From Gordonia insulae (GTDB taxonomy: Bacteria > Actinomycetota > Actinomycetes > Mycobacteriales > Mycobacteriaceae), in contig NZ_CP033972.1 of the NCBI RefSeq assembly GCF_003855095.1, positions 186,001-250,000 on the forward strand: a stretch of 64,000 nucleotides of DNA, given 5' to 3'. The position numbers and the translations under genes are program-made. Positions 1 through 64,000 of this stretch are shown piece after piece; the stretch's first letter is position 1, and the number at the start of each line of letters is the position of its first letter. The notes under the pieces are model-generated. The model was not told the DNA's origin, did not search any database, and worked only from the letters and a program-made list of their open reading frames with translations.

Positions 1-2
1 GT

Positions 3-143
3 GGCGCGCCGGCACTCATCGAACCGTTCGCGGTGGGACTCGATGAGGACGGCGCGTCGCCATCAGTTCACGGCGCGGATCACGACGCGGATCGCGACCT
101 GTCCACCGAGGACACGACGAACGACGAACGGGGACAACGATGA
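3..143 (+). CDS. C-terminal end of a gene truncated by the window edge
   Basis: An open frame enters from the left edge and ends at TGA 141-143. Its last 46 residues begin GAPALIEPFAVGLDEDG and become Asp-rich and low-complexity toward the end. The stop overlaps the ATG of the next gene in an ATGA arrangement, which argues that both are translated from one transcript. Too little is present to name a family. The frame is chosen because of this overlap and its acidic actinobacterial composition; the other two frames in this stretch look like shadows. Confidence 0.55.
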   Translation, partial: GAPALIEPFAVGLDEDGASPSVHGADHDADRDLSTEDTTNDERGQR

Positions 144-643
144 CCGAAGCACCGAGCGATCCGGTCCTGGCGCGTATCACCGCGGCGGTCGGACGGTCGC
201 ACGGTGGTGACCTCGCCGGCGCACGGCAGACGCTGATCGCTCTCTGGACGGAGATCCGGCCCGACGGCGACGCGTTTCATCGGTGCGTGCTGGCGCACTA
301 CCTCGCGGACATGTTCGCCGACCCGGCCGAAGCGCTGATGTGGGACACCCGTGCGCTCGACGCGGCCGACGCACTCTCGGACGGCCCGGTCACGGCGCAC
401 GGTCACGACCTGCAGGTGGCGGCGTTCTATCCCTCACTGCACCTCAACCTCGCCGACAACCTGCGCCGCCTCGGCTCGTTCGAGGCCGCGGGCACGCATC
501 TGGCGGCAGCACGCGATCGTCTCGACCTACTCGGAGACGACGCATACGGTGACATCATCAGGCAGGGGATCGCGGGGGTGGCGGAAGGAATCGCGCACCG
601 GTCGACGGCACCCTCGCCGACCGCGCCCGCACAGGCACAGTGA
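140..643 (+). CDS. TPR-like hypothetical protein
   Basis: This 167-aa protein is soluble and Ala/Leu/Asp-rich. It looks like a short array of helical hairpins of the tetratricopeptide type: it has motifs such as GDLAGARQTL near residue 24, LHLNLADNLRRLGSFEAAG around 98-116, and a disordered Ala/Pro/Thr tail. Such proteins are usually scaffolds; no catalytic motif is visible. The ATG overlaps the stop of the upstream gene, so translational coupling is likely. The specific function is unknown and the TPR assignment rests on pattern only. Confidence 0.7.
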   Translation: MTEAPSDPVLARITAAVGRSHGGDLAGARQTLIALWTEIRPDGDAFHRCVLAHYLADMFADPAEALMWDTRALDAADALSDGPVTAHGHDLQVAAFYPSLHLNLADNLRRLGSFEAAGTHLAAARDRLDLLGDDAYGDIIRQGIAGVAEGIAHRSTAPSPTAPAQAQ

Positions 644-646
644 CGT

Positions 647-688
647 GGACGTTCAGGGATGAGGACGTTCAGTGATGAGGACGTTCAG
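647..688. repeat. 16-bp tandem repeat between convergent genes
   Basis: The decamer GGACGTTCAG recurs at 647, 663 and 679 with a constant 16-bp period (unit GGACGTTCAGNGATGA). It fills the short gap between the TPR-like gene and the convergent GlsB-like gene and runs over the latter's stop codon. No hairpin typical of a terminator is seen here. Confidence 0.7.
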
Positions 689-984
689 GCCCGCGGCGCG
701 CGAGTCCGCTTGAGGATCGCCGAGCCGATCGCGACCACGATGATCGACCCGATGAGCGCACCGACGATGCCGCCCCAATCGAACTTGTCGGAATCGCCGA
801 TCCCGAGCAGGCCGGTGAAGATCCAGTAGCCGAGCAGGGCGCCGAGCAAACCGAGGACCGTGGAGGCAACCCAGGATTGCCAGCCGCTCATGGTGTTGAA
901 GGCGTCGTTCGGGATGAGCGCACGCGCGATGGCGCCACACACGAAACCGAGCAGTAGGGCAGCGATCAGACTTCCGACGTCCAT
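685..984 (-). CDS. GlsB/YeaQ/YmgE family stress-response membrane protein
   Basis: This 99-aa protein has three hydrophobic segments (about residues 3-22, 35-58 and 70-90) separated by Gly-rich turns. This is the layout of the transglycosylase-associated GlsB/YeaQ/YmgE family; the family is tied to general stress responses but its biochemical role is not settled. The C-terminus is basic (ILKRTRAPRA). The ATG at 984 is preceded by a strong AGGAGG ribosome site about 6 nt away. The gene stands alone on the minus strand, convergent with the upstream hypothetical gene. Confidence 0.85.
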   Translation of the reverse strand: MDVGSLIAALLLGFVCGAIARALIPNDAFNTMSGWQSWVASTVLGLLGALLGYWIFTGLLGIGDSDKFDWGGIVGALIGSIIVVAIGSAILKRTRAPRA

Positions 985-1109
985 GATGACCTCCTGACCC
1001 GCAGACTAGGCCGGTCCGCCCGCGCTCGGCGGGCGTTTCGGGTCACCGACCGTCAACGGATCGGCATCGATTCGGAGGTCGGTGTGCGGACCGTCGGGCC
1101 CGGGTGGAG

Positions 1110-1307
1110 CTAGAGGATCTCGACCTTGGTGCCCAGCGACAAGGTGATCACATCGCGCTCGTCGGAGCTGTTCACGAGCGAGATGATCAGGTTGTCACCC
1201 GTCTCGTCGGGTACGGCGGAGCGGACTACGGCCCGCAATCCATCGACGCTGAAACGGTCGCCGGGTGCGAGGTCTTCGACGAATCTGGTGCGCATGGTGG
1301 TGGTCAT
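1110..1307 (-). CDS. Small conserved hypothetical protein (65 aa)
   Basis: The protein starts MTTTMRTRFVEDLAPGDRF and is mostly beta-type, with a PGDRF turn followed by hydrophobic strands (NLIISLVNSS, DVITLSLG), as in small beta-barrel or KOW/Hedgehog-like folds. No family is recognised. The start at 1307 is favoured over a longer frame from 1388: a -10 box TAGGTT (1315-1320) lies 7 nt before this ATG, as in leaderless actinobacterial genes. It sits just downstream of glnA on the same strand, but a terminator lies between them, so it is probably transcribed separately. Confidence 0.6.
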   Translation of the reverse strand: MTTTMRTRFVEDLAPGDRFSVDGLRAVVRSAVPDETGDNLIISLVNSSDERDVITLSLGTKVEIL

Positions 1308-1398
1308 GGCTATCAACCTAAGGGGAATCGGTGTGAAACGGCAGGGTACAAGGGCCTTAACGTGAGGCCAATCACGAAAATCCGTCATCGGCCAGACG

Positions 1399-1432
1399 CC
1401 GAAGGGCGGCCGGTGACCCGGCCGCCCTTCGG
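1399..1432 (-). terminator. Terminator hairpin of glnA
   Basis: A perfect 15-bp GC-rich stem (CCGAAGGGCGGCCGG, 1399-1413, paired with 1418-1432) closes over the 4-nt loop TGAC. It lies 16 nt past the glnA stop. There is no U-tract, as is common for actinobacterial intrinsic terminators. Confidence 0.8.
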
Positions 1433-1447
1433 GGATGGTGCCTGTGC

Positions 1448-2881
1448 TCAGCAGTCGTAGTAGAGCGCGAACTCGTACGGGTGCGGACGGATCTGCACCG
1501 GCTCGATCTCGTTCTCACGCTTGAGCGCGATCCAGGTCTCGATGAGGTCCTCGGTGAACACGCCACCGGCGGTGAGGTATTCGTGATCCTCTTCGAGCTT
1601 GTCGATGACGGCCGACAGTGAGGTCGGGGCCTGCGGGATGCCCTTGGCCTCCTCCGGCGGGAGCTCGTAGAGGTCCTTGTCGACGGGCTCGTGCGGCTCG
1701 ATCTTGTTCTTGATGCCGTCGAGGCCCGCCATCATCATCGCGGCGAACGCCAGGTACGGGTTGCCCGAGCTGTCCGGGCAACGGAACTCGAGACGCTTGG
1801 CCTTCGGGTTGTTGCCGGTGATCGGGATACGCACGCACGCGCTGCGGTTGCGCTGGCTGTACACCAGGTTGATCGGGGCCTCGTAGCCCGGCACCAGACG
1901 CTTGTAGGAGTTCACCGTCGGGTTGGTGAACGCCAGCAGCGACGGTGCGTGGTGCAGGATGCCGCCGATGTAGTAGCGCGCCAGATCCGACAGGCCCGCG
2001 TAGCCGGCCTCGTCGTGGAACAGCGGCTTGCCGTCCTTCCACAGCGACTGGTGGGCGTGCATGCCCGAGCCGTTGTCGCCGAACAGGGGCTTCGGCATGA
2101 AGGTGACGGTCTTGCCGTTCGCATACGCCGTGTTCTTGATGATGTATTTGAACAGCAGCACGTCGTCGGCGGCGTGCAGCAGCGTGTTGAACTTGTAGTT
2201 GATCTCCGCCTGACCGCCGGTGCCCACCTCGTGGTGACCGCGCTCGAGCTCGAAGCCCGCGTTGGTCAGATTGGTCGACATCTCGTCGCGCAGATCCACG
2301 TAGTGGTCGTACGGCGCGACGGGGAAGTATCCGCCCTTCGGACGGACCTTGTAACCGAGGTTCGGGCTGCCGTCCGGGTCGGTCGGCGAGCCGCTGTTCC
2401 ACCAGCCGGACTCCGACTCGACCTCGTAGAAGGTGCCGTTCATCTGGGAGTCGAAGGACACCGAGTCGAAGATGTAGAACTCGGCCTCGGCACCGAAGAA
2501 GCAGGTGTCGGCGACGCCGGTCGACGCCAGGTAGTCCTCGGCCTTGCGGGCGACGTTGCGCGGGTCGCGGCTGTAGGCCTCACGGGTGAACGGATCGTGG
2601 ACGAAGAAGCTGATGTTCATCGTCTTGGCCTTGCGGAAGGGGTCGATCCGCGCGGTGGCGGGGTCGGGCAGCAGCATCATGTCCGACTCGTCGATCGACT
2701 GGAAGCCGCGCACCGACGAACCGTCGAACGCCAGACCGTCCTCGAACACATCCTCGGTGAACGCCGTGGCCGGGATCGAGAAGTGCTGCATCACACCGGG
2801 CAGGTCACAGAAGCGGATGTCGACGTATTCGACGCCCTCTTTCTTGATGCCCTCGAGAAGTTCTTCTTTGCTGCTGTACAC
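1448..2881 (-). CDS. glnA: Glutamine synthetase, type I (GlnA1)
   Basis: The enzyme makes glutamine from glutamate, ammonia and ATP in the cytoplasm. The 477-aa length matches the mycobacterial GlnA1 size (about 478). Visible signatures are the N-terminal beta-grasp with DGSSVRGF, the Mn/Glu-binding [12 protein letters not shown], the [15 protein letters not shown] loop, and the adenylylation motif DLYELPPEE with its Tyr at about residue 405, so GlnE-type adenylylation control is expected. The start is GTG at 2881 behind AAGGAG. A GlnR-type box with -35 and -10 elements lies upstream, and a terminator hairpin follows. It stands next to an island holding a second, catabolic GlnA-like gene. Confidence 0.98.
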
Positions 2882-2971
2882 CGTGCGGTGACTCCTTAAC
2901 TTGGTCGGGTGGCCAGATCACCTGGCCCGCCTCATCCGCCACCGAGAATGCAGCAGCGGATCTCAGCCAGA

Positions 2972-3025
2972 ACCGTATGGACGCGAAGTTGCCCGTGCGT
3001 CAAGACCGTGTTTCTCCTGTGTTAC
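2972..3025 (-). promoter_or_regulatory. glnA promoter with GlnR-type box
   Basis: Read on the minus strand, GTAAC-N6-GAAAC lies at 3025-3010 and fits the actinobacterial GlnR consensus (gTnAc-n6-GaAAc). It is followed by TTGACG (3003-2998) as a -35 and TACGGT (2977-2972) as a -10. The spacing of 20 nt is longer than ideal; CATACG at 2979-2974 would give 18. The box lies just upstream of -35, the position expected for an activator. This leaves a leader of roughly 85 nt before the GTG. GlnR control is inferred from the motif. Confidence 0.6.
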
Positions 3026-3194
3026 GCGGCTGATGCCGGACACCTCGGTGCAACTCTGTCGTTCCGCATCGCAACGATGCCACGTTGCCGAACGGAACTC
3101 CATCGAAGTCCCGGAAAACCTCGGCCGAACACACGGGTCGGCGGCCCGGTGGAGCGCACATCGGCGCCGCGAACAGCGCGACTACCATGGCGGT

Positions 3195-3314
3195 ATGCGT
3201 CGATGCACCATGTCCAGCACGCCGGGGCCCAACACACCTGGGCCCGGCACACCGGGGTCCACCACATCGCGGTCCAGCGCAGCCGGCCGACCCGGCCGGC
3301 GGGGTGACCGCTGA
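3195..3314 (+). CDS. Possible leaderless small ORF coupled to the RDD gene (39 aa)
   Basis: A -10 box TACCAT (3183-3188) is followed by 6 nt and an ATG, the leaderless layout seen repeatedly in this window. The frame encodes a Pro/Gly/Ser/Thr-rich peptide (TPGPNTPGPGTPG) and ends in TGA, which overlaps the ATG of the RDD gene as TGATG. It may be a real small protein, or a leader whose translation feeds ribosomes into the RDD gene. The rest of 2882-3194 holds only the glnA control region. Coding status is unproven. Confidence 0.4.
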   Translation: MRRCTMSSTPGPNTPGPGTPGSTTSRSSAAGRPGRRGDR

Positions 3315-3814
3315 TGGGGCGCGCGACCGGGTCCTGGCTGTCGGGTCCACAGATCGGACCGAGTGGCGGGGACGTCGACTATCGCGGGCAGGATCTCGGC
3401 CTGCCGGAATCCGGTCCGGGCGCGCTGGCGGGCGGATGGCAGCGCACCGCGGCACTGCTGGTCGACTGGTTGCTCGCGGGCGGGCTGTCGCTGTTGTTCG
3501 TGCCGTTCGGATCACCGACCCTGGGGACGACCGTGCTCGGCGTGTGGTTTGTCCTCGGCATCGTCGCGGTGACGTTCTTCGGGTTCACGCCCGGTCAGTT
3601 CGCGCTCGGTCTGCGTGTGGCACGCGTCGACTTCGGTCCGGAGCGGACCGAGGCGGAGGCGACCGGCAAGGCACCGTTCGCTGCCGTCGGCATCCTCCGC
3701 ACCCTCGGCCGTCAGGTGCTGATCGTGTTCCTGGTCCCGGCACTGATCAACGACTACAACGGTCGCGCCATGCACGATCGTGCGACCGGCACCGCGTTGG
3801 TGCGCACCCGCTGA
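3314..3814 (+). CDS. RDD family membrane protein
   Basis: This 166-aa protein has a soluble N-terminus (about residues 1-40) followed by an RDD-type domain. The first helix begins near WQRTAALLVDWLL, where Arg and Asp take the places of the family's namesake residues. A second helix lies around 73-90, then the characteristic GFTPGQFALGLRVARV turn, and a last helix around 126-145. RDD proteins are small membrane proteins of poorly defined transport function. From memory, M. tuberculosis has an RDD gene beside glnA1 in the same divergent orientation (Rv2219A). The start overlaps the stop of a small upstream ORF. Confidence 0.8.
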   Translation: MGRATGSWLSGPQIGPSGGDVDYRGQDLGLPESGPGALAGGWQRTAALLVDWLLAGGLSLLFVPFGSPTLGTTVLGVWFVLGIVAVTFFGFTPGQFALGLRVARVDFGPERTEAEATGKAPFAAVGILRTLGRQVLIVFLVPALINDYNGRAMHDRATGTALVRTR

Positions 3815-5401
3815 TCAGTCCGTCTTCCCCTTGAGGATCTCGTCCTCGATCGTCCCGCCGAGGCCTTCGGCTTCCGGATCGAACCCGTGCAGGCCGCCGG
3901 TCACCGCGTACTCCTCTTCCGGGGAGAGCACCAGCCGGTGGCGTCCGTAGAGGCCGAACACCAGCAGTCCGATCACGTAGAACACGACGATGGCGATCAC
4001 CGCGTCGCGGTAGTCCGGATTGATCAGCACGCCGATGAAGGTGATGGCCGCGATGACGAAGGCGACCACGGCACCCGCGACACCGGTCGGGCTCTTGTAC
4101 GGGCGGCGTGCGTTCGGGTACTTCCTCCGCAGGATGACGAACGAGATCATCTGCAGCATGTAGGCGAGCACCGCACCCCACACCGCGATGTTCAGAACGA
4201 TCGCTCCCGCACCGGAGATCCAGTACTCGATGACCAACAGGGCGACGAAGCCGATGACCGCACCCGCGATCAGCGCCACGTACGGTGTCCGCCGCGACCC
4301 GGTGAGCGACAGCACCTTCGGGTAGTAGCCGGCCCGGCTCAGCGAGTACAGGTTGCGGCCGTAGGCGTACATGATGCCCTGCAGGCTGGCGAGCAGTCCG
4401 ATCAGGGCGAAGGCCGACAGCACCGACGCCCAGCCGGACGGCAGGAAGGAACGGAAGCCGTCGAGCAGCGGCTCGTCGGAATCGCCGAGGGCGGCGGATC
4501 CGGTGACCGCGGGATTGAGGAAGAACACGATCGCCGCGCAGCCGACGAGGGTGACCATGCCCCAGATCCCGGCACGCGGGATGTCCTTGGTCGGTTCGTG
4601 CGCCTCCTCGGCGGCCAGCGGCAGTTCCTCGATGCCGAGGAAGAACCACATCGCGAAGGGCAGGGCATAGAGGATGCCCATCACGCCGAACGGCAGGAAG
4701 TCGCTCGCACCGGCCTTGGAGGTGTCCGGGTCGATGTCGAGGAGCTTGCCGAAGTCGACGGCGCCGTTGGCGATCGCCAGGATGCCGAAGAGCACGAGGA
4801 TGCCGATGGACACGACTGCGACGACGATGGCGAACTTGAACGACGCCTCGGCGCCCCACGAGTTCAACGCGATGAAGATGGCGTAGAGGATCAGCCACCA
4901 CACCCAGGCGGGCAGGCTCAGCCCGAACAGGTCGTCGGTGATCGCGTTGGCGTACGACGCGGAGAAGTAGACGACGACACCGGTGGTGAAGACGTATTCG
5001 ATGGTCTCGGCGAAGCCGGTGACGAAGCCGCCCCACGGGCCCATCGCCGCCCGCGCGAACGAGTAGGCGCCACCGGTGTGTGGCATGGCCGCCGACATCT
5101 CCCCGATGGAGAACAGCATGCCGAAGTACATGATGACGATGACCAGCGCGGCCACGCCGAGGCCACCCCACCCGGCCTGGCCGATGCCGTAGTTCCAGCC
5201 GGAGAAATCGCCGGAGATGACCGCGGCGATGCCGATGCCCCAGATCCCCCAGAACCCCGCACTGCGTTTGAGCTGTCGTTTCTCGAAGTAGCCGTCCTCG
5301 GCGTGGGTGTAGGTGGCGCCGGACGACTTCATCGCTCGTGTCGTCGCTGCCGGTGTCGAAGCTGCCGGTGTCGAAGCTGCCGGTGTCGAATCGTCTGCCA
5401 T
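3815..5401 (-). CDS. APC-family amine permease, ethanolamine (EAT) type
   Basis: This 528-aa inner-membrane transporter has about 12 hydrophobic segments and a soluble tail. Its first helix carries the text GIGIAAVISGDFSGWNYG, which closely resembles ethanolamine permeases of the EAT branch of the amino acid-polyamine-organocation family; PHTGGAYSFARAAMGPWGG is a typical APC TM3 stretch. It probably imports ethanolamine or a related amine by proton symport. The ATG at 5401 is chosen; the frame stays open upstream to 5518. The N-terminus holds three STPAA repeats. The gene is divergent from the glnA4-type operon and shares its control region. The substrate is inferred. Confidence 0.85.
   Translation of the reverse strand: MADDSTPAASTPAASTPAATTRAMKSSGATYTHAEDGYFEKRQLKRSAGFWGIWGIGIAAVISGDFSGWNYGIGQAGWGGLGVAALVIVIMYFGMLFSIGEMSAAMPHTGGAYSFARAAMGPWGGFVTGFAETIEYVFTTGVVVYFSASYANAITDDLFGLSLPAWVWWLILYAIFIALNSWGAEASFKFAIVVAVVSIGILVLFGILAIANGAVDFGKLLDIDPDTSKAGASDFLPFGVMGILYALPFAMWFFLGIEELPLAAEEAHEPTKDIPRAGIWGMVTLVGCAAIVFFLNPAVTGSAALGDSDEPLLDGFRSFLPSGWASVLSAFALIGLLASLQGIMYAYGRNLYSLSRAGYYPKVLSLTGSRRTPYVALIAGAVIGFVALLVIEYWISGAGAIVLNIAVWGAVLAYMLQMISFVILRRKYPNARRPYKSPTGVAGAVVAFVIAAITFIGVLINPDYRDAVIAIVVFYVIGLLVFGLYGRHRLVLSPEEEYAVTGGLHGFDPEAEGLGGTIEDEILKGKTD
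5346..5390. repeat. 15-bp tandem repeat (3 copies) in the permease N-terminus
   Basis: The unit GCTGCCGGTGTCGAA occurs three times head to tail at 5346, 5361 and 5376. It encodes STPAA repeats in the cytoplasmic N-terminus of the permease. The copies are identical, which suggests recent slippage and possible length variation between strains. Confidence 0.9.
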
Positions 5402-5627
5402 CACGATCTCGCTCTCGGTGGGGGCCGGATACACGCTCGCGGGCCGGCCCGGTCGGGTTCCACTGATAAGGCAGAATAGGACTCCAATGGTCGGTACACC
5501 CTCCTTTAAACGAAACATTCGGGTTAAATCGTGAGGTGGATCAGAGTTGATCGATCGTCCAATGGTTGACTGGACCGGTGAGCGACCTGCTGGTCACCAA
5601 GAAACCGACGGCTGCAGAGGAGTGTCG
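5402..5627. promoter_or_regulatory. Divergent control region of the gamma-glutamyl amine island
   Basis: This 226-bp gap separates the permease from the glnA4-type operon. The 9-mer TCCAATGGT occurs at 5483-5491 and again at 5558-5566; its core CCAATGG is a near-perfect palindrome. The second copy sits in a larger inverted repeat, GTCCA-N9-TGGAC (5557-5575). These are candidate sites for the GntR regulator encoded at the end of the operon. GAAAC-N6-GTTAA (5512-5527) resembles a partial GlnR b-a site pair. An unusually strong Shine-Dalgarno, AAAGGAGGG, lies on the minus strand at 5507-5499, about 100 nt before the permease ATG. All roles are inferred. Confidence 0.45.
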
Positions 5628-6989
5628 ATGACCGACGGCATGCTGGACATGACCGATCTGCAGGAACGCGTCATGGCCGACGAGGTCGACACGGTGATAG
5701 TCGCGTTCCCGGACATGCAGGGACGCCTCACCGGCAAGCGGGTGTCCGCACGACTGTTCCTCGACGACGTGGCGGCCCACGGGTCCGAATGCTGCAATTA
5801 TCTGCTGGCGGTCGACGTCGAGATGAACACCGTAGACGGCTACGCGATGTCGAGTTGGGACACCGGCTACGGCGACATGGTGATGACCCCCGACCTCTCC
5901 ACACTGCGCCTGATCCCGTGGCTGCCGGGGACCGCATTGGTGCTGGCGGATCTGAGCACCACGACCGGATCACCGGTCACCGTGGCGCCGCGCAGCATCC
6001 TGCGCCGCCAGATCGAGCGACTCGACCAGCGCGGTCTGGTGCCCTTCGTCGGCACCGAACTCGAGTTCATGGTGTTCGACAACACCTATCGCGAGGCGTG
6101 GGCCACGCGGTACCACGACCTCACACCCGCGACCGATTACAACGTCGACTACGCGATGCTCGCGTCGACGCGGATGGAGCCGCTGCTGCGCGACATCCGC
6201 CGGGGTATGAGCGGGGCCGGTCTCTACTGCGAGGGTGTGAAAGGGGAGTGCAACCTCGGTCAGCAGGAGATCGCCTTCCGCTATGACCACGCGCTGGTCA
6301 CCTGTGACAACCACACCATCTACCGCAACGGTGCCAAAGAGATCGCCGACCAACACGGCAAGAGCCTCACGTTCATGGCGAAGTTCGACGAGCGGGAGGG
6401 GAACAGCTGTCACATCCACATCTCGCTGCGCGGCGAGGACGGTACGCCGGTGTTCGCCGACGATTCGGCGCCGGACGGGATGTCGCCGATGTTCGGTCAT
6501 TTCATCGCGGGCATCCTCGCGTCACTGCGTGAGCTGTCACTGTGCTTCGCGCCGAACATCAACTCCTACAAGCGTTTCGTCGACGGAAGTTTCGCACCGA
6601 CGGCCATCGCCTGGGGCATGGACAACCGGACGTGCGCGCTCCGGGTGGTCGGGCACGGTGCCGGCATGCGCGTGGAGTGCCGGGCACCGGGCGGTGACGT
6701 CAACCAGTATCTGGCGGTGGCGGCGCTGATCGCGGCCGGCCTCGACGGCGTCGATCGGGAGTTGCCGTTGCCCGAGATCGCTTCGGGCAACGCCTATGTC
6801 GGGTCGGCGGAACGACTCCCGACCTCACTGGCGGAGGCCGCCGACCTCTTCGCCGGCTCGACGCTCGCCGCGACCGCCTTCGGACCGGACGTGGTGGAGC
6901 ACTACCTGAACAACGCGCGGGTCGAGCTCGCGGCATATGGTGCGGCGGTGACCGACTGGGAAAGGGTGCGTGGCTTTGAGCGACTCTGA
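5628..6989 (+). CDS. GlnA4-type gamma-glutamyl-amine ligase (glutamine synthetase-like)
   Basis: This 453-aa protein keeps the glutamine synthetase fold and active-site blocks: FVGTELEFMVFDN (metal and ATP binding), GNSCHIHISL, NINSYKRFVDGSFAPTAIAWG and RVECRAPGGDVNQYLAVAA. It lacks the LYELPPEE adenylylation motif of GlnA1. Relatives such as Streptomyces GlnA3 and GlnA4 attach glutamate to polyamines or ethanolamine instead of ammonia. The ATG at 5628 follows GAGGAG. Downstream genes overlap it as an operon (hydrolase, aldehyde dehydrogenase, SDR, regulator), the order I recall for M. tuberculosis glnA4 and its neighbours. The EAT-type permease points to ethanolamine; polyamines are the alternative. 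Confidence 0.85.
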   Translation: MTDGMLDMTDLQERVMADEVDTVIVAFPDMQGRLTGKRVSARLFLDDVAAHGSECCNYLLAVDVEMNTVDGYAMSSWDTGYGDMVMTPDLSTLRLIPWLPGTALVLADLSTTTGSPVTVAPRSILRRQIERLDQRGLVPFVGTELEFMVFDNTYREAWATRYHDLTPATDYNVDYAMLASTRMEPLLRDIRRGMSGAGLYCEGVKGECNLGQQEIAFRYDHALVTCDNHTIYRNGAKEIADQHGKSLTFMAKFDEREGNSCHIHISLRGEDGTPVFADDSAPDGMSPMFGHFIAGILASLRELSLCFAPNINSYKRFVDGSFAPTAIAWGMDNRTCALRVVGHGAGMRVECRAPGGDVNQYLAVAALIAAGLDGVDRELPLPEIASGNAYVGSAERLPTSLAEAADLFAGSTLAATAFGPDVVEHYLNNARVELAAYGAAVTDWERVRGFERL

Positions 6990-7731
6990 ACGGGACCGCA
7001 AGCCGGTCGTCGGGCTGACGACATATCTCGAACAGTCACGGACGGGCGTCTGGGACGTGCGGGCGAGTTTCCTGCCGCAGGTCTACTTCGACGGTGTCGC
7101 CCGCTCGGGCGGGATCGCCGTGCTGCTGCCCCCACAGCCGGTCGATGCGAGCGTGGCCGAACGCGTGGTCGACGGCCTGGACGCGCTGGTGCTGACCGGC
7201 GGGGTGGACGTGAACCCGGCGAGCTACCGGCAGGAGCCGCACCCGGAGACCGATCGCCCGCGGACCGACCGCGATGCCTGGGAGTTCGCACTGCTCGACG
7301 CCGCGCTGCGTCGTGGACTGCCGATCCTGGGCATCTGCCGCGGCATCCAGGTTCTCAACGTCGCGTTGGGTGGGACGCTGCACCAGCATCTGCCCGACAT
7401 CGTCGGGCATTCGCGTCACCGTGCCGGTAACGCGATCTTCAGTCCCACCGAGATCCAGATCGCCCCGGGCACTCGACTGGCGTCGCTGCTCGGCGATCAT
7501 GTCGACGCGCAGTGTTATCACCATCAGTCCGTCGACCGCGTTGCCGACGGACTGATCGTCAGCGCCCACGACGCGGACGGGCTGGTGGAGGCCGTCGAAC
7601 TCCCCGGTGACGATTTCGTCCTCGGCGTGCAATGGCATCCCGAGGAACGGCTCGACGACCTGCGGCTTTTCGCCGCGGTGGTCGACGCTGCGCGACTCCG
7701 GCTCGTGCGGGCCGAGGAGGTGGATGCATGA
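6970..7731 (+). CDS. PuuD-type gamma-glutamyl amide hydrolase (class I GATase, peptidase C26)
   Basis: This 253-aa hydrolase has the GATase1 fold, with the nucleophile elbow LGICRGIQVLNV (Cys at about 123) and the partner motif LGVQWHPEE (His about 223, Glu about 225). The family includes E. coli PuuD, which cleaves gamma-glutamyl-GABA. Here it should release glutamate from the oxidised gamma-glutamyl intermediate, recycling the activator. The GTG at 6970 overlaps the upstream gene by 20 nt and follows AAAGGG; TTG at 6976 is an alternative. Its stop overlaps the next ATG. Confidence 0.88.
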   Translation: MALSDSERDRKPVVGLTTYLEQSRTGVWDVRASFLPQVYFDGVARSGGIAVLLPPQPVDASVAERVVDGLDALVLTGGVDVNPASYRQEPHPETDRPRTDRDAWEFALLDAALRRGLPILGICRGIQVLNVALGGTLHQHLPDIVGHSRHRAGNAIFSPTEIQIAPGTRLASLLGDHVDAQCYHHQSVDRVADGLIVSAHDADGLVEAVELPGDDFVLGVQWHPEERLDDLRLFAAVVDAARLRLVRAEEVDA

Positions 7732-9122
7732 CGGTAGTCGATCTGATCAACCCGGCGACCGAGGAAGTCGTCACCACCGTGGACCTGCTCGACGAATCGG
7801 CGGTCGACGAGGCCGTCGCGACCGCGCATCGGGCGCAACGGATCTGGGCGGCGCTCTCTCCGGCCGCACGCGCCGCCGGACTGCGTGACCTCGCCGCGGC
7901 GGTGGACGGGAACCGAGACGAGCTCGCCGCTCTCGAGGTGGCGAACTCCGGTCATCCCATCGGCCAGGCGAGGTGGGAGGCCGAACACGTCCGTGACGTG
8001 CTGACCTTCTACTCGGCATCCCCGGAACGGTTGTCGGGCAAGCAGATCCCCGTGGCCGGCGGCATCGACATGACATTCTGCGACCCCATCGGCGTGGTCG
8101 GGATCATCACGCCGTGGAACTTCCCGATGACCATCGCGTCGTGGGGATTCGCTCCCGCACTGGCGGCGGGTAACGCGGTGATCGTCAAACCCGCCGAATG
8201 GACACCGCTCACCACCATCCGGCTCGCCGAGATCGCCGAGGAGGCGGGCCTGCCGCCCGGGCTGCTCCAGGTGGTGCCCGGGCGGGGCGATGTGGTGGGC
8301 GAGGCGATGCTCGGACATCCGGGTATCGGCAAGATCGTGTTCACGGGCTCCACCCGGACCGGACGGCACGTGATGACGCGGGCCGCGGAGTCGGTCAAGC
8401 GGATCACCCTCGAACTCGGCGGCAAGAGCGCCAACATCGTGTTCGCCGACTCCGACCTCGAGCAGGCGGCCGCGACCGCACCCTACGGCGTGTTCGACAA
8501 TGCCGGCCAGGACTGCTGCGCCCGGAGTCGAATCCTGGTGCAGCGCAGTGTCTACGACCGTTTCATGGAGTTGCTGGAGCCCGCCGTCGCGGGTGTGCGG
8601 GTGGGCGACCCGATCGACGACGCCACCGAGATGGGGCCGTTGGTGTCCCGGGCGCACTGGCAGAAGGTCGCGTCCTATGTCCCCGACGACGCGCCGGTCG
8701 CCTTCCGTGGCACCGCTCCCGAGGGGCCCGGCTTCTGGTTCCCGCCGACCGTGCTGACCCCACAGCCCAACGACCGGGCCGTGGTGGAGGAGATCTTCGG
8801 TCCGGTTGTCACCGTGCTGCCGTTCGACGACGAGGCGGACGCCATCGCGATCGCCAACGCCACCGAGTACGGGCTGGCCGGTTCCATCTGGACCGACGAT
8901 CTGTCGCGCGCGTTGCGGGTGTCGCGCGCCGTCGCCGCCGGGAACCTGTCGGTCAACTCGCATTCGTCGGTGCGGTACTCCACGCCGTTCGGCGGCTTCA
9001 AGCAGTCCGGACTGGGCCGCGAACTCGGACCTGATGCGCCACTGGGATTCACCGAGACCAAGAACGTCTTCATCGCCGTGGGTGCCGCGACGCCCGCGCA
9101 GAGCCAGAGAGGGACTTCATGA
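7728..9122 (+). CDS. NAD-dependent aldehyde dehydrogenase
   Basis: This 464-aa member of the aldehyde dehydrogenase superfamily has the proton-relay loop TPWNFPMTIASW, the NAD-binding FTGSTRTGRHV, the catalytic-base stretch LELGGKSAN, and the catalytic Cys in NAGQDCCARSR. It likely oxidises the gamma-glutamyl aldehyde to the acid within this amine pathway, analogous to PuuC or mycobacterial AldC (Rv2858c, from memory). It begins in an ATGA overlap with the hydrolase and ends in an ATGA overlap with the SDR gene, so the operon is tightly coupled. Confidence 0.9.
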   Translation: MTVVDLINPATEEVVTTVDLLDESAVDEAVATAHRAQRIWAALSPAARAAGLRDLAAAVDGNRDELAALEVANSGHPIGQARWEAEHVRDVLTFYSASPERLSGKQIPVAGGIDMTFCDPIGVVGIITPWNFPMTIASWGFAPALAAGNAVIVKPAEWTPLTTIRLAEIAEEAGLPPGLLQVVPGRGDVVGEAMLGHPGIGKIVFTGSTRTGRHVMTRAAESVKRITLELGGKSANIVFADSDLEQAAATAPYGVFDNAGQDCCARSRILVQRSVYDRFMELLEPAVAGVRVGDPIDDATEMGPLVSRAHWQKVASYVPDDAPVAFRGTAPEGPGFWFPPTVLTPQPNDRAVVEEIFGPVVTVLPFDDEADAIAIANATEYGLAGSIWTDDLSRALRVSRAVAAGNLSVNSHSSVRYSTPFGGFKQSGLGRELGPDAPLGFTETKNVFIAVGAATPAQSQRGTS

Positions 9123-9904
9123 GCAACACAGTCGATCTGACCCGACGGCTCGGCGGCCGGGTCGCCGTCGTGACCGGCGGCGGCAGCGGCATCGGCCTGG
9201 CGTCGGCGCGACGCATGCATGCCGAGGGGGCGACGATCGTCATCGGTGATCTGGATCCGGATGCGGGCAAACGCGCCGCCGACGACGTCGACGGGCTCTT
9301 CGTCCCCGTCGACGTGGCGGATCAGGGGCAGGTGGACGAGCTGTTCGACACCGCCGCACAGAGATTCGGTTCTGTCGACATCGCCTTCAACAACGCGGGG
9401 ATCTCGCCGCCCGACGACGACCTCATCGAGAACACCGATCTCGATGCGTGGCAGCGGGTGCAGTCGGTCAATCTCAACTCGGTCTTCTTCTCCTGCAAGG
9501 CCGCCCTGCGGCACATGACCGCGGCGGGCAAGGGCTCGATCGTCAACACCGCGTCGTTCGTGGCGGTCATGGGGTCGGCGACGTCGCAGATCTCCTACAC
9601 CGCATCCAAGGGCGGCGTGCTGGCCATGTCACGGGAACTCGGTGTGCAGTATGCGCGGCAGGGCATCCGGGTCAACGCGTTGTGCCCGGGACCGGTGAAC
9701 ACGCCGCTGCTGAAGGAGTTGTTCGCCAAGGACCCGGAGCGGGCCGCCCGTCGGCTGGTACACGTGCCAGTGGGCCGGTTCGCCGAGCCGGAGGAATTGG
9801 CCGCGGCGGTCGCGTTCCTGGCCAGCGACGACGCGTCGTTCATCACCGGATCGACGTTCCTGGTCGACGGTGGCATCAGCTCCGCCTACGTGACCCCGCT
9901 GTAG
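9119..9904 (+). CDS. Short-chain dehydrogenase/reductase of the amine island
   Basis: This 261-aa classical SDR has the cofactor motif VTGGGSGIGLASARR near residue 18, NNAG, the YTASK active-site pair, and the C-terminal ITGSTFLVDGG. Generic annotation would be 3-oxoacyl-ACP reductase, but the operon suggests another job. With an ethanolamine-derived substrate, an alcohol dehydrogenase is needed to turn gamma-glutamylethanolamide into the aldehyde used by the upstream dehydrogenase. I recall an equivalent SDR (Rv2857c) beside M. tuberculosis glnA4. The substrate is inferred. Confidence 0.88.
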   Translation: MSNTVDLTRRLGGRVAVVTGGGSGIGLASARRMHAEGATIVIGDLDPDAGKRAADDVDGLFVPVDVADQGQVDELFDTAAQRFGSVDIAFNNAGISPPDDDLIENTDLDAWQRVQSVNLNSVFFSCKAALRHMTAAGKGSIVNTASFVAVMGSATSQISYTASKGGVLAMSRELGVQYARQGIRVNALCPGPVNTPLLKELFAKDPERAARRLVHVPVGRFAEPEELAAAVAFLASDDASFITGSTFLVDGGISSAYVTPL

Positions 9905-9911
9905 GAGTCCG

Positions 9912-10655
9912 ATGACCTCGGCCCACTCCGAACAGCTCGCCGACGCACTGCTGGCGCCGGTCCGTCCGGCGAATGCCTTCGAGGAGACGGTCGGCAGGCT
10001 GCTGCAGCTGATCCGGCTGGGGGTGTTCGGACCGGGCGAGTCGATCCCGCCGGAACGGGAGCTCGCGGTGCGACTGGGGGTCAGTCGCGACACGCTGCGG
10101 GAGGCGATCCGCGCCCTGGCCGACGCCGGATTCCTGGTGTCGCGGCGTGGCCGCTACGGCGGGACATTTCTCGCCGAGGTCCTGCCGGCGCCGGGCTCCG
10201 TCGATCACTCCGACCTGGCGGCCGAGGCGGAGCCGATCACCCGCGCCGAACTCGACGACGCCCTCCGGGTCCGGGAGATCCTCGAGGTCGGCGCTGCGCG
10301 CATGGCGGCAGGCCGGACGTTCTCGGCCGCCGAACGTGAATCCCTGTGGACCCGACTCACCGACATCCGCGTGGCCGTCGGCGACGATTACCGTCGGCTC
10401 GACTCCCGGCTGCACCTCGCGATCGCGGAGGCCGCCGGGGCGCCGTCCGTCGTCGCGCTGGTGGCCGACAACCGGATGCGGATCAACCGCCTGCTCGATC
10501 GCATTCCGCAGCTCGAGCGCAACATCGCGCACTCGGAGGAACAGCACGAGGCGATCGTCATCGCGATCCTCACCGGCAACGCCGATGCGGCCGCCGTCGC
10601 GATGCGCGCACATGTCGAGGGCACCGCGACGCTGTTGCACGGCTTCCTGGACTGA
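9912..10655 (+). CDS. FadR-subfamily GntR transcriptional regulator
   Basis: This 247-aa regulator has an N-terminal winged helix-turn-helix (about residues 22-85; LGVSRDTLREAIRALADAGF is the recognition helix) and a helical FCD ligand-binding domain. It is the last gene of the island, 7 nt after the SDR stop, with AGGAG before its ATG. It probably controls the divergent promoters at 5402-5627, where two copies of TCCAATGGT lie. The ligand could be the amine or a gamma-glutamyl intermediate; this is not visible in the sequence. Confidence 0.9.
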   Translation: MTSAHSEQLADALLAPVRPANAFEETVGRLLQLIRLGVFGPGESIPPERELAVRLGVSRDTLREAIRALADAGFLVSRRGRYGGTFLAEVLPAPGSVDHSDLAAEAEPITRAELDDALRVREILEVGAARMAAGRTFSAAERESLWTRLTDIRVAVGDDYRRLDSRLHLAIAEAAGAPSVVALVADNRMRINRLLDRIPQLERNIAHSEEQHEAIVIAILTGNADAAAVAMRAHVEGTATLLHGFLD

Positions 10656-10667
10656 GCCGGCGTCAGA

Positions 10668-11405
10668 TCAGCTGCGGCGGCGCGCGGTGCGTTGCATGCC
10701 CCGCACCTTGGCATTGCCCGGCAGTGGGCCCTTGGGCACCCCGGGTCCCGGGGCCTTGCCGCCGAGCGCGGCGAGCCTGCCCTCGAGGGCGTCGATCCGC
10801 TTGCCGTCGATGTTCTTGGGCAGCTTGTTGATGTGTCGCTCGAGCTTGCTCAGCGGAACCTGGCCGTCGTCGTTGCCGACGACGATCTCGTAGATCGGGG
10901 TGTCGCCGACAACGCGTGCGACCTTCTTCTTTTCTTGGGACAGAAGCGTTCTGACGCGGGTGGGCGACCCCTCGGCGACCAGGATCACGCCCGGTTTGCC
11001 GATCACCCGGTGCACGGCGTCGAGGTGGGCGTTGCCCGACACCGCCTGCTTGACGCGCCACTGGCCACGCATGTTGCCGAGGGCCCAACCCGCTGCGCCG
11101 GCCTGTCCCTCCGCCTTCGTGTAGACGGTGCGCTGCACCCGACGGCCGAACAGGATGAAGGCGGCGAGCAGGCCCAGCACGATACCCAGCGGCAGCAGCA
11201 GCCAGACCGAACCGAAGACGAAACCGAGCACGACGAAGACCGCGACGATGGCGACGAACAGGCCGACCATGTACGGGATGAGCCGCTTGTCTTCCTTGCG
11301 CTGCATCTGGAAGGCCTGCCACAGCTGCTGGCGCCTCTCCTTGGACGCCTGCCTCCGGGCCTTCTTTGCTGCGGCCTTCGCCTCTTTGTCTTGCGCCTTT
11401 GCCAT
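10668..11405 (-). CDS. DUF4191 family membrane protein
   Basis: This 245-aa protein has a highly charged Lys/Arg/Ala-rich N-terminus (residues 1-45), two adjacent transmembrane helices (about 48-70 and 72-92), then a soluble domain and a basic C-terminal tail. It corresponds to M. tuberculosis Rv2219 (about 250 aa), which likewise sits next to lipA. Function is unknown. The ATG at 11405 is supported by a -10 box TAAACT 7 nt upstream, so it is probably leaderless and separate from the lipA transcript. Confidence 0.85.
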   Translation of the reverse strand: MAKAQDKEAKAAAKKARRQASKERRQQLWQAFQMQRKEDKRLIPYMVGLFVAIVAVFVVLGFVFGSVWLLLPLGIVLGLLAAFILFGRRVQRTVYTKAEGQAGAAGWALGNMRGQWRVKQAVSGNAHLDAVHRVIGKPGVILVAEGSPTRVRTLLSQEKKKVARVVGDTPIYEIVVGNDDGQVPLSKLERHINKLPKNIDGKRIDALEGRLAALGGKAPGPGVPKGPLPGNAKVRGMQRTARRRS

Positions 11406-11412
11406 GGTGCCC

Positions 11413-11418
11413 AGTTTA
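11413..11418 (-). promoter_or_regulatory. -10 box TAAACT, leaderless DUF4191 gene
   Basis: TAAACT on the minus strand lies 7 nt before the ATG at 11405, the usual distance for a transcript starting at the start codon. Confidence 0.6.
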
Positions 11419-11488
11419 CGTCGCAGGGTTGCGCGCCGGACGAGACGGTCGAACTCGATCCCGACCGGGGCCTTCGAGCGGGTGGCGC

Positions 11489-12562
11489 CTACTTGGCGAG
11501 GCGCGCGAGCAGGCTGGTCGCCTCTTGGCTGGCCGAACCCTCGTCGGCCAGGTGCGCCATGGCCGGCGCCAGTTCGCGACCGCGATGCGCCATCGCCTGC
11601 GCGTACAGGCGACCGGCACGATACGACGACCGCACCAGCGGTCCGGCCATCACGCCGGCGAAGCCGATCTCGGTGGCGAACTCGGAATGGTCGACGAACT
11701 CCTCCGGCTTGACCCACCGCTCCACCGGATGGTGCCGCGGCGACGGCCGCAGGTACTGGGTGATGGTCAGGATGTCGCAGCCCGCCTCGTGCAGGTCGAC
11801 GATGGCCGACTGGACCTCTTCCGGGGTCTCACCCATGCCGAGGATCAGGTTGGACTTGGTCACCAGGCCGAAGTCGCGGGCCTGGGTGATCACGTCGAGC
11901 GATCGTTCATACCGGAACGCCGGACGGATGCTCTTGAAGATCCGCGGCACCGTCTCGAGATTGTGGGCGAGCACCTCCGGGCCGGCGTCGAACACCTCGG
12001 CCAGCAGGTCCGGCTTGGCGTGGAAGTCGGGGATGAGGTTCTCCACGCCGGTACCCGGGTTGAGGCGCTTGATGGCGCGCACGGTCTCGGCGTACAGCCA
12101 GGCGCCCTCGTCGGGCAGGTCGTCGCGGGCGACGCCGGTGATGGTCGAGTAGCGCAGGCCCATGGCCTGGACGCTCTCGGCGACCCGACGGGGTTCGTCA
12201 CGGTCGAGTTCGGCCGGCTTACCGGTGTCGATCTGGCAGAAGTCGCACCGTCGCGTGCACTGTTCGCCGCCGATGAGGAATGTGGCCTCGCGGTCCTCCC
12301 AACATTCGTAGATGTTGGGGCAGCCGGCCTCCTCGCATACGGTGTGCAAGCCCTCGCGCTTCACCAGGCCTTTCAGCTCGGTGTACTCGGGGCCCATCGT
12401 GGCGCGCGTCTTGATCCAGTTCGGCTTGCGCTCGATGGGGGTCTGCGCGTTGCGCACCTCGAGGCGGAGCAGTTTGCGGCCACTCGGGGCGGTGTTCGGG
12501 GTGGTTCCGCCCGGGGTGGTGGCGGGAGAAGTGATCTCGTCAGAGGTTGGGGACACAGTCAC
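11489..12562 (-). CDS. lipA: Lipoyl synthase (LipA)
   Basis: This radical-SAM enzyme inserts two sulfurs into protein-bound octanoyl groups. The 357-aa protein has both cluster motifs: [12 protein letters not shown] for the auxiliary 4Fe-4S cluster and CTRRCDFC (CxxxCxxC) for the SAM cluster. The first 35 residues are a Ser/Thr/Pro-rich extension. The GTG at 12562 overlaps the lipB stop as GTGA; a second GTG at 12556 is possible. It is the last gene of an operon with the E2 subunit, an epimerase-like gene and lipB, so the lipoyl acceptor protein and its modifying enzymes are made together. Confidence 0.97.
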
Positions 12563-13281
12563 CGCTCCGATCCTACGCTCGCGGTGATGAGCCCATCGGG
12601 TGCGTGGTGGTCGTCGTCGAGGGCCCGCTCGACGGCCGCGGCGATCGGATCGAGGACCGCGTCGACCGTGATCGGCCGCCCGACCTCGAGACTCAGCGAG
12701 GTCACACCGGCATCGGCGATACCGCACGGCACGATCGCCTCGAACGCCGCCATGTCGGGGTCGACGTTGAGGGCGAAGCCGTGCAGCGCGACACCCCGAG
12801 CCACCCGGATGCCGATCTGACCGAGTTTGCGTTCTCCGCTCCGGTTCGGCGCGCTGTCCCGGTCCGTGACCCACACACCCGACCGGCCCTCGACGCGGCC
12901 CGTGGCGACTCCCAGGTCGGCGCACACCGTGATCAGGGCCTCCTCGAGTCGCCGGACGTACTCGACGACGTCGAGCGGTTCGGCGAGTCGGACGATCGGG
13001 TAGCCGACGAGCTGACCCGGTCCGTGCCAGGTGATCCGGCCGCCGCGGTCGACGTCGATGACGGGTGAGCCGTCGGTGGGTCGGTCGGCTTCCTCGGTGC
13101 GTTTGCCCGCCGTGTAGGTCGACGGATGTTCGAGCAGCAGCAGAACGTCGTGGTCGAGGGCGCCGTCGGCCCGCTCGCCCGCGAGCCGATGCTGCAACTC
13201 GTAGGCGGACGTGTAGTCGACGACGCCGAGTCGCCGGACCTCGATCGGCGCGGTGGAGGCGCGGATGGATCGATCACGCAT
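12559..13281 (-). CDS. lipB: Octanoyl-[ACP]:protein N-octanoyltransferase (LipB)
   Basis: LipB moves octanoate from acyl carrier protein onto the lipoyl domains of 2-oxoacid dehydrogenases. The 240-aa protein shows [15 protein letters not shown], the ligand-pocket block [17 protein letters not shown], and the catalytic Lys ([10 protein letters not shown]) and Cys ([14 protein letters not shown]). The ATG at 13281 is chosen over longer in-frame starts because it overlaps the stop of the upstream gene and gives the usual family length (M. tuberculosis about 230 aa). lipA follows with a 4-nt overlap. Confidence 0.96.
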
Positions 13282-14155
13282 TGACGTATCCCAGCGCGTC
13301 GTCGATCCCCGGATGGTCGAAGGTGAATCCGTTGTCGGTGAGCACACCAGGTGCAACGCGCTGACTGAACAGAATCATTTCCTCCGCCATCTCGCCGCCG
13401 ACGGCTTTCGCCGCGAACGCCGGCACCTTCAGGATCGTCGGGCGGTGCATCGCCCGTCCCATGGCGTCGGCGAACTCGCCGAACGGCAGCGCCCCCGGCG
13501 ACGACAGATTCACCGGTCCGCTGATCGAGGACTCGAGCAGGAACGCGATCGCGCGTACCTCGTCGGGCAGGCTGATCCAGGAGAAGTACTGCTTGCCGTC
13601 GCCGATCGCGCCGCCGAGTCCAAGCCAGAACACCGGCCGCAACCGCGACAGCAGGCCGCCCTTGCGTGACAACACCGGTGCGGTGCGCAGCAACACGACC
13701 CGGGTCCCGCCGGCACCGGCCGTGGCCGCACGCTCCCAGTCGGTCACCAGCCCGGCGAGGAAACCTTCTCCGGCGGAGTCGGTTTCGGTCGCAACATCGG
13801 ACCCGGTGTTGCCGTAGTAGCCGGTCGCCGAGGCGCTGATGAACGTCGGCACCCCGGCGCGGGTCACAGCGTCGGCGAGCACTTCGGTCGGGGTGATCCG
13901 CGAGTCCCGCAGTTCCTGCTTGAACCGGCCGGTCCAACGTTGGTTGGCGACGCCGACCCCGCCGAGCGAGATCACCGCGTCGACGCCTTCCAGGCTCTCG
14001 TCCGGAACCCCGAATGTCTCGGGGTCCCAGCTGAACTCGTCATCGGAAAGCGCCTCGCGGCGAACCAGGCGGACCACGGAGTGGCCCGCGTCCCGCAAGG
14101 CGGAGACCACCGCGGAGCCGATCAGCCCCTGCGAGCCGGCGACGGCTACCCGCAT
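13274..14155 (-). CDS. TIGR01777 family (SDR39U1-like) nucleotide-sugar epimerase-like protein
   Basis: This 293-aa extended SDR protein begins with a Rossmann fingerprint ([15 protein letters not shown]). It ends with a DUF1731-type domain ([23 protein letters not shown]), typical of the TIGR01777 family (YfcH, SDR39U1, Rv2216). Substrates are not established for this family. It lies between the lipoyl E2 gene (6-nt gap) and lipB (overlapping), as in mycobacteria, so a link to lipoylation or E2 function is suggested only by context. Confidence 0.9.
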
Positions 14156-14161
14156 CGCGTC

Positions 14162-15931
14162 CTAGAGTCCGAGATCGGCGGCGAACGCGGCCTGCTCGAG
14201 GCGTTTCTTCACGGTGGTGAGGAATCGGCCCGCGTCCGCACCGTCGATCAGGCGGTGATCGTAGGTGAGCGGCAGGTACGACATCGACCGCACCGCGATC
14301 GACTCCGACCCGTCGTCACCGGAGATGACCACCGGGCGCTTGACGATGGCGCCGGTCCCGAGCATCGCCGCCTGTGGCGGCACCAGGATCGGGGTGTCGA
14401 ACAGGGCACCCTGACTGCCGATGTTGGTGATGGTGAACGTGCCGCCGGCCAGCTCGTCGGGCTTGAGCTTGTTGGTCCGCGCACGGCCCGCGATGTCGGC
14501 GATGGCCCGGGCGAGCCCGGCGATCGACAGGTCGTCGGCGTTGTGGATCACCGGGGACAGCAGTCCCTGCTCGGTGTCGACGGCGATGCCGAGATGCACC
14601 TTGTCGTAGTAGGTGATCTCCTTCTTGTCCTCGTCGATCGACGCATTGACGTTCGGGTGCGCCTTGAGCGCCTCGACGACGGCCTTCGCGATGAACGGCA
14701 GGAAGGTGAGGTTCACACCCTCGGACGCCTTGAACGATTCCTTGGCCTGCTTGCGCAGCGTCACGATCTTGGTCATGTCGACCTCGAAGACCTGGGTGAG
14801 CTGTGCGCTGGTCTGCAGCGACTCGCGGGTCTTCTTGGCCGTGATCTGCCGGATCCGGTTGATCTTCTGCGTGGTTCCGCGCAACGCGGCCAGCTCGGGC
14901 TTGACCTCCGGCGACGCCGAGGCGGCAGGTGCCTGCGGAGTAGTGGGAGCTGATGCGGCGGGTGCGGGCGCCTCGGCAGGAGCCTTGGCGGCCTCGGCCG
15001 CGGCCAGCACATCCTGCTTGCGGATGCGGCCGCCGACGCCGGTGCCCTTGATGCTGTTCAGGTCGATGTCGTTCTCCGCGGCCAACTTTCGGACCAGCGG
15101 CGTGACATAGGGAGTCGACTCGACGGTCTTCGGTTCCGGCGCGGGTGCGCTCGCGGGCTTCGACTCCGCAGCGGCGGGTGCCGGTTCGGCCTTGGCGGGT
15201 TCCGGCTCGGGCTCGGGTTCCGGCTCCGGTTCGGGCTCGGACTTGGCCTCGGGCTCCGGTTCGGACTTCGCGGGTGCCGCATTCGCGTCACCGATGACGG
15301 CCAGCTTGCCGCCGACCTCGACGACGTCGTCTTCCTCGGCGACGATCTCCAGCAGGGTGCCGGCGACCGGTGACGGGATCTCGGTGTCGACCTTGTCGGT
15401 GGAGACCTCCAGCAGTGCCTCGTCCGCGGCGACCTCGTCGCCGACTGCCTTGAGCCAGTTGGTGACGGTGCCCTCGGTGACCGACTCGCCGAGCTCGGGC
15501 ATCACCACGTCGGTGCCCTGCGCGGAGCCACCGCCCTTGGTCGATTCCGCCGACGGCTTCTCGGCCGGGGCCTCGGCTTCCGTGGACGGTGCCTCGTCGG
15601 CCTGTTCCGGCTCGCCGGCGTCGGTGGGCTCGTCGCCGCCCGCGGAAGCGGCCGAATCCTCGCCGCCACCGGACTCGGCCGGTGCCTCTTCACCGGCGTC
15701 GCCGATCAGGGCCAGCTCGCCGCCGACCTCGACCACATCGTCTTCCTGCGCGACGATCTTCGTCAGCACACCCGAAGTGGGGGCGGGGATCTCGGTGTCC
15801 ACCTTGTCCGTGGACACTTCGAGCAACGGCTCGTCGGCCTCGACGGTGTCGCCCTCCTCCTTCAGCCACCGAGTGACTGTCCCTTCGGTGACACTTTCAC
15901 CCAGGGCGGGCATCTGGACGGAGAAGGCCAT
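14162..15931 (-). CDS. sucB: Dihydrolipoamide acyltransferase E2 (SucB/DlaT)
   Basis: This is the acyltransferase core of a 2-oxoacid dehydrogenase complex. The 589-aa protein has two lipoyl domains, each with [10 protein letters not shown] (lipoyl-Lys at about 43 and 180), acidic Ala/Pro/Glu linkers with a Glu-Pro repeat around 224-250, an E3-binding domain (about 273-310), and a catalytic domain ending with [11 protein letters not shown] (catalytic His about 559). In mycobacteria the equivalent DlaT serves pyruvate dehydrogenase and peroxide defence; annotation as the succinyl E2 is equally common. The ATG at 15931 follows AGGAG. It leads the lipB-lipA operon. The 191-bp gap upstream shows no gene. 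Confidence 0.95.
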
Positions 15932-16122
15932 CGTTGTTGACTCCTGAACTCGACGTGTGGTCACTAGGTCTGCGCGCCGCGGTGTGTGCGCCGTCGGTGC
16001 ACGGAGACGGGCTGTGGCGGGTGAGCCGTCCGTCCCCGAATCACCCTACCCGGCTCGCGTCACACAGACGTGGTGTGCCCGGACATTTGATGCGTGCCTC
16101 ACGCTCGGTCCGTCGGCGGCGC

Positions 16123-17673
16123 TCAGCCCTGCGCCGCGATGTCCTCGAGCACCCGGGCGATGGTCCGGACGGGGACGCCGGTGCCGCCCTTGGGGGTGTA
16201 CCCCCACGGGCCGCCGGTGTTGAACGCCGGACCGGCGATGTCGATGTGCGCCCAGGCCACCGATGCGGGCACGAACTCCTTGAGGAACAGTCCCGCCGAC
16301 AGCATCCCGCCGTTGCGGTGATTGGTCACGTTCGCCAGATCGGCGACCCGCGACTTGAGGTCGCCACGCAGCTCCGCGGGCAACGGCATCGCCCACGCGT
16401 TCTCGCCGACCTCACGGGACAGCGCCGCGACCCGATCACGGAAGTCGTCGGTGCCCATCACGCCCGGGGTGCGCGCCCCCAGCGCCACCATCTGCGCACC
16501 GGTCAGGGTGGCGGTGTCGATGAGGTAATCGGGTTCGTCCTCGCACGCGCGCACGATGGCGTCGGCGAGGATGAGACGTCCCTCGGCGTCGGTGTTGAGG
16601 ACCTCGACGGTGATGCCGCCGTACTGGGTGAGCACGTCGCCGGGCCGCTGCGCGGTGCCCGACGGCATGTTCTCCGCCATCGGGACGGTCGCCGTGACCG
16701 ACACGTCGAGGTCGAGTCGCGCGGCCAGGATGACGGCGCCGATGACGGCGGCCGCACCACCCATGTCCGACGTCATGTGATCCATGTTCGCGGCCGGCTT
16801 GATCGAGATGCCGCCGGTGTCGAACGTGATGCCCTTGCCGACCAGGGCCACCTTCTTGGCGTCCTTCTTGCCGGTGTGGGTCAGGCGCACCAGCCGGGGC
16901 AGTCGCGACGATCCCTTGCCGACACCGATGATGCCGCCGTATCCGGCCTTCTCGAGCGCCTGATCGTCGAGCACCTCGACCTTGAGGCCTGCCGCGCTGC
17001 CGAGATGGCGGGCCCGCTCGGCGAACTCCTCGGGATAGAGGTGACTCGGCGGCGTGTTCACGAAGTCGCGGGCGATCGCGACCGAGTCGGCCACCGCGAC
17101 GGCATGTGCGAGATCGGCCTTGGCCGCCTTGCCCTTGTCCTCGACGAGCAGGGTCAGTCGGGCCACCGGTGCCTTCTTGGGTCGCGTCTTGTCGGACCGG
17201 AAGGTGTCGAATCGGTACGCGCCCAGGAAGAATCCCTCTGCGGTGGCACCGAGGTCCACCGACGACAGGGTCGTTGCGGCCTGCTCGAGGCCGTCGAGTT
17301 CACGCGCGGCGACGCCGGCGGCCTGACGCAGCTGATCGGCGTCGTCGAGGTTGTCCGCGGTGCCGAGTCCGACCGCGACCACCAGGTCGACGCCGAGACC
17401 GTCGGGCCCGGGCAGGCGGGTGATCTCACCGTGCGATCCGTTCGCGCCCAGTCGGCGGACCGCCGATGCGATCTGGTCGGCCTGCGCGTCGTCGAGGATT
17501 CCGTCCCCGATCGCCAGCGTCGGCTCGGTGGCCGTGGCTTCGCCGTCGGTGCCCTCGTCGCCGTTCTCGGCCTTGATCAGTCCGATCACCAGGGCTTTGT
17601 CGCCCTTCCCGAGGGTGGTCGCCAACTCCAGTTCCGGACCGCGCACGCGGTCGACAGTCTCGTTCTTGGTCAC
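16123..17673 (-). CDS. pepB: Leucyl aminopeptidase (M17)
   Basis: This cytosolic two-metal exopeptidase removes N-terminal residues and processes dipeptides. It has 516 aa, the family's usual size. The metal and active-site blocks are visible: [16 protein letters not shown] (catalytic Lys, metal Asp), [11 protein letters not shown] and the M17 signature [13 protein letters not shown]. The N-terminal domain is divergent, as is usual. The GTG at 17673 is chosen: the frame runs on upstream, but that stretch is antisense to gcvT. It is divergent from gcvT across a 63-bp gap. Confidence 0.95.
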
Positions 17674-17736
17674 GGCACAACTCTGCCACAGCGTCGTGCG
17701 CCCTCGCCGGAATGCTTCCCAGTACCGTGGACGACC

Positions 17737-18846
17737 ATGAGTGAACTCCTCGCCGGTCCGATCGCCGATCGCCATGTCGCACTCGGTGCGACCTTCGCCG
17801 AGTTCGGCGGTTGGGACATGCCCGTCTCGTACGCGGGTACCGTCGCCGAGCACACCGCGGTCCGCGAGGCGGTGGGCATCTTCGACGTGAGTCATCTGGG
17901 CAAGGCCCTCGTCTCGGGGCCGGGCGCGGCCGCGTTCGTGAACCGCACGCTGACCAACGACCTCGGCAAGATCGCGCCCGGAAAGGCGCAGTACACGTTG
18001 TGCTGCAACGATTCCGGTGGTGTCATCGACGACCTGATCACCTATCTGGTCGGCGACGACGAGGTGTTCCTGGTGCCGAACGCGGCCAACACTGCGACGG
18101 TCGTGTCCCGGTTGCAGGAGGTGGCGCCGGACGGGGTGACGGTGACCGACCAGCACCGGGAGTTCGCGGTGTTCGCCGTGCAGGGGCCCAAGGCGCCGGA
18201 GGCGCTCGCGGCGCTCGGCCTGCCGACGGAGATGGAATACATGGCGTTCGACGATGCCGAGGTGGCCACCGCCGCGGGTTCGTTGCCCGTCCGGGTCTGC
18301 CGCACCGGGTACACGGGGGAGCGGGGCTACGAGATCCTCCCGCGGTGGTCGGATGCCGGACCAGTTTTCGACGCGCTGCTCGAGGCGGTCACCGACCTCG
18401 GTGGGCAGGCGGCGGGACTCGGCGCGCGCGACACCCTGCGCACCGAGATGGGTTACGCGCTGCACGGTCATGAACTGAGCACCGACATCACCCCGGTCCA
18501 GGCCCGGACCGGCTGGGCGGTCGGTTGGCGCAAGCCCGAGTTCTTCGGCCGGGATGCGCTCGTCGCGGAGAAGGCCGACGGCCCGGCCCGCCGCCTGTAC
18601 GGCCTGCGGGCCACCGGTCGCGGCGTGCCACGGGCCGACTGCGCGGTTCTCGCCGGACCCGGCGGTGCATCGATCGGCACCTGCACCTCCGGCACCTTCT
18701 CGCCGACGCTCAAGCAGGGCATCGCGCTCGCCCTGATCTCCACCGACGCGGGCGTCGCGGTGGGTGACGAGGTCGTGGTCGACGTGCGCGGGCGCGATCT
18801 GATCTGTGAGGTCGTCACACCGCCGTTCGTGCCGTCACACGTGTAG
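17737..18846 (+). CDS. gcvT: Glycine cleavage system T protein (aminomethyltransferase)
   Basis: This tetrahydrofolate-dependent subunit releases ammonia and methylene-THF from the aminomethyl group carried on lipoyl-GcvH. The 369-aa protein has [20 protein letters not shown] at the start, [23 protein letters not shown] and [13 protein letters not shown], all typical GcvT blocks. Its closeness to lipoylation genes is notable since GcvH needs lipoate. A -10 box TACCGT (17723-17728) lies 8 nt before the ATG, so the leader is very short or absent. Confidence 0.96.
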
Positions 18847-18898
18847 GACAGGTGTGGGAATCGCCTGACCGGGCGGAAACGGGTTTGCGGTCCGGCGG

Positions 18899-18904
18899 TA
18901 CGAT
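18899..18904 (+). promoter_or_regulatory. -10 box TACGAT, leaderless ilvE
   Basis: TACGAT lies 6 nt before the ilvE ATG at 18911, consistent with a leaderless transcript. Confidence 0.65.
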
Positions 18905-18910
18905 TGGCCA

Positions 18911-20017
18911 ATGACCTTGCAGTTCACGCGTACCGAGCATCCCCACCCGGTGTCGGAGAATCGTCGTGCGGACATTCTCGCCGCACCCGGATTCGGCAAG
19001 TTCTTCACCGACAACATGGTGATGATCGACTACGACGCGGACCGGGGTTGGCACAACGCGCAGGTACGCCCGTACGGCCCCATCGCGCTGGACCCGTCGG
19101 CGATGGTGCTGCACTACGGCCAGGAGGTGTTCGAGGGCCTCAAGGCCTACCGGCAGCCGGACGGCTCGATCGCCGCGTTCCGGCCCGAGGCCAACGGGCT
19201 GCGCCTGCAGCGGTCCGCCGAGCGTCTCGCCATGCCGCCGCTGCCCGTCGACGACTTCATCGCCTCACTGCGGGTGCTGCTCGACGCCGACAACGAGTGG
19301 GTTCCCGCCGCCGGCGGAGAGGAAGCGCTCTATCTGCGGCCGTTCATGTTCGCCTCGCAGGCGGGCCTCGGCGTCAACGCCCCCTCCAACTCCTACATCT
19401 ACTCCGTGATCGCCTCGCCCGCAGGCGCGTACTTCTCCGGCGGCATCAAGCCGGTCAGCGTCTGGCTGTCCACCGAGTACGTGCGGGCGGCGCCCGGCGG
19501 CACAGGCTTCGCCAAGTGCGGTGGCAATTACGCGGCCGCATTCCTGGCCCAGGCGCAGGCCACCCAGCACGGGTGCGATCAGGTCGTGTGGCTTGACGCG
19601 ATCGAACGGCGCTACATCGAGGAGATGGGCGGGATGAACCTGTTCTTCGTCTTCGGGTCCGGCGCGGACGCGCGTCTGGTCACCCCCGAACTGAGCGGTT
19701 CGTTGCTACCGGGGATCACCCGGGAGTCGTTGCTGCAGTTGGCAACCGACGCCGGGTTCGCCGTCGAGGAACGTCGCATCAGCACCGAGGAACTCCGCAA
19801 GGGTGTCGCGTCGGGCGACATCACCGAGGTGTTCGCGTGCGGCACCGCCGCGGTGATCACGCCGGTCGGCCGGGTCAAGGGCGACACCGAGGACTATGTG
19901 ATCGGCGACGGCACCGCCGGGGAGGTCACGCAGGCACTGCGCGACACCCTCACCGGTATCCAGCGCGGTACGTTCGCCGACACCCACGGATGGATGACAG
20001 AGCTCTACCGTCGCTGA
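18911..20017 (+). CDS. ilvE: Branched-chain amino acid aminotransferase (IlvE)
   Basis: This PLP enzyme catalyses the last step of Leu, Ile and Val synthesis, with glutamate as amino donor. The 368-aa protein has the fold-type IV features [33 protein letters not shown], the PLP Lys in [14 protein letters not shown], and [12 protein letters not shown]. It has its own apparent leaderless promoter after gcvT and converges on cobS. The length equals the mycobacterial enzyme. Confidence 0.97.
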
Positions 20018-20049
20018 CCGGAGGTGACCGTCGGTGGTGACCGGTCCGC

Positions 20050-20826
20050 TCAGATGAGCAGGCCGATCACCGAGACCGTCACTCCCAGTTCGATTCCGGC
20101 GCCCAGGACGTCGCCGGTGAGGCCACCGATCCGGCGGGCGCAGTGCGCTGTGAACCACCACCCGGCACCGATCACGGCAGCGACCACGATCATGGCCTGG
20201 ATCGCCTCGGGCACCGACAAACCGTCGGGACCCCAACCCACGGCGAGTGCGCCGAGCATCGCGACGGCGCCCCACACGACGATCGACGTGCGCTGGGAGT
20301 CGGCGACGAGTGCGCCGAAGCCCTCCGGATGTGCGGCCGGCAGCCCGCGCCGTGAGCCGATCACGGCGACGATACGGCCGAGTGCGACGGCGAAACCGAT
20401 CTCGTACCAACGATGTCCGGCGGCCAGCGTGCCGAAGCCGATGGTCTGCACGATCATCACCGCGACCACCGTGGCCACCCCGAACGGCCCGGCGGGGCCA
20501 CCACGCATCACCTCGGCCACCCGCTCGGGTGGTCCGTAGCAGCCGAGTCCGTCGGCGGTGTCGGACAGACCGTCGATGTGCATGCCACGCGTTCCCAGTG
20601 CGAGCGCGACGACCACCAGGATGCCGATCATCGCAGGCGGCAGGTCGGTCGGTGACAACACGGCGGCGAGTCCCGCCGCCATCGCCCCGAGGATCGCGCC
20701 GACCACCGGCACCGCGCTCATCACCGCGGCACCGACCTCACGGTCCATCGCCGCGCGCGGCTGGGGGAGCGGCATCACCGTCAGCCAGCTCAGCGCCACG
20801 TGGACAGCCCGGACCGGCGACGGCAT
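20050..20826 (-). CDS. cobS: Adenosylcobinamide-GDP ribazoletransferase (CobS)
   Basis: This membrane cobalamin synthase joins adenosylcobinamide-GDP to alpha-ribazole. The 258-aa protein is polytopic (about six helices) and has the conserved DGLSDTADGLG loop that binds Mg and nucleotide, followed by GPFGVATVV. The ATG at 20826 gives a standard-length protein and lies 11 nt after the CobU-CobT stop, so the two genes form a nucleotide-loop assembly operon. Confidence 0.93.
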   Translation of the reverse strand: MPSPVRAVHVALSWLTVMPLPQPRAAMDREVGAAVMSAVPVVGAILGAMAAGLAAVLSPTDLPPAMIGILVVVALALGTRGMHIDGLSDTADGLGCYGPPERVAEVMRGGPAGPFGVATVVAVMIVQTIGFGTLAAGHRWYEIGFAVALGRIVAVIGSRRGLPAAHPEGFGALVADSQRTSIVVWGAVAMLGALAVGWGPDGLSVPEAIQAMIVVAAVIGAGWWFTAHCARRIGGLTGDVLGAGIELGVTVSVIGLLI

Positions 20827-20837
20827 CTGTCGGAGTC

Positions 20838-22595
20838 TCAGGTGGCCGCGGTGGTGACGACGCCCGCCGGCTCGGCGTCGCGGTCGGACACCCCGGCCTC
20901 GTCGAACGTGGCCATCGAGGTCAGGATGTCCACCGACGACGCCACGATGGGCAACGCGGCGAGCGCCCCGCTGCCCTCGCCCAGCCGCATCGACAGATCG
21001 AGCACCGGATCGAGGTCGAGGTGCTCGAGCGCGATGGTGTGGGCAGGCTCGACAGACCGGTGGCCGGCGAGCCACCAGCGCACGGCCCCCGGGGCGAGTT
21101 CGTTGGCCACCATCGCGGCGGCCGTGACGACCATGCCGTCGAGGATGACCGGCGTCCGCCGCACCGCCGCCTGCGCGAGGAACCCGGCGAGTGCGGTCAG
21201 GTCGGCGCCGGCCACGGCGGCGAGGAGGGAGAGCGGGTCGTGCACGTGCCGACGCGCCCGGCGCATGCCGTCGCGGATCGCGGCGGTCTTACGGATCCAC
21301 CCGGCGTCGTCGATACCCGTTCCGCGACCGACGATCTCGACCGGCTCACGGCGGGTCAGCGCGCCGATCAGCACGGTCGCCGGCGTGGTGTTGCCGATAC
21401 CCATCTCGCCGCCGATCAAGAGGTCGGCGCCGGAGTCGACCAACTGGTCGGCGATCGCCCGTCCGGCGGCGAGTGCCTCCCGTGCCTCGGCGAGCGTGAG
21501 TGCGTCGGTGACCCGCAGGTCCCCGCTGCCACGCCGGACCTTGTACCCGGAGATCTCGGGTGCGGTGTCGGCGTCGACCGACATGTCCACGACCCGGACC
21601 GTCGCACCCGCGCGGCGGGCGAGCACGTTGACCGCGGCGCCACCGGACGCGATGTTGGCGACCATCTGCGCCGTCACCTCCGGTGGGAAGGCCGACACAC
21701 CTGATCGCGCCACGCCGTGGTCGCCGGCGAACACGACCACGGTCGGTGCGGTCAGCGGTCGCGGGGGACAGATGCCCTGGCACGACGACAGCCAGACGCC
21801 GATGTCCTCGAGCCGGCCCAGTGCGCCGGGTGGCTTGGTGAGGGTCAGCTGCCGCTCGCGTGCCGCCGAGGCGACGCCGAAGTCCGGCGGGACGATCGTG
21901 TCGAAGATCTCGGCGTCGGTCGGATCGACCGGGCCGTCGAAGGTTGCGGCCGGCGCGGATCCGGGTGCCGTCGGTGTCGGCGCCGGCGCCTCGGCCGCAA
22001 CCGCGGCAGCGGCGGGGGCGGCAGCCGCCGTCGGGGCGGCGGCGCGGGTGGGCGGCGCCGGCAACTCGACGACCCGGCCGGCGACGATCAGCACCACGCG
22101 ATCGCAGACCGCGGCGACGGCCTCGTTGAGCACGCCGAGCTCGTCCTGGAAGCGGCGGCCCGCCGGCGTCGGGGGCACGAGGGACAGGCCGACCTCGGGA
22201 CTGATGATCACCAGGTCTCCGGTGACGTCGGCGATCGCACGGCACAGTCCGGACCGGACATCGTCGATGTCGACCGCGTCGTCGTCCCAGCCGCCGACGG
22301 CGTCGAGCTGCGCGGCGAGCCAGTTGCCGAGGTCGTCGACCAGCGTCGGCGTCTGGGGTTCGGCACGCAGCGCACCGGCGACGTCGATGGTCTCGACCGT
22401 GGTGTAACGGTCGTCGCGCCGGTCCCGGTGAGCGGCCACGCGGGCCACCCAGTCCGCGTCGGACGACCTCGTCGGGCCGGTGGCCACGTAGCGCACCCGC
22501 GCATGGTCGCGCAGCAACGATTCACCGTGCCCCGATTTACCCGACCGCACTCCGCCGAGGACGAGTGTGCGGGTGGGCTCCCCCCGCGATACCAC
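20838..22595 (-). CDS. cobT: Fused CobU-CobT: adenosylcobinamide kinase/guanylyltransferase plus DMB phosphoribosyltransferase
   Basis: This 585-aa protein joins two cobalamin enzymes. Residues 8-175 are CobU, with the P-loop [16 protein letters not shown] and HRDRR; this part phosphorylates and guanylylates adenosylcobinamide. Residues about 178-220 are an Ala/Pro-rich linker. Residues about 225-575 are CobT, which makes alpha-ribazole phosphate from nicotinate mononucleotide and dimethylbenzimidazole; [11 protein letters not shown] and [15 protein letters not shown] are conserved blocks. In M. tuberculosis the two are separate genes, from memory. cobS follows, so three nucleotide-loop activities sit in two adjacent genes. 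The GTG start lies 4 nt after the DUF3043 stop. Confidence 0.92.
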
Positions 22596-22599
22596 CGGG

Positions 22600-23292
22600 T
22601 CAGACCTCGTCGCCCGGCGACACCTGTGGCTTGGGTGCGCGCATCATGCGCAGCTGCATGGCGCGGGTGAACGCGTACCAGCCCAACCGGAATCCGGTCT
22701 GCGACGGATCGACGTCGGGATAGCGCTCGCGCACCCGGCGGTTCACCAGGCGACCCAGCACGAATGCATCGATGGCCATGAAGAGCACGAACACCAGCAG
22801 CACGAAGTTGGCGTACACCGCCAGCTGCGGGACGAACATGACCACGATGAGCACGATCGCGAACGGCATGAAGAGCCCCGCGAAGTTGCGTCGCGAGTCG
22901 ACGAGGTCACGGGTGAAGCGCTTCGCCGGGCCCTTGTCACGGGGCATGAGGTAGCGCTCGTCGCCGGCCATCATCTTCTCGCGCTGTTCGGTGCGCTGAG
23001 TACGTCGCTCGTCCGACGCCCGACGCTTGTCTTCCTTCGACAGCGTCGACTTCAGTTCCTTCTTGCGGGCGCGTGCCTCGGCACGGGTCGTCGGCGGCGG
23101 TGCCACCGGTCCGCGTCGTCGTCGTTCCGCCTCGCGCCGCGACGGGGTCGGGCGCCCCTTGCCGGGTGTCGCGGAGGGGCCCCTGGAGTCGCTGTTCGTG
23201 CTGGTGGACGCGTCGTCGTCGGCGGTGGTCGACACGTCGGTGTCAGTGCCCGCTGCGGCCGCGTCGTCGTCTGACTTCCATGGCAACTTCAC
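22600..23292 (-). CDS. DUF3043 membrane protein
   Basis: This 230-aa protein starts [10 protein letters not shown]. It has a long charged, low-complexity N-terminal half rich in Arg/Lys/Glu (to about residue 130), two membrane helices (about 143-187), then [12 protein letters not shown] and a short tail. It matches the Rv2206 family in place and architecture; function is unknown. The GTG at 23292 is supported by a -10 box TAGGCT 7 nt upstream. It heads the cobUT-cobS transcript and is divergent from glycerate kinase. Confidence 0.87.
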
Positions 23293-23299
23293 ACCCCCG

Positions 23300-23305
23300 A
23301 GCCTA
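23300..23305 (-). promoter_or_regulatory. -10 box TAGGCT, leaderless DUF3043 gene
   Basis: Minus-strand TAGGCT lies 7 nt before the GTG at 23292. It is back to back with the glycerate kinase promoter. Confidence 0.6.
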
Positions 23306-23340
23306 GGCGATTCCGCGCTGCCGAGGTTCGCCGACCTCCC

Positions 23341-23346
23341 TATACT
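23341..23346 (+). promoter_or_regulatory. -10 box TATACT upstream of glycerate kinase
   Basis: TATACT is a near-ideal -10 element. The first ATG is 8 nt later, at 23355, and opens a 19-codon frame; the kinase ATG is at 23402. Confidence 0.65.
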
Positions 23347-23354
23347 TCGTGCGC

Positions 23355-23414
23355 ATGGCAACCAGACGAGCGCCCGGCGATCACCCGGTGACGAGGCCGA
23401 CATGCGGGTGCTGA
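23355..23414 (+). CDS. Possible leaderless leader peptide ending Cys-Gly-Cys (19 aa)
   Basis: The frame begins at the ATG where transcription from TATACT should start, encodes [19 protein letters not shown], and stops at 23412-23414, 13 nt inside the glycerate kinase gene. Overlapping leaderless leaders with C-terminal cysteines are known in mycobacteria as cysteine-responsive attenuators. Here there are only two cysteines, so a regulatory role is speculative. Confidence 0.3.
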
Positions 23415-24493
23415 TCGCGCCGGACTCGTTCGGCGACACGCTGTCGGCGGTCGCGGCGTCGGCGGCGATCGCGCGGGGCTGGTCGGCGGCGCGGCCCGGC
23501 GACGACATCCGGTCGGCGCCGCAGTCCGACGGCGGGCCCGGCTTCGTCGATGTGCTCGCCGCGCGGTTCGGCGAGGTGCGCACCGCGACGGTGTCCGGCC
23601 CGCTCGGTGCCGCGGTCACCGCGTCGTGGCTGTTCGACGGCCGGGGATCGTCGCCGGTGGCCTACATCGAATGCGCCCAGGCGTGCGGATTGCACCAACT
23701 CGGTGGCCGGCCGACGCCGCGCACCGCACTGGCCGCCGACACCACGGGCGTCGGTCAGCTCGTCGTCGAGGCTCTCGACGCGGGAGCCACCCGCGTCGTC
23801 GTCGGGCTCGGCGGTTCGGCGACCACCGACGGGGGCCGCGGGATGGTCGACGCCCTCGGCGGGCCGCAGGAGGCCATCCGCAGGCTCGCCGGGGTCGAGG
23901 TGGTGGCGGCCTCCGATGTGGAGAACCCGCTGCTCGGCCCCGTGGGTGCGGCGGCGGTGTTCGGCCCGCAGAAAGGTGCCGATCCGGCCACCGTTGACCG
24001 GCTCGAGGAGCGCATGACCCAGTGGGCACGTGTACTCGCGGGAATGGCCGGCCGGGATGTCTCGGGTGACGAGGGTGCCGGCGCGGCCGGTGGTCTCGGG
24101 GCCGCACTGCTGGCGCTCGGTGGTCACCGCGTGTCCGGCGCGACGGTCGTCGCCGAGGCCACGGACCGGGCCGGCGACGTCGGGTCGGCGGACCTGGTGA
24201 TCACCGGGGAGGGCAGGTTCGACTCGCAGACGTTGCGCGGCAAGGTGGTCTCCGCGCTGACCGGCGCCGCGGCGGGCGCCGGGATCCCGACCGTGGTGTT
24301 CGCCGGTCAGGTCACGTTGCCGGCCGCGGAGATCGCCGCGGCCGGTATCGCAGGGGCATACGCGATCGTGGACATCGCGGGATCGGTCGAGGTCGCGATG
24401 GCCGATGCGGACAACCAGTTGGCGCGGTTGGCCCGCCATGTCGCAGACTCCTGGGGTGCAGACGACGAGAGCGACGGGGTACGTGGTGCGTGA
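23402..24493 (+). CDS. Glycerate kinase (GlxK/GarK family)
   Basis: This 363-aa enzyme phosphorylates glycerate to 2- or 3-phosphoglycerate. It starts [20 protein letters not shown] and has the family blocks [36 protein letters not shown], and [18 protein letters not shown] near the C-terminus. It equals Rv2205c in position. The start lies 56 nt after a TATACT -10 box; the small frame before it overlaps this ATG. A rarD-like gene follows 6 nt later in the same direction. Confidence 0.92.
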
Positions 24494-24499
24494 CGGTCG

Positions 24500-25459
24500 G
24501 TGACCGACCGTCCGACGAGAGCCCCGCGCAATACCCGGCTGGTCGGTGCGGGCTACGCGGTGGGTGCCTACCTGCTGTGGGGCTTCCTGCCGCTCTACTT
24601 CGTGCTGCTCGAGCCGACCGGCCCCTGGGAGGTCGTCGCCTGGCGCATCCTGCTCTCCCTGGTCTTCTACCTGATCCTGATCCCGGTCGTCGGCGGATGG
24701 CCGAGGCTGCGCACCGTCTTGTCCAACCGTCGGCTGGTGATGTGGACCGCGGTGGCGGGCCTGCTGATCTATCTCAACTGGCAGGTGTTCCTGATCGCGA
24801 CGCTCACCGGGCACGTGATCGAGATGAGCCTCGGCTACTTCATCAATCCCATCGTCACCGTCCTGCTCGGCGTGGTCGTGCTCCGCGAACGGCTGCGGCC
24901 GATGCAGTGGACCGCGGTGGGTCTCGCCGTCGTGGCCACCCTGGTGATCGTCGTCGGTTACGGCGCGGTGCCGTGGCTGGCGCTCGGAGTCGCGTTCTCC
25001 TTCGGTCTCTACGGGCTGGTCAAGCGACACATCGGCCCGTCGGTGGACGTCACGAGCGGCCTCACGCTGGAATCACTGTGGCTCGCGCCACTGGCGATCG
25101 TGCAACTCGTCATCGTGGCGATGACGACCGGGCTCACCATGGGCACCGCCGGCGCCGGGCACGGTGTCCTGCTCGCCCTGGCCGGTGTCATCACGGCGGC
25201 ACCGCTGATGTTGTTCGCCGCCGGCGCGCGCCGCGTGCCGCTCACGGTCCTGGGGATCGCGCAGTTCATCACGCCGATCATGCAGCTGGTCATCGGGGTC
25301 TGGGTGCTCGACGAGCCGATGCCCCCGGAACGGTGGATCGGGTTCGCCATCGTCTGGCTGGCACTCGGGGTCTTCACCCTGGACTCGGTCGTCGCCGCCC
25401 GCAGGCGCCGGGCGGAGCGCCGTGCCGTCCCACCGTCGCGCTCGGCTCGGCAGGAATAG
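24500..25459 (+). CDS. rarD: RarD-type EamA-family transporter
   Basis: This 319-aa polytopic protein has about ten hydrophobic helices in two EamA halves, with the RarD-specific start GAYLLWGFLPLYFVLL and the block LNWQVFLIATLTGHVIEMSLGY. RarD proteins are putative permeases of the drug/metabolite superfamily, linked by name to chloramphenicol sensitivity; the substrate is unknown. The tail is basic and disordered. It follows glycerate kinase closely and is likely co-transcribed. I do not recall it at this place in M. tuberculosis. Confidence 0.9.
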   Translation: MTDRPTRAPRNTRLVGAGYAVGAYLLWGFLPLYFVLLEPTGPWEVVAWRILLSLVFYLILIPVVGGWPRLRTVLSNRRLVMWTAVAGLLIYLNWQVFLIATLTGHVIEMSLGYFINPIVTVLLGVVVLRERLRPMQWTAVGLAVVATLVIVVGYGAVPWLALGVAFSFGLYGLVKRHIGPSVDVTSGLTLESLWLAPLAIVQLVIVAMTTGLTMGTAGAGHGVLLALAGVITAAPLMLFAAGARRVPLTVLGIAQFITPIMQLVIGVWVLDEPMPPERWIGFAIVWLALGVFTLDSVVAARRRRAERRAVPPSRSARQE

Positions 25460-25566
25460 ACTCTGACGGGGTACCGTTGATGCAGACACGTGGCCTGATC
25501 GGCGTGCCGGTATTCCAGACCGGTCCGTCCCAGGAGGACCTCGAACCGAGACATACAGGAGTATCG

Positions 25567-25926
25567 ATGACCGTTCAGAACGAATCCGGAACCACCACCA
25601 CGACCGGTGTCCTTCTGACCGACGCGGCCGCCGGCAAGGCCAAGGCGCTGCTCGACCAGGAGGGCCGCGAGGACCTGTCGTTGCGGATCGCTGTTCAGCC
25701 CGGCGGTTGCGCAGGTCTGCGCTACCAGCTGTTCTTCGATGACCGCAGCCTCGACGGTGACCTCACCGACGACTTCGGTGGCGTGACCCTGGCCGTGGAC
25801 CGGATGAGCGCACCCTACGTCGGCGGCGCGACCATCGACTTCGTGGACACCATCGAGAAGCAGGGTTTCACCATCGACAACCCGAACGCCACCGGCAGCT
25901 GCGCCTGCGGTGACTCGTTCAACTGA
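25567..25926 (+). CDS. erpA: HesB/IscA-type iron-sulfur carrier (ErpA-like)
   Basis: This 119-aa A-type carrier takes a nascent Fe-S cluster to target proteins. The three cluster cysteines are present: one in QPGGCAGLRYQLFF and two in the C-terminal GSCACGDSF. It corresponds to Rv2204c. The ATG at 25567 follows AGGAG at ideal distance; the frame is open further upstream but that part is probably 5' leader. Possible clients nearby are LipA and the Rieske protein. A strong hairpin follows the stop. Confidence 0.94.
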   Translation: MTVQNESGTTTTTGVLLTDAAAGKAKALLDQEGREDLSLRIAVQPGGCAGLRYQLFFDDRSLDGDLTDDFGGVTLAVDRMSAPYVGGATIDFVDTIEKQGFTIDNPNATGSCACGDSFN

Positions 25927-25942
25927 TCGACCAGATCCTCCG

Positions 25943-25980
25943 ACGCTGACCGCATCCCCGACCGGGGGTGCGGTCAGCGT
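25943..25980. terminator. Terminator after the Fe-S carrier gene
   Basis: A perfect 12-bp stem (ACGCTGACCGCA, 25943-25954, with 25969-25980) is extended by a CCCC/GGGG inner pairing. It lies 16 nt after the stop. No U-tract follows. Confidence 0.75.
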
Positions 25981-25999
25981 CGTCTGCGGCCCGCAGTAG

Positions 26000-27016
<1,017 letters not shown>

Positions 27017-27024
27017 CGTTCCGG

Positions 27025-27052
27025 ACCCGGTGCGGCTAGAGCCGCACCGGGT
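27025..27052. terminator. Bidirectional terminator between adoK and asnB
   Basis: The inverted repeat ACCCGGTGCGGCT (27025-27037) with AGCCGCACCGGGT (27040-27052) forms a 13-bp stem. It lies just past the adoK stop and overlaps the last codons of convergent asnB. Confidence 0.65.
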
Positions 27053-28961
27053 AGTGGTGGTCGGTGATGTCGGGGACGATCGACCGCTCCACGAAGATCC
27101 CGTGCCACACCATGAACATGAGCAGCGTCCAGAGGCGTCGGCTGTTGTCGACCACCCCGTCGCGGTGCTCGTTGAGCATCGAGACGATGGCATCCTTGTT
27201 CAGGATGTGATCGGTCTGTGAGTGTTCGATGGTCTCGTGGGCCCAGTCGAACATCTCGGTACCCGCCAACCAATGTCGGATCGGTACCGGGAATCCGAGC
27301 TTCTTCCGATGCAGGACGTGCGCCGGCACGATCTGCTCGAGCGCCTGCCGCAATGCGTACTTGGTGGTGCCGTGCGCGATCTTCTCGTCGTAGGGCAGCG
27401 TCTCGGCGACCCGGAAGACCTCGGGGTCCAGGAACGGCACCCGCAATTCCAGCGAGTTGGCCATCGTCATCTTGTCGGCCTTGACCAGGATGTCGCCGCG
27501 CAGCCAGGTGAACAGGTCGACGTGCTGCATCCGGGCCACCGGATCGAGACCTTCCGACATCGCATAGATCGGCGCGGTCACGTCGGTGTGCGTCCATTCG
27601 GGCCGGTAGTCGCGCAGCACGGCGCGCAGGCGCGCGTCGTCGAAGCTGCGTGCGTTGCCGTAGTAACGCTCCTCGAGGGTCAACGAGCCGCGATGCAGCA
27701 GACTCTTGCCCCGGGTCCCCTCGGGGATGCGGTCCGACAGCCGTCCCGCGAGTCGGCGCAGCGCGGTGGGGAGCCGGTCGAACGCGCTGAGCGACAACGG
27801 TTCCTTGTAGATGGTGTAGCCGCCGAACAGTTCGTCGGCGCCCTCGCCGGACAGCACCACCTTGACGTGCTTGCGCGCTTCGGCGGCGACGAAGTATAGG
27901 GGGACCAGCGCCGGATCCGCGACCGGGTCGTCGAGGTACCAGACGATCTTCGGGATCGCGTCGATGAACTCGCCGGGGCCGACCACCTTGACGATGTGGC
28001 GGGCGCCGATGGCCTCGGCGGATTCGGCGGCCACGTCGACCTCCGAGTAGCCCTGGCGCTCGAATCCGGTCGTGAAGGTGATGAGATCCGGGTTGTGCCG
28101 GATGGCCAGCGCGGCGATGGCGGTGGAGTCGATGCCGCCGGAGAGGAAGGACCCGACGGTGACGTCGGCGCGCATGTGCTTGGCGACCGAGTCGGACAGG
28201 ACCTCGGCGATCTCGTCGTAGCGCTTCTGCCGGGTCGCGTCGGTCACCGGACGCACCCCGAACCGGGGGGTGAAGTACCGCTGGATCTGCGGTGCGTTGC
28301 CGGGTCGGATCGTCGCGTGGCACCCGGACTCCAGACGGCGGATCGCGGAGTGCAGCGTCTCGGGTTCGGGCACGTACTGCAGGACCGTGTAGTGCTCGAT
28401 GGCACGCGGATCGAGTTCGTCACCCAGACCGAGCCGGCCGATCAGTTCGAGCAGGCTCTTCTTCTCGCTGCCGAACGCGGTGCCGCCGGGTCCGGTGGCG
28501 AGGAACAGGGGTTTGATGCCGAACGGGTCGCGGGCGAGGAAGATCGACCGCGTCTCGGTGTCCCAGACCGCGAAGGCGAACATCCCGCGCAGCCTGCGGA
28601 CGGCGTCGGGGCCCCAGTGATGGAACGCGGCGACGATGGCCTCGCCGTCACCCTCGGTGGCGAACACGGCGTCATAGTCGCGCCGTAGCTCCTCGCGGAT
28701 CTCGAGGTAGTTGTAGATCTCCCCGTTGAACACGAGCGCGTAGCGGTCGGGTGCCTCCGGCGGACCCCAACGCAGCGGCTGATGCGAGTGCTCGATGTCG
28801 ATGATCGAGAGCCGGTTGAAACCGAGGACGAGGTCGTCGTCGTGCCAGGTGCCCGGCTCGTCGGGGCCGCGATGCCGCATGCAGTGGGAGGCCTCCGACA
28901 CCAGGTCGACGGCGGTGGCCGCCGATCCGTCCGAGGTCAGCAGACCGAGCAAACCACACAC
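27036..28961 (-). CDS. asnB: Asparagine synthetase, glutamine-hydrolysing (AsnB)
   Basis: The N-terminal class II glutaminase half starts with GTG then Cys2 (MCGLLGLL), the nucleophile, followed by RHRGPDEPG and VFNGEIYNYLEIREEL. The C-terminal synthetase half has the ATP pyrophosphatase loop SFLSGGIDSTAIAAL and LSGEGADELFGGY. It has 641 aa, close to the mycobacterial enzyme. It either makes asparagine or, as in several actinobacteria, amidates cell-wall peptidoglycan precursors; sequence alone cannot decide. It is divergent from ctaC. Confidence 0.94.
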   Translation of the reverse strand: MCGLLGLLTSDGSAATAVDLVSEASHCMRHRGPDEPGTWHDDDLVLGFNRLSIIDIEHSHQPLRWGPPEAPDRYALVFNGEIYNYLEIREELRRDYDAVFATEGDGEAIVAAFHHWGPDAVRRLRGMFAFAVWDTETRSIFLARDPFGIKPLFLATGPGGTAFGSEKKSLLELIGRLGLGDELDPRAIEHYTVLQYVPEPETLHSAIRRLESGCHATIRPGNAPQIQRYFTPRFGVRPVTDATRQKRYDEIAEVLSDSVAKHMRADVTVGSFLSGGIDSTAIAALAIRHNPDLITFTTGFERQGYSEVDVAAESAEAIGARHIVKVVGPGEFIDAIPKIVWYLDDPVADPALVPLYFVAAEARKHVKVVLSGEGADELFGGYTIYKEPLSLSAFDRLPTALRRLAGRLSDRIPEGTRGKSLLHRGSLTLEERYYGNARSFDDARLRAVLRDYRPEWTHTDVTAPIYAMSEGLDPVARMQHVDLFTWLRGDILVKADKMTMANSLELRVPFLDPEVFRVAETLPYDEKIAHGTTKYALRQALEQIVPAHVLHRKKLGFPVPIRHWLAGTEMFDWAHETIEHSQTDHILNKDAIVSMLNEHRDGVVDNSRRLWTLLMFMVWHGIFVERSIVPDITDHHYPVRL

Positions 28962-29242
28962 CAGACAGGCCTCACTTATCGACGATCACGCGTGCTTCCG
29001 ACGCGTCGAGTATGCCTGACGCAGCCGGAAGTCAGGGCGCGCGGGCGGCACCGACGCACGCAGGCAAACCCCAATCACGAAAGGTTCGTCGTGTTGGTCT
29101 ACGCTGCGTAGTACTAGGTGCAAGAATTGCCATAGTGCCGGGTGAGAGTCAGCTCGGTGCGGGCGAAGAAAGCCCTGTGCGGGTCATGTGGCATGGCAAC
29201 TCGGGCGGCGCGATGGTGCCGATTCCGAGCGAGCGGGAAGGC
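28962..29242. promoter_or_regulatory. asnB-ctaC intergenic region
   Basis: This 281-bp gap between divergent genes holds no convincing ORF. The perfect palindrome CTACGCTGCGTAG (29099-29111) contains a -10-like TACGCT and may be an operator or part of the ctaC promoter. The downstream part may belong to ctaC, since its frame is open from 29012. Confidence 0.4.
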
Positions 29243-30376
29243 GTGAAATTGGCACACGGTGGACGGCCGGGGGCGCGGAGGGCCCGTTCCGCGACGCGGA
29301 CGATCAAACAGGTCGGTGCTCTGGTCGCACTCGGCATCGGTGCGCTTCTCCTGTCGGGCTGCGACGCCCGCACGGCGATGCGATTCGGTTGGCCCGCGGG
29401 CGTAACGCCCGAGGCCGAGAAGATGGGCGATCTGTGGACCTGGTCGGTCATCGCAGCACTGCTCATGGGCATCCTGGTCTGGGCCCTGATCTTCTGGACC
29501 ATCACCTTTCACCGGGCCAAGGCCGGTAAGGACGAGTTCCCGCGTCAGACCGCGTACAACGTTCCGCTGGAACTCGGCTACACGGCGATCCCGTTCGTCA
29601 TCATCGCGGTGCTGTTCTACTTCACCGTGATCGTGCAGAACGACGTGGAGAGCAAGACCTCCGATCCCAAGGTCGTCGTCGATGTGACGGCGTTCCAGTG
29701 GAACTGGAAGTTCGGCTACCGCAACGTCGAGTTCACCGACGGAGCGCGCTACAACGGATTCGAGAGCTCCGGCAGCCCCTTCGAGCTGCAGGCCCGCAAC
29801 ATGCGTACCGAGCACGGCGAGGAGCATCCGGTGCTCGGCCCGGCCGGTGGCCGCGACGACGACATCCGCAACTACCTCAAGTTCAACCAGATCGAGACCG
29901 TCGGCTCGTCCTCGGAGATCCCGATCCTGGTGCTGCCGACCGGCAAGCGCATCGAGTTCGACATCGCCTCGGCCGACGTCATCCACTCGTTCTGGGTGCC
30001 GGAGTTCCTGTTCAAGCGCGACGTGATGCCGTTCCCGAAGCAGAATCACAGTGACAGTGTCTTCCAGATCTCGAGCATCGACCGCGAAGGCGCATTCGTC
30101 GGCCGCTGTGCGGAGATGTGCGGCACGTTCCACTCGATGATGAACTTCGAGGTTCGCGCCGTCAGCCAGCAGAAGTTCGACGCGTACATCAAGTACCGCG
30201 AGGGCAATCCGCAGGCGACCAATGCGCAGGCGCTCGAAGCGATCTGCGAGGTCCCGAAGTCGGTGACCACGGTGCCGTTCGACACGCGCCGGGCAACCGG
30301 TGGTGACACCCCGACGAACCTGGGCGACGCGAACAACACGAACCTGCAGAACTGCACGGTGGGAGCAAACGGATGA
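29243..30376 (+). CDS. ctaC: Cytochrome c oxidase subunit II (CtaC)
   Basis: This subunit carries the CuA centre that passes electrons from the bcc complex into the aa3 oxidase. It has a basic N-terminus, a lipoprotein-type signal ending LLLSGC, two transmembrane helices, and the periplasmic cupredoxin domain with CuA ligands in [15 protein letters not shown] charged insertion before EIPILVLP is typical of actinobacterial CtaC. The GTG at 29243 (377 aa) is the best guess; ATG 29213, ATG 29186 and TTG 29249 (better spaced from GGGAAGG) are alternatives. It overlaps ctaF by ATGA. Confidence 0.93.
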
Positions 30377-30789
30377 AAATCGAGGCCCGGATCTTCGAGC
30401 TGCTGACCGCGTTCTTCTTCCTCGCGGGCGTCATCTACACGATCTGCACGGCGTTCTCGAGTCGCGGTGTGGAGTGGGCCGGCGTGACCGCGATGTTCTT
30501 CAGCGGTGGCCTGACCCTGATCGCCGGAACGTACTTCCGCTTCGTCGCGCGTCGCGTCGAGATCCGTCCCGAAGATTACGAGGATGCGGAGATCGAGGAC
30601 GGCGCAGGCGAACTCGGCTTCTTCAGCCCCGGCTCCTGGTGGCCGATCGCGATCGCCGCCGGTGCCGCGATGTTCGCCATCGGCTTCGCGACCGGCAACT
30701 TCTGGTTCGCCATCTTCTCGGCGTTGGTGATCATCGGGACGGCTGCGGGACTCGTGTTCGAGTACCACGTGGGCCCCGAGAAGCACTGA
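30373..30789 (+). CDS. ctaF: Cytochrome c oxidase subunit IV (CtaF)
   Basis: This 138-aa actinobacterial subunit IV of the aa3 oxidase has four membrane helices, paired around a charged loop ([20 protein letters not shown]). It is the known partner of ctaC (Rv2199c in M. tuberculosis) and starts within the ctaC stop (ATGA). A strong hairpin follows. Confidence 0.92.
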
Positions 30790-30805
30790 CACACAGTTCT
30801 CGATC

Positions 30806-30843
30806 GTCAGCGGCCGCATCCGATCACGGGTGCGGCCGCTGAC
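30806..30843. terminator. Terminator after ctaC-ctaF
   Basis: A perfect 13-bp stem (GTCAGCGGCCGCA, 30806-30818, with 30831-30843) lies between convergent ctaF and the PAP2-DAGK gene. It can serve both strands. Confidence 0.75.
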
Positions 30844-30913
30844 GTGTTGCGGGCCTGATCAGTTCCGTTCTGACGCGGGCCGATCGGTTCTGCGCCGATC
30901 TGTCGCGCGTCGA

Positions 30914-32455
30914 TCAGTCCTTGGCGATCGGGGCGAAGACCCGGAGCGCACGGTAGGCGACCCGGAACGAGGCGTCGCGGTACGACTCGCCGATCTCCCC
31001 GTCGTGCGCGACGACCACCGGTTCGTCGACCGCGGTGAACGAGAACTCCGGCACCTGGACCTCGTGGTAGAAGGGTGAGCGCTCGAGTCGGCCGGCGATG
31101 AGGGACCCGAGCATCCGGATAGCCACGAACCGGTGACCCACCTCGAGGATGCGGACGTCGAGCAGCCCGTCGTCGAGACGCAGGCGCCGAGACGGTGCGA
31201 AACCGGATGGTCGATAGAGCGAGTTGCCGAGCAGGAACAGCGACGTCTCGATCACCCGGCCGTCGACCCGGATCCGGACCGGGCGGGTGCGCCGGATCGT
31301 CGCGGTCATCGCCACTGCGGTGGCGATGGGGCGACTCAGCTTGTGCTGCAGCCGCGTTCGGGTGCGGACGAAGTGTGGGTAGGCGCCGATGCTCGCGGTG
31401 TTGAGGATGACCGTGTGGTCGTTGAGCGTCGCGACGTCGACGCCGATCACGCTGCCGGCGGCCAGTGCGGCGACGGTGTCGGCGACCGTGGGCACCCCGA
31501 GGTCCCGGGCGAAATGGTTGTAGGTCCCGCCCGGGAAGACCGCGAGCGGAAGGTCGGTCTCGAGTGCGACCTGCGCCGCCGTCGCGACCGTCCCGTCGCC
31601 GCCGGCGATCGCGAGGACATCCGCGCGGGTTGCGGCGTCGCGCAGCAGTGCTTCGATGTCGTCCCCCTCGGCCACCTCGATGATCTCTGCGTCCGGTAGA
31701 GACGTGCGCACCTCGTCGAGGACGCGCATGCCGGTGCCGGAGCCCGATGCGGGGTTGATCACCGCGATGACCCCCGCGCCGCGGGGACGCGGCTCCGTGG
31801 GCACCCTGGTGGGGGAGGGGACCGCGATGCTGTGCGCGGTGACCGGTGGGACCAGGCGCGCGCCGAGGACGGCGATGCATGCGCCGATCCCGAAGCCGGC
31901 CACCACATCACCGGGGTAATGGGCCCCGGTGGCCACCCGGGACAGCCCGACCAGTCCGGCCAGCCCACCGAGCGCCAGTCCGGTCGGTCCGTGCTCGATG
32001 CCGACGCCGAGGGCGAAGGCAGCCGCGCTGGCGGAGTGACCGGACGGCAGCGAGTTCGAGGTGGGCAACCGGTGACTGCGGCGTTCGAGGGGAACCGACG
32101 TCGTGGTGGGCCGCGCGCGGTTGCGCACCCGTTTGGCGATCTGATTGGTCACGAGACTCGTCACGGCGAGGGTGCCCAGGCCCCGTGCGGCGGCTCGTTG
32201 CGCGGCGGGACGTCCGCTCAGGGCCATGCCGGCGGCGATCGCCAGCCACAGCTTGGAGTGATCGGCCGCGCGCGACAGCGGCCGCATGCTCGCGTCGAGG
32301 GCGGGGGACTGTGACCGTGCAATGGTCTCGAACAGTTCGGCGTCGAGGGTGCCGAGGCCACGGGTGATCTGACGTAAACCCGAAGAGTCCCAATCGAATC
32401 GGTTGCGGGCGGCGGGTCGTCGACGGGGTCTGTACACATCCACGATCCTAGCCAT
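30914..32455 (-). CDS. PAP2 phosphatase-diacylglycerol kinase fusion protein
   Basis: This 513-aa protein has two lipid-enzyme domains. Residues about 60-205 are a PAP2 phosphatase with all three motifs: K108-to-P116 (KRVRNRARP), PSGHSAS (His140) and SRVATGAHYPGD (His179, Asp183). Residues about 227-510 are a diacylglycerol/lipid kinase catalytic domain, with VINPASGSG and AIAGGDGTVA for ATP. The halves could catalyse opposite reactions (phosphatidate dephosphorylation and lipid phosphorylation) or act in sequence on polyprenyl or glycolipid substrates. It sits between ctaF and qcrB and is not part of respiration; I do not recall it at this locus in M. tuberculosis. Confidence 0.9.
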   Translation of the reverse strand: MARIVDVYRPRRRPAARNRFDWDSSGLRQITRGLGTLDAELFETIARSQSPALDASMRPLSRAADHSKLWLAIAAGMALSGRPAAQRAAARGLGTLAVTSLVTNQIAKRVRNRARPTTTSVPLERRSHRLPTSNSLPSGHSASAAAFALGVGIEHGPTGLALGGLAGLVGLSRVATGAHYPGDVVAGFGIGACIAVLGARLVPPVTAHSIAVPSPTRVPTEPRPRGAGVIAVINPASGSGTGMRVLDEVRTSLPDAEIIEVAEGDDIEALLRDAATRADVLAIAGGDGTVATAAQVALETDLPLAVFPGGTYNHFARDLGVPTVADTVAALAAGSVIGVDVATLNDHTVILNTASIGAYPHFVRTRTRLQHKLSRPIATAVAMTATIRRTRPVRIRVDGRVIETSLFLLGNSLYRPSGFAPSRRLRLDDGLLDVRILEVGHRFVAIRMLGSLIAGRLERSPFYHEVQVPEFSFTAVDEPVVVAHDGEIGESYRDASFRVAYRALRVFAPIAKD

Positions 32456-32491
32456 GCCACGACGTCGGCCGTCCCGATCGCGGACCGGAGG

Positions 32492-32535
32492 AAAAAAGAA
32501 CTCGGCTGCCGTCGCGGAGGCGACGGCAGCCGAGT
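32492..32535 (-). terminator. Rho-independent terminator of the qcr operon
   Basis: A 16-bp perfect stem (32500-32515 with 32520-32535, loop GGAG) is followed on the minus strand by a run of six T (complement of AAAAAA at 32492-32497). It lies about 20 nt after the qcrB stop and is the most canonical terminator in the window. Confidence 0.9.
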
Positions 32536-32556
32536 CGTGTCGATCGAGGAACTCGA

Positions 32557-34176
32557 TCAGTCCAGGGCGTCGCCGCCCTTGGCCTGGAGTTCGCGGAGGG
32601 CCTGTTTCTCGGCCTTCTCCACCTCGTGTTCCCGCTCGGTGTTGCGGATCTGCTGCTCCGGAGGATCCTCGAGGAGGATCGAGCCGGTGCCGGGGGCGCC
32701 TGCCGAACCGAGCTTGTTCATCCGCTTCGGCAGCGCTGCACCCTCGTAGGGGAGCGGGATCGGGTGACCGTGGTCGTCGACCGGGCCGAGTGGCTGGTGC
32801 ACCTCGATGTACTCACCCTGCGGCAGGCGCTTGATGATGCCCGTCTCGATGCCGTGCTGCAGGACGAAGCGGTCACTGCGCTGCAACGCCAACGCCCAGC
32901 GATAGGCGATGAAGTAGGCCAGCGGCGGCACGACGATCAGACCGATCCGGCCCATCCACGTCGTCGCGTTCAGCGATATGTGGAACTTGAGCGCGATGAT
33001 GTCGTTCATACAGGACAGCGTCAGGATGATGTAGAACGACAGGGCCATCGCACCGATCGCGGTCCGCACCGGAACGTCGCGGGGGCGCTGCAACAGGTTG
33101 TGGTGCGCATCGTCGCCGGTCAGCCGTTTCTCGATCCACGGGTACGAGAACATCAGGCCGAACATGATCGTGATGATCACGACCACCCAGAAGATCGCGG
33201 GCACCGTGTAGTTGCCCAGATAGAGCTCCCAGGCTGGCATGAGTCTGGCGAGGCCGTCCGTCCACATCATGTAGATGTCGGGCTGAGAGCCGGCCGAGAC
33301 ATGCGCCGGGTTGTACGGGCCGAGCACCCAGACCGGGTTGATCTGGAAGATGCCCGCCATGATCGCCAGCACGCCGGTGGTGATGGCGAAGAAGGCGCCC
33401 GACTTGACCGCGAACACCGGCAGGATGCGTACACCGACGACGTTCTTCTCGGTGCGGCCGGGGCCGGGGAACTGGGTGTGCTTCTGGTACCAGACCAAGG
33501 CGAGGTGCGCACCGATGAGCGCCAGGATGATTCCCGGGAACAGCAGGATGTGCAGCACGTACAGGCGGGGGATGATGATGTCGCCGGGGAACTGGCCGCC
33601 GAACAGGGCCCAGTGAATCCAGGTACCGATCAGCGGGATGCCCAGGACGATGCCGCTCATCGCGGCGCGGACGCCGGTGCCCGAGAGCAGGTCGTCGGGG
33701 AGCGAGTAGCCGAAGAAGCCCTCGAACATCGCCAGGATCAGCAGGACGCAGCCGATGATCCAGTTGGCCTCACGCGGCCGCCGGAACGCACCGGTGAAGA
33801 AGATGCGCGCCATGTGCACGATGATCGACGCGGCGAACAGCAGGGCCGCCCAGTGGTGGATCTGTCGGACGAACAGACCGCCGCGCACCTCGAAGGAGAT
33901 GTTCAGCGTGGTCTCGTACGCCCTGGTCATCATCACGCCGTTGAGCGGCTGGTAGGCGCCCTCGTAGACGACTTCCTGCATCGACGGATCGAAGAAGAAG
34001 GTCAGGTAGACGCCGGAGACCAACAGGATGATGAAGCTGTACAGCGCGATCTCACCCAGCAGGAACGACCAGTGGGTGGGGAACACCTTGTTGATCTGAC
34101 GACGGATACCCGGCGACAGGTGATAGCGCGAGTCGACCTCTTCGGCCTGCGTCGCGAGACGGTCGGCGATGGTCAT
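32557..34176 (-). CDS. qcrB: Cytochrome bc1 (bcc) complex cytochrome b subunit (QcrB)
   Basis: This 539-aa membrane subunit oxidises menaquinol at the Qo site. It has eight or more helices, haem-ligand histidines in the early helices ([18 protein letters not shown]), and an extended C-terminal cytoplasmic tail typical of actinobacteria. QcrB is the target of Q203-type inhibitors in mycobacteria. It starts in an ATGA overlap with qcrA and ends before a strong terminator, closing the minus-strand ctaE-qcrC-qcrA-qcrB unit. Confidence 0.97.
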
Positions 34177-35333
34177 GATCTACGCTCCCAGAATGCCGGT
34201 CCGACGGGTTCGATGAAGTCGCCTGCAGCGACCATGTATCCCTGATTGTTCACCGTAATCGGCAACTGTGCCAGGGCTCGTGCAGCCGGACCGAAGACCG
34301 GCTTCGCATACTCGAGGGCATCGAACTGCGACTGGTGGCACGGGCACAGGATGCGATTGGTCCGCTGCTCGAACAGGGACGTGGGGCAACCCAGGTGGCT
34401 GCAGACCTTCGTGTAGGCGAAATAGTCGCCGTAGTTGAAGCTCTCCTGGTTCTTCCGCTTGATGGCCCGGGCCGCGTCCTCCGGACGCAGACGGATCAAC
34501 ATGACGGGATTGCTCACGTAGCGCAGACCCTCGATGAGCTTGTGGCGCGACTCCTCGGTCTCGCCGTAGCCGTCGGACACGCGCCACGGGAAAACGGTCT
34601 CCATCGCGCCGGCGTCGAGATCCTCGGGACGGACCAGGGCGACCTGCAGGGGGTTGCCGGTGTCGCGGCGCAGGAACACCGTCTCGTTCGGATCGTCGGC
34701 CGGGTTGTAGATCGGCGACCATCCGGTGTGCCACAGCGGGGCCTTCTCGCGCTGCGCCCACGGGTTCTTGATGAGGCCGCCGACGCCGGCGATGAGTCCG
34801 GTGAAGGCGAACGTGCCCAGGCCGAATGCCGCGGAACCGAGGATCATCTTGCGACGCGGCAGGGTGGAGGTCCGCAACGAATCGTCGAACTCGGCCGCGA
34901 TGGTCTTCTTGTCGACGTCGGACGAGCCGCCGTCGTGGCGATCCTGCACCGAGATCTCGGCCGGGATGAACTTCTTGGTGAACAGCACCATGCCGACGCC
35001 GATCGACAAGACCGACAGGCCGAACGTCACGCCCAGCAGCGGGGTGTTGAGCGTGTAGCGCCAGTAGTCGACCGAATCGGGGAGGGCGAACTCCCAGTGA
35101 TTCCAGATGAAGATCACGAAGCAGGCGAGTGCGGAGACACCCGCGAGGGTGAACCACGCCGCGACCTGGCGTTCGGCACGCTTCTCGACGCCGGTGCCGG
35201 GTTCGGGGAACCGCTCGGCCCGGTGGATGATCTCCACGCCGTCGAGGTTGGTACCGAGCTTGACCAGTTCCTCGTTGCTCATCTGGTCGAGCTCGTCCTT
35301 CGACGGATCGTCTTTACCGCCGCTAGCACTCAT
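34173..35333 (-). CDS. qcrA: Rieske iron-sulfur subunit of the bcc complex (QcrA)
   Basis: This 386-aa subunit carries the 2Fe-2S cluster. Cys311/His313 and Cys330/His333 are the ligands in CSHLGC and CPCHQSQF, with Cys316 and Cys332 as the stabilising disulfide pair. Three N-terminal hydrophobic helices (about 58-78, 99-118 and 166-186), the third preceded by a twin-Arg-like PRRKM, anchor the protein as in other actinobacteria. It overlaps qcrC upstream and qcrB downstream by four bases each. Confidence 0.97.
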
Positions 35334-36259
35334 GTCCGTGATCCCATCCACATTGCGCCGGCGACGATCGCCACGACGCCGATAGCCCACATCACCATGC
35401 CCTCGCTGACCGGACCGAAACCGCCGAGGGAGAGGCCGCCCTGCGGCTTGGACTCGGTGACGTACTTGATGAAGCCGATGATGTCCTTCTTCTCCTCCAC
35501 CGACAGCTGGCGGTTGGAGAACTTCGGCATGTTCTGCGGACCGGTGAGCATCGCGGTGTAGATCTGCTGCTCTTCCACTCCGTCGAGCTCCGGGGCGAAC
35601 TTGCCCGATGACAGCGCGCCGCCACGGCCGGTGAAGTTGTGGCACGACGCGCAGTTGAGGCGGAAGAGTTCGCTGCCGCGGCCGAGGTTCTTGCCACGCA
35701 ACGACTCCTGCGCCAGCACGGGCAGGCCGTCCTGCATCTTGACCGAGCCGTCCGGATTGCGCTCGTAGATGACCTGCGGTCCGCCGCCCTCGGACTGGAT
35801 GTAGGCGCCGAGCTGATCGATCTGGGCCTTGGTGAACTTCGGCGGCTTGCGCAGCGCCTGCGCCTCACCACGAGCAGCCGGCATGCGGCCGGTCGACACC
35901 TGGAAGTAGACCGCCGCGTCGCCGACACCGAGCAGGGCCGGGCCGCGGTCGTTGACGCCCTGGAGGTTGGCGCCGTGACAGGTGATGCACGAGGTCTCGT
36001 ACAGCTTCTTGCCGTCGGCGATCAGCGCGGCGTTCGACTCGTCGGCGACCGCGACCTGAGGCTTCGGGGTCAGGACCGATGCCAGGACGCCTGCGGCCAC
36101 CAGGCCGACCAGCAGCAGCAATGTGCCGCTGGCACGTCGACGGAGTTTGCGTCGTGACTTCGCCTTGCGCGCGCGCGTGGAGGCAGAGTTGCCGGACGGC
36201 GAGCCGTCGGCCGTTCCGGCGTCGTCGCTATCCGACGGTCGCGGTGGAGATGAACTCAT
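35330..36259 (-). CDS. qcrC: Di-haem cytochrome c subunit of the bcc complex (QcrC)
   Basis: This 309-aa protein carries two c-type haem sites (CITCH at 91-95 and CASCH at 203-207), so the complex needs no separate soluble cytochrome c and can form a bcc-aa3 supercomplex. It has a charged cytoplasmic N-terminus, one helix at about 45-63, two cytochrome c domains, and a C-terminal helix (about 287-306). It lies in operon between ctaE (57-nt gap) and qcrA (overlap). Confidence 0.97.
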
Positions 36260-36316
36260 CTGTGACTCTCTACTAAGCGGACGGACTGTTGTGCAGGTGA
36301 CTGCCCGACGGGGCGG

Positions 36317-36928
36317 TTACCTGATGAAGTAGATGGTGACGAAGAGACCGATCCAGACGATGTCGACGAAGTGCCAGTAGTACGACACCACGATGGCCGC
36401 AGTGGCCTGCGCCGGTGTGAATTTGGACAGTTTGGTGCGGATCAGCAAGAAGATGAAGGCCACGAGTCCGCCGATGACATGGAGACCGTGGAATCCGGTG
36501 GCCATGTAGAAGACCGAACCATAGGCGCTCGAGCTGAGCGTCGTCCCCTCGTGCACCAGGTGGTAGTACTCGTACGCCTGGCCGGCGACGAAGAACGAGC
36601 CCATCAGGAACGTCAGGACGTACCACCGGCGGAGACCGAAGACGTCACCACGTTCCGCGGCGAACACGCCCATCTGGCATGTCACCGACGACAGGATCAG
36701 AACGGTCGTCACCGGGATCGCGAGCGCGAGGTTCAACTCCGTGGGTTCGGGCGGCCAACCGATCGACGAATTGGCCCGCGCGACGAAGTACATCGCAAAA
36801 AGTCCAGCGAAGAACATGAGCTCACTGGACAGCCACACGATGGTGCCGACGCTGACCATGTTGGGCCGGTTCAGCGAGTGCACGCGCGAGGTGATGGCTG
36901 TTCCTGAGGTACCTACAGCGCTAGTCAC
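36317..36928 (-). CDS. ctaE: Cytochrome c oxidase subunit III (CtaE)
   Basis: This 203-aa membrane subunit has five helices and the subunit III blocks [17 protein letters not shown] and [14 protein letters not shown]. The GTG at 36928 gives exactly the mycobacterial length; the frame continues upstream, but that part is antisense to other genes. It heads the qcrC-qcrA-qcrB operon. A -10-like CATACT lies 7 nt before the start, so a leaderless mRNA is possible. Confidence 0.96.
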
Positions 36929-37063
36929 AAAGTGAAGTATGACGGTTCGTAGTAAGCGCTGACCACTTGGGTCACCAAATTGGCCGAAGTATTTCTCCCG
37001 ACCCAGGTGGCGGGCCTGCCGCCGCCCTCGTCGGCGTGTCCCGAAGCGTGGTTTGCTGGGGGT

Positions 37064-37564
37064 GTGAACGGCGATCGGAACGTCTCGCGGGCGTCGATGT
37101 CGGGCCCGCGTGACCTGAACGGGAGAGCGGTGACACCGGGCCGCTGGGAGCGTCTGCGCAATCGGCTTCCCGGGGGTGCGCGCGGACACGATCCACTCGA
37201 CGTCGCGGAGGCGGATCTCGTCGTGGTGGCGGAGTCCGACGATGAGGCCGCCGCGAGTTCGTCGGTGCTCGACGCCTCCGACTGGCGCCCCGACGACGAG
37301 GTCGTGCTGCGCCATGTTCTGCGCCTGCCCGGCGACCGGGTCGCCGATGCGGTGGCCACCGCGGCACTCGACGGCTACGGACGGGTCGATCAGGCGCGGC
37401 CCGACGAGCGTGCCTCGGACACCGTGACGCTGGGTCTCGCCCGCGTCCAGCTCCTCGACGCGATGCACCTGGCGCAGGAACGTTCCCGTATGGCCAGCCT
37501 CGGTTCGCGGCACGGGGGAGTCGTCCTGCGGTGGCAGGTCCTGCAGCGCCCGGTCGCCGGGTAG
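37064..37564 (+). CDS. Conserved hypothetical protein between ctaE and trpD
   Basis: This 166-aa soluble protein has a basic N-terminal third ([12 protein letters not shown]), an acidic middle ([11 protein letters not shown]) and a folded-looking C-terminal half. The latter includes [27 protein letters not shown] and ends [11 protein letters not shown]. No family is recognised. The start is chosen as GTG 37064, with a -10-like TTTGCT just upstream; an internal ATG (SMSGPRDL) is possible. I recall no equivalent at this place in M. tuberculosis. Confidence 0.6.
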
Positions 37565-37611
37565 GCGCGGGGCGGGACGGACCGATCTTCTGAGCAGCTC
37601 TCGGGTGGCAC

Positions 37612-37617
37612 TACTGT
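37612..37617 (+). promoter_or_regulatory. -10 box TACTGT, leaderless trpD
   Basis: TACTGT lies 7 nt before the trpD GTG at 37625. Confidence 0.65.
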
Positions 37618-37624
37618 TTGCAGC

Positions 37625-38698
37625 GTGAGCAGCACACAGACCTCCTTCAGCTGGCCGCAGATCCTCGGGCGTGTCACCGACGGCATCGACCTCTCCGTCG
37701 AGGAGGCCTCCTGGGCGATGAACGAGATCATGAGCGACGCCGCGACCGGTGCGCAGATCGCCGCGTTCGGGGTCGGCGTGAAGATGAAAGGCGCCGCGCC
37801 GGCGGAGTTGCGTGGACTCGCCTCGGCGATGCTCGAGCACGCCACGCTGGTCGAGGTCGCGGGAACCTGTGTCGACGTCGTCGGGACCGGTGGCGACCGA
37901 TCGCACACGGTGAACATCTCGACCATGACCTCGATCGTGATCGCCGCTGCAGGCGTTCCGGTGGTCAAGCACGGCAATCGCGCCGCATCGTCGAAGAGCG
38001 GTGGTGCCGACGTGCTGGAGGCGCTCGGGATCGACATCACGCTCGGCGCGGCGGATGTCGCCCGCTGCGTCGAGGAGCTCGGGATCGGGTTCTGTTTCGC
38101 GCCGGTCTTCCACCCGGCCTTCCGCTTCACCGGGCCCCCGCGCAGTCAGATCGGTATACCGACCGTGTTCAACGTCCTCGGGCCGTTGACCAACCCGGCG
38201 CGTCCGCAGCGCGGACTCATCGGCTGTGCGTTCGTCGACCTGGCGCCGGTGCTCGCTCAGGCGTTCGCCGAGCGCGGCAATTCGGTGCTCGTCGTGCGCG
38301 GCGACGACGGCCTCGACGAACTGACCACCACCACCACCTCGACGGTGTGGCAGGTGGTCGACGGTGAGGTCCACGAATTGACCCTCGACCCCACCGACCT
38401 CGGTATCGGCCGGGTCGAACTCGCGGCTCTGCAGGGCGGCGACGCCACGGTCAACGCCGCGATCGCCCGCGACCTCTTCGCGGGCACCACCGGGCCCGTC
38501 CGCGAGGCCGTCCTGCTCAATGCCGCGGGTGCGATCGTCGCTTTCGAGCAGACGTCGGCGATGAGCAGCGCTCAGCTGACCGACGCGATGGGCAAGGCGA
38601 CGGCACGCGCGGCGGCGGTGGTCGACAACGGCGACGCGACCCGGTTGCTGGACCGGTGGGCGGCACTCAGCACCGAGCTGGCCGCTGCGGCTCGCTGA
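37625..38698 (+). CDS. trpD: Anthranilate phosphoribosyltransferase (TrpD)
   Basis: This enzyme joins anthranilate to PRPP in tryptophan synthesis. The 357-aa protein has the PRPP-binding [16 protein letters not shown], the [18 protein letters not shown] block, and the double-Asp [12 protein letters not shown] that binds Mg. As in mycobacteria, trpD stands apart from the other trp genes and beside ctaE. The apparent leaderless start supports GTG 37625. It converges on an Lrp-type gene. Confidence 0.96.
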
Positions 38699-38719
38699 TC
38701 GATCACCGGTGAGCGGGGA

Positions 38720-38998
38720 TCACTCCTCGCCGATGGAGAAGCCGCCCTCCACATCCGAACTGGAGTAGCTGCGGAACGCGATGTGGGTGGCGCTGTGCGA
38801 GACACCGGGCAGCCGGTTGATCTTCCCGGTGACCACATCCGCGATCTGCTCGTGATCGCGGACCTTGATCTTGGCGATCAGGTCGACGTCGCCGGCACAC
38901 GAGTACACCTCCGAGACGCCCGGGATGTCGGCCACTGCCTGCGCGGTCTCCGGGATCTGGTGGACGTCGGCGTGGATCAGGACGATGGCGGTGATCAT
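38720..38998 (-). CDS. Stand-alone Lrp/AsnC ligand-binding (RAM) domain protein
   Basis: This 92-aa protein starts MITAIVLIHADVHQIPETAQ and covers only the alpha-beta ligand-binding domain of Lrp/AsnC regulators (GVSEVYSCAGDVDLIAKIKV, RLPGVSHSATHIAF); no helix-turn-helix is present. Such proteins form oligomers that sense amino acids and may act through a partner. The start is fixed by a -10 box TACTGT (39011-39006) 7 nt upstream, which excludes the GTG at 39007. Confidence 0.88.
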   Translation of the reverse strand: MITAIVLIHADVHQIPETAQAVADIPGVSEVYSCAGDVDLIAKIKVRDHEQIADVVTGKINRLPGVSHSATHIAFRSYSSSDVEGGFSIGEE

Positions 38999-39005
38999 GG
39001 TTGAC

Positions 39006-39011
39006 ACAGTA
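39006..39011 (-). promoter_or_regulatory. -10 box TACTGT, leaderless Lrp-domain gene
   Basis: Minus-strand TACTGT lies 7 nt before the ATG at 38998. Confidence 0.65.
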
Positions 39012-39088
39012 GTGCGCGCCCGGCCGCGATCCGGGGCGCATTCGGGGGTGCGTTCGGGCGCCGCGCCGCCGTCGGCCGTCGGGAGGCG

Positions 39089-40843
39089 TCAACCGGCACG
39101 CCGTGGGGCCGTGCGGGCGGCGTGCGCGGTCTGCGACCACGCCGACCATCGCTCGGCACAGGCGCCGGGCAGGGCGAACGGTTCGGAGGCCGAGACGATG
39201 CGTGCCCCCGGCTCGGTGACCCAGCGATACAGCAGGCCCGCCTCCTCCGGCGCCGCGCCGAGCAGCGGCCCGTCGTCGGCCACCACCGTCTCCGCTGCGG
39301 CGACGAGGGTGGCGGCCACCGGCATCGGCGCCACCCCGCGGCGCGCCACCCCCGCGCTGGCCAGCCGTCCGTGCCGGATCACCGCCAGTTCCCACCCGCG
39401 GTCCTGATCGGGCCGGGCCACCACCAGTTCCGCGATGCGGCACAGGGCGGCGAGTCGCTGGCAGCGCGCGAGGGCGTCGATGGTCGCCGACATCCGATCC
39501 CGGTGTCGTGCCGCGCTCTCGAACATCTGGGCGTCGGACAGTCGGATCAGCCGGTCGGTGAGCACGGTGAGCACGTCGTCGGAGTCACCGGAGAGCAGGT
39601 CGCGGACCGCGGTGACCCGGGGCAGATAGTCCGGGAGGGTCTGCGGGAGGTCCGATGCGGCATTGCACCCGCCGATCTGCGGCCCACCCACCGACTCCGA
39701 TCGACACCAGTGATGCGACGCCGAACCCAATCGTGTTGTACAGCTGCGTAATCCGGCCGCCTGACCGATGAGGTCGGCGATGGTCGCGGCGGTCGTCCGG
39801 TTGCCGATGGGACCGAGGGCGTCCTCGGTCGGCGTGCGGGAGACCTTCAACCGCGGAAAGCGTTCGCCGGTGAGCACGATCCACCAGCCGCGGTGGGGCT
39901 GGGTCGATCGGCGGTTGTAGGCGGGCGCGTGGGCGGCAAGCAGGCGCAGTTCGCGGACGCCCGCCTCGAGCGCGTGGGCACACTCGACGTGATCGACGCG
40001 GGTGGCCAGGTTCACCATCTCGCCGATCCGTCGTCGGGGATCGCTGCCGGTGAAGTAGGAGAGCACCCGACGGCGGAGGTCGACGGCGGTGCCGACATAG
40101 AGGACCTCGTCGGACGGTCCGCGGAACAGGTAGACACCGGGGCGCGCCGGGAGGTCGCGGGCCAGGGTGCGTTTGGCCCGCAGTCGCGGGTTCGACCGGG
40201 GTAGGTAGGCGGTGAGCTCCCGATAGGTCCCGACTCCCTGGTTGCCGACCCGCTCGAGCAGCCGGTGGAAGACCTCCACGGTTGCGCGGGCGTCGTCGAG
40301 GGCACGGTGGGTGGGCCGTACGGAGACGTCGAACAGGTCGGCCAGCGCCGACAACCGGACCGTCGGTGCCTCGTCGCGGGTGAGGATGCGCCGGGCCATG
40401 GTGACCGTGCAGAGACTCGCGTTGAACGGCCAGTCGATGTCGAGCCGGGCCGCGTTCTGGCGGAGGAAGCCCATGTCGAACCGCGCGTTGTGGGCCACCA
40501 GGATGGCACCCCGGGCGAACTCCACGAACGACGGCAGCACCTGCGCGATGGTCGGAGCGTCGCTGACCATCGCCTCGGTGATGCCGGTGAGCGTGACGAT
40601 CTGGGGCGGGATGAGCCGGCCCGGATCGACCAGGGTGGCGAACTCGCCGATCACCTCTCCGCCGCGGATCTTCACCGCCCCGATCTCGGTGATGCGATCC
40701 TCCGTCGGGCTGCCGCCCGTGGTCTCGAGGTCGACGACGACCAGGGTCGTGTCGAACAGCGAGCGGTCCGTGTAGTCGTCGCCGCCGTTCTCGAGGTCGG
40801 CGAAGGTCAGTTGACCGCCGACCGATTGTGCTGTGAACCCCAC
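39089..40843 (-). CDS. DnaQ-type exonuclease/GIY-YIG (UvrC N-domain) hybrid nuclease
   Basis: This 584-aa protein fuses two nucleases. Residues about 30-195 are a DEDDh 3'-5' exonuclease (VVDLETTGG with Asp38 and Glu40; AHNARFDMGFL; HRALDDAR with His179 and Asp184). Residues about 228-310 are a GIY-YIG domain (GVYLF at 236-240, YVG at 249-251) as in UvrC or Cho, and a UVR-like helix pair (SDAQMFESAARHRDRM) follows. The UvrC C-terminal endonuclease half is absent. It resembles Rv2191. A role in excision repair is likely but inferred. The GTG at 40843 has TAATGT 7 nt upstream. Confidence 0.88.
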   Translation of the reverse strand: MGFTAQSVGGQLTFADLENGGDDYTDRSLFDTTLVVVDLETTGGSPTEDRITEIGAVKIRGGEVIGEFATLVDPGRLIPPQIVTLTGITEAMVSDAPTIAQVLPSFVEFARGAILVAHNARFDMGFLRQNAARLDIDWPFNASLCTVTMARRILTRDEAPTVRLSALADLFDVSVRPTHRALDDARATVEVFHRLLERVGNQGVGTYRELTAYLPRSNPRLRAKRTLARDLPARPGVYLFRGPSDEVLYVGTAVDLRRRVLSYFTGSDPRRRIGEMVNLATRVDHVECAHALEAGVRELRLLAAHAPAYNRRSTQPHRGWWIVLTGERFPRLKVSRTPTEDALGPIGNRTTAATIADLIGQAAGLRSCTTRLGSASHHWCRSESVGGPQIGGCNAASDLPQTLPDYLPRVTAVRDLLSGDSDDVLTVLTDRLIRLSDAQMFESAARHRDRMSATIDALARCQRLAALCRIAELVVARPDQDRGWELAVIRHGRLASAGVARRGVAPMPVAATLVAAAETVVADDGPLLGAAPEEAGLLYRWVTEPGARIVSASEPFALPGACAERWSAWSQTAHAARTAPRRAG

Positions 40844-40850
40844 GGACCGA

Positions 40851-40856
40851 ACATTA
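40851..40856 (-). promoter_or_regulatory. -10 box TAATGT, leaderless hybrid nuclease gene
   Basis: Minus-strand TAATGT lies 7 nt before the GTG at 40843; it fixes the start and excludes the long upstream open frame. Confidence 0.65.
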
Positions 40857-41033
40857 GTTCGATGTAACGACAGATTCTGGTGTGACAGGCGGGAAAGCTG
40901 GGTTCGGGATCGCGGAGACGCGTGACTGTCGGTGCCCCTCCCTAGTCTCCCTTGCATGTGACGCACTGAGCCGAAAGCCCGTGATTCGGCCCGGCGACAT
41001 ACCACCAGCACGCAAGTGAGATGGAGATCACAG

Positions 41034-41318
41034 ATGTACATCGACTGCCAGTCCTGCCCGGGTCGCCCGGCCGCCTGTGACGGATGCATGATGCAGGTAC
41101 TGTTCGACGCCCCCAACTGCGAAAACCCGACCTCCGAAGGTGGAGGAAAGGTTACGAAAACCACCCGTTCAGGGGACGCCGAGATCGACGCCGCGATCGA
41201 TGTGTTCGTCGCCGCTGCGATGGTCTCCAGTGCGTCTGCAATATCTGCAAGAAATGGAAAAACTGCAGCTCAGGGCGTAGTTTCCGGCCGCAATCTGCGA
41301 ATTCTGCGGGCCGGGTGA
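41034..41318 (+). CDS. Small four-cysteine protein of unknown function
   Basis: This 94-aa protein opens MYIDCQSCPGRPAACDGCMM: two CxxC pairs (Cys5/8 and Cys15/18) suggest a small zinc ribbon. Then comes VLFDAPNC and an acidic-helical stretch (DAEIDAAIDVFVAAAMVSS); the last third is less protein-like and could reflect a wrong C-terminal frame. A ribosome site GGAG precedes the ATG. It lies upstream of the riboswitch-controlled NlpC/P60 gene and is divergent from the nuclease. Function is unknown. Confidence 0.65.
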   Translation: MYIDCQSCPGRPAACDGCMMQVLFDAPNCENPTSEGGGKVTKTTRSGDAEIDAAIDVFVAAAMVSSASAISARNGKTAAQGVVSGRNLRILRAG

Positions 41319-41429
41319 CCTGACCTGGAAATTCGTTGCCTCAACGCTCGGTGGACAGACCCGCATCAGATTTCGTAACCTTTCCGAGACCTTTGCAGAG
41401 CGTCCCGCTCCAACAGGAGTGGTCTGGAT

Positions 41430-41607
41430 AGGTCACCGCTCAATCGCCTTCTGGGCGAACCGGGGAACCACCAGTTTTCGGAGCGATCCGAATCGGGGTG
41501 AATCGCGCATGCCCGCCGACGTTCACGCGTCGTGTGGACCTACGCGTAGGGCCATTCTTCCGGCCCGAACCCGACAGCTAACTCGGTAGGCGGTCGAGGG
41601 AGAGCAA
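41430..41607 (+). ncRNA. ydaO/yuaA-type cyclic di-AMP riboswitch
   Basis: The 303-nt leader before the NlpC/P60 gene contains the conserved core of the ydaO-type aptamer. GGGGAACCA lies near 41462 and GGGGTGAATCGCG near 41495. The diagnostic 3' block CCCGAACCCGACAGCTAACTCGGTAGGCG runs through about 41564-41592, and GTCGAGGGAG closes it. Aptamers of this class bind cyclic di-AMP and often precede actinobacterial wall-hydrolase genes, usually turning expression off. The exact ends are estimated. AGGAG of the downstream gene lies just past it. Confidence 0.88.
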
Positions 41608-41621
41608 GGAGAAGTCGCTTC

Positions 41622-42326
41622 GTGGCCAAACATCGTTTGGAACAGCCCAACCGCGGCAGCAAGGTCGCCAAGCGTGCGGTCGTGGCCGGGTCGATCACCG
41701 TCGGCTCGTTCGCCGCTGTCGCCGGACCGGCACTCGCCGCGCCGGTGCACGTGCCCAACGTCGGCACATTCGAGCTTCCTGGGGTCGATACGAAACAGAT
41801 CCCCCAGCAGTTCCAGGAACCCAAGGCACCCGCCGCGAAGGCCACCCCGGCCGCGAAGTCGCCCGGCGCCAACGTCCAGATCCCGAACCTCGGTTCCTTC
41901 ACCGTGCCGGGTCTGAACGACAACCAGATTCCGCAGCAGTTCAAGCCCAAGGGTGGCGGAGCCATCTTCGGCGCACAGCCGACCGCAGCCCAGAAGGCCG
42001 TGCGCGTGGCCGAGAGCAAGATCGGCGCCCCGTACGTCTACGGGTCCGCAGGCCCCAACGCCTTCGACTGCTCGGGTCTCGTCTACTACTCGTACAAGCA
42101 GGCCGGCAAGACCATCCCGCGCGACAGCTACGGTCAGCTCGGCGGAGGCACCCCGGTGGCATCGCTCGCAGCGGCCAAGCCGGGCGACGTGCTGATCTTC
42201 AACGGCGGCGGCCACGCCGGGCTCTACGTGGGCAACGGCACCTTCGTCCACGCGTCGACCTCGGGTGTCCCGGTGAAGCGCGACAAGGTCAACAACTGGT
42301 CGCTCACCGGGATCCGGCGCTACTGA
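41622..42326 (+). CDS. Secreted NlpC/P60 peptidoglycan hydrolase under riboswitch control
   Basis: This 234-aa secreted endopeptidase probably cuts D-Glu/mDAP stem peptides. A signal peptide ends near ALAA40. Two related segments (about residues 44-64 and 87-107, each with PN-G-F--PG and ending QIPQQF) form an internal repeat. Residues about 118-234 are the NlpC/P60 domain, with Cys150 in FDCSGLV, His198 in GGHAGLYVG and a third polar residue at His210. The GTG at 41622 follows AGGAG. A ydaO-type riboswitch precedes it and a hairpin follows, so it is a single-gene unit. Confidence 0.92.
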   Translation: MAKHRLEQPNRGSKVAKRAVVAGSITVGSFAAVAGPALAAPVHVPNVGTFELPGVDTKQIPQQFQEPKAPAAKATPAAKSPGANVQIPNLGSFTVPGLNDNQIPQQFKPKGGGAIFGAQPTAAQKAVRVAESKIGAPYVYGSAGPNAFDCSGLVYYSYKQAGKTIPRDSYGQLGGGTPVASLAAAKPGDVLIFNGGGHAGLYVGNGTFVHASTSGVPVKRDKVNNWSLTGIRRY

Positions 42327-42357
42327 GCGTTCGGGCCGATGACGATGTGAGGTCTTA

Positions 42358-42397
42358 GTTTGGGCGGGTCACGCGAATGTGCGTGATCCGCCCAAAC
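42358..42397 (+). terminator. Terminator after the first NlpC/P60 gene
   Basis: A 17-bp stem (42358-42374 with 42381-42397, one mismatch) closes a 6-nt loop, 31 nt after the stop. Confidence 0.8.
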
Positions 42398-42477
42398 CAC
42401 ACACCCGGGAAACGGGATGATGGTCCAGACGGTCCATCTCCGAACCGGGTGGTCGGGGGGAAAGCGGTGGAGGAGAA

Positions 42478-43554
42478 GTGACAACCGTGGTTACCAGTTG
42501 GTCGGCCGCACGGAAGCGGTCGGTTCCCGCGATACTCGTGGCAGCGGTGACGGCGCTCGTGGTCTCCCTCTGCCAGTTGGGCGCGACGGCAGGCGCCGGC
42601 GATGCCACGGCGGTGCCGGTCCGGACGCCGGATCAGCTGCTCGTGCAGTACAAGAAGCTGAGCGACGACGCCGAGAAGTCGACCGAGGCGATGCACAACG
42701 CGCAGATTGAATACGACAAGCAGCGACGCATCGTGGCGACCGCGAAGAAGGCCTCGTCGACTGCGGATCGCACCCTCGTCTCCACGCAGCAACGTCTTGA
42801 CGGCTATCAGGAGCGGGTCGACTCCGTCGTCCGCGCCAGTTACAAGGGCGCCCGCGTCAACCGCCTCTATGCCGTCCTGGTCAGCGATTCCCCACAGTCG
42901 CTGCTCGACCAGATGTCCGGGCTGGAACTGATCTCACGTCAGGCCGCGACAGATCTCAAGGGACTCAAGGAGGCCCGCCGCAAGACACTTGCGGCGAAGA
43001 CCGCCGCCGACAAGACCGCCACCGAGGCGACCACGGCCGTCGCCGCCGCGGAGAAGACGCGCGGCGAGCTCCAGGCGAAGCAGGCCAACCTGCAGTTGCA
43101 GGCGATCCAGATCCGGGCCGTCTACCAGTCGATGACCGGCAAGCAGCTCGCCGCCCTGCGCGGACCCAAGTTCGACTTCGACCCGCGCTTCGTGCCCAAG
43201 GGCACCGCACCGGCGCTCGTCGCCGTCCAGGCCGCACTCACGCGAATCGGCGATCCGTACGTGTGGGGGGCGACCGGTCCCAGCTCGTTCGACTGTTCGG
43301 GTCTGATGGTCTGGGCCTACCGCCAGGCCGGCAAGACCCTGCCGCGCTCCAGCGAGGCGCAGAACAGCGGCGGCCAAGCGGTCGACCGCGGCAACCTGCG
43401 GCCCGGCGACCTGATCATCTACTACCCGGACGCCCACCATGTCGGGATGTACGTCGGCGACGGATACGTCATCCACGCATCCACCTTCGGTGTGCCGGTG
43501 AAGGTGGTGCCGCTCGACGAGGCCGGACCGTTCAGCTCGGCGCGCCGGTACTGA
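42478..43554 (+). CDS. RipC-like coiled-coil NlpC/P60 endopeptidase
   Basis: This 358-aa secreted protein has a signal anchor (about residues 14-38), a long coiled-coil stretch (about 52-222, rich in Ala/Lys/Gln), and a C-terminal NlpC/P60 domain with Cys273 (FDCSGLMVWAY), His321 (HHVGMYVG) and His333. This matches mycobacterial RipC (Rv2190c, about 385 aa), whose coiled coil is known to receive FtsEX activation at the membrane. The GTG at 42478 has GGAGGAG close upstream; GTG 42487 is an alternative. Confidence 0.9.
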   Translation: MTTVVTSWSAARKRSVPAILVAAVTALVVSLCQLGATAGAGDATAVPVRTPDQLLVQYKKLSDDAEKSTEAMHNAQIEYDKQRRIVATAKKASSTADRTLVSTQQRLDGYQERVDSVVRASYKGARVNRLYAVLVSDSPQSLLDQMSGLELISRQAATDLKGLKEARRKTLAAKTAADKTATEATTAVAAAEKTRGELQAKQANLQLQAIQIRAVYQSMTGKQLAALRGPKFDFDPRFVPKGTAPALVAVQAALTRIGDPYVWGATGPSSFDCSGLMVWAYRQAGKTLPRSSEAQNSGGQAVDRGNLRPGDLIIYYPDAHHVGMYVGDGYVIHASTFGVPVKVVPLDEAGPFSSARRY

Positions 43555-43594
43555 TACATGTCCGCAATGGCACCCGCGTGAAGGGTGCGACGGG

Positions 43595-45085
43595 GTGATC
43601 CGTCCGGATCGCATGTGCCGGTCGGCCGCGGTGTGTTCCGGACTGGTCGTCGCCGCGGTGCTCGCCGGATGCGGAGGTCCGCAGGAGTCGACGTCGGCAG
43701 ACCCGAGCAGCAGCACCCCCACGACGACATCGGTCAACGTCTACGAGCAGCAGCGCGCGGCGGGCGTGCAGGCCACCCTCGACGATCTGGGCAAGGCTCT
43801 GCGCGGCGGTGACCGGGCACGGATGAACGAACTTGTCGACGCCGCTGCATCGCCACAGTTCCGGCAACGCCTGCAGACGTCGATGGCCAATCTCTCCCCG
43901 CATGAGATGCCCGATGAACGACCAGCGCGGTCACCGTCGTCGACGGCCCGGCCCGACGGCTCGACGTCGGGTGCCGCGCCGAGCACGCCGCCCACCTCGT
44001 CCGAACGGATTCCGCCGCGCGGGACCGCGCTCGAGCTCGACGATTTCGGCTATCGACTCACGCCCACCGAGGAGGCCGAGACACCGGTGCCGACGCAGCT
44101 GCAGGCGCGCCTCGATGCGCAGGGGAGTTCGGACACCTGGGTCGCCCCGGTCGAACTCCACTATGCGCTCGGCGGTGCGGCGACCCCGGGGATCGACGAG
44201 CCCGACGTCGTCGTCCCGGGGCAACTGGTGATGGCGCGTTACGGCGACGCGTGGAAGGTCGTCGGCGACGCGACGGTGGTCGGCGGCACACCGGCGCCCA
44301 CCCAGCTGTGGGACCTGCCCGGTCTCGCCGCCGACGACGTGTCCACGGCCGGCGGTACATCGGTGATCGCGTCGTACCCGGACACCGCCGCGGTGGTGGC
44401 GCGCGCACGACGGCTCCTGCCCGGCTCGATCGCGGCGGTGACCGAGTTCTGGGGTGCCGACTGGCCGCGTCGTGCGGTGGTGGTCGCCACGGACACGCCG
44501 GCCGAATTCCGGGGTCTCGCACAGAGCTCGGCGACCGACATCACCGGTGCGGCCGCCGCCACGGTCTACAGCCGCGTCGACACCGACGACCGGACCGCGA
44601 TCGGGCAGCGGGTGATCCTCACTCCCAGCGCCGGTGAGCTCCCGGAGCCGGCGCTCGGGGTGGTGCTGCGTCACGAACTGACCCATGTCGCGGCGCGGGT
44701 CGTCACCGCGCCCGGCGCGCCGCTCTGGATCACCGAGGGTGTCCCGGAGTACGTGGGCCGCAAGGGCACATACACCCGATTCGAGGACGCCGCACCAGAT
44801 CTGGCCATGCAGATCCGCGCCGGCGAGCTGCCGACCGGACTGCCGGCCGACGGCGACTTCGCCGTGGACGCCGACCGATCGATGGTTGCCTATCAATCCG
44901 CATGGTCGGTCGCGGCGTACGTCGCGGACCGCTACGGTGAGGACGATCTCAAGAAGCTCTACACCGGGGTGGCGGGGACCGACGATCCCCGACGGCAGGA
45001 TGCCGCGATCAAGGACGCCCTGGGTGTGCCCCGGGCCGAGCTGGTCGCCGGCTGGCGGCGCTGGCTGACCGACCAGGTGCGCTGA
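43595..45085 (+). CDS. Lipoprotein with a gluzincin (HExxH...E) metallopeptidase domain
   Basis: This 496-aa lipoprotein has a signal ending VLAGC (lipobox Cys about residue 26), a disordered Ser/Thr/Pro stretch, a beta-rich middle region, and a C-terminal domain with VLRHELTHVAARV (HELTH zinc motif) and WITEGVPEYVG, whose Glu is the likely third ligand. This is the layout of the peptidase MA-like family. It could trim envelope proteins at the outer face of the membrane. The stop overlaps the pimB' ATG as TGATG, so the two are co-translated. The substrate is unknown. Confidence 0.82.
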   Translation: MIRPDRMCRSAAVCSGLVVAAVLAGCGGPQESTSADPSSSTPTTTSVNVYEQQRAAGVQATLDDLGKALRGGDRARMNELVDAAASPQFRQRLQTSMANLSPHEMPDERPARSPSSTARPDGSTSGAAPSTPPTSSERIPPRGTALELDDFGYRLTPTEEAETPVPTQLQARLDAQGSSDTWVAPVELHYALGGAATPGIDEPDVVVPGQLVMARYGDAWKVVGDATVVGGTPAPTQLWDLPGLAADDVSTAGGTSVIASYPDTAAVVARARRLLPGSIAAVTEFWGADWPRRAVVVATDTPAEFRGLAQSSATDITGAAAATVYSRVDTDDRTAIGQRVILTPSAGELPEPALGVVLRHELTHVAARVVTAPGAPLWITEGVPEYVGRKGTYTRFEDAAPDLAMQIRAGELPTGLPADGDFAVDADRSMVAYQSAWSVAAYVADRYGEDDLKKLYTGVAGTDDPRRQDAAIKDALGVPRAELVAGWRRWLTDQVR

Positions 45086-46203
45086 TGGAACGAACTCTGT
45101 TGATCACCAACGACTTCCCACCGCGGCCGGGAGGCATTCAGTCGTATCTGCAGAACCTCGTCGACCTGCTGCCGCCGGAGGACGTGGTGGTCTACGCCCC
45201 GCGCTGGAAGGGCCACGAGGAGTTCGACGCCCGGGTGCCGTACACCGTGGTCCGGCATCCGACGACGTTGATGCTGCCGACCCCGTTGGTCGCCCGCCGT
45301 GCCGCGAAGATCATTCGGGCCCACGACATCTCGGCCGTGTGGTTCGGCGCCGCAGCCCCGCTCGCGGTACTCGCACCTGCGATGCGCCGGGCCGGCGCCC
45401 GGCGGGTGATCGCGAGCACGCACGGGCACGAGGTCGGCTGGTCGATGGTGCCGCTGGCCCGTCAGGTGCTGACCTACATCGGTCGCCACGTCGACGTGGT
45501 CACCTTCGTCAGCCGGTACACGCGGGGTCGTTTCGCCGCGGCGTTCGGCGCCGAGGCGGCCCTGGAGTATCTGCCGCCGGGCGTGGACACGGCCCGATTC
45601 GCGCCGGATCCGCAGGCCCGGCAACGGATTCGGGAACGACTCGGACTCGGCGACCGGCCGACGGTGCTGTGTCTGTCGCGACTGGTCCCGCGTAAGGGGC
45701 AGGACGTGCTGATCCGGGCGTTGCCGTTGATCCGCCGGGAGATCGGCGACGTGGTCCTCGTCATCGTCGGCGGCGGTCCGTACGCGGAGACGCTGCACCG
45801 GATCGCCGCGGACACCGGCATGTCCGAACACGTGGTGTTCACCGGGTCGGTGCCCTCCGCGGAACTGCCCGCCCATCATGCCATCGCCGACGTCTTCGCC
45901 ATGCCGGCACGCACCCGCGGCCGCGGGCTGGACGTCGAGGGCCTCGGCATCGTCTATCTGGAGGCCTCCGCGACCGGCGTCCCCGTGGTCGCAGGTCAGT
46001 CGGGCGGGGCGCCGGAGACCGTCGTCGAGGGTGTCACCGGAACAGTGGTCGACGGCACCGACATCGACGCCGTGGCGCTCGCGATCACCGCGATTCTCGC
46101 CGACCCGGCGGCGGCTGCCGAGATGGGTGCCCGGGGCCGCGAACACGCGGTGGCGACATGGGAATGGCGATCCATCGCGGCGCGGTTGCGGCAGCTGCTC
46201 TAG
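45085..46203 (+). CDS. pimB': GDP-mannose-dependent PIM mannosyltransferase PimB' (GT4)
   Basis: This glycosyltransferase adds the second mannose to phosphatidylinositol monomannoside on the cytoplasmic face, an early step of PIM and lipoarabinomannan synthesis. The 372-aa GT4 protein has NDFPPRPGGIQSYLQNLV at the N-terminus, LCLSRLVPRKGQDVLIRALP at the nucleotide-sugar site, and the EX7E-type block VEGLGIVYLEASATGVPVVAG. It is close in size to M. tuberculosis Rv2188c and holds the same place beside fadD15. Confidence 0.93.
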   Translation: MERTLLITNDFPPRPGGIQSYLQNLVDLLPPEDVVVYAPRWKGHEEFDARVPYTVVRHPTTLMLPTPLVARRAAKIIRAHDISAVWFGAAAPLAVLAPAMRRAGARRVIASTHGHEVGWSMVPLARQVLTYIGRHVDVVTFVSRYTRGRFAAAFGAEAALEYLPPGVDTARFAPDPQARQRIRERLGLGDRPTVLCLSRLVPRKGQDVLIRALPLIRREIGDVVLVIVGGGPYAETLHRIAADTGMSEHVVFTGSVPSAELPAHHAIADVFAMPARTRGRGLDVEGLGIVYLEASATGVPVVAGQSGGAPETVVEGVTGTVVDGTDIDAVALAITAILADPAAAAEMGARGREHAVATWEWRSIAARLRQLL

Positions 46204-46220
46204 ACGCAGCCGCCCGCGAC

Positions 46221-46246
46221 ACCGGGCGCATGACGAGCCGCCCGGT
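46221..46246. terminator. Possible terminator between pimB' and fadD15
   Basis: ACCGGGCG (46221-46228) pairs with CGCCCGGT (46239-46246) over a 10-nt loop between convergent genes. The stem is only 8 bp and has no U-tract. Confidence 0.4.
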
Positions 46247-48048
46247 CACTTCGTGTAGATCGCCTCGATGTCACCCGCGAACTTCTGCACCACCACGTTC
46301 CGCTTGACCTTCAGGGTCGGGGTCATCTCCCCGGTCTCCTCGGTGAAGTCGTCGGGCAGGATGCGGAACTTCTTGATCGCCTCCGCATGCGAGACCGTCT
46401 TGTTCGCCTCGTCGACGGCCGACTGGACCTCGGCGCGCAGGTCGTCGTCGTCCATCAGATCGGTGACGGTCGCGTCGGCCGGCTTCCCATTGCGTTCCTT
46501 CCACGCGGGGAACGCCTCCGGATCGATGGTGATGAGCACGGCGATGAACGGTTTCGCGTCGCCGATCACGAGTGCCTGGGACACGAGCGCATTGGCGCGG
46601 ATCACGTCCTCGAGACCGGCCGGGGACACGTTCTTGCCGCCCGCGGTGACGATCAGCTCCTTCTTGCGTCCGGTGATCGTGATGAACCCCTCACCGTCGA
46701 CGCTGCCGAGATCGCCGGTGTGGAACCAGCCGTCGTCGAGAGCGGAGGCCGTCGCCTCCGCGTTCTGCCAGTACCCGTCGAACACGACGCCACCCCGCAG
46801 CATCACCTCGCCGTCATCCGCGATGCGTACGCTGTTGCCGGCCAACGGCTTCCCGACGGTACCGACCTTCACGGCACCGGGGGTGTTGACGCTGAAGGCC
46901 GCGGTCGTCTCGGTGAGTCCGTAGCCCTCGTAGACGGGGATGCCGATGCCGCTGAAGAAGTGCCCGAGGCGGGCGCCCAACGGGGCACCGCCGGAGATCG
47001 CCAATTCGCACTGCCCGCCGAGCGCTGCGCGCAGCTTGCCGTAGACCAACCGGTCGAACACCGCGTGCTTGAGTTTCAGCACGAGACCGACCGATCCGCG
47101 TTCACCGGCCGCGGAGTACTCGATCGCCGTCTCCGCGGCGGCATCGAAGATCTTGCCCTTGCCCTCGTCGTGGGCCTTCTGCCGCGCGGTGTTGTAGACC
47201 TTCTCGAACACTCGCGGCACCGAGAGGATCAGCGACGGACGGAAGTTGGCGAACTCGGGGACCAGGGTCCTGGTGTCGGCGTAGTGCCCGACCTCGACGC
47301 CGGCCTCGATCGCGACCAGGGTGATGGCGCGGGCCAGCACGTGCGCGAGGGGCAGGAACATCAGCATGCGCTTGCCCGGGCCCAGCAGGGTCCGCATCTC
47401 ACCCTCGAGGACGCCGTACACCTCGGACAGCATGTTGGCGTGGGTCAGCTCGCATCCCTTGGGACGTCCGGTGGTCCCCGAGGTGTAGATCAGCGTCGCG
47501 GGATCGGCCGAGCCGACGGTCGCGCGGCGCTTGGCGACCTCGTCGTCGTGTACGTCGACGCCGGCAGCGGTGAGCACCCCGACCGCGCCGTCCCCGCCTG
47601 CCGGTGCGTCGATCTGGTAGATGCGCACCTCGTCGAGCCCGTCGATGGCATCGACGATCGCCCGGTGGCCGTCGTCCTCGAGGACGATCGCGGTGGCACC
47701 GGAGTCCTTCATGATCCACTCGACCTGCGGACCCGACGACGAGTCGTAGATGGGGACGGTGATCGCGCCGGCCGACCAGATGGCGAAGTCGACCAGGCTC
47801 CATTCGAGGCGGGTGCGGGACAGGAGTGCGACGCGATCGCCGGGGGAGATGCCCTCCGCGATGAATCCCTTGGCGATCGCGGTGATCTGTGCTGCCGCCT
47901 CCGCCGCTCGGACCGGGACCCAGTCCGAGCCCTCCTTCCGGCGGAACACCACCTTGTCCGGTTCACGTTCGGCGATCCGGAAGATGATGTCGGTGCAGTT
48001 CGCGTTCTCGGAGATGGAGAAATGTGCGGGAACACTGAACTCGCTCAT
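46246..48048 (-). CDS. fadD15: Long-chain fatty-acid-CoA ligase (FadD15)
   Basis: This 600-aa AMP-binding enzyme activates fatty acids to acyl-CoA. It has the P-loop LIYTSGTTGRPKGCELTH, the adenylate motif GYGLTETTAAFSVN, WFHTGDLG and the hinge ITGRKKELIVTAGGKNVSP, and a C-terminal Lys region, in the order typical of long-chain ligases. It may supply acyl-CoA to the neighbouring acyltransferases for PIM or phospholipid acylation. The ATG at 48048 follows AAAGGG, and a TACGAT -10 box lies at 48088-48083. Confidence 0.94.
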   Translation of the reverse strand: MSEFSVPAHFSISENANCTDIIFRIAEREPDKVVFRRKEGSDWVPVRAAEAAAQITAIAKGFIAEGISPGDRVALLSRTRLEWSLVDFAIWSAGAITVPIYDSSSGPQVEWIMKDSGATAIVLEDDGHRAIVDAIDGLDEVRIYQIDAPAGGDGAVGVLTAAGVDVHDDEVAKRRATVGSADPATLIYTSGTTGRPKGCELTHANMLSEVYGVLEGEMRTLLGPGKRMLMFLPLAHVLARAITLVAIEAGVEVGHYADTRTLVPEFANFRPSLILSVPRVFEKVYNTARQKAHDEGKGKIFDAAAETAIEYSAAGERGSVGLVLKLKHAVFDRLVYGKLRAALGGQCELAISGGAPLGARLGHFFSGIGIPVYEGYGLTETTAAFSVNTPGAVKVGTVGKPLAGNSVRIADDGEVMLRGGVVFDGYWQNAEATASALDDGWFHTGDLGSVDGEGFITITGRKKELIVTAGGKNVSPAGLEDVIRANALVSQALVIGDAKPFIAVLITIDPEAFPAWKERNGKPADATVTDLMDDDDLRAEVQSAVDEANKTVSHAEAIKKFRILPDDFTEETGEMTPTLKVKRNVVVQKFAGDIEAIYTK

Positions 48049-48168
48049 CGAGGTACCCTTTCGCCGTTCGGTTCTCCCAGAGATCGTAGACCCGGCTCCC
48101 CGCCCGCCGTGGGCGCATCCTGAGAGGTCTCTGTCCCGGCGTCGGCCGAGTATGTGAAGCTAGTGGTC

Positions 48169-48585
48169 GTGACGAGTATTCAGGTGGCCGATGAGACCTT
48201 CGTGGCCGCCGCACCGTCGTTGGTGGCCGAGGTGATCGGCGATCGGGGCAACTGGCGACGCTGGTGGCCCGATCTCGATCTGGCCGTGACCGAGGACCGG
48301 GGGGCGCAGGGGGTGCGATGGCGGGTCGACGGCCCACTCACGGGCACGATGGAGATCTGGTGTGAGGCGGTGATGGACGGATTCGTGCTCCACTACTTCC
48401 TGCATGCGGAACCGACGCGACAGCTCGCCGGTGCGCGTGCACTCGCCGACGCCAACCGCGACCGGCGCGCGGCGGGCAAGTCGATGTCGTTCGAGGTGAA
48501 GGACCGACTCGAGGCGGGGCGACCGGTCGGCGGTCCCGCCGTCACCGACGACCGCGCCGACGACGCGCAACGGACGGTGGTGTGA
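48169..48585 (+). CDS. SRPBCC (polyketide cyclase/START-like) protein 1
   Basis: This 138-aa protein of the SRPBCC fold starts VTSIQVADETFVAAAPSLVAEV, and the helix that follows (DRGNWRRWWPDLDLAVTED) shapes the ligand cavity. Such proteins bind hydrophobic ligands. It equals Rv2186c in place. The GTG at 48169 is preferred; GTG 48154 is possible. Its stop overlaps the next start (TGATG), giving a pair of SRPBCC genes between fadD15 and the ArsA-like gene. Confidence 0.8.
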   Translation: MTSIQVADETFVAAAPSLVAEVIGDRGNWRRWWPDLDLAVTEDRGAQGVRWRVDGPLTGTMEIWCEAVMDGFVLHYFLHAEPTRQLAGARALADANRDRRAAGKSMSFEVKDRLEAGRPVGGPAVTDDRADDAQRTVV

Positions 48586-49022
48586 TGGCCGACCGTACCG
48601 AGCGGACCATCGTGATGAACGCCGACGCCGCCGACATCATGGCCGTGATCGCCGATTTCGAGAATTATCCGGAGTGGGTCTCGGCGGCCCGCGACGTCGA
48701 GGTCACCGAATCCGGCCCGGACGGACGTCCGCGTGAGGTCCGGTTCGTCCTGGACGCCGGGGTCCTGCAGGACACCTATGTGCTGGCCTATGACTGGGAC
48801 CCTGACGGCCGGTCGGTGTCGTGGCATCTCGTGAGCAGCGACCTGCAGCGTGATCAGCGTGGACGTTATGTTCTCTCGCAGCAGGTTCCGGGGTCGACAA
48901 AGGTGACCTACGAATTGATGGTCGACCTGGTGGTGCCGATGATCGGCCAGCTGAAACGTCGAGCCGAGAAGGCGATCACCGAGGCGGCCCTGAACGACCT
49001 GAAGAAGAGGGTCGAAGACTGA
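48585..49022 (+). CDS. SRPBCC (polyketide cyclase/START-like) protein 2
   Basis: This 145-aa protein starts MADRTERTIVMNADAADIMAVIADFENYPEW, a clear cyclase/dehydrase SRPBCC start, and ends with the long C-terminal helix (LKRRAEKAITEAALNDLKKRV) that covers the cavity. It matches Rv2185c. Binding of a lipid or polyprenyl ligand is plausible given the envelope neighbours. The ATG at 48585 overlaps the previous stop; the GTG at 48582 just before it is the alternative. Confidence 0.88.
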   Translation: MADRTERTIVMNADAADIMAVIADFENYPEWVSAARDVEVTESGPDGRPREVRFVLDAGVLQDTYVLAYDWDPDGRSVSWHLVSSDLQRDQRGRYVLSQQVPGSTKVTYELMVDLVVPMIGQLKRRAEKAITEAALNDLKKRVED

Positions 49023-49042
49023 TCGATCTCACGCCCATCCAT

Positions 49043-50281
49043 GTGGTGATCGGGCCGGGCGGTACCGGGGTCTCGGTGACCGCGGCCTCGGCCGCCCTGG
49101 GCCGGTCCGGCGCCCGCCGCACCGGCGGTACCCGTGATGCCGCCCGCAGCGGATCCCCCGTGACCGCGAACGACCGGGACACCCTGCTGATCACCATCGA
49201 CAGGCACGCGCCGACGGCCGCCCTGCTCGGGGTGTACCGCCAGCCGGACGAACCGGTGATGGTCTCGTCGCGACTGCATCTGTTGTCGCTGGATCGTCTC
49301 GAGTTGCTCGAACGCACGTGGTCGGAGTTCACGTCCGTGCTGTCGGAGACGTTGTCCCGGTCGAAGGTGACGTTGCCCGGCCTCGGTGCGGTGGCCGACA
49401 TCGCGGCAGGGGAGATCGCCACCCTGCCCGGGGTGGAGGACTTCCTCGTGCTGCGTCGCATCCGGGACGAGGCGATCAGCGGGCAGTGGCGACGCATCGT
49501 CGTGGACGTATCCGGACTCGGCGACCCCTTCGAGTTCCTACGCGCGTCGTCGGTGCTCAGCCAGACGTTGAATCGGTTGTGGCCCAGACATCGTCGCCTC
49601 GCAGCGGCATCCGAGCGACCGATGCTGGCGCAGCTGACCGGTGCCGTGGACGCGATCGACCGCGACTGTGTGGACATCACCGAGTTGGTGACAGATCCAC
49701 ACGTCGTCGCGGTACACGTGGTCGTCGGTGTCGACGATCGCGGCGAGCGACTGCTGCCGCATTTCCTCGCGACCGCCGACGTGATGGGCCTGGCATTGCG
49801 CTCTGTGGTGGTCAACCGCGGTGTCGGCGCCGACCGAGCGCACTCCGGATGCGAGGAGCGCGTCGCCCGCCTACGGTCGGTGGTGCAGGCCGACGGCGCC
49901 GACGTCGAGTGCACGGAGATACACCTGCTCGACGACGCGATCGATCGTGCGGCCCGGCTGCGCAAGCTCGGTGTCGGTCTACCGGCACCCAACGGTCGCT
50001 CGTACGGGTCCGGGGCGGCGCAGCTGACCGAGACGGCGGACAGCGGCGTCGGCACGTCCAGGGCATACGAACTCACCTGGCGGCAGCGGCTTCCGGACCC
50101 GGACGGCCTGCAGTTGGGCCGGTCCGGTGACGACCTGCTCGTCACCGTCGGCGGGTTCCGCCACCCGGTGCGCCTGCCGTCGGTGCTGCGACGCTGCGTC
50201 GTCGTCGACGCGGCGTGGGATGGCGTCCATCTCACCATCGGCTTCGTGCCGGACCCCGGCCTCTGGCCGCAGAGCCGCTGA
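49043..50281 (+). CDS. ArsA/MinD-like protein with a degenerate P-loop
   Basis: This 412-aa protein begins VVIGPGGTGVSVTAASAAL in the place of the ArsA deviant Walker A (GKGGVGKT), but both lysines are missing (Pro and Val instead). A C-terminal part (LRVTVGGFRHPVRLPSVLRR in related words) resembles the small domain of ArsA-type ATPases. It corresponds to the Rv2184c family. It may bind nucleotide weakly or be a structural pseudo-ATPase. The start is GTG 49043 or 49046; it lies 20 nt after the SRPBCC gene and before a DUF-like gene in the same direction. Confidence 0.72.
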   Translation: MVIGPGGTGVSVTAASAALGRSGARRTGGTRDAARSGSPVTANDRDTLLITIDRHAPTAALLGVYRQPDEPVMVSSRLHLLSLDRLELLERTWSEFTSVLSETLSRSKVTLPGLGAVADIAAGEIATLPGVEDFLVLRRIRDEAISGQWRRIVVDVSGLGDPFEFLRASSVLSQTLNRLWPRHRRLAAASERPMLAQLTGAVDAIDRDCVDITELVTDPHVVAVHVVVGVDDRGERLLPHFLATADVMGLALRSVVVNRGVGADRAHSGCEERVARLRSVVQADGADVECTEIHLLDDAIDRAARLRKLGVGLPAPNGRSYGSGAAQLTETADSGVGTSRAYELTWRQRLPDPDGLQLGRSGDDLLVTVGGFRHPVRLPSVLRRCVVVDAAWDGVHLTIGFVPDPGLWPQSR

Positions 50282-50333
50282 CGGCACCGGACCGCGTACA
50301 CTACTGCCGGACCCGGACAGGAGAGTTGCCCAG

Positions 50334-50753
50334 ATGACCTCGGACGACACGACCGGACCTGGCGACGACGACAACGTCGCAGGCCACGAGCGGGGCGCCA
50401 CCGGCGACCCGGTGCGGGACTTCCTGCTCGGCGTGGCCACCCAGATCGATCAACTCGCCGCCGTGTTCGGCGGTACCGGCCAGCGCGGTGCGGCCAACGG
50501 ATTCTCGGTCGACACCGCCGCCCTCGGTGACCTCTCCGGTGAGATCACCACCCTGATCACCGAGATCGGCGACCTGCTGGCGCGGCTGATCGCGGCACTG
50601 ATCGCGGTCCTCGAGGCGATGGCCGGCGTACTCCGATCGGGACCAGCAACCGCCCCCGACGGCACCCCGCACTACCAGCCGATCTCGGTCCGGATCGACG
50701 TCACCGACCCGTCGTCGGCCACCCGACGACGGCAGCCCGAAGGCGAGAACTGA
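50334..50753 (+). CDS. Conserved hypothetical protein (Rv2183c-like position)
   Basis: This 139-aa protein has an acidic N-terminus and an amphipathic, Leu/Ile/Ala-rich middle (TTLITEIGDLLARLIAALIAVLEAM, about residues 70-95). The middle could form a coiled coil or a membrane-associated helix; the tail is polar (RRRQPEGEN). The ATG follows AGGAG. The stop overlaps the ROK kinase ATG as TGATG. Function is unknown; the context suggests the PIM/LAM region rather than sugar use. Confidence 0.7.
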   Translation: MTSDDTTGPGDDDNVAGHERGATGDPVRDFLLGVATQIDQLAAVFGGTGQRGAANGFSVDTAALGDLSGEITTLITEIGDLLARLIAALIAVLEAMAGVLRSGPATAPDGTPHYQPISVRIDVTDPSSATRRRQPEGEN

Positions 50754-51736
50754 TGCCGGACTTGACGATCGGCATCGACATCGGGGGCACCAGCGTGCGC
50801 GCATCGGTCGTCGACGACCACGGCGCCATGCTGGACACGCTGCGTGCGGCGACCCCGCCGACCGCGAACGCCCTCGAACACTGCCTGGACCGGCTGGTCG
50901 GGGAACTGACGTCGCGATGGGCCGCGAAGGCGGTCGGCCTGGCCATCGCCGGATTCCTCACCCCGGACCGTCGGGTCATCCGATTCGCCCCGCATCTGCC
51001 GTGGCGCGAGGCCGCGGTGGCGGAGGAGATGACCGCCCGCATCGGCATCCCGGTGTTCGCCGAACACGACGCGAACGCCGCTGCGGTGGCCGAATGGCGG
51101 TTCGGTGCGGCCGCCCGCGGCAAGAACTCGCTGGTCCTGGCGATCGGTACCGGGATCGGTGCCGGTCTGCTGCTCGACGGCGAGATCTACCGCGGCAGCT
51201 TCGGCGTCGCGCCAGAACTCGGGCATCTCACGGTGGTACCGGGCGGGCGGGTGTGTTCCTGCGGAAAGCTCGGCTGCTGGGAAAGGTACTGCAGCGGAAC
51301 GGCTCTGGTGGATACGGTGCTCGAGTTGCTGGCCGACGGCGACTGGGGCCGCAGTCAGCTGGCCGCCGATGTCGCGGCCGATCCCGGCTCGCTCACCGGC
51401 CGTCGCGTGGCCGGTGCGGCCGCGGACGGGGACGCGGTCGCGCTCGCGGCGTTCGCCCAGTTCGCCGCGTCACTCGGTCAGGGGCTGGCCATGATCGCCG
51501 ACATCTTCGATCCCGACCTGATCGTGCTGGCCGGGGGCGTCGGCGCGGCGTCGGGGCTGTTCCTCGACGAGGCCCGCGAGCACTACGCGCGCCTCGTGAC
51601 CGGCGCCGGACACCGTCAACTCGCCCGGATCCGCGGCACGCAGCTCGGCGAGAGCGCCGGCGTGGTCGGCGCGGCTGAAGTTGCGCGGCAAGGAATCAGA
51701 GCGGCGATCGAACGCAATGTGCTCACCGAGACCTGA
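50753..51736 (+). CDS. ROK-family sugar kinase, probable glucokinase
   Basis: This 327-aa cytosolic kinase has the phosphate motif GIDIGGTSVRASVVDDHG, the catalytic Asp in FAEHDANAAAVAE, VLAIGTGIGAGLLLDG, and the ROK zinc motif CSCGKLGCWE within a longer ROK signature. It probably makes glucose 6-phosphate using ATP; a polyphosphate-type kinase is less likely. No helix-turn-helix is present, so it is not a ROK repressor. It is embedded in the PIM/LAM gene block by overlap with the preceding gene. Confidence 0.9.
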   Translation: MPDLTIGIDIGGTSVRASVVDDHGAMLDTLRAATPPTANALEHCLDRLVGELTSRWAAKAVGLAIAGFLTPDRRVIRFAPHLPWREAAVAEEMTARIGIPVFAEHDANAAAVAEWRFGAAARGKNSLVLAIGTGIGAGLLLDGEIYRGSFGVAPELGHLTVVPGGRVCSCGKLGCWERYCSGTALVDTVLELLADGDWGRSQLAADVAADPGSLTGRRVAGAAADGDAVALAAFAQFAASLGQGLAMIADIFDPDLIVLAGGVGAASGLFLDEAREHYARLVTGAGHRQLARIRGTQLGESAGVVGAAEVARQGIRAAIERNVLTET

Positions 51737-51833
51737 ACAGGTCCGTATCGTTTTCTGCGGGTAAGGTCTGTGACGAGGTCGACTTCGGTGTGACGGCCGG
51801 AGACAAGTGGTGGCGGCGAGTACGGAGTCTTCG

Positions 51834-52550
51834 ATGTGGTACTACACGTTCAAATACGTTCTGCTGGGACCATTGCTCCGCCTCATCGGCCGGCCGACGG
51901 TCGAGGGCCTGGAGAACATCCCCACACGTGGCCCGGCGATCCTGGCCAGCAATCACCTCGCCGTGATGGACAGCTTCTACCTGCCGCTGATGATCCGCCG
52001 GCGCATCTACTTCCTGGCGAAGGCCGAGTACTTCACCGGCACCGGTCCCAAGGGCGCGTTCCAGCGGTGGTTCTTCTCCGCGGTCGGTCAGATCCCCATC
52101 GACCGTTCGGGGGCGGAGGCCGCGGCGGGCGCCCTGATCTCCGCGCGGCGTCAGCTCGAGGCCGGTGAGCTGATGGGCATGTACCCCGAGGGGACCCGCT
52201 CGCCGGACGGTCGGCTGTACAAGGGCAAGACCGGACTCGCCCGGATCGCGCTCGACACCGGTGTACCGGTCATCCCGGTCGCGATGATCAACACCGAGAA
52301 ACTCAACCCGCCCGGATCGGTGATCCCGCGTCCGGCACGGATCGTCGTGAAGATCGGCAAACCGCTCAACTTCGCCCGTTACGAGGGCATGCAGGGAAAC
52401 CGATTCATCGAGCGTGCGATCACCGACGAGATCATGTACGAGCTGATGCAGCTGTCGGGTCAGCAGTACGTCGACATCTACGCGGCCTCGCTGAAGAACA
52501 AGGAGCCCAAGGCGGATTCCGAAGCGGCCACGCCCGCTTCGGCCGCCTGA
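51834..52550 (+). CDS. 1-acyl-glycerol-3-phosphate-type acyltransferase (PlsC family)
   Basis: This 238-aa membrane-bound acyltransferase has the HX4D catalytic motif in SNHLAVMDSFYLP and the substrate block MYPEGTRSPDGRLYKGKTG. The family transfers acyl-CoA to lysophosphatidate or related acceptors; the place (Rv2182c) beside mannosyltransferases leaves PIM acylation possible. The ATG at 51834 follows CGGAG; a GTG 27 nt upstream is possible. Confidence 0.9.
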   Translation: MWYYTFKYVLLGPLLRLIGRPTVEGLENIPTRGPAILASNHLAVMDSFYLPLMIRRRIYFLAKAEYFTGTGPKGAFQRWFFSAVGQIPIDRSGAEAAAGALISARRQLEAGELMGMYPEGTRSPDGRLYKGKTGLARIALDTGVPVIPVAMINTEKLNPPGSVIPRPARIVVKIGKPLNFARYEGMQGNRFIERAITDEIMYELMQLSGQQYVDIYAASLKNKEPKADSEAATPASAA

Positions 52551-52591
52551 CCACGGCTGGGCGTCCCCGCCGGGACTCCGGCCGACGGCCG

Positions 52592-53944
52592 TCAGGGTGC
52601 CTGCGCGCCGGCCATCGCCGGTCGGGCGCCGGTGGTGCCGGTACCGGTGACCGGGGGCGGTAGCAGCCACACCACCAGGAGCACCGCGAGACCCCACAGC
52701 GTGTAGGAGTTGCCGATCAGATGGTCGACGGCCGACCACTGGCGGACCGCGGGCGACAGGAATTGGAACGGGCCGAGGGCGAAGATCACGAGCCCGGCGA
52801 CGGCCAATGCGGTGTAGGCGGTTCGGACGCGACGATCGACGCTGCGCGCCGCGATGACCGCGGCGGCCAGGATCATCGGGATCGACCACACCCAGTGATG
52901 TGCCCACGATGTCGGGGAGACCAGCAATCCCCACACCGCGACGACGCACGTGATCAGCACCGTGGCGACGCCGGCCGCCGGATCGTCCGACGACGGACTG
53001 CGCAGCGACGCGAATGCGCTCACCGGTCGACAGGCGTGCACGGCCGCGAAGGCCAACAGGGTGACCACGAGCGAGCTCAGCACCCAGAGCAGTTGCTGCG
53101 CCGACTCGGAATGCGGCACGAGACGAATCCACATCGCGTTGAGGTTCTGGTTGATCCGACCGGCGGGGTCGCCGATCCGGGTCGTGTGGAACAAGGTGTG
53201 CGTCCAGTAGTCGAGCGAATCCGCCGGCAGCCAGACCCAGGCGAGTGCGCCGGCGCCGAGGAAGGCGCCTACGGCGGCCACCGCCCGCCGCCACTGCCGG
53301 GCGGCCAGGAAGACCGCCACGAAGACGAACGGCGTCAACTTCACGGCGGCGGCGATGCCGGTCAGCACCCCGCCGAACGGTGCGGCCGGGGTCGCGCGGC
53401 CGCGACCGATCACGAAGATGTCGACGACGATCATCGTCATCAGGATGATGTTGATCTGGCCGAACCCGAGCGTCATCCAGAGCGGGTTGAGCCACACCGC
53501 GCCCGCACCGATCAGCAGCGCCGTCCACCAGCGATTGGCGCCGGTGCCGACACCCAGGACGCCCAACAGGATGTGCAGGACGACGATCGTCAGCACCACG
53601 GTGAGCACCGAGATGAGCAGCCCGGCGACGTCGAGTCCGAGTGCGCCCAGCGGGACGAACCCGATCGCGGCGAACGGGGGATAGGTGAACGGCAGCCAGA
53701 TCCCGTCGCTGGTGAACGGCATCGAGCCGTCCGCGTAGAGGCTCTGACCGTGCTGCCAGATCTGCGCCCCGAGGCGATAGACGTCCAGGTCGATACGGGT
53801 GCGGGTACCGAAACTCGACGTGAACGGGATGCCGACGATCTGCAGCGTGACCGACGCCGCGAACACGACGGCGATGGCGGCACGGGCCCGTCTCGACGGC
53901 GCCCATCGTCGCAGCCGGGTGTCGGCCTCGGTGAGGTAAGACAT
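52592..53944 (-). CDS. GT87 alpha-(1->2) mannosyltransferase (Rv2181-type)
   Basis: This 450-aa polytopic GT-C enzyme uses decaprenyl-phospho-mannose on the outer face of the membrane. It has about ten hydrophobic helices and an early periplasmic loop (RTRIDLDVYRLG) with the acidic residues typical of the GT87 active site. In mycobacteria the Rv2181 enzyme adds alpha-1,2 mannose branches to lipomannan and lipoarabinomannan. It is convergent with the acyltransferase gene and divergent from the RNase AS gene. Confidence 0.88.
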   Translation of the reverse strand: MSYLTEADTRLRRWAPSRRARAAIAVVFAASVTLQIVGIPFTSSFGTRTRIDLDVYRLGAQIWQHGQSLYADGSMPFTSDGIWLPFTYPPFAAIGFVPLGALGLDVAGLLISVLTVVLTIVVLHILLGVLGVGTGANRWWTALLIGAGAVWLNPLWMTLGFGQINIILMTMIVVDIFVIGRGRATPAAPFGGVLTGIAAAVKLTPFVFVAVFLAARQWRRAVAAVGAFLGAGALAWVWLPADSLDYWTHTLFHTTRIGDPAGRINQNLNAMWIRLVPHSESAQQLLWVLSSLVVTLLAFAAVHACRPVSAFASLRSPSSDDPAAGVATVLITCVVAVWGLLVSPTSWAHHWVWSIPMILAAAVIAARSVDRRVRTAYTALAVAGLVIFALGPFQFLSPAVRQWSAVDHLIGNSYTLWGLAVLLVVWLLPPPVTGTGTTGARPAMAGAQAP

Positions 53945-53989
53945 GGTCTCGGCGGTTCTCCGCTCGCGGGGGTGTGAATACTGGTGGGT

Positions 53990-54484
53990 ATGCGGTTCTT
54001 CTACGACTCGGAGTTTATCGAGGACGGCACCACCATCGAGTTGGTCTCGATCGGTGTCGTCGCCGAGGACGGTCGTGAATTCTACGCGGTGTCCACCGAG
54101 TTCGATCCGGGGCGGGCCGGTGAATGGGTGCGCACGAACGTGCTGCCCAAGTTACCGTCACCCTCGTCGTCGTCCTGGCGCAGCCGTCGGCGGATACGCG
54201 ACGACCTCCTCGCGTTCCTCACCGAGACCGGCGACGAGGTCGAACTCTGGGCCTGGGTCGGCGCCTATGACCACGTCGTCCTCTGTCAGCTGTGGGGTCC
54301 GATGACCGAATTGCCGCGGGTCATGCCCCGGTTCACCCGGGAGTTGCGTCAGCATTGGGAGGCGGCCGGACGGCCCACCCTGCCGCCGTCGCCCAAGGAC
54401 GCCCACGACGCGTTGTCCGACGCCCGGCACAACTGGCGGAAGTGGCAGGCGATCGAGGCCGCACGCGCGTCGTCGCCGCGCTGA
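53990..54484 (+). CDS. RNase AS-type 3'-5' exoribonuclease (Rv2179c-like)
   Basis: This 164-aa DEDDh exoribonuclease starts MRFFYDSEFIEDGTTIELVS (catalytic Asp and Glu), followed by EVELWAWVGAYDHVVLCQLWG and the C-terminal DALSDARHNW with Asp. The mycobacterial homologue prefers adenylate-rich 3' tails. The ATG at 53990 is chosen over GTG 53984 because an AATACT -10-like element lies 7 nt upstream and family members begin at this Met. Confidence 0.9.
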   Translation: MRFFYDSEFIEDGTTIELVSIGVVAEDGREFYAVSTEFDPGRAGEWVRTNVLPKLPSPSSSSWRSRRRIRDDLLAFLTETGDEVELWAWVGAYDHVVLCQLWGPMTELPRVMPRFTRELRQHWEAAGRPTLPPSPKDAHDALSDARHNWRKWQAIEAARASSPR

Positions 54485-55963
<1,479 letters not shown>

Positions 55964-56015
55964 GTCCTTCGCCGCTCCGTCGTTCTCCCGGCAAGCGCGC
56001 GCACGGGTGAGCGAC

Positions 56016-57230
56016 TCAGCTCAAGTAGGTCTGTCCCACCCACCAGCCGACCGCGCCGATCGCGGCGGCGAGGACCAGGACAGCCAGGATCCAGAGCAAC
56101 GCGCGTACCGCGCCGCCCTCGTCGGGCTCCACCGTGCTCACGTGCCGGTCGTCGCGACGGCGGTCGGTCGCCGCCGTGGCCGGACGTGCGACCTGTGACG
56201 GCGCGCCGGCGGGGACGGGCGCGACCGGCGCACCGGTCCCCGGGGTCATGCCGGGCCGGGACTGGACACGGGTGTGGTCGGGCACCGGCGCGGGCGGGGG
56301 TACCGCGCCGGGATGCGCTCCGCGTAGTCGTGCCATCGTCTCCCGCTCGGCCGATCGTCGCGGCGCGGGCACGGTGAACGGGGGGAGCTCGAGGTCGTCG
56401 GCGGCCGCGAGCAGCGCGCGCCGCATGTCGAATCCGTCGGCGTATCGGTCGCCGGGCTCGCGTTCGGTTGCGCGCAGGACGATCTCGTCGAACTCCTCGG
56501 GGACGCCGTCGACGACGTCCCCGGGTGCCGGGACGTCGTAGCTGAGTCGTTGGTAGGCGAGTGCCAGCGGCGTATCGCCACGGAAAGGGGTTCGGCCGGT
56601 GAGCAATTCGAACAGCATCACGCCCATCGAATAGACGTCGCTGCGGGCGTCCGCGTCGCCGGCCTCCACCTGCTCGGGCGACAGGTAGGCGGCGGTCCCC
56701 AGAATGACACTCGCCGAGGTCACCCCCGCCTCCGCCACGGCGCGGACGAGCCCGAAGTCGGCGACCTTCACCTCGCCGACCTCGGAGATCAAGACGTTCT
56801 CCGGCTTCACGTCCCGATGGACGAGTCCCGCGGCATGCGCGGTGCCGAGTCCGCCGAGCACCGGATCGGCGACAGCGGTGACCGCGTGCGGCGGCATCGG
56901 TCCCCGTTCCCGCAGCAGTTCGCGCAGACTCCCGCCCTCGACGAGTTCCATCACCAGGAACGCGATGCCGTCGTCGATGCCCTGGTCGTACACCGCGACC
57001 AGGCCCGGATGCTTGAGACCGGCGACCGCTCGCGCCTCGAACTCGAACCGCCGCAGGAACTGCGGATCGCCGCTGTAGCGGGCGTCCATCACCTTGATCG
57101 CCACCGAGCGCCCCAGCCGGAGGTCGACACCGAGGTAGACCGCCGACATCCCGCCGCGCGCGATCGGCGCGTCGATCCGGTAGCGACCCTCGAGGGTCGA
57201 GCCCAGAAGGGTGTCCGCGGGAGGTCTCAC
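56016..57230 (-). CDS. pknL: Serine/threonine protein kinase PknL
   Basis: This 404-aa membrane kinase has a cytoplasmic Hanks-type kinase domain (about residues 15-280): Gly-rich loop ARGGMSAVYLG, Lys46 in AIKVM, HRDVKPENVL with Asp140, and DFG at 158-160. It also has a Pro/Ala-rich juxtamembrane linker, one transmembrane helix (about 376-398) and almost no outer part, so it lacks PASTA sensors. This equals M. tuberculosis PknL. The GTG at 57230 is supported by a -10 box TAGATT 7 nt upstream. Its likely substrate is the divergent neighbour gene product. Confidence 0.95.
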   Translation of the reverse strand: MRPPADTLLGSTLEGRYRIDAPIARGGMSAVYLGVDLRLGRSVAIKVMDARYSGDPQFLRRFEFEARAVAGLKHPGLVAVYDQGIDDGIAFLVMELVEGGSLRELLRERGPMPPHAVTAVADPVLGGLGTAHAAGLVHRDVKPENVLISEVGEVKVADFGLVRAVAEAGVTSASVILGTAAYLSPEQVEAGDADARSDVYSMGVMLFELLTGRTPFRGDTPLALAYQRLSYDVPAPGDVVDGVPEEFDEIVLRATEREPGDRYADGFDMRRALLAAADDLELPPFTVPAPRRSAERETMARLRGAHPGAVPPPAPVPDHTRVQSRPGMTPGTGAPVAPVPAGAPSQVARPATAATDRRRDDRHVSTVEPDEGGAVRALLWILAVLVLAAAIGAVGWWVGQTYLS

Positions 57231-57237
57231 GACGCCG

Positions 57238-57243
57238 AATCTA
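57238..57243 (-). promoter_or_regulatory. -10 box TAGATT, leaderless pknL
   Basis: Minus-strand TAGATT lies 7 nt before the GTG at 57230. Confidence 0.6.
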
Positions 57244-57334
57244 CCGGGCGAGGTCGCTCCGGCGGGTGATCGACCCGGGGACGTGGCGAGCAGGCCACCC
57301 GACCCAACCGCGGCCGTGGCGGTCGCCGAGCCGG

Positions 57335-57340
57335 TACGCT
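57335..57340 (+). promoter_or_regulatory. -10 box TACGCT, leaderless Rv2175c-like gene
   Basis: TACGCT lies 7 nt before the GTG at 57348, so pknL and its likely substrate gene have back-to-back leaderless promoters. Confidence 0.6.
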
Positions 57341-57347
57341 CTGCGGT

Positions 57348-57713
57348 GTGGGTTCACTACCGCTGTCCGAAGACAGTCTCCCGCCCGACCTCGACACGCT
57401 GACGATCGATGAGGTCTCCCGCCGATTGCGGGTGTCCTCCAACCGGGTACGCACGCTCATCCATGAACACCAGTTGCTGGCGGTGTCGCGTGGCGGCGCG
57501 CCTGCGGTACCCGCGGTCTTCTTCGACGACCTGGGCATCGTCAAGCATTTCACCGGACTCGTCGAGGTGTTGTTCGACGGTGGCTACACGCGCGACGAGA
57601 TCATGGAGTGGCTGTTCACCGTCCAGGACGACCTCGAGATGTATCCGGCGCAGGCGCTGCACACACATTCCGCGCGCGAGGTCATCCGTCGGGCCCAGGC
57701 GCAGGCGTTCTGA
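57348..57713 (+). CDS. Winged-helix DNA-binding protein, Rv2175c-type PknL substrate
   Basis: This 121-aa protein has an N-terminal winged helix-turn-helix (LTIDEVSRRLRVSSNRVRTL, about residues 16-35) and a helical C-terminal part (FTGLVEVLFDGGYTRDEIM). In M. tuberculosis, Rv2175c binds DNA and is phosphorylated by PknL, which weakens binding; the same divergent pairing is present here. The protein is shorter than Rv2175c (about 146 aa), lacking most of its N-terminal tail, where the phosphorylated Thr lies; Thr residues at the start here could substitute. Confidence 0.88.
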   Translation: MGSLPLSEDSLPPDLDTLTIDEVSRRLRVSSNRVRTLIHEHQLLAVSRGGAPAVPAVFFDDLGIVKHFTGLVEVLFDGGYTRDEIMEWLFTVQDDLEMYPAQALHTHSAREVIRRAQAQAF

Positions 57714-57734
57714 CCGCCCGCCGGCGGAATCCGT

Positions 57735-58721
57735 TCAGTCCGACCGGTGTCGGACGACGGCCTGGGCGGCACGCATCGCCCGACGAGGTGTGCCGACGAC
57801 GGCGCGATGGTCCATGACCCGGTAGTCGACGCGTTCGATCTCGGTGAGGATGTCGCGATAAGTGGTCGCCGCCGCGTGGATCGATCGGCGAGACCGGCTG
57901 GGCAGCATCGTGATCGCCGGCCACGCCTGTCGGTATTGATCGCGATTGACGGCGATGATGTGAGCCAGTGCCCGCCGTAGCGGCCCGCTGGTGGTGCGGT
58001 GTGCCCGGCACCACCGCAGGTGGTCCTCGTCGACGCCGAATGCCGCGAGTTCGTCGGTGGGTAGATAGATGCGGCCGCGGTCGAGGTCCTCGGCGACATC
58101 GCGCACGAAGTTGGTGAGCTGGAAGGCCTCGCCGAGCCGGGCCGCCCCGGCGGTGATCGCCGGGCCCGGTGCATCGACACCGAGCAACGGGAGCATCTGG
58201 ACCCCGATCACCGAGGCGGATCCGTAGGTGTACTCCGCGAGTTCGGCCCAGGAGCGGTAGCGGTCCCGGAACTCCGCGGTCCCCGGAACGTCCATCCGCA
58301 TCGACCGCAGGAACGCATCGAATGTCGCGGTCGGGATGTCGAAGCGCGCCACGGTGTCACCGAGCGCGGCCAGGATGGCACCGATGTCGTCGTCGGGGTG
58401 ACCGGGGTGACCGGGGTCGCCGGTGCGGCCGTGCACCGTCACGGTGCGGTGCAGCGCTGATTCGATCCGATCGATACCCGCCGCGGCGTCCGTACCCGTG
58501 GACCCGGCCGGGGGCAGATCGACGAGATCATCGACGACACGGGCGAATCCGTACAGGGCGAAGACGCCACGCCGTCGTGCGGGCGGCAACAGGCAGGCCG
58601 CGGCGTAGTAGGTGCGTCCGTGTGCGGCGGTCAGCGCCCGGGCGCGTCGATAGCCATGCCGGATCAGCTCCGGGTCGGTGGCGTCGCGTGCATCCACAGG
58701 GCTGGAGTCGTTGTCAGCCAA
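57735..58721 (-). CDS. crtB: Phytoene synthase (CrtB)
   Basis: This enzyme condenses two geranylgeranyl diphosphates to phytoene, the first carotenoid step. The 328-aa protein has the first Asp-rich motif VVDDLVD (about 62-68), the second motif TNFVRDVAEDLDRGRIYLP, and the family sequence ARRRGVFALYGFARV. The TTG at 58721 starts 6 nt after the mptA stop; a GTG 24 nt further in is possible. It is the last gene of the idsA-crtI-mptA-crtB operon. Confidence 0.93.
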   Translation of the reverse strand: MADNDSSPVDARDATDPELIRHGYRRARALTAAHGRTYYAAACLLPPARRRGVFALYGFARVVDDLVDLPPAGSTGTDAAAGIDRIESALHRTVTVHGRTGDPGHPGHPDDDIGAILAALGDTVARFDIPTATFDAFLRSMRMDVPGTAEFRDRYRSWAELAEYTYGSASVIGVQMLPLLGVDAPGPAITAGAARLGEAFQLTNFVRDVAEDLDRGRIYLPTDELAAFGVDEDHLRWCRAHRTTSGPLRRALAHIIAVNRDQYRQAWPAITMLPSRSRRSIHAAATTYRDILTEIERVDYRVMDHRAVVGTPRRAMRAAQAVVRHRSD

Positions 58722-58727
58722 CGGATG

Positions 58728-58967
58728 TCACCGACCCGTCGCGGACACCGGCACATCCCTGTCATCGTCGTCGGCGGGGCGATCCCGGAACCAGTTCACG
58801 AGTTGTCCGAGCCGCAACGGATCGGGCCGCAGCAGCGAGATCGCGGCGAGCGCGGACAATGCCATCGCCAGGATCACCTCGGGCACCTTGTAGAAGAGGA
58901 TCGAATCGTCCGGCTGGAACACGATCAACATGAAGGTGGAGACGAAGACAACCGCCGCCGACACCCT
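58728..58967 (-). other. Displaced C-terminal coding segment of mptA
   Basis: In the -1-shifted frame relative to the open mptA frame, this stretch encodes RVSAAVVFVSTFMLIVFQ, then YKVPEVILAMALSALAAISLL and a polar tail (about 79 aa). It has the hydrophobic helices expected for the end of a GT-C mannosyltransferase and stops 6 nt before crtB. Adding one base in the five-G run at 58968-58972 joins it to the main frame, giving about 540 aa. Confidence 0.8.
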
Positions 58968-60349
58968 GGGGGCAGGGTGAACGCCACCGCGAGACACAAG
59001 GCCCACGTGTAATACCAGGGGAGAGTGGATGGTTCGAGTATGAGCACGGCCAGCATGGCCCAGACCATCCCGGCCATCGCGCTGCGTTCGTCGCGGCGGT
59101 GCCACCACCACAGCCCGATCAGGACCACGGCGAGGATCACCGATCCGACGGCGCGCGTCACGACCAGGACCGGCTGCAGGTTCAGTGCGGTGAACGGCGC
59201 GGCCACCAGCGTCACCAGATGGCCGGCCAGGGTGGGCAGGGTGAACCAGTTGATGATCCGGTCGGCCCAGCCCAGGCCGGTCAGCCAGCCGAGTCCGAGT
59301 CCGAGGATGGCGGTGCAGGCCGCGAACACCGCCACGGTGATCCCGACGACGGCTGCGAACACCCCGGCCACATCCGCGGGCCGGACAGCACGCCGGGCGC
59401 GGATGTGGGACAGCCAGATCCACACGACGAACGGGATCGCGACCCCGGCGGTGACCTTGATCGACACCGCGAGTCCGAGCACCACGAGGCCGGGCACGTG
59501 ACGGCCGGTGACCACCAACGTGACCCCCGCGACCAGTACGCCCATCATCAGCAGTTCGACATGGGTGCCGGCGACCAGGTGGATCAGCACCATCGGATTG
59601 GCCAGGGCCAACCAGAGGCCGGCCTGCGGCGACGCGGAGAAGTGTTCGGCGAGACGCGGAATGGCCCAGAGCGCCAGCAGGAGGCCGGGTAACAGCACGA
59701 GGCGGATCAGATAGACGCCGAGGATCGCGTTGTCGCCGGTGAGTTCGGTGATCACGCGCGTCATCCCGACGAAGAACGGACCGTAGGGGGCCGTCGTCGA
59801 CGCCCACACCTGGGCCATGCTGTCCAGCAACGGACCCGGCTGGTGCGCCGGGCCGTCGGCGTACGGATCGAGGCCCGCGCGGAACACCGCGCCCTGTCCC
59901 AGATAGGCGTAGACGTCGCGGCTGTAGAGCGGGACCGCCACCGCCAGCGGCGCCGCCCAGGCGAGGACACCGAGGCGCATCGCGCGCACGGAGGGCACGG
60001 TCGGTGAGGGCACGGGGGAGGGCACCGCCGGTGAGGGCACGGGGGAGGGCACCGCCGGGGAGGGCCTCGAGCCGACGCCGATCCGGCGGCCGAGCCGCAC
60101 CCAGGCGACGATCATCGTCGCGACGCCCAGCCAGAAGACGGTGCCGAACAGGGTCTTGCCGTGTCCATAGGTGATGGCGGACAGGCCGAGGTCCTGGGCG
60201 GTGGTGTTGTTCCGGGCGATGTCGCCGACGCCGAAACCACCGATACAGATCAGTACCGCGCCGATGAAACCCAGTATCAGATCACCCGATCCGGTCACCC
60301 GGCCGAGACCCGCGGTTCGGGCCGTCCCGGTGTCGTCGATCGTGGTCAT
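58925..60349 (-). CDS. mptA: Alpha-(1->6) mannopyranosyltransferase MptA, apparently frameshifted
   Basis: MptA is a polyprenyl-phosphate-mannose-dependent GT-C enzyme that elongates the alpha-1,6 mannan backbone of lipomannan and lipoarabinomannan. The frame gives 474 aa with about 11 helices, the early periplasmic loop SRDVYAYLGQGAVFRAGLDPY with its catalytic Asp pair, and a Pro/Ser repeat near residues 98-115. The end (CRRRLSSSPPSC) is not family-like. The true C-terminus lies in another frame after a C5 run (G5 at 58968-58972 on the plus strand). M. tuberculosis MptA is 516 aa. A one-base sequencing error or a real mutation is equally possible from sequence. It starts in an ATGA overlap with crtI. 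Confidence 0.85.
   Translation of the reverse strand: MTTIDDTGTARTAGLGRVTGSGDLILGFIGAVLICIGGFGVGDIARNNTTAQDLGLSAITYGHGKTLFGTVFWLGVATMIVAWVRLGRRIGVGSRPSPAVPSPVPSPAVPSPVPSPTVPSVRAMRLGVLAWAAPLAVAVPLYSRDVYAYLGQGAVFRAGLDPYADGPAHQPGPLLDSMAQVWASTTAPYGPFFVGMTRVITELTGDNAILGVYLIRLVLLPGLLLALWAIPRLAEHFSASPQAGLWLALANPMVLIHLVAGTHVELLMMGVLVAGVTLVVTGRHVPGLVVLGLAVSIKVTAGVAIPFVVWIWLSHIRARRAVRPADVAGVFAAVVGITVAVFAACTAILGLGLGWLTGLGWADRIINWFTLPTLAGHLVTLVAAPFTALNLQPVLVVTRAVGSVILAVVLIGLWWWHRRDERSAMAGMVWAMLAVLILEPSTLPWYYTWALCLAVAFTLPPGCRRRLSSSPPSC
60003..60056. repeat. 27-bp direct repeat (2 copies) in mptA
   Basis: Two identical 27-bp units, at 60003-60029 and 60030-60056, encode a repeated nonapeptide rich in Pro, Ser and Val in the loop after the second helix of MptA. 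The loop is probably length-variable. Confidence 0.85.
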
Positions 60350-61908
60350 CGCAGCATCCTACGGCGCGGCGAGATCTCGCCGAGGCTCTCGACGACACGT
60401 TCGGCGGCGAGCCGGCCGGACACCAGCACGGGCGGGATGCCGACACCCGGCACGGTCGCCGCGCCGGCGAGGACGAGATTCGGACTGCCCGGCCACCGAT
60501 TCGGGGTGCGGAAGGGTCCGGTCTGGCGCACGGTGTGTGCCGCGCCGAACGGCGTCCCGGCCGGCAGGCCCGCCGCCGCCCAGGTGCCCGGATGGTCGAT
60601 CCGCAGTATCGACAGTGCGGAGTCCATGCGGTGATAACCGCGCCGGGCCAGTGTCGGCAGGCATTCCGCCGCATACGCGCCGGCGAGTGCGTCCCACGGC
60701 AGGCCGGCCGTGTCCAGGTTGGGACACGGTGCGAGCACCGAGACCCGCTCGGTCGTGGCGTCGGCGTCGGGGTCGGACAGGTCGGGCCGCGTCACCAGGA
60801 ACGACGGGTCGCGCATCAGGCGGCCCGGCGCGCGCGTCAGATCGCGGAAGGTGTCCGACCAGGCCGCACCGAAATCCAGTGTGTGGTGGTGCCCGGGCCA
60901 CGCCTGCGTCACCGATCGCGGCGCGACCCCGTGGATCACCACAGCGCTCGGCGAATGACGGATCCGTCGCCATCGCGGACCGCGGGGCAGTCCGGTGCCG
61001 AGCAGATCCGCCACCGCGCTGATCGGGATGGCCGCGACGACCGCGTCCGCGGACAGTACCTCGCCGGTGGCGAGACGTACGCCGGTGGCCCGACCGTCGT
61101 TGTGGCACAGCGACGTCGCCGCGGTGGACAGCATCACGCGGGTGCCCGCGTCGCGCAGGGCGTCGGCCATCACCTCGCCGATCCGGCCCATCCCACCGGC
61201 CGGATAGTGGACCCCGAGTCCGACGTCCATGTGTGCGATCACGCCGTAGATGGCGGCCGCATGCTGCGGCGGTACGCCCGCGTAGAGGGCCTGGAAGGTG
61301 AAGATCCGTTGCAGCCGTTCGTCATCGACGTGGCGGGCCACCGCCGGGGTGAGCCGGCGGGTCGCGCCCATGGCGATCAGGCGCGCGGCGGCCGCGACGA
61401 TTCGGCGATCGGCGAGATCGCGCACCGAGCTCAGGTTCCGATCGATGAAGGTGTCGAACTCGACGTCGTAGAGGCGGTTCAGCCAGGCGGTGAGGTCGCG
61501 CACCCCATCCGCGGCGTCGCGCCCGAAGGCGTCCCTGACGGTGTCGGCCAGTCGGTCGACGCCGCGCGGGACGTCGAGGGCGGTGCCGTCGGCGAACCGT
61601 GCGGAGTAGGAGGGATCCACGTCCACGAGAGCCAGACGTCTGCGGGTCTCGTCGGCGGAGACCCCCACGGCGGCAAGCGCATCGTCGATCAGGGTGGGCA
61701 TGGTGAGCACCGTGGCGCCGGTGTCGAACCGATGCGAGCCGTCGTCGCCCAGCCGCTCGGTGCGGACGAGTCCGCCCGGTGTGTCGGCGGTCTCGACCAC
61801 CGTCACCCGATGGCCGTGTCCGGTGAGGTGCAGGGCGGCGGACAGACCGGACAGCCCCGCCCCGATGACCACCACCCGGGCGCCGGAGTCGATCGGTGTC
61901 GGGCTCAC
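60346..61908 (-). CDS. crtI: Phytoene desaturase (CrtI)
   Basis: This FAD enzyme converts phytoene stepwise toward lycopene. The 520-aa protein has the dinucleotide-binding VVVIGAGLSGLSAALHL, HRFDTGATVLTMP, a substrate helix region, and the C-terminal FAD signature NLVLAGAATVPGVGIPPVLVSG, all typical of CrtI. The GTG at 61908 overlaps the idsA stop as GTGA, and the stop overlaps the mptA ATG, so translation is coupled through the operon. Longer in-frame extension upstream is antisense/shadow of idsA. Confidence 0.94.
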   Translation of the reverse strand: MSPTPIDSGARVVVIGAGLSGLSAALHLTGHGHRVTVVETADTPGGLVRTERLGDDGSHRFDTGATVLTMPTLIDDALAAVGVSADETRRRLALVDVDPSYSARFADGTALDVPRGVDRLADTVRDAFGRDAADGVRDLTAWLNRLYDVEFDTFIDRNLSSVRDLADRRIVAAAARLIAMGATRRLTPAVARHVDDERLQRIFTFQALYAGVPPQHAAAIYGVIAHMDVGLGVHYPAGGMGRIGEVMADALRDAGTRVMLSTAATSLCHNDGRATGVRLATGEVLSADAVVAAIPISAVADLLGTGLPRGPRWRRIRHSPSAVVIHGVAPRSVTQAWPGHHHTLDFGAAWSDTFRDLTRAPGRLMRDPSFLVTRPDLSDPDADATTERVSVLAPCPNLDTAGLPWDALAGAYAAECLPTLARRGYHRMDSALSILRIDHPGTWAAAGLPAGTPFGAAHTVRQTGPFRTPNRWPGSPNLVLAGAATVPGVGIPPVLVSGRLAAERVVESLGEISPRRRMLR

Positions 61909-63047
61909 GTCGTGCGGTGGGCGATCCGGTGGGCGAACCCGTCGAGTTCGGCGCGGACCGTCGCCGACAGGTCGGCCCGGGCCAGCGTCTCCAGCGCCGA
62001 GCCCAGCAGGCCCGAGATCTGCCGCTCGATCTCCTCGACCGCGCCGACATCGGTGAGAATGGCTCGGGCCGTTCGCACCTCGTCGTCGGTCAGGGCGCGA
62101 CCGACCGCGTCGCGGAGCCGGTCGGCGCGGTCGCCGCCCTGCGCAGCGGCGCGGGCCAGACCCACCGCCAGCAGGGCGGTGCGCTTGCCGGCGATCAGGT
62201 CGTCGCCGGACGGCTTGCCGGTGCGTTCGGGGTCGCCGAAGACCCCCAGCAGGTCGTCGCGCAGTTGGAAGGCGATGCCGAGGTCGTGCCCGACGGATCG
62301 CAGATCGCCGATCAGTGCGGGGGATGCGCACGCCAGGGTGGCACCGAGTTCGAGGGGCCGTGCCACCGTGTAGGCGGCGGTCTTGAACTCCATCACGCGA
62401 TACGCGGCGTCGATCGATTCGTCGCCGCCCGCCTCGTTGACGATGTCGAGGTACTGGCCGCCGAGCACCTCGGTACGCATCGCCGACCACACCCGGCCGA
62501 CGGGTGCGGGCAACGGGCGTGGTGCGGGGACGTCGAGCGCGTCGGTGCCGGGGTGGTGGCCGTGGACCATGTCGTCGGCCCACGCCAGCGCCAGATCGCC
62601 CAGCAGGATCGCGGCCGATACCCCGTGGTGATCGGGTTGGCCGGCCCACCGGTCGACGCGGTGGCGACGTTCGAACTCCCGATGAACGGTCGCGTGTCCT
62701 CGACGGGTGTCGGACCTGTCGATGATGTCGTCGTGGATGAGCGCGCACGCCTGCACCAGTTCGAGTGAGGCCGCGACACGCAGGGCGTCCGCGGCGTCGG
62801 GATCGGCGGGTGTCGCCGGGTCGCGCGTCGAGCACGACGACCCGGCCAGCCATCCGGCGTAGGCGAACGTCGGGCGGACCCGCTTGCCGCCCTGTAGGAC
62901 GAAGTCGCGCAGCACCTCGCCGGCCGCGCCGAACTGCGGATCGATGTCGACGGCCACCGGCACCGCACGGTCGAAGAAGACCCCGAGCGCGGCCTCGACG
63001 GCCGCGGGCACATCGTCGAGGGTGGTCGGTATCGGCGGGGAGGTCAC
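61905..63047 (-). CDS. idsA2: Geranylgeranyl/polyprenyl diphosphate synthase (IdsA2/CrtE-like)
   Basis: This trans-prenyltransferase elongates allylic diphosphates, here most likely to geranylgeranyl diphosphate for CrtB. The 380-aa protein has GGKRVRPTFAY, the first Asp-rich motif HDDIIDRSDTRRG (106-110) and the second motif FQLRDDLLGVFGDPE (about 264-272). The GTG at 63047 has the -10 box TAGCCT 6 nt upstream, so a leaderless mRNA opens the carotenoid operon. It sits divergent from metF, as idsA2 does from Rv2172c. Confidence 0.93.
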   Translation of the reverse strand: MTSPPIPTTLDDVPAAVEAALGVFFDRAVPVAVDIDPQFGAAGEVLRDFVLQGGKRVRPTFAYAGWLAGSSCSTRDPATPADPDAADALRVAASLELVQACALIHDDIIDRSDTRRGHATVHREFERRHRVDRWAGQPDHHGVSAAILLGDLALAWADDMVHGHHPGTDALDVPAPRPLPAPVGRVWSAMRTEVLGGQYLDIVNEAGGDESIDAAYRVMEFKTAAYTVARPLELGATLACASPALIGDLRSVGHDLGIAFQLRDDLLGVFGDPERTGKPSGDDLIAGKRTALLAVGLARAAAQGGDRADRLRDAVGRALTDDEVRTARAILTDVGAVEEIERQISGLLGSALETLARADLSATVRAELDGFAHRIAHRTT

Positions 63048-63053
63048 CCTGTC

Positions 63054-63059
63054 AGGCTA
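63054..63059 (-). promoter_or_regulatory. -10 box TAGCCT, leaderless idsA2-crtI-mptA-crtB operon
   Basis: Minus-strand TAGCCT lies 6 nt before the GTG at 63047. It is the only evident promoter for the four overlapping or near-touching genes. Confidence 0.6.
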
Positions 63060-63120
63060 GTGGCCGACGGACCCGGCGAGGCCGCGAGGCCGGTGCCCGG
63101 AGCGCGCCGCCGGTGATCCG

Positions 63121-63126
63121 TACAAT
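63121..63126 (+). promoter_or_regulatory. -10 box TACAAT, leaderless metF-like gene
   Basis: TACAAT lies 6 nt before the GTG at 63133. Confidence 0.65.
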
Positions 63127-63132
63127 GTCCTG

Positions 63133-64000
63133 GTGACCTCATCCTCCACCCCGGCTCCATCGATCATCGATCGGCTGTCCGCACCGCACCGCGGTCCGGT
63201 GCCGTTCTCGGTGGAGTTCTTCCCGCCCAAGGACGAGGCCGCGGAGGCCCGGCTGTGGCGGGCGGTCCGTACCTTCGAGCGCCTCGGTCCCGCATTCGTC
63301 TCGATGACCTACGGCGCCGGAGGATCGACCCGCGACCGAACCGTCCGGATCACCGGTCAGCTCGCCGCCCAGACCACGCTCCTGCCGGTGGCGCACCTGA
63401 CCGCGGTGAACCACAGCATCGAGGAACTACGCGCGCTCGTGGGTGCCTACGCCGATCAGGGCATCACCAACATCCTCGCGCTGCGCGGTGACCCGCCCGG
63501 AAACCCGTTGGGCGAGTGGACCAAACACCCGGACGGGGTCGAGTACGCGGAGCAGTTGGTCCGGCTGATCGACGATCTCGGAGATTTCCACGTGGGTGTC
63601 GCATCGTTCCCCGAGGGGCATCATCGCGCCATCGACCTCGATCACGACACCCGCACCCTCGTCGACAAGCTGCGGGCCGGTGCCGAGTACTCGATCACCC
63701 AGATGTTCTTCGATGTCGACGACTATCTCCGCCTGCGTGATCGCGTGGCGCGCGCCGACCCGGAGCAGGGCAACAAACCGGTCATCCCCGGGATCATGCC
63801 GATCACCTCGCTGGCGAGTGTGCGCCGGATGACCGAGCTCTCCGGCTCGGTCATCCCGCCGGACGTCCAGGAGAGGTTCGCCGCGGCGGCAGGCGACGGT
63901 CCCGAGGAGGACCGCGAGGCCGTCCGCGCCGTCGGGATCGATTTCGCGACGGAGATCGCCGAGCGACTCATCGCCGAGGGTGCGCCGTGCCTGCATTTCT
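63133..64000 (+). CDS. metF: Methylenetetrahydrofolate reductase (MetF), 3'-truncated by the window
   Basis: This enzyme reduces 5,10-methylene-THF to 5-methyl-THF for methionine synthesis. The first 289 residues are present. They show the TIM-barrel blocks PFSVEFFPPKD, FVSMTYGAGGSTRDRT, LRGDPPGNP, and QMFFDVDDYLRL, followed by KPVIPGIMPITS, all typical of MetF. The frame is open at the right edge; the complete protein should be near 300 aa. The GTG at 63133 is supported by TACAAT 6 nt upstream. Confidence 0.94.
   Translation, partial: MTSSSTPAPSIIDRLSAPHRGPVPFSVEFFPPKDEAAEARLWRAVRTFERLGPAFVSMTYGAGGSTRDRTVRITGQLAAQTTLLPVAHLTAVNHSIEELRALVGAYADQGITNILALRGDPPGNPLGEWTKHPDGVEYAEQLVRLIDDLGDFHVGVASFPEGHHRAIDLDHDTRTLVDKLRAGAEYSITQMFFDVDDYLRLRDRVARADPEQGNKPVIPGIMPITSLASVRRMTELSGSVIPPDVQERFAAAAGDGPEEDREAVRAVGIDFATEIAERLIAEGAPCLHF

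Follow-up and report, generated by a model that had tools for sequence, protein, structure and literature searches.

In Streptomyces coelicolor, the gamma-glutamyl ligase GlnA4 glutamylates ethanolamine and is needed for growth on it (Krysenko 2019, PMC6529630), and it is reported there to be specific for this substrate. The same study proposed that the product passes through a dehydrogenase (SCO1611), an aldehyde dehydrogenase (SCO1612) and hydrolysis by SCO1615, a scheme that is repeated in a 2022 review (PMC9397018). Transcription of glnA4 is repressed by EpuRI (PMC6529630), which has been shown to shift fragments of the glnA4 and epuRI promoters and bound further promoters in S. coelicolor (PMC8998196). 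In Phaeobacter sp. MED193, the enzymes of the ETAGA/GETADH/GAADDH/GGAH operon were assigned to the same four steps and are induced on phosphatidylethanolamine (2023, PMC10132767); the pathway in Chromohalobacter salexigens and Agrobacterium is described in that article by reference to Vetting 2015. Because the route was proposed in Krysenko 2019 (PMC6529630) and assigned in Phaeobacter (PMC10132767), the succession of alcohol oxidation by an SDR, then aldehyde dehydrogenase, then hydrolase is already published and is not new; what is added here is a candidate operator and a half-lost eut locus.

A six-gene island in Gordonia insulae is very likely an ethanolamine utilization cluster of this GlnA4/EpuRI type, in which both transcripts would be repressed from positions 5486-5507 and which would replace a decayed eat-eutBC locus. 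All positions refer to the window, the whole stretch of 64,000 nucleotides that was analysed. The island occupies 3815-10655; on one side lies an RDD gene next to glnA1, on the other a DUF4191 gene. The flanking glnA1 (1448-2881, minus strand) encodes a true type I glutamine synthetase (TIGR00653, 681 bits, cut-off 429), and the RDD membrane protein gene (3314-3814, plus strand; PF06271) adjoins the stop of the first island gene, an Eat-like APC permease of 528 residues (3815-5401, minus strand), for which an alternative ATG lies upstream at 5518. Divergent from it, on the plus strand, runs an operon that opens with a GlnA4-type gamma-glutamyl ligase (5628-6989; PF00120), the predicted gamma-glutamylethanolamide synthetase. 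Its mechanical start is a TTG at 5547; similarity to relatives is found only from about 5637 on, and the start used here is the ATG at 5628, with GAGGAG in front of it. A peptidase C26/class I GATase hydrolase follows (6970-7731; PF07722, 236 bits), a predicted gamma-glutamylglycine amidohydrolase, then an aldehyde dehydrogenase (7728-9122; PF00171, 519 bits) predicted to act on gamma-glutamyl-aminoacetaldehyde, and an SDR (9119-9904; NF004713, 501 bits, cut-off 404) that is the predicted NAD-dependent gamma-glutamylethanolamide dehydrogenase. These four genes overlap by 20, 4 and 4 bp, in that order, and a gap of 7 bp leads to the last gene, for a GntR/FCD (FadR-type) regulator and predicted repressor (9912-10655; PF00392 and PF07729). 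A reading of the locus from sequence only, referred to below as the sequence-only reading, had described an Eat-like permease divergent from four overlapping genes plus a GntR regulator, and all six were found where it had placed them. As a marker for DUF4191, positions 10668-11450 were used as a query, a stretch without a start codon at its beginning.

Related loci were taken from the best 80 of 577 relatives, which therefore form an uneven sample; 68 of them had enough flanking sequence, and 12 with short flanks were dropped. The hydrolase, aldehyde dehydrogenase and SDR genes come after the ligase in 68/68 of these loci. The regulator is present in 52 of the 68, the permease in 43 (each of these 43 also has the regulator), and all six genes in 43. 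Since it is kept to this extent across relatives, the layout is not due to chance. Within the family, 29 of 151 genomes have a relative of the ligase at E <= 1e-60, at least about 60% identical in 21 of them, and the hydrolase was not detected in two clusters of this sample (L060 and L061).

The island had been described as inserted beside glnA1, and comparison within the genus supports this. Of the Gordonia loci from 30 of 59 genomes, 18 are free of the island and have RDD near DUF4191, eight carry the island at the RDD/DUF4191 site (seven recognized by SDR and regulator beside DUF4191, plus G. soli), and in four RDD was not seen within the flank read. The ligase of a ninth ligase-bearing Gordonia, a draft genome (G157), is on a different contig. 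Among the best 80 of 577 relatives, the island lies between glnA1/RDD and DUF4191/lipA only in G. soli and G. rhizosphera. Because the site is found both with and without the island, 'inserted' is a fair term, although a tree would be needed to separate gain from loss.

The ligase can be compared with its characterized counterpart residue by residue. Thirteen positions (E144, E146, E207, E214, E257, G258, H262, H264, R316, F322, R339, E350, and R352) fit the list given for GlnA4 (SCO1613) in PMC6529630 by their spacing, with one three-residue change of offset. Phe322 takes the position of Glu327, the flap residue of GS. All 13 residues are invariant in 99/99 related loci, a collection made up of sets of 19 and 80 (the best 80 of 577) in which one genome is possibly counted twice. 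The protein matches four NCBIfam models, in every case below the cut-off; one of them is type I glutamine synthetase (TIGR00653), on which it reaches 219 bits. Among solved structures, 11zs and 5dm3 come closest (about 418 bits), versus 77 bits for 4hpp; Krysenko 2019 (PMC6529630) names the latter as the gamma-glutamyl mono/polyamine synthetase PauA7 from P. aeruginosa.

Catalytic residues are also retained in the downstream enzymes: Cys123-His223-Glu225 of the hydrolase in 95/95 loci aligned, Glu229 of the aldehyde dehydrogenase in 95/96 and its Cys263/Cys264 in 94/96, and Ser146/Tyr160/Lys164 of the SDR in 93/94. With 361.2 bits on the Eat equivalog TIGR00908, the permease falls 20 bits under the cut-off of 381.75. 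In relatives that carry a permease gene immediately before eutB, the permease reaches 527 and 550 bits on this model (two relatives) and is 40-42% identical to that of the island (three relatives). Judged from these scores, it is homologous to the Eat family and lies outside the TIGR00908 equivalog. Two unrelated catabolic routes thus appear to share a permease family, which is independent support for ethanolamine as the predicted substrate.

The sequence-only reading had proposed an ethanolamine path without Eut enzymes, which is true in part. An intact eutC is found elsewhere in the G. insulae chromosome (PRK05465, 297 bits, cut-off 230) and goes against the claim, whereas eutB and the permease there have decayed. 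The eutB gene is split over three reading frames, with pieces that are 82-94% identical to intact Gordonia EutB, and upstream of it a permease has been cut down to roughly its last 60 residues, in two frames. A sequencing error is an unlikely cause of the broken eutB, because the permease upstream has likewise lost all but its C-terminal end.

Across Gordonia, the nine genomes with a close ligase (at least 78%) include three with intact EutB, one with a broken copy (G. insulae), and five in which EutB was not found. EutB is present in 25/27 ligase-free Gordonia of at least 4.8 Mb versus 3/9 of these (p = 0.001, or 0.006 with the broken copy as present), a comparison that ignores kinship and uses a size cut picked after the data were seen. 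When the size cut is removed, EutB is present in 31/50 ligase-free Gordonia and the difference loses significance (p = 0.15, or 0.46 with the broken copy as present; kinship ignored). The family sample has EutB in 6/21 ligase-bearing genomes (seven with the broken own copy) versus 91/130 others (p = 0.0004, or 0.002 with the broken copy as present), by hand counts that ignore kinship and include one ligase genome (G014) that is only 66% complete. At the level of the class, the ligase (E <= 1e-140) was found in 187/394 sampled genomes and an EutB match in 51/394, so that the gamma-glutamyl route may be the commoner ethanolamine route of the class, with the ligase neighbours checked in part. An EutB match occurs in 16/187 ligase-positive versus 35/207 ligase-negative class genomes, the 16 being a hand-counted overlap that includes a 29-residue piece below cut-off (G465) and the broken own copy. 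These 16 genomes show that EutB and the ligase do not strictly exclude each other.

Other functions have been considered for these genes. The E. coli Puu pathway for putrescine combines gamma-glutamylation with an aldehyde dehydrogenase, a C26 hydrolase, and a FAD amine oxidase. The island's hydrolase and aldehyde dehydrogenase match the PuuD (PRK11366) and PuuC models, both below the cut-offs, which speaks for a Puu-like route for polyamines such as putrescine or spermidine. Against it, the ligase reaches 203 bits on the gamma-glutamylputrescine synthetase (PuuA) model, which has a cut-off of 650, a domain search of the six genes found no amine oxidase of the PuuB kind and no aminotransferase, and an SDR is present in 68/68 relatives with enough flank (from the best 80 of 577); the polyamine route is very improbable and is rejected. 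A similar judgement applies to the proposal that the SDR is an acyl-ACP reductase unrelated to the pathway, which draws on the name of the model that it passes, NF004713, '3-oxoacyl-ACP reductase'. An Asp at the cofactor-specificity position of an SDR points to NAD, not to NADPH as in FabG. Because the island's enzyme has such a residue, Asp44, kept in 94/94 loci aligned, its sequence suggests the use of NAD, as expected of an oxidising enzyme. Furthermore, the SDR gene lies downstream of the aldehyde dehydrogenase gene in 68/68 loci (from the best 80 of 577) and, in the window, overlaps it by 4 bp. An acyl-ACP reductase is hardly credible in this setting and is likewise rejected, and the model name is probably a misnomer for this SDR.

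The choice of amine is a finer question. The enzyme set needs just a primary alcohol on the amine, and the permease lies slightly below the ethanolamine permease cut-off; both would suit a gamma-glutamyl route for another short amino alcohol or amine, such as 3-aminopropanol or the Ipu pathway substrates alaninol and isopropylamine, with ethanolamine as a side substrate. This is improbable given that the permease is homologous to those directly upstream of eutB, that eut has decayed in G. insulae, and that the Streptomyces counterpart of the ligase is reported to be ethanolamine-specific (PMC6529630). The assignment to ethanolamine made in the sequence-only reading is very probably right: the Eat-type permease, 13/13 GlnA4 residues, the occurrence of the six genes in Streptomyces-like genomes as well, and the decayed eutBC all point to it.

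Between the permease and ligase genes, at 5486-5507, lies a 22-bp palindromic site, AATGGTCGGTACACCCTCCTTT, which the GntR/FCD regulator is predicted to use as its operator. A gapped-palindrome search found AGGT-N10-ACCT in 15/57 upstream regions (those of 56 regulator-bearing loci from the best 80 of 577 relatives, plus the window) versus at most 5 in 10 shuffles. The site was then scored as WWWGGT-N10-ACCWWW with a threshold of at least 20, leaving out 6/79 loci at a contig end or with a neighbour that could not be judged. Among these loci from the best 80 of 577 relatives, sites reach the threshold in 36/56 with the regulator versus 0/17 without it, a comparison that is partly circular, as these regulator-bearing loci had themselves supplied the motif; the other 20/56 lack a site that scores this high. 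All 17 regulator-free loci are mycobacteria, and within the mycobacteria of this set the site is present in 11/11 loci with the regulator versus 0/17 without. Among controls, 37/1580 shuffled sequences and 3/237 ligase-internal stretches reach the threshold. With the window excluded, the 36 sites were turned into a weight matrix, and its best match in the 64 kb window is 5486-5507, with a score of 23.5; the next match (13.1) is in the same spacer, and scores elsewhere are at most 10.5. At the eut locus nothing similar was found with this matrix; the best match there (13.9) is about 5 kb from eutB.

The motif was also checked on sequences outside the search that had produced it. The site is present in 7/7 Streptomyces-like regulator-ligase spacers, with 0/100 shuffles as good for each. 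For a scan of the 59 Gordonia genomes, the strict pattern was relaxed at one position so that the window's own site would also fit. The pattern occurs just upstream of the ligase in 8/9 island-bearing Gordonia, with a near match at that place in the ninth (G193). Elsewhere, the island genomes have three further matches, and 11/50 other Gordonia genomes have 14. A backwards control pattern gave 17 matches in these 50 genomes and 24 in all 59, and the background is therefore at chance level. In the 5.96 Mb G. insulae genome, the only match is 5486-5507, and the backwards control also has one match.

In Streptomyces-like genomes, the position of EpuRI, divergent from the ligase, is taken by a regulator with which that of the island shares 44-47% identity. 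The closest named homologues of the island's regulator are in Gordonia, and a close homologue in M. smegmatis is 73% identical. Positions 5486-5507 are thus predicted to be the operator of an EpuRI-like repressor. Main-text passages of PMC8998196 do not give a binding consensus for EpuRI, and a definition of its site was not found in the literature at the level of titles and abstracts; the candidate allows sequence-based tests of the EpuRI regulon. As EpuRI bound further promoters in S. coelicolor, a regulon of one operator may be too simple. Growth of M. smegmatis on ethanolamine is GlnR-dependent (PMC4222082), so nitrogen control may come on top of this. GlnR is reported not to bind glnA-like promoters, and the M. 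smegmatis GlnA4 homologue not to be GlnR-regulated (Krysenko 2019, PMC6529630).

In the proposed pathway, the permease would bring in ethanolamine, and the ligase would use glutamate and ATP to convert it to gamma-glutamylethanolamide. The SDR would oxidize the alcohol of this product with NAD+ to the aldehyde, the aldehyde dehydrogenase would form gamma-glutamylglycine, and the C26 hydrolase would release glutamate and glycine. Summed over these proposed reactions, ethanolamine would yield glycine with glutamate recycled, at a cost of one ATP and with a gain of two NADH. Such a route would spare B12 and avoid free acetaldehyde. The GntR/FCD regulator, on one 22-bp operator (5486-5507), would shut both divergent promoters and would be released by ethanolamine or a gamma-glutamyl derivative (gamma-glutamylethanolamide) as inducer. 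The island would in this manner carry out ethanolamine use in place of the decayed eat-eutBC locus. We infer the substrates in G. insulae, the SDR, aldehyde dehydrogenase and hydrolase reactions, and the binding of repressor to operator from sequence.

A wider interpretation, towards which we lean with some reserve, is that within Gordonia the B12-dependent eat-eutBC route is giving way to a B12-free gamma-glutamyl island, which has its own Eat-like permease and sits at a constant position next to glnA1, with G. insulae caught halfway, and that GntR-bearing clusters throughout the class are under one kind of 22-bp EpuRI-type operator. The half-decayed eut locus would then be a natural case of pathway replacement.

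Among known systems, the short eat-eutBC operon of actinobacteria (PMC9397018) has the same substrate and a homologous permease (40-42%), but it depends on a B12-dependent lyase, its enzymes are unrelated to those of the island, and it is decayed in G. insulae. The island resembles E. coli Puu in the logic of gamma-glutamylation followed through by an aldehyde dehydrogenase and a C26 hydrolase; it differs in having an SDR in place of the FAD amine oxidase, in the absence of an aminotransferase, and in a ligase far under the PuuA model. The Phaeobacter operon has a TRAP transporter and an RpiR regulator (PMC10132767), whereas the island has an APC permease and a GntR/FCD regulator. The S. coelicolor GlnA4/EpuRI cluster (SCO1610-1615) shares with the island the ligase, aldehyde dehydrogenase, SDR, amidotransferase-type hydrolase and regulator, together with the proposed chemistry, and the permease has a counterpart in other Streptomyces clusters, as described in PMC6529630. 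Seven genomes of one genus (7.1-9.4 Mb), judged Streptomyces-like by their size and layout, have the ligase, aldehyde dehydrogenase, SDR, regulator and hydrolase in 7/7 and the permease in 5/7. Their regulator, hydrolase and, where found, permease are divergent from ligase-aldehyde dehydrogenase-SDR, a layout that fits the gene list in the Fig. 2 legend of PMC6529630; the window differs from these loci in that its operon includes the hydrolase gene and ends with the regulator gene. By gene content, the island belongs to the GlnA4/EpuRI cluster, as all six of its genes are present in the window.

Outside the window, the chromosome of the same genome (G000:C1) carries a decayed locus of the B12-dependent ethanolamine route, eat-eutBC, at about 3666970-3669330 (6970-9330 of the fetched locus L071). 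Within this remnant eutC is intact, eutB is spread over three frames, and the permease is a stub; a carboxylase-like gene, matching TIGR01117 under the cut-off of that family, lies upstream. Another ligase-bearing genome encodes a 29-residue EutB-like piece (G465:C107:78987-79073), which scores under the family cut-off and may be a further relic of a eutB gene that has been lost.

The permease gene in the window contains a 15-bp tandem repeat, GCTGCCGGTGTCGAA, read by eye as three perfect copies at 5346-5390, and these copies encode the repeated STPAA stretch of the N-terminal tail of the protein.

Ligase-ALDH-SDR clusters with no detectable C26 hydrolase are found at two loci of relatives (L060 and L061), where the final step may be carried out by a different hydrolase. 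In three Actinomycetes with genomes of 1.3-1.5 Mb, hydrolase, permease, and regulator were not detected within the 17 kb read at each ligase locus (L235, L236, and L237); ligase and ALDH are kept in all three, with a close SDR in two. The SDR in the window (9119-9904) belongs to NF004713, a family named 3-oxoacyl-ACP reductase, and the constant place of this SDR in the ligase cluster suggests that the name is wrong.
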